A stretch of DNA of 8,967 nt from Chloroflexota bacterium (lineage in GTDB: Bacteria; Chloroflexota; Anaerolineae; Anaerolineales; Anaerolineaceae). The stretch covers positions 1 through 8,967 of the forward strand of contig JAEXTI010000128.1 of assembly GCA_023406965.1 (NCBI GenBank), given 5' to 3'. Position numbers and translations under genes: made by a program. Shown one piece after another: positions 1-8,967 of this stretch. The notes below the pieces were generated by a model. The model saw nothing but the letters and a program-made list of their open reading frames with translations, was not told where the DNA came from and ran no database searches. Position 1 is the stretch's first letter. Each line of letters begins with the position of its first letter.

Positions 1-7
1 CTTGCTT

Positions 8-2032
8 CTACAGGATCGCCACCCAACTGCCTGAGGCCACCAGCCACACCGCGCAGCCCACCGCGCATAGGGTCAGCACTGAGAAGTACACTTTTCGCCA
101 GGTATTCCAATAGGAGCCTTTCCAACCGAGCACCGCCAGCACAACCATCGCCAGAACCAGCAGTACAATAACCGGCGGCAACAGGAACAGGGGCCGGAAG
201 CTGCCCGGCACGCCCATCAAGAAGATGTAGTTGTTTTCCATGACCATGCCAAAGAAGGCAACCACCATCACCACCATGAACAAGAGCATCAACCCGGCAA
301 CTGCTGCCGCCACCCAGGGTGCCAGGTGCCCATAGAAGGGTGTCGGGCGGCCTTCTTTACTGCGCACCAAACGAATCAACCAGACCAGCGGGTAAATCAC
401 CAACGCAGACAAAAGGATCAACGCCGCCAGCCCCGTGAGCACCAACCCCACCAGGGTTCCCAAGCGACCTTCCAAAATTTTGGCGATCACCGGCAGGTTG
501 ACAACATCTTTGTCGGTGACAAAATCAACCGGCGGGACGTTTTGCAAACAAACGTCATTCGGGCGCTCTCCCGGATCATCCAGGAAATCAAGGATAATTT
601 CATCCGCACACTCGCTGCTAACGGCTGCCCCGTGACCGGTGTTCGGGAAGGTAAACGAGTAGCTGTTCGGCAGGGTCTTGGCGGCTTCGGCGCCGTAATC
701 CGGCGGGGTGATCGGGTCAAAGCGTCCGTTCAGAATCAACACCGGCAAATCACTGCTCACCGGAACATCCACCATGTCGTCCAGCGCAGGCACATTCCAC
801 CCTTCACACAGCTTAATCAGGGATTCATTGCCAATTTGCGCATCCCGACCTAGCTCAGGGCGAATACCGCTATAATCCACCTCATCCAGGTTGAGATCAC
901 TGTCCTCGGCGCAAACCACCGAGAAATACATCCCATAGCTCATCGTGCGGTCAAAAGTAATGAGCGACAAAACATATTCGCTAAAGGCATAATCGTTTTT
1001 CTCAAAATCTTGAATCATCTTGGGCAGTAAGGGAATCAGCTCGGTGCTATACAGCAGTTGGAAGAGCGTTCCCACCAGCGTGTCGCCATCGACCAGCGCG
1101 GAGTAAATTTTTCCACCCTCTGGGTCGCGCACCTTTAAGGTGACCGGCTTTTCTTCCAACCGGGCATAGAGGTCTGTGTAAGTCTGCTCAAGGAATGGAT
1201 ATTCCCGGTTGCACTCTTCGCTTTCTCTACAAGCCGCAAAAAACTCTGTAAAAGAGCGGTCCATGGTTAACGGAGCCAACTGGTTGAAATTTTTATTCGT
1301 CGGTACCACCGCGTCCAGGATAACGCTGCGCAGCGCCTCGGGGTAATCGCGCATAGTGTGCAGCGCCAGCAGCGTGCCATAGGACACGCCGTACAGGTTG
1401 ATCTGCTCATAACCCAAGGCTTGCCGCAGCGCGTTGATATCGGCGGCATTTTCCAGACTGTTAAAAGCGGAGAGGTTGATTCCTTCATTGGTCAATCGCT
1501 CCCTGCAGGCCAGCATAGACTCGCGAAAACGCGCTTCGGCTTCTTCTGCTTCCAGGTTTTCGTCGAGCAGTTCAATAGTCATGTCGAGGTTCTCGGGACA
1601 GACCAGGTTTGGCTCCGAATACAATGTTCCACGCTGGTCAAACAAAATGATGTCGCGGTTCTTCCACAGATCGCTGTAAAACAATACCTGCGTGTAATAG
1701 TCGATCGTAGATCCGCCCGGGCCGCCTTGCGCCATCACCAACGGGTCGGGGCGCGGATTGGCGACCTGGCTGCGCAAAATCGCCACAGCCAGCTTAATCG
1801 TGGGACCGTTTGGGTTGCCGTGCTCTTCGGGCACCACCAACCAGCCGCAATCGACCTGCTCGCCTTCGGTAATACCCGCTGGAATATCAAACATGCACGG
1901 CCCCGGCTCAAAACGCGGTACATCTCCGCTTTGCAAAGCAGGCGCCGCGTAGGCCGGTTGGTTTGCGCCCGCGCTTCCCAACAGCAGCCCCGCCAGTAAA
2001 ATAACTCGCCAAATCACTGAAACACTTTTCAC
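8..2032 (-). CDS. Exported TAP-like alpha/beta-hydrolase (peptidase S33 type) with C-terminal membrane domain
   Basis: A 674-residue serine hydrolase of the proline iminopeptidase/tripeptidyl aminopeptidase (TAP) family, which removes short peptides or residues from peptide N-termini. Seen: a signal peptide (residues 1-29, hydrophobic core then AYA before AP), the oxyanion motif GGPGGS (103-108), DQRG (132-135), the nucleophile GVSYG with Ser217, and a C-terminal TAP-like section with Asp439 (GRFDPITPP) and His467 (GHG). The catalytic triad is therefore complete. After the enzyme domain come four hydrophobic helices near 525-553, 570-597, 613-636 and 649-671, which the soluble secreted members of the family lack. 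I infer an enzyme anchored in the membrane with the catalytic part outside. The start is GTG at 2032, because AAGGAG lies 8 bases upstream and the signal peptide begins there; a longer frame to 2128 would bury the signal peptide behind 32 residues. The substrate is unknown; an ester rather than a peptide is possible. Confidence 0.9.
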   Translation of the reverse strand: MKSVSVIWRVILLAGLLLGSAGANQPAYAAPALQSGDVPRFEPGPCMFDIPAGITEGEQVDCGWLVVPEEHGNPNGPTIKLAVAILRSQVANPRPDPLVMAQGGPGGSTIDYYTQVLFYSDLWKNRDIILFDQRGTLYSEPNLVCPENLDMTIELLDENLEAEEAEARFRESMLACRERLTNEGINLSAFNSLENAADINALRQALGYEQINLYGVSYGTLLALHTMRDYPEALRSVILDAVVPTNKNFNQLAPLTMDRSFTEFFAACRESEECNREYPFLEQTYTDLYARLEEKPVTLKVRDPEGGKIYSALVDGDTLVGTLFQLLYSTELIPLLPKMIQDFEKNDYAFSEYVLSLITFDRTMSYGMYFSVVCAEDSDLNLDEVDYSGIRPELGRDAQIGNESLIKLCEGWNVPALDDMVDVPVSSDLPVLILNGRFDPITPPDYGAEAAKTLPNSYSFTFPNTGHGAAVSSECADEIILDFLDDPGERPNDVCLQNVPPVDFVTDKDVVNLPVIAKILEGRLGTLVGLVLTGLAALILLSALVIYPLVWLIRLVRSKEGRPTPFYGHLAPWVAAAVAGLMLLFMVVMVVAFFGMVMENNYIFLMGVPGSFRPLFLLPPVIVLLVLAMVVLAVLGWKGSYWNTWRKVYFSVLTLCAVGCAVWLVASGSWVAIL

Positions 2033-2040
2033 GATGCATT

Positions 2041-2046
2041 CTCCTT
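2041..2046 (-). promoter_or_regulatory. Shine-Dalgarno site that fixes the GTG start of the TAP-like hydrolase
   Basis: On the minus strand AAGGAG stands 8 bases before GTG at 2032. No comparable site precedes the more distant in-frame start at 2128, so this decides the N-terminus. Confidence 0.8.
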
Positions 2047-2095
2047 GGTAACTGCGTCGATATCCATTATTACTGTTCAAGCAGAGGAAACAGAG

Positions 2096-2109
2096 ACCCG
2101 AACTCGGGT
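2096..2109. repeat. Small inverted repeat ACCCGA-N2-TCGGGT in the hydrolase leader
   Basis: Two 6-base arms separated by AC. It lies between the candidate minus-strand promoter (-10 at 2149-2154) and the hydrolase start, so it would sit in the transcribed leader. It could be an operator half-site pair or a short hairpin, but arms this short can also arise by chance. Confidence 0.3.
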
Positions 2110-2148
2110 ACTTCCCTCTACCTCTCAATTGTTACATCTATTGTTAGC

Positions 2149-2154
2149 ATTATA
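2149..2154 (-). promoter_or_regulatory. Candidate -10 box for the TAP-like hydrolase
   Basis: Perfect TATAAT on the minus strand, giving a leader of roughly 110 bases before the GTG at 2032. No convincing -35 box is found at 16-18 bases, so the assignment rests on the -10 match and on the position in the divergent gap alone. Confidence 0.35.
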
Positions 2155-2270
2155 CCTTTCCCAAGAACGTCTAATTCATCAAAGAGCTATCAAGAAAAGC
2201 CCCTCTCTACGAATTGGCTCGGTGAGATCCACATTCTGGGGTATGGATATGGGGCTCGCTAACCATCCTT

Positions 2271-2291
2271 TTTATCTGTATACCAGATAAA
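2271..2291. promoter_or_regulatory. Perfect palindrome TTTATCTG-N5-CAGATAAA, probable operator
   Basis: Two perfect 8-base arms around a 5-base centre (TATAC). Its right end sits 17 bases before the -10 box at 2309-2314, so it covers the -35 region of the promoter for the zinc-ribbon membrane protein. The size and symmetry are those of a binding site for a dimeric helix-turn-helix regulator. It is not followed by a T-run on either strand, which argues against a terminator. No regulator gene is in the window, so the protein that binds it is unknown. Confidence 0.55.
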
Positions 2292-2305
2292 TATTAGGGA
2301 GATTC

Positions 2306-2314
2306 TGCTATAAT
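2306..2314 (+). promoter_or_regulatory. Extended -10 promoter for the zinc-ribbon membrane protein
   Basis: TGC followed by TATAAT (2309-2314) is an extended -10 element. The base run at the expected -35 position (GATAAA, 2286-2291) is a poor match, as is common with extended -10 promoters, and it forms part of the palindrome at 2271-2291. Transcription would begin near 2321, leaving a leader of about 35 bases. Confidence 0.55.
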
Positions 2315-2346
2315 CTATCTATTCATCCATCCCCGCCTGGCATTTT

Positions 2347-2352
2347 GGGAGG
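2347..2352 (+). promoter_or_regulatory. Shine-Dalgarno site (GGGAGG) deciding ATG 2357
   Basis: GGGAGG ends 4 bases before ATG 2357, a slightly tight spacing. It overlaps the alternative TTG codon at 2345-2347, which makes that codon an unlikely start. Confidence 0.65.
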
Positions 2353-2356
2353 TTTT

Positions 2357-3271
2357 ATGCGCCGTTGGTTCCTGCTCATTCTGGCTTTCATCCTTTTGCT
2401 GGCCCCTCAAGCCGCCGTCCATGCTCAAAATGAAGTTTCCTACAAGAGCCTGGAAGTGGATGTCTGGCCCGAATACGACCAGGAACTGAAGGTGCTGGTT
2501 ATATACCGGATCGAATTAGCCCCCACGGTGAAACTTCCTGCCGAGATCACCCTGCGCATTCCCTCTCAGGCAGGCGCCCCCCACGCCGTCGCCGAAATGT
2601 CCGGTGATACGCTCACAAACGTGGCCGGGGGGTATGAAATGGCCGGACGGGATGGAGATTACACCCTGGTTCACTTCACAGCCACCCTACCCAAGATTCA
2701 AGTCGAATATTACGACCCGCAGCTCACGCAAGACAGCAACCGGCGCACTTTCATCTACCGCTGGCCCGGCGATTATGCCGTAGAAGAATTGCTGGTCTCC
2801 TTCCAACAGCCGCCCACCGCCACCGGGCTTCAAGTACAGCCCAGCATGGGCTCGCTGACCACTGGCGCAGACGGTTTGAACTACTTCAACCTTGCTGTCG
2901 GCGCCGTCACTGCCGGAATGCCGTTTGAGGTGGAATTCAGTTACGCCAAAGATAACAATGACCTGACCAATCCACGCACATTCCAGCAAACCACGCCCGC
3001 CTCCCCGGTGAACACCACCACCCCTGGGCGCATGACCCTGACCCAGGTGCTGCCTTGGCTGCTGGGTGGGCTAGGCCTGGCGCTCATTGCCGGTGGCATC
3101 TTCTGGTACACCCGCGCAGGACGCTCGCCCGAGCCGCCTGCTCGCATCCGCCGTCACCGCTCCGCCGAATCTGAACCCGCCCAAGAGGCAGCCTTCTGCC
3201 ACCAGTGTGGCAAACGCGCCTCTGCCAGTGATGTGTTCTGCCGAGCCTGCGGAACGCGCCTCAAGACTTAA
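2357..3271 (+). CDS. Membrane-anchored protein with extracytoplasmic domain and C-terminal zinc ribbon
   Basis: A 304-residue protein of unknown function. Seen: an N-terminal signal peptide (MRRW, a hydrophobic run, cleavage likely near VHA-Q at residue 23-24), then about 200 residues rich in alternating hydrophobic positions that suggest a beta-sandwich (25-200), a Thr/Pro-rich linker (205-225), one membrane helix (230-252), a basic stretch (262-268) and a zinc ribbon with Cys281, Cys284, Cys295 and Cys298 (CHQC and CRAC pairs). The basic residues after the helix predict a cytoplasmic C-terminus, so an outside domain is joined to an inside metal-binding tag. Start ATG 2357 follows GGGAGG by 4 bases; a TTG at 2345 in the same frame would overlap the ribosome site and is rejected. 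It is transcribed divergently from the TAP-like hydrolase. A sensory or envelope-assembly role is only a guess. Confidence 0.85.
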   Translation: MRRWFLLILAFILLLAPQAAVHAQNEVSYKSLEVDVWPEYDQELKVLVIYRIELAPTVKLPAEITLRIPSQAGAPHAVAEMSGDTLTNVAGGYEMAGRDGDYTLVHFTATLPKIQVEYYDPQLTQDSNRRTFIYRWPGDYAVEELLVSFQQPPTATGLQVQPSMGSLTTGADGLNYFNLAVGAVTAGMPFEVEFSYAKDNNDLTNPRTFQQTTPASPVNTTTPGRMTLTQVLPWLLGGLGLALIAGGIFWYTRAGRSPEPPARIRRHRSAESEPAQEAAFCHQCGKRASASDVFCRACGTRLKT

Positions 3272-3286
3272 ACGGCTTCATAAGTC

Positions 3287-3316
3287 CCAAAATTAGAACA
3301 TTCCAAATTTTGGAAT
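3287..3316. terminator. Overlapping AT-rich inverted repeats between convergent genes, possible weak bidirectional terminator
   Basis: Two alternative pairings overlap: CCAAAATT (3287-3294) with AATTTTGG (3306-3313), and ATTCCAAA (3300-3307) with TTTGGAAT (3309-3316). They lie in the 73-base gap between the stops of the zinc-ribbon gene and the glycosidase gene, where a shared terminator is expected. The stems are AT-rich and the T-runs short, so stability would be low. Confidence 0.3.
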
Positions 3317-3344
3317 TCTTCACGTCAATAATCACCGAGCAGAA

Positions 3345-4784
3345 TTAAGCGCTGCCCAGGCGAATCTCGAGAACTTCCGTGGTGGTGATATCGGCAGGCA
3401 CAAAGGCCCGCCCGCTGATTCCGTTTCGTTTGAATTCTTCCAGCCGGTTGCCCTGGCCGCGGATGAAAATGTCCAGTCGCCCGTTGCGGTATGGCAACCC
3501 CTCGATGAAAACTTCATCCAAACCTGGCGGCAGTAGCGGCTGGAACGCGGCGCCTTCCGGCGAAACACGCATGCCGGTCAGCCCCAGCCAGATCATACGC
3601 AGATAGGCTGTCGCGCTCCAGGACTGCCGTCGGCAGGACGCCCACTGCATCCCGTCTTCCCCTGTCCCGCCTTCCTGCACCCCACCGTAGATTTCTCCAG
3701 TCAACGGGTGATAGATCTCAGCGCACTGCACGTCCCGCGCAATGTGGCGAGTAAGCCGCTCGAATTCGTGCGCGAAGCGATCCAACCGCCCAGCGCGAGC
3801 GGCAGCCTCGGCCCAAAACGCCTGGATGGGCGGCCAAACCGTGCCCGCATGGCGTCCAAAACGCATTCCATCCGCAGCGGCATAGCGGTCAAAGTTCGGC
3901 CAAACACAGGGAACCCCCGCTTCAGGAACTACTTGATTGGCCAGAACCTGCCCCACCTGATCTGCTTCGGTCACGCCAAACAGCAGCGCAAAGCTGCTTC
4001 CCAATCCTTCCTGGCTTTCGCACCCACCCCAGCGGTCCACCAGGTAGCGGAAGGAGCCGGTCTGCGGATTCCAGAAATGCTTCAAAATACTGCCGCGCAG
4101 CCTCTGGGCTTTATCGCTCCAGGTGGGATCGCTGCGCTGCCCAGCGTCCACCGCCATCGCCCCCGCCAAGCGATAAGCCTGGTAGTACACGCAGTTGGTC
4201 GAGAGCGCCATCATGGGCAGCCCGTAGCCCCTGGTTGCCCGCTCATCGGGATGACAGGCGGGCCAGTCCAGAATGGAGCTGGAGCCGTTGGTCTGAGCAT
4301 ATCGATCCGGGTAGGCTGCCACGCCATCGCCATACACGGCCGGGCCACGGAACAGGCCATACTCGGGGTCAAACTCTTCCTGCTCCAGGCGCGCCAGGCT
4401 GTTGCGGGTGGCCTCCAGGGCCAGGCGCAAAAAGCCCCGGTTCCCCGTGTATAAATAGAAGGCCCACGCGCCCACGCTCCATAAGATCGAATCCCAATAC
4501 TGCCCGCCGATGAACGCGCCGTTCGGCCCGCGCTCGAGCACTGAAACCAGCGTGTTGCGAGCTACATCCGGCAGCCACAGCCCCAGCCCATTCCACACGT
4601 TGATCGCGGCGTCGCGCGTCCAGGGAGTGTTGTAATCTAACCCGGCCAGCAAAACCGGCGCGGGGGCTTCGAGCAGACCGTCCTGGAAAGGCAGAATGTT
4701 GCCGCACACATCTCCAATGGCAATCCGGTAAGCCTGATCCACCATCGGGTCCGAAGTCTTGAGGGAAGGCGAATTGAAATCCAT
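3345..4784 (-). CDS. Six-hairpin (alpha/alpha)6 glycoside hydrolase, MGH1-like
   Basis: A 479-residue cytosolic enzyme (no signal peptide) of the six-hairpin glycosidase fold shared by GH63, MGH1-like, GH37 trehalase and debranching-enzyme glucosidase domains. Seen: DYNTPWTRDAA (50-60), GGQYWDSILW (93-102), GRHAGTVWPP (310-319) and RRQSWSATAY (385-394), the aromatic and acidic motifs that line the sugar pocket in this fold, followed by a short beta-rich C-terminal section (about 410-479). The acidic residues in WTRD (Asp57) and YWDS (Asp98) are candidates for substrate binding or catalysis; I cannot tell which acts as the acid. The substrate is not readable: a mannosyl or glucosyl glycerate-like solute, an alpha-glucan end or a rhamnoside are all possible. 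ATG 4784 is preferred over TTG 4802, although no Shine-Dalgarno precedes it. The VOC gene lies 73 bases upstream on the same strand. Confidence 0.82.
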   Translation of the reverse strand: MDFNSPSLKTSDPMVDQAYRIAIGDVCGNILPFQDGLLEAPAPVLLAGLDYNTPWTRDAAINVWNGLGLWLPDVARNTLVSVLERGPNGAFIGGQYWDSILWSVGAWAFYLYTGNRGFLRLALEATRNSLARLEQEEFDPEYGLFRGPAVYGDGVAAYPDRYAQTNGSSSILDWPACHPDERATRGYGLPMMALSTNCVYYQAYRLAGAMAVDAGQRSDPTWSDKAQRLRGSILKHFWNPQTGSFRYLVDRWGGCESQEGLGSSFALLFGVTEADQVGQVLANQVVPEAGVPCVWPNFDRYAAADGMRFGRHAGTVWPPIQAFWAEAAARAGRLDRFAHEFERLTRHIARDVQCAEIYHPLTGEIYGGVQEGGTGEDGMQWASCRRQSWSATAYLRMIWLGLTGMRVSPEGAAFQPLLPPGLDEVFIEGLPYRNGRLDIFIRGQGNRLEEFKRNGISGRAFVPADITTTEVLEIRLGSA

Positions 4785-4790
4785 ATCTAT

Positions 4791-4799
4791 ACTATAGCA
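4791..4799 (-). promoter_or_regulatory. Extended -10 box directly before the glycosidase start, implying a leaderless mRNA
   Basis: On the minus strand TGC-TATAGT (hexamer 4791-4796) is followed by six bases and then ATG 4784. Transcription normally begins about 7 bases after the hexamer, which here is the A of the start codon. The absence of a Shine-Dalgarno site agrees with this. No -35 box is found at a suitable distance. Confidence 0.42.
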
Positions 4800-4857
4800 C
4801 AACAGACCCGTTCTTCGCCCTCCCTCAAACGTAGAGCTTGACCCAGACTTTCCGGGG

Positions 4858-5268
4858 CTATTCCTTCGGTCCGGTGTAGACTACTTCAAATAGAATACGG
4901 TCTGGTGACTCAAACATCACCTGGTAATAGGTGTGCTCCGGGCCTTCGCTGAACTCTGGCCGGTGGCGCGGCGTTTCAAACAGCGCCGGAATTCCATGTG
5001 CTCGAAGGTAAGCCACCGCCTCATCCACATCCGATTGCTTTGGAACAGAGACTGCCAGGTGATTCATTCCTGGGCCGTCGTAGTCGTTGATAACCGGCTT
5101 GAGTTCGCCGCCGAACCACAGGCTGGTATGATTGGCATCCCCGGCTCCAAACATATTATCGTCTGAATAGAGGGTTTGAAAACCCAGAAAACCGAACAGT
5201 TCTCGGTAGAAAGGCAGGTTCCGAGAGTCAACATTGATTTGCAAGTGTCCAACGGTTCCAGAAATCAT
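4858..5268 (-). CDS. VOC-family (glyoxalase/dioxygenase fold) metalloprotein
   Basis: A 136-residue cytosolic protein of the vicinal oxygen chelate superfamily, which includes glyoxalase I, extradiol dioxygenases and fosfomycin/bleomycin resistance proteins. Seen: two beta-alpha-beta-beta-beta modules, the first opening at GHLQINV and the second at NHLAVSV (69-75). His8, His70 and Glu128 (ILFEVVY) stand at the usual metal-ligand positions, so a divalent metal is likely bound. The closing line FESPDRILFEVVY is typical of the family. The start is fixed by AAGGAG, 5 bases before ATG 5268. It has its own good promoter and is divergent from the protease operon. The substrate cannot be told from sequence; family members range from lyases to binding proteins. 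Confidence 0.88.
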   Translation of the reverse strand: MISGTVGHLQINVDSRNLPFYRELFGFLGFQTLYSDDNMFGAGDANHTSLWFGGELKPVINDYDGPGMNHLAVSVPKQSDVDEAVAYLRAHGIPALFETPRHRPEFSEGPEHTYYQVMFESPDRILFEVVYTGPKE

Positions 5269-5301
5269 AGATGCTCCTTGAGCTTACTGAAAGATGACTC
5301 T

Positions 5302-5330
5302 ATGCTAGCACCAATGTTCTAAATAAGCAA
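5302..5330 (-). promoter_or_regulatory. Promoter of the VOC gene
   Basis: On the minus strand TTGCTT (5325-5330), a 17-base spacer and TGC-TAGCAT (hexamer 5302-5307) form a sigma70-type promoter with an extended -10. Transcription would begin near 5295, leaving a leader of about 27 bases that includes the ribosome site. Confidence 0.5.
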
Positions 5331-5339
5331 TAGATATTG
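5328..5339. repeat. Short palindrome CAATA-N2-TATTG between the divergent promoters
   Basis: Five-base arms around GA. It overlaps the -35 box of the VOC promoter and touches the TATAAT at 5340-5345 on the other strand, so a protein bound here could affect both directions. Arms this short and AT-rich may be chance. Confidence 0.25.
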
Positions 5340-5345
5340 TATAAT
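5340..5345 (+). promoter_or_regulatory. Candidate -10 box of the protease/MBL operon (first of two)
   Basis: Perfect TATAAT. At 17 bases upstream TTCTAA (5317-5322) is a partial -35 match. The leader would be about 70 bases and would include the GC-rich hairpin at 5365-5382. Confidence 0.4.
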
Positions 5346-5364
5346 TGATTCATTCACAAATCTC

Positions 5365-5382
5365 CGGCGAGACAACCCGCCG
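5365..5382. repeat. GC-rich inverted repeat CGGCG-N8-CGCCG upstream of the protease gene
   Basis: Five-base GC arms in an otherwise AT-rich gap. In a transcript from 5340-5345 it would be a leader hairpin; for a promoter at 5386-5391 it would lie over the -35 region as a possible operator. Confidence 0.35.
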
Positions 5383-5385
5383 AAG

Positions 5386-5391
5386 TATAAT
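5386..5391 (+). promoter_or_regulatory. Candidate -10 box of the protease/MBL operon (second of two)
   Basis: A second perfect TATAAT, giving a compact leader of about 24 bases with the GGAGG site at 5412-5416. No -35 box is visible, so it would need an activator; the inverted repeat just upstream could be such a site. Confidence 0.3.
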
Positions 5392-5421
5392 CAAAATACA
5401 CTTCCCTACCTGGAGGCAATT

Positions 5422-7476
5422 ATGTCCGTAGAGATGAAAAACAAACACAAACTCTCGCCCCGGTTGCGCATGTTTGCCAATGGTGACGAGGTGGTTAACA
5501 CGCTGCGCGCCGAACAGACTGCTTCACTGGTGGTGCAGAATGCCGAGCTGGCCGAGTCTGTTCCCTCTATCAGCGCCGGGCAAATGCAGGTGTTCAACAA
5601 TTTCTCTTTTTCCCTGGAGGCCAAACCACCCACCATCCGCCGCCGGAAATTAAAAGAAATCACCAACGACGTGCTCACCAACGTCTTCATCCAACTGGCC
5701 AATGACACCGGCGGCCCGGTGGACTTGCCGGACGTGCTTAAAGACCTCGACCCTCCGCCCATCCGCAAAGACAATATCGTCATTGCCACCATTCCCCTCT
5801 CCCTGTTGCCCGAATTGCTGGCAGCCCCGCAGGTCATCTCAGTCGAAAACCCCGAGACCATCCGCTTCTTCCAACCAGTTTCTACTGCTGTGGTGACCAA
5901 CCCACCTGAAACCGGAGAGCGCTGCGCAGCCACGCCCGCCACGCAGCAGCAAGACGTACTTATCGGCATCATCGACGTGCAGGGCTTCGATTTTGCCCAT
6001 CCCGACTTCCTCGACGCCGAGGGTAAGACGCGCTTTGTACGGATTTGGGATCAAGGCGGCGAGGGGCGCAAACCTCCCGAACGTTTCGATTACGGCTCCG
6101 AATTGACTCAAGAGATGATGAACTACGCCATCGGCTCGGAAGAACAATATAAACTGCCTCCCACCGAACTGGAACCGCAATCCGAGATGGTACCTGGCTC
6201 GCATGGCACGCATGTCGCCAGCATTGCTGCCGGAAACCGCGGCGTCTGTCCCGGCTCCAGGATCGCAGCGGTGCTGCTGGCCTTGCCCAAAGACGACCAG
6301 GAACGGCGCAAATCCTTCTACGACTCCACCCGCCTGGCCCACGCCGTCGATTACCTTTTCTGCCTGGGCAAGGAGCTGAACCTACCCGTGTCCATCAACA
6401 TCAGCCTGGGCACCAACGGATACTCGCACGACTCCACCAGCCTGACCAGCCGCTGGCTGGATTACCAATTGGCCACGCCGGGGCGCAGCATTTGCGTGGC
6501 CGCCGGTAACGCCGGGCAAGAAGCGCGCATGGCCCCCGACGATTGGGGCTTCACCATGGGGCGCATCCACACCTCCGGAAAATTTGAGGCTCCGGGCGAG
6601 GAAAGAATCCTCCATTGGGAGGTGCTCGGTGACGGGATCATGGACATTTCGGAGAACGAACTCGAAATCTGGTACAGCCCTCGCGATCACATCGCCGTGC
6701 AGGTCAAAGCCCCCGGTGCCAGCGAGTGGACCAGCCTGGTCGAGCCGCGCCAGTATATCGAAAACCTGCGCCTGTCCAACAACACCTTTCTCAGCGTTTA
6801 CAACGAAACCTTCATGCCCGCCAACGGCCTCAACTACATCGCCTGTTACCTCTCGCCGCTGTTTTCCAAAAAACAGGTCGTTGGCATCGCCGCCGGTTCC
6901 TGGCAGGTGCGCCTGTTCTCGCGCGAACTCCGCGACGGTCGTTTTCACGCCTGGATCGAGCGCGACGATGCCCGCCGGGCCGGGGTGATTGGCGGCAAGC
7001 AGGCCTGGGCCTTCCCTTCTTTCTTCGGCGAGCAAACCTACACCGACATGGCTTCGATCAGCTCGCTGGCCTGTACGAACTCGGTGGTGGCGGTGGCCAA
7101 CCTGGACGAGGCCAATGGAAAAGTGCACTACACCAGCAGCCAGGGTCCCACCCGCGACGACCGGGAAAAACCGGATATTGCCGCTCCCGGCACCAACATT
7201 ATCGCCGCCAACGGGTTTCACCCTGGGCAATGCTGGGTTTCGATGACCGGCACCAGCATGGCCAGCCCCTATGTCACCGGGGTGATTGGCTTAATGTTGG
7301 CGGTCGACCGCCAGTTGACTGCCGCCCAAATCGTGGGCATCTTGCATCACAACGCCACCCCGCTGGGCGATCAAGGCAGTTCCTGGCGCAATGACGCCGG
7401 GTTTGGGGTCATCGACCCGGCCGCCTGCCTGGATGAAGTTCTCAAATTGCGCACGCGCGAGGATATCAAACCATGA
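5422..7476 (+). CDS. Subtilisin-family (S8) serine protease with Csp-like insert, no signal peptide
   Basis: A 684-residue serine endopeptidase. The catalytic set is complete: Asp185 (GIIDVQGFDFAHPDF), His261 (GSHGTHVAS), oxyanion Asn363 (AAGNAG) and Ser612 (GTSMASP). Between the Asn and Ser motifs lies an insert of about 150 residues (about 380-535), with segments such as ELEIWYSP, GSWQVRLFS and GRFHAWIER. This layout matches the jelly-roll insert of the clostridial CspA/B/C subtilases. The first 175 residues carry no signal peptide; 86-150 alternate strand and helix (DNIVIATIPLSLLPELL, then QVISVENPETI) like a subtilase propeptide, so self-processing is possible. I infer an intracellular regulated protease. 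ATG 5422 follows GGAGG by 5 bases. The stop overlaps the MBL start by four bases (ATGA). The target protein is unknown; the coupled MBL protein is the first candidate. Confidence 0.93.
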   Translation: MSVEMKNKHKLSPRLRMFANGDEVVNTLRAEQTASLVVQNAELAESVPSISAGQMQVFNNFSFSLEAKPPTIRRRKLKEITNDVLTNVFIQLANDTGGPVDLPDVLKDLDPPPIRKDNIVIATIPLSLLPELLAAPQVISVENPETIRFFQPVSTAVVTNPPETGERCAATPATQQQDVLIGIIDVQGFDFAHPDFLDAEGKTRFVRIWDQGGEGRKPPERFDYGSELTQEMMNYAIGSEEQYKLPPTELEPQSEMVPGSHGTHVASIAAGNRGVCPGSRIAAVLLALPKDDQERRKSFYDSTRLAHAVDYLFCLGKELNLPVSINISLGTNGYSHDSTSLTSRWLDYQLATPGRSICVAAGNAGQEARMAPDDWGFTMGRIHTSGKFEAPGEERILHWEVLGDGIMDISENELEIWYSPRDHIAVQVKAPGASEWTSLVEPRQYIENLRLSNNTFLSVYNETFMPANGLNYIACYLSPLFSKKQVVGIAAGSWQVRLFSRELRDGRFHAWIERDDARRAGVIGGKQAWAFPSFFGEQTYTDMASISSLACTNSVVAVANLDEANGKVHYTSSQGPTRDDREKPDIAAPGTNIIAANGFHPGQCWVSMTGTSMASPYVTGVIGLMLAVDRQLTAAQIVGILHHNATPLGDQGSSWRNDAGFGVIDPAACLDEVLKLRTREDIKP

Positions 7477-8753
7477 GACTCAATGTATTTCCTTCCGATA
7501 AAGGCGACTGCCTGTTGCTAACCTCCGCCGACAATAAAAAAGTTCTCATCGACGGCGGCATGCGCGCATCCTACAGCCATTTTGTAGCCGCTCAGTTGCC
7601 CCACCTCGCGCGTAACGGTCTCGACCTGGTATACGTATCGCACATCGATAGCGATCACATTGGCGGAATCCTACAGTTAATGGACGACCTGGTTGCCTGG
7701 CGACGCTATGATTACCAGGTAGCCAACAACAACCCGGCCTTTCCTGTCCCCCAGGCGCCCCGTCCACCCCGCCCAAGGGTTATCTGGCACAATGCCTTCA
7801 AAGATCAGACTCAAGATAATAAAGGCCTCATCGAGGAGCAGTTGGTGGCAAACCTGTCCATCCTCAGCGCCGACACCCAGGTGATTGGCGAAGGTCTGCT
7901 TGACCTGCGCGAATCCACTGGCGATCTGGTCACCTCCGTCCGCGAGGGACTGCTGCTCTCCAGCCGGGTCAGCGCGAAACAATTGGGCATTCAAGTCAAT
8001 CCCGAATTCAACGGCGAGACCATCTTCGCCGAAAAAGCCGCGACGCCCATTCCTGTAGGCCGGATGAACATTCACATCATCGGGCCGCTCAAAGCCGACC
8101 TGGAAAAACTGCGCGAGGAATGGAACAACTGGCTGGACCGCAACCAGAAAACAGTTAAACACATTCGCAAAGAGATGGAGGACGACCCGGCTTTCGATTA
8201 CATGACCGAAGGCATGAAACTGCTCAGTTACATACGCAGCTTTGCCAATGCCCTCGGCGACCGCAACCTGGTCACCACCCCCAACCTTGCTTCGCTCATG
8301 TTGTACGTCAAAGAAGGAAAGAAGACTCTCCTGCTCACTGGCGACGGGCATTACCGCGACATCCTCAAGGGGCTCGAACAGCGCGGTTTGCTTGACGTCG
8401 ACGGAAATCTGCACGTCAACGTTCTTAAAGTCCAGCATCACGGCTCCGAGCACAACACCCACGCCGAATTCATACGCCGTATCACCGCCGACCAGTATAT
8501 CTTCTGCGGCAACGGCGCGCACAACAATCCCGATCTGAAAGTGCTGGACATGATGATCAACGAGCGCTTGATGCACGGTCCCACCTCGCCGTTCAAATTT
8601 TGGTTCAACAGCAGCGTGGAAAAAGCCGGAAACGAACAAAACGCCGAACACATGCGCAAAGTGGTTGCCCTGGTTGAAACTGCCGGGCGCGCCGTGCCCG
8701 ATCGCTTCAGTTATCAATTCCTCAAGCGGCCAAATTTATCGATCCGGATATAA
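7473..8753 (+). CDS. Soluble ComEC-like metallo-beta-lactamase-fold hydrolase, coupled to the S8 protease
   Basis: A 426-residue MBL-fold protein. Seen: the opening strand and DGG (LIDGGM, 25-30), the metal motif SHIDSDHIGG (56-65; His57, Asp59, Asp61, His62), LLTGDG with Asp291, and QHHGSEHN (321-328; His322/His323). The His-x-Asp-x-Asp-His form and the late HHGS motif are those of the MBL domain of the DNA-uptake protein ComEC, but here there are no membrane helices and no signal peptide. A long insert of about 180 residues (90-270) contains a Pro-rich stretch (90-101) and a charged, helical section (205-240, possibly coiled). Known relatives hydrolyse phosphodiesters or other esters; nuclease or phosphodiesterase activity is an inference. 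The start ATG lies inside the protease stop overlap, with GAGGA 9 bases upstream, so translation is coupled. Confidence 0.9.
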   Translation: MRLNVFPSDKGDCLLLTSADNKKVLIDGGMRASYSHFVAAQLPHLARNGLDLVYVSHIDSDHIGGILQLMDDLVAWRRYDYQVANNNPAFPVPQAPRPPRPRVIWHNAFKDQTQDNKGLIEEQLVANLSILSADTQVIGEGLLDLRESTGDLVTSVREGLLLSSRVSAKQLGIQVNPEFNGETIFAEKAATPIPVGRMNIHIIGPLKADLEKLREEWNNWLDRNQKTVKHIRKEMEDDPAFDYMTEGMKLLSYIRSFANALGDRNLVTTPNLASLMLYVKEGKKTLLLTGDGHYRDILKGLEQRGLLDVDGNLHVNVLKVQHHGSEHNTHAEFIRRITADQYIFCGNGAHNNPDLKVLDMMINERLMHGPTSPFKFWFNSSVEKAGNEQNAEHMRKVVALVETAGRAVPDRFSYQFLKRPNLSIRI

Positions 8754-8806
8754 TTCAGCCATCGGTTCTTCAGTTCTGCTTTGGTTTCAGCACAAGGAGT
8801 CCAATC

Positions 8807-8967
8807 ATGCCCCTTCACCACACCCAATTCTTCTCCCAGGCGCTGGGAATCGCCGTATCGATCGATGTGATCACCCCGCTCAAGGCCTGGAAACCCGGCG
8901 CCGCCCCCGATGTTACGAAACACCCCACCCTGTACCTTCTCCACGGCTATTCCGACGATCATTCCAT
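8807..8967 (+). CDS. Esterase D-like alpha/beta-hydrolase, 5' part only
   Basis: The first 53 codons of a gene that runs off the right edge. ATG 8807 follows AAGGAG (8794-8799) by 7 bases. The segment TLYLLHGYSDDHS (41-53) is the strand and oxyanion-loop signature (LLHG) of the putative esterase family that includes esterase D/S-formylglutathione hydrolase and tributyrin esterase. No signal peptide is present. The active-site Ser, Asp and His would lie beyond the window. It is 53 bases after the MBL gene and in the same direction, so read-through is likely. A TATAAT across the MBL stop (8749-8754) could give it a separate promoter, but no -35 box supports this. Confidence 0.75.
   Translation, partial: MPLHHTQFFSQALGIAVSIDVITPLKAWKPGAAPDVTKHPTLYLLHGYSDDHS

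Follow-up and report, generated by a model that had tools for sequence, protein, structure and literature searches.

A CspB-like subtilase paired with a predicted gated nuclease resembles recently described virus-defence pairs, with a protease of a different kind

Is a subtilase gene that overlaps the gene of a ComEC-like MBL-fold protein the functional partner of that gene and, if so, what does one enzyme do to the other? The question is raised by the window analysed here, a stretch of 8,967 nucleotides of a Chloroflexota bacterium (contig JAEXTI010000128.1). A preliminary description, made from the letters of the window, had recognised an apparently cytosolic S8 protease with full catalytic residues and an MBL-fold protein with full metal motifs, joined by an ATGA overlap. 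It had read them as functional partners produced in a fixed ratio and as a candidate undescribed system, in which the protease may activate or remove the MBL enzyme by cutting its long insert, or both may act on a shared target.

Table 1. Features of the subtilase-MBL locus, in window coordinates (residue numbers refer to the respective protein).
Feature	Position	Strand	Basis
S8 subtilase (S8a), CspB-like, 684 aa	5422..7476	+	Pfam; best PDB profile matches are Csp germination proteases
Probable N-terminal prodomain of subtilase, ~residues 86-150, then variable linker	5677..5871	+	Profile alignment to 6mw4; exact limits read by eye
Catalytic Asp185 of subtilase	5974..5976	+	Invariant in 89
Catalytic His261 of subtilase	6202..6204	+	Invariant in 89
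Insert inside subtilase domain, ~residues 368-540, aligned with Csp jellyroll region	6523..7041	+	Profile alignment to 9pr9
Catalytic Ser612 of subtilase	7255..7257	+	Invariant in 89
ATGA stop/start overlap of subtilase and MBL genes	7473..7476	+	Same overlap in 25/55 relatives
ComEC-like MBL-fold protein, 426 aa, predicted pro-nuclease	7473..8753	+	Profile matches and invariant metal motifs
Metal motif H57-x-D59-x-D61-H62 of MBL	7641..7658	+	Invariant in 106
Proline-rich pre-loop of MBL, ~residues 81-104, longer in S8a clade	7713..7784	+	Alignment
Gating insertion 1 of MBL, residues 108-155	7794..7937	+	Homology with insertion 1 in HamM/Avs1a relatives
Predicted cut position T154-S155 in LVTSVREG of MBL	7932..7937	+	Alignment to published cut positions
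Gating insertion 2 of MBL, ~residues 221-265	8133..8267	+	Alignment; no conserved cut residue recognised
Metal ligand Asp291 of MBL	8343..8345	+	Invariant in 106
Metal motif H322-H323 of MBL	8436..8441	+	Invariant in 106

The two proteins are what they had been taken for. The subtilase matches Pfam Peptidase_S8 above its cut-off (E=3.2e-30), and its Asp-His-Ser triad is invariant among 89 aligned relatives; domain and triad together place it in S8. By eye, no hydrophobic signal-like stretch was seen at its N-terminus, in keeping with a cytosolic location, and for that reason we set aside the idea of secreted enzymes. Profile positions 102-364 align with residues 21-282 of the Csp structure 6mw4, starting ahead of the catalytic core, and residues 165-663 form one continuous alignment stretch on the Csp structure 9pr9; a jellyroll insertion is present in Csp subtilases (PMC3567191). 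The scores nevertheless miss the NCBIfam cut-offs for Csp germination proteases (139 bits vs 1250 for CspBA, 105 vs 675 for CspC).

The MBL protein matches Pfam Lactamase_B above cut-off (E=1.8e-8), and its seven metal residues are invariant in 106 aligned relatives. Profile searches place ComEC DNA-uptake proteins among its nearest structural relatives, and about 129 residues more lie between its metal motifs than in the ComEC structure 9ic4 (195 vs 66). Its relatives found by search include Avs1a proteins (L083, L086, L087), a Hachiman MBL (L088) and caspase-linked proteins (L089, L136-L140), and the named families nearest to it in PADLOC and NCBIfam are defence effectors. In sequence alignment it combines a ComEC-like fold, intact metal motifs, two insertions at gating positions and an adjacent protease gene, which are among the marks of a gated pro-nuclease, and on this ground we assign it to the known superfamily of protease-gated nucleases. 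Since that superfamily is known, and since PMC12799240 mentions further gated-nuclease clades linked to proteases of "other diverse families", calling the system undescribed is too strong.

The pairing of the two genes is real and beyond chance. Of 78 loci fetched with the MBL alone as query, 69 have a subtilase next to it, spread over about nine phyla (by record title), and in two genome samples all genomes with a full-length S8a (9/9) had the MBL beside it. The gene trees of the two proteins are correlated (r=0.889, n=55, computed without control for the species tree; 0/2000 permutations as high). That the two genes adjoin by chance or by shared lineage, without being linked in function, might be suspected, since gene order is conserved throughout among close relatives and the window keeps the same flanking genes as its close relative L001, but adjacency in so many loci across so many phyla, with no other gene shared, contradicts it and makes it extremely improbable. 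The partnership and the predicted adjacency across distant phyla are thus borne out; the fixed ratio does not follow from the overlap. The distance from the subtilase stop to the MBL start varies among 55 relatives: 25 have exactly -4 nt, 54 fall in the range from -11 to +31 nt, and one reaches 208 nt.

With the eight MBL proteins of unknown partner left out, those linked to S8a and S8b subtilases form one clade of 86. When these eight are kept, L019, whose partner lies past the contig end, falls inside the S8a clade, which is then no longer pure; S8a and L019 together have support 1.0. The S8b clade is then 18/20 (support 0.993), or 21 when the archaeal L064, for which no subtilase was found, is added, and S8a, S8b, L019 and L064 together have support 0.982. 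That the subtilase removes the MBL enzyme, as an antitoxin-like or turnover factor, would be equally compatible with adjacency and tree correlation. We regard this as improbable, given that cleavage activates the nuclease in tested relatives (PMC12799240), that the S8a clade can be explained without any subtilase-free MBL, and that in L103, a decayed copy, both genes are partly lost. Activation is accordingly the favoured half of the earlier "activate or remove", with both halves kept conditional.

If the subtilase activates the MBL protein by cutting it, the insertions should bear traces of this. HamM and Avs1a-type nucleases become active when such insertion loops are cut, and CanC is activated by CanAB (PMC12799240). 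In the window protein, T154-S155 lines up with Ile116 in a relative of HamM and, in three Avs1a proteins, with Ile133-136. The residue at the first of the published cut positions is Ile in trypsin-linked relatives (9/9) and a bulky one followed by Gly in caspase-linked relatives (6/6), whereas the subtilase-linked proteins never have Ile (0/86) and mostly have Thr, Ala, Asn or Ser (65/86); they show neither the conserved Ile of the trypsin type nor the conserved Gly of the caspase type. A residue unlike both is what one would predict if another protease family cuts there. The pattern is confounded with phylogeny, because the subtilase-linked proteins are a single clade and it may reflect one or few events, and the Ser or Gly that follows the cut position occurs in almost every class, which makes it no mark of subtilases. 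Segment 152-165 is less variable than the remainder of insertion 1 (mean entropy 1.59 vs 2.46 bits), and the region of residues 66-107 has a median of 42 aa in the S8a clade vs 20-28 in other classes. Within the S8a clade, no conserved cut residue could be recognised in insertion 2. The earlier proposal that the protease acts on the MBL through its long insert fits the mechanism in relatives (PMC12799240) and the class-specific cut residue, while the cleavage itself is something we infer. The two enzymes might instead work in parallel, attacking the protein and nucleic acid of a third target without cutting each other: there is no direct sign of contact, and an overlap of genes is silent on cleavage. 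If protease and loop never came into contact, one would not expect the cut-position residue to differ with the class of the partner protease, and we give parallel action a small chance.

We therefore lean, with moderate confidence, towards a self-contained two-gene module of cell suicide or arrest, probably anti-phage, in which a CspB-like, prodomain-bearing subtilase would cut and switch on a DNase. By homology, the MBL protein would be made as an inactive pro-DNase whose active site is covered by the insertion loops and, to judge from its relatives, the subtilase would be held in check by its own bound prodomain. A signal, probably phage infection, would render the subtilase active; it would cut insertion 1 near T154-S155, perhaps also insertion 2, and the freed nuclease would degrade DNA and halt or kill the cell. 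Of this, the analysis itself shows the pairing, the correlated evolution, the intact catalytic residues, the shared gating architecture and the protease-class-specific residue at the homologous cut position; the cleavage, the DNase activity, the trigger and the part in defence are inferred. More tentatively, a single cytosolic CspB-like subtilase could sense the infection and also activate the gated DNase, with no separate sensor; it would then be a third protease family independently controlling this nuclease superfamily, via a changed cut site.

The surroundings of the pair bear on the defence role. No third gene family and no sensor gene is common to the 78 loci. Of the further gene clusters, the largest is made up of minus-strand ORFs in 13 loci, most of which run across the MBL gene; it is an artefact of simple gene calling, and we rejected it as a third component. 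The clusters after it cover 5 and 4 loci, the latter patatin-like. The first downstream gene is on the same strand in 31/65 loci, as expected without an operon; in the window, the gene directly downstream has, by eye, an esterase-like start. Neighbours are mostly ordinary metabolic genes. We searched the nearest two genes per side (194 of 199 listed, genes >2.7 kb left out) with PADLOC at E<=1e-10, and compared them with 135 of 144 genes from 20 stretches of five S8a-carrying genomes. Counted as families and not as genes, matches came to 9 among 101 genes and 38 among 93 near the pair, and to 31 in the control. In this nearest-gene comparison there was no clear enrichment near the pair, so nearness to defence genes lacks statistical support. 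Among the families listed (25 of the 38 near the pair and 25 of the 31 in the control), type I and type IV restriction genes occur near the pair alone, and single loci adjoin defence genes (Shedu, or a cyclase/E2/TIR set). A phage search gave one weak partial match, viral contigs held one distant subtilase without MBL, and E. coli showed no DNA match.

These surroundings would also suit a host module for stress or DNA maintenance, such as a DNA-damage response or the handling of imported DNA, with the same chemistry of a protease activating a nuclease and no anti-phage role. The kinship with ComEC fits such a module, as do the flanking genes shared with L001 and the low dN/dS against it (0.06 for the subtilase, 0.08 for the MBL), which implies strong purifying selection on both genes. 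Yet the pair is patchy: it occurs in 5/195 genomes of the genus Bradyrhizobium and in 1/301 of another sample, that one being the centre itself, and so rare and scattered an occurrence fits accessory genes better than housekeeping. Moreover, some copies lie on plasmids, or beside Shedu or the cyclase/E2/TIR set, and the closest named families are defence effectors. On balance we consider a host module unlikely.

If the anti-phage module is real, subtilases can be added to the protease families by which gated nucleases are activated, here without a separate sensor gene and thinly spread over many phyla. It would pose the testable question of whether one protease can both detect infection and fire the effector, would predict the site of the cut to the residue, and would link the zymogen cascades known from spore germination, in which CspB acts on pro-SleC, with the chemistry of bacterial cell suicide. 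We found no description of a subtilase-MBL pair in the open-licence PubMed Central literature; "subtil" occurs once in the consulted text and legends of PMC12799240, for B. subtilis, and the full tree in its supplement (fig. S2), outside that literature reading, may already show a subtilase clade.

The locus is none of the named systems compared. Its PADLOC and NCBIfam matches to known defence and Csp families (LmuA, Avs1a, RTasMBL, Csp) stay under the family cut-offs where such exist. AVAST type 1, which comprises Avs1a, Avs1b and Avs1c, was rejected (Avs1a match of 142 bits vs a cut-off of 420; esterase-like start of the downstream gene by eye), as were, given that the 78 loci have no third gene family in common, Lamassu with its SMC-type LmuB gene (best PADLOC match LmuA, 149 bits) and, by its protease, Canu, whose protease is of the caspase family and not S8.

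The pair nonetheless resembles recently described virus-defence pairs, with a protease of a different kind. Gated pro-nucleases are activated by trypsin-like proteases or caspases in Hachiman, AVAST and Canu (PMC12799240). With Hachiman (HamM/protease-HamA) and AVAST (Avs1a/Avs1b) the locus shares a ComEC-like MBL, two insertions at homologous positions and a protease gene alongside (Tuck et al. 2025, PMC12799240). There, the trypsin-like domain is fused to the sensor and encoded downstream, whereas here the subtilase is separate and upstream, the Ile at the cut position is absent and there is no HamB, Avs or SMC sensor gene. In Canu, too, the protease has a gene of its own, which lies upstream of the gated MBL gene (PMC12799240), but the protease is a caspase, there are three genes instead of two, and the cut-position residues and the MBL clade are others. 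Among solved structures, the Csp proteases come closest to the subtilase, and both its prodomain and its insert align with theirs. CspB, the most thoroughly studied protease of this type, likewise activates a zymogen hydrolase, pro-SleC, while its own prodomain stays bound (PMC3567191); here the partner is an MBL protein and not SleC, the scores lie far under the Csp cut-offs and the hosts are not in general spore-formers. The sister clade S8b, found in this analysis (e.g., L090, L091, L142), also has a subtilase directly upstream of a gated MBL that joins the S8a proteins in one clade, but another subtilase architecture, a short insertion 2 and, in some loci, patatin, DUF2235 or cyclase/E2/TIR genes.

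The genes of the pair overlap through an ATGA and encode proteins with complete active sites: the catalytic residues of the subtilase are invariant across 89 aligned relatives and the metal residues of the MBL across 106. Their flanking genes are ordinary: upstream, on the opposite strand, a glyoxalase-family gene and a glycosidase-like one, and downstream a reading frame whose start was judged esterase-like by eye. The same flanks surround the nearest relative (L001, an Anaerolineaceae MAG), whose subtilase and MBL are 93% and 90% identical to the window proteins, with dN/dS values of 0.06 and 0.08, respectively.

Genes of the subtilase-MBL pair in the window
Feature	Positions	Strand
Subtilase gene, 684 aa	5422-7476	+
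MBL-fold gene, 426 aa	7473-8753	+

The subtilase and the MBL form a unit. Scanning 84,980 genomes, one for each species, with the MBL alignment gave 99 confirmed relatives, of which 80 were kept, in 78 distinct loci that we classed by the best match among partner proteins at most ~1.8 kb away. In this sample, which favours the clade of the window MBL because the search patterns were made from that clade, the partner was a subtilase of the window type (S8a) in 59 loci, one of the architecture found in the sister clade (S8b) in 10, a trypsin-like protease in 3, an E2-E1-JAB protein in 1 and none in 5, two of which (L019, L061) sit at a contig end. With a wider profile (A6), 9 of 398 genomes in the phylum of G003, a Bradyrhizobium, and 9 of 297 in that of G002 (both centres included) gave MBL relatives; the 19 loci had a subtilase (9), a trypsin-like protease (2), an ABC-three-component gene (1) or none of these within the short stretch examined (7). 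By record title, subtilase-linked loci occur in Chloroflexota, Acidobacteriota, Planctomycetota, Actinomycetota, Bacteroidota, Myxococcota, Gemmatimonadota, Verrucomicrobiota and Pseudomonadota. The gap between the subtilase stop and the MBL start lies between -11 and +31 nt in 54 of 55 loci (-4 in 25), and the two protein trees are correlated (r=0.889, computed without species-tree control on the 55 of 78 loci whose matches were of sufficient length; reached by 0 of 2000 permutations). No third gene common to the pair's loci was found across the 78 loci, and in 31 of 65 cases the first downstream gene shares the strand of the pair.

Within lineages, the pair is sparse. MBL matches were found in 5 of 195 genomes in the genus of G003 and in 1 of 301 in the phylum of G001 (centres counted). 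Full-length S8a occurs in the same 5 genomes and in 4 of 249 in the family of G006, with the MBL alongside in 9/9. In a sixth genome of the Bradyrhizobium genus (L103), a truncated S8a runs directly into a short MBL remnant, a decayed copy of the pair. Eight further genomes (L104-L109, L115, L116) have only distant stand-alone subtilases (26-31% identity to that of the window), and the short stretch examined around these lacks an MBL. Among the 42 plasmid records in which an MBL relative was found, 29 were typed conjugative, as were 2 of the 4 S8a plasmids inspected; no virus-borne copy was found in the phages and viral contigs searched. The S8b clade is also present on plasmids (L090:3026-7293, L091:3541-9143, L142:1-6095, L084:4290-8428), next to DUF2235, patatin-like genes or a cyclase/E2/TIR set whose annotation resembles CBASS. 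Three subtilase-MBL loci also have a patatin-like gene nearby (L007:15164-16750, L008:6620-7954, L067:13190-14221; similarity to the L072 patatin).

The best matches of the window MBL in the defence library are LmuA, Avs1a and RTasMBL, all scoring under the family cut-off if one exists. Compared with the ComEC structure 9ic4, it has ~129 extra residues between the two metal motifs, and the alignment places insertions at the same two sites in the MBLs of AVAST (L083, L086, L087), Hachiman (L088) and caspase loci (L089, L136-L140). In Hachiman and AVAST, the partner protease cuts these loops at Ile residues, which activates the nuclease, and in Canu conserved-Gly loops are the proposed caspase cut sites (PMC12799240). 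We mapped the cut positions onto relatives by position and conservation alone: Ile is found at 116/215 in L088 and at 134/235, 133/234 and 136/237 in the Avs1a proteins, near the 118/218 and 134/234 given in PMC12799240, and the caspase-linked L089 has Phe-Gly at 103 and 197.

The residue at the first cut position, T154 in insertion 1 of the window MBL, follows the partner class. It is Ile in all trypsin-linked (9/9), NACHT-linked (1/1) and E2-E1-linked (2/2) MBLs, Phe/Tyr/Leu/Met followed by Gly in caspase-linked ones (6/6), and Thr in those linked to ABC-three-component systems (2/2). Ile is found in 0 of 86 subtilase-linked MBLs, which have Thr/Ala/Asn/Ser in 65 and Gln, Leu, Val, Tyr, Glu or His in the other 21; since these MBLs form one clade (86 tips, in a tree without unplaced rows), the pattern is a single evolutionary contrast. 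Ile was also absent at this position from the larger alignment A2 (106 rows, including database proteins whose partners are unchecked). Ser or Gly follows this position in 86/86 subtilase-linked MBLs, which is not diagnostic because the other classes have Ser/Gly too. The cut segment is less variable than the rest of insertion 1 (1.59 vs 2.46 bits). No conserved cut residue was seen in the alignment of insertion 2 of S8a MBLs; in S8b this insertion is short, its median being 29 residues (vs 55 and 64), and S8a MBLs have a longer proline-rich stretch before insertion 1 (median 42 vs 20-28).

Other MBL loci showed further arrangements. The gated-type MBLs of L141:4501-9981 and L123, which adjoin an ABC-three-component system, have Thr, not Ile, at the cut position. 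Those of L085:5998-10331 (NACHT protein) and of L072 and L073 (E2-E1-JAB genes) retain the Ile; no trypsin-like protease was annotated or found beside them, and an unrecognised protease may be involved. On a Bradyrhizobium plasmid, a caspase-MBL (Canu-like) locus (L136:741-9279) is flanked by DUF2235 and, on its other side, by an S8 peptidase and an AAA ATPase, which we take to be IetAS-like.

The best solved relatives of the subtilase profile are the Csp germination proteases, and the alignment spans the insert region and extends into the N-terminal part of these proteases. In CspB, which has a jellyroll insert, the prodomain stays bound over a competent active site, and the protease is needed to activate the zymogen SleC (PMC3567191). 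No further Pfam domain was found in 26 S8a members. Their N-terminal motif LRM.ANG...VN..RAE (window 5422-5520) is strongly conserved, matches no known domain and is a candidate regulatory element.

In the most likely model, both enzymes would be inactive in the resting cell, the subtilase blocked by its prodomain and the MBL by its loops. The subtilase would be freed by a signal, infection being the simplest candidate, and would then cut insertion 1 at or near 154-155; the released DNase would act on DNA and stop the cell. We infer every step by homology, what we observe being anatomy and evolution, and consider that the subtilase probably, if only just, cuts and switches on the nuclease. Phage defence is the weakest step of this model: among the matches listed, PADLOC matches were no commoner in the pair's nearest genes than in 135 control genes. 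On a Rhizobium indicum S8a plasmid, the pair lies next to kinases, an AAA ATPase and a gene with a Shedu domain.

The preliminary description had put the pair forward as a candidate undescribed system, and we found no description of it in the open-licence PubMed Central papers searched. The main text of PMC12799240 refers to clades of nucleases linked to "other diverse families" of proteases, and leaves subtilases unnamed. We regard the pair as a variant of the already known protease-gated nucleases, not a new kind. A restrained subtilase that activates another zymogen is itself a known design, given CspB and SleC; the difference is that the partner of CspB is SleC, whereas that of the window subtilase would be a nuclease.
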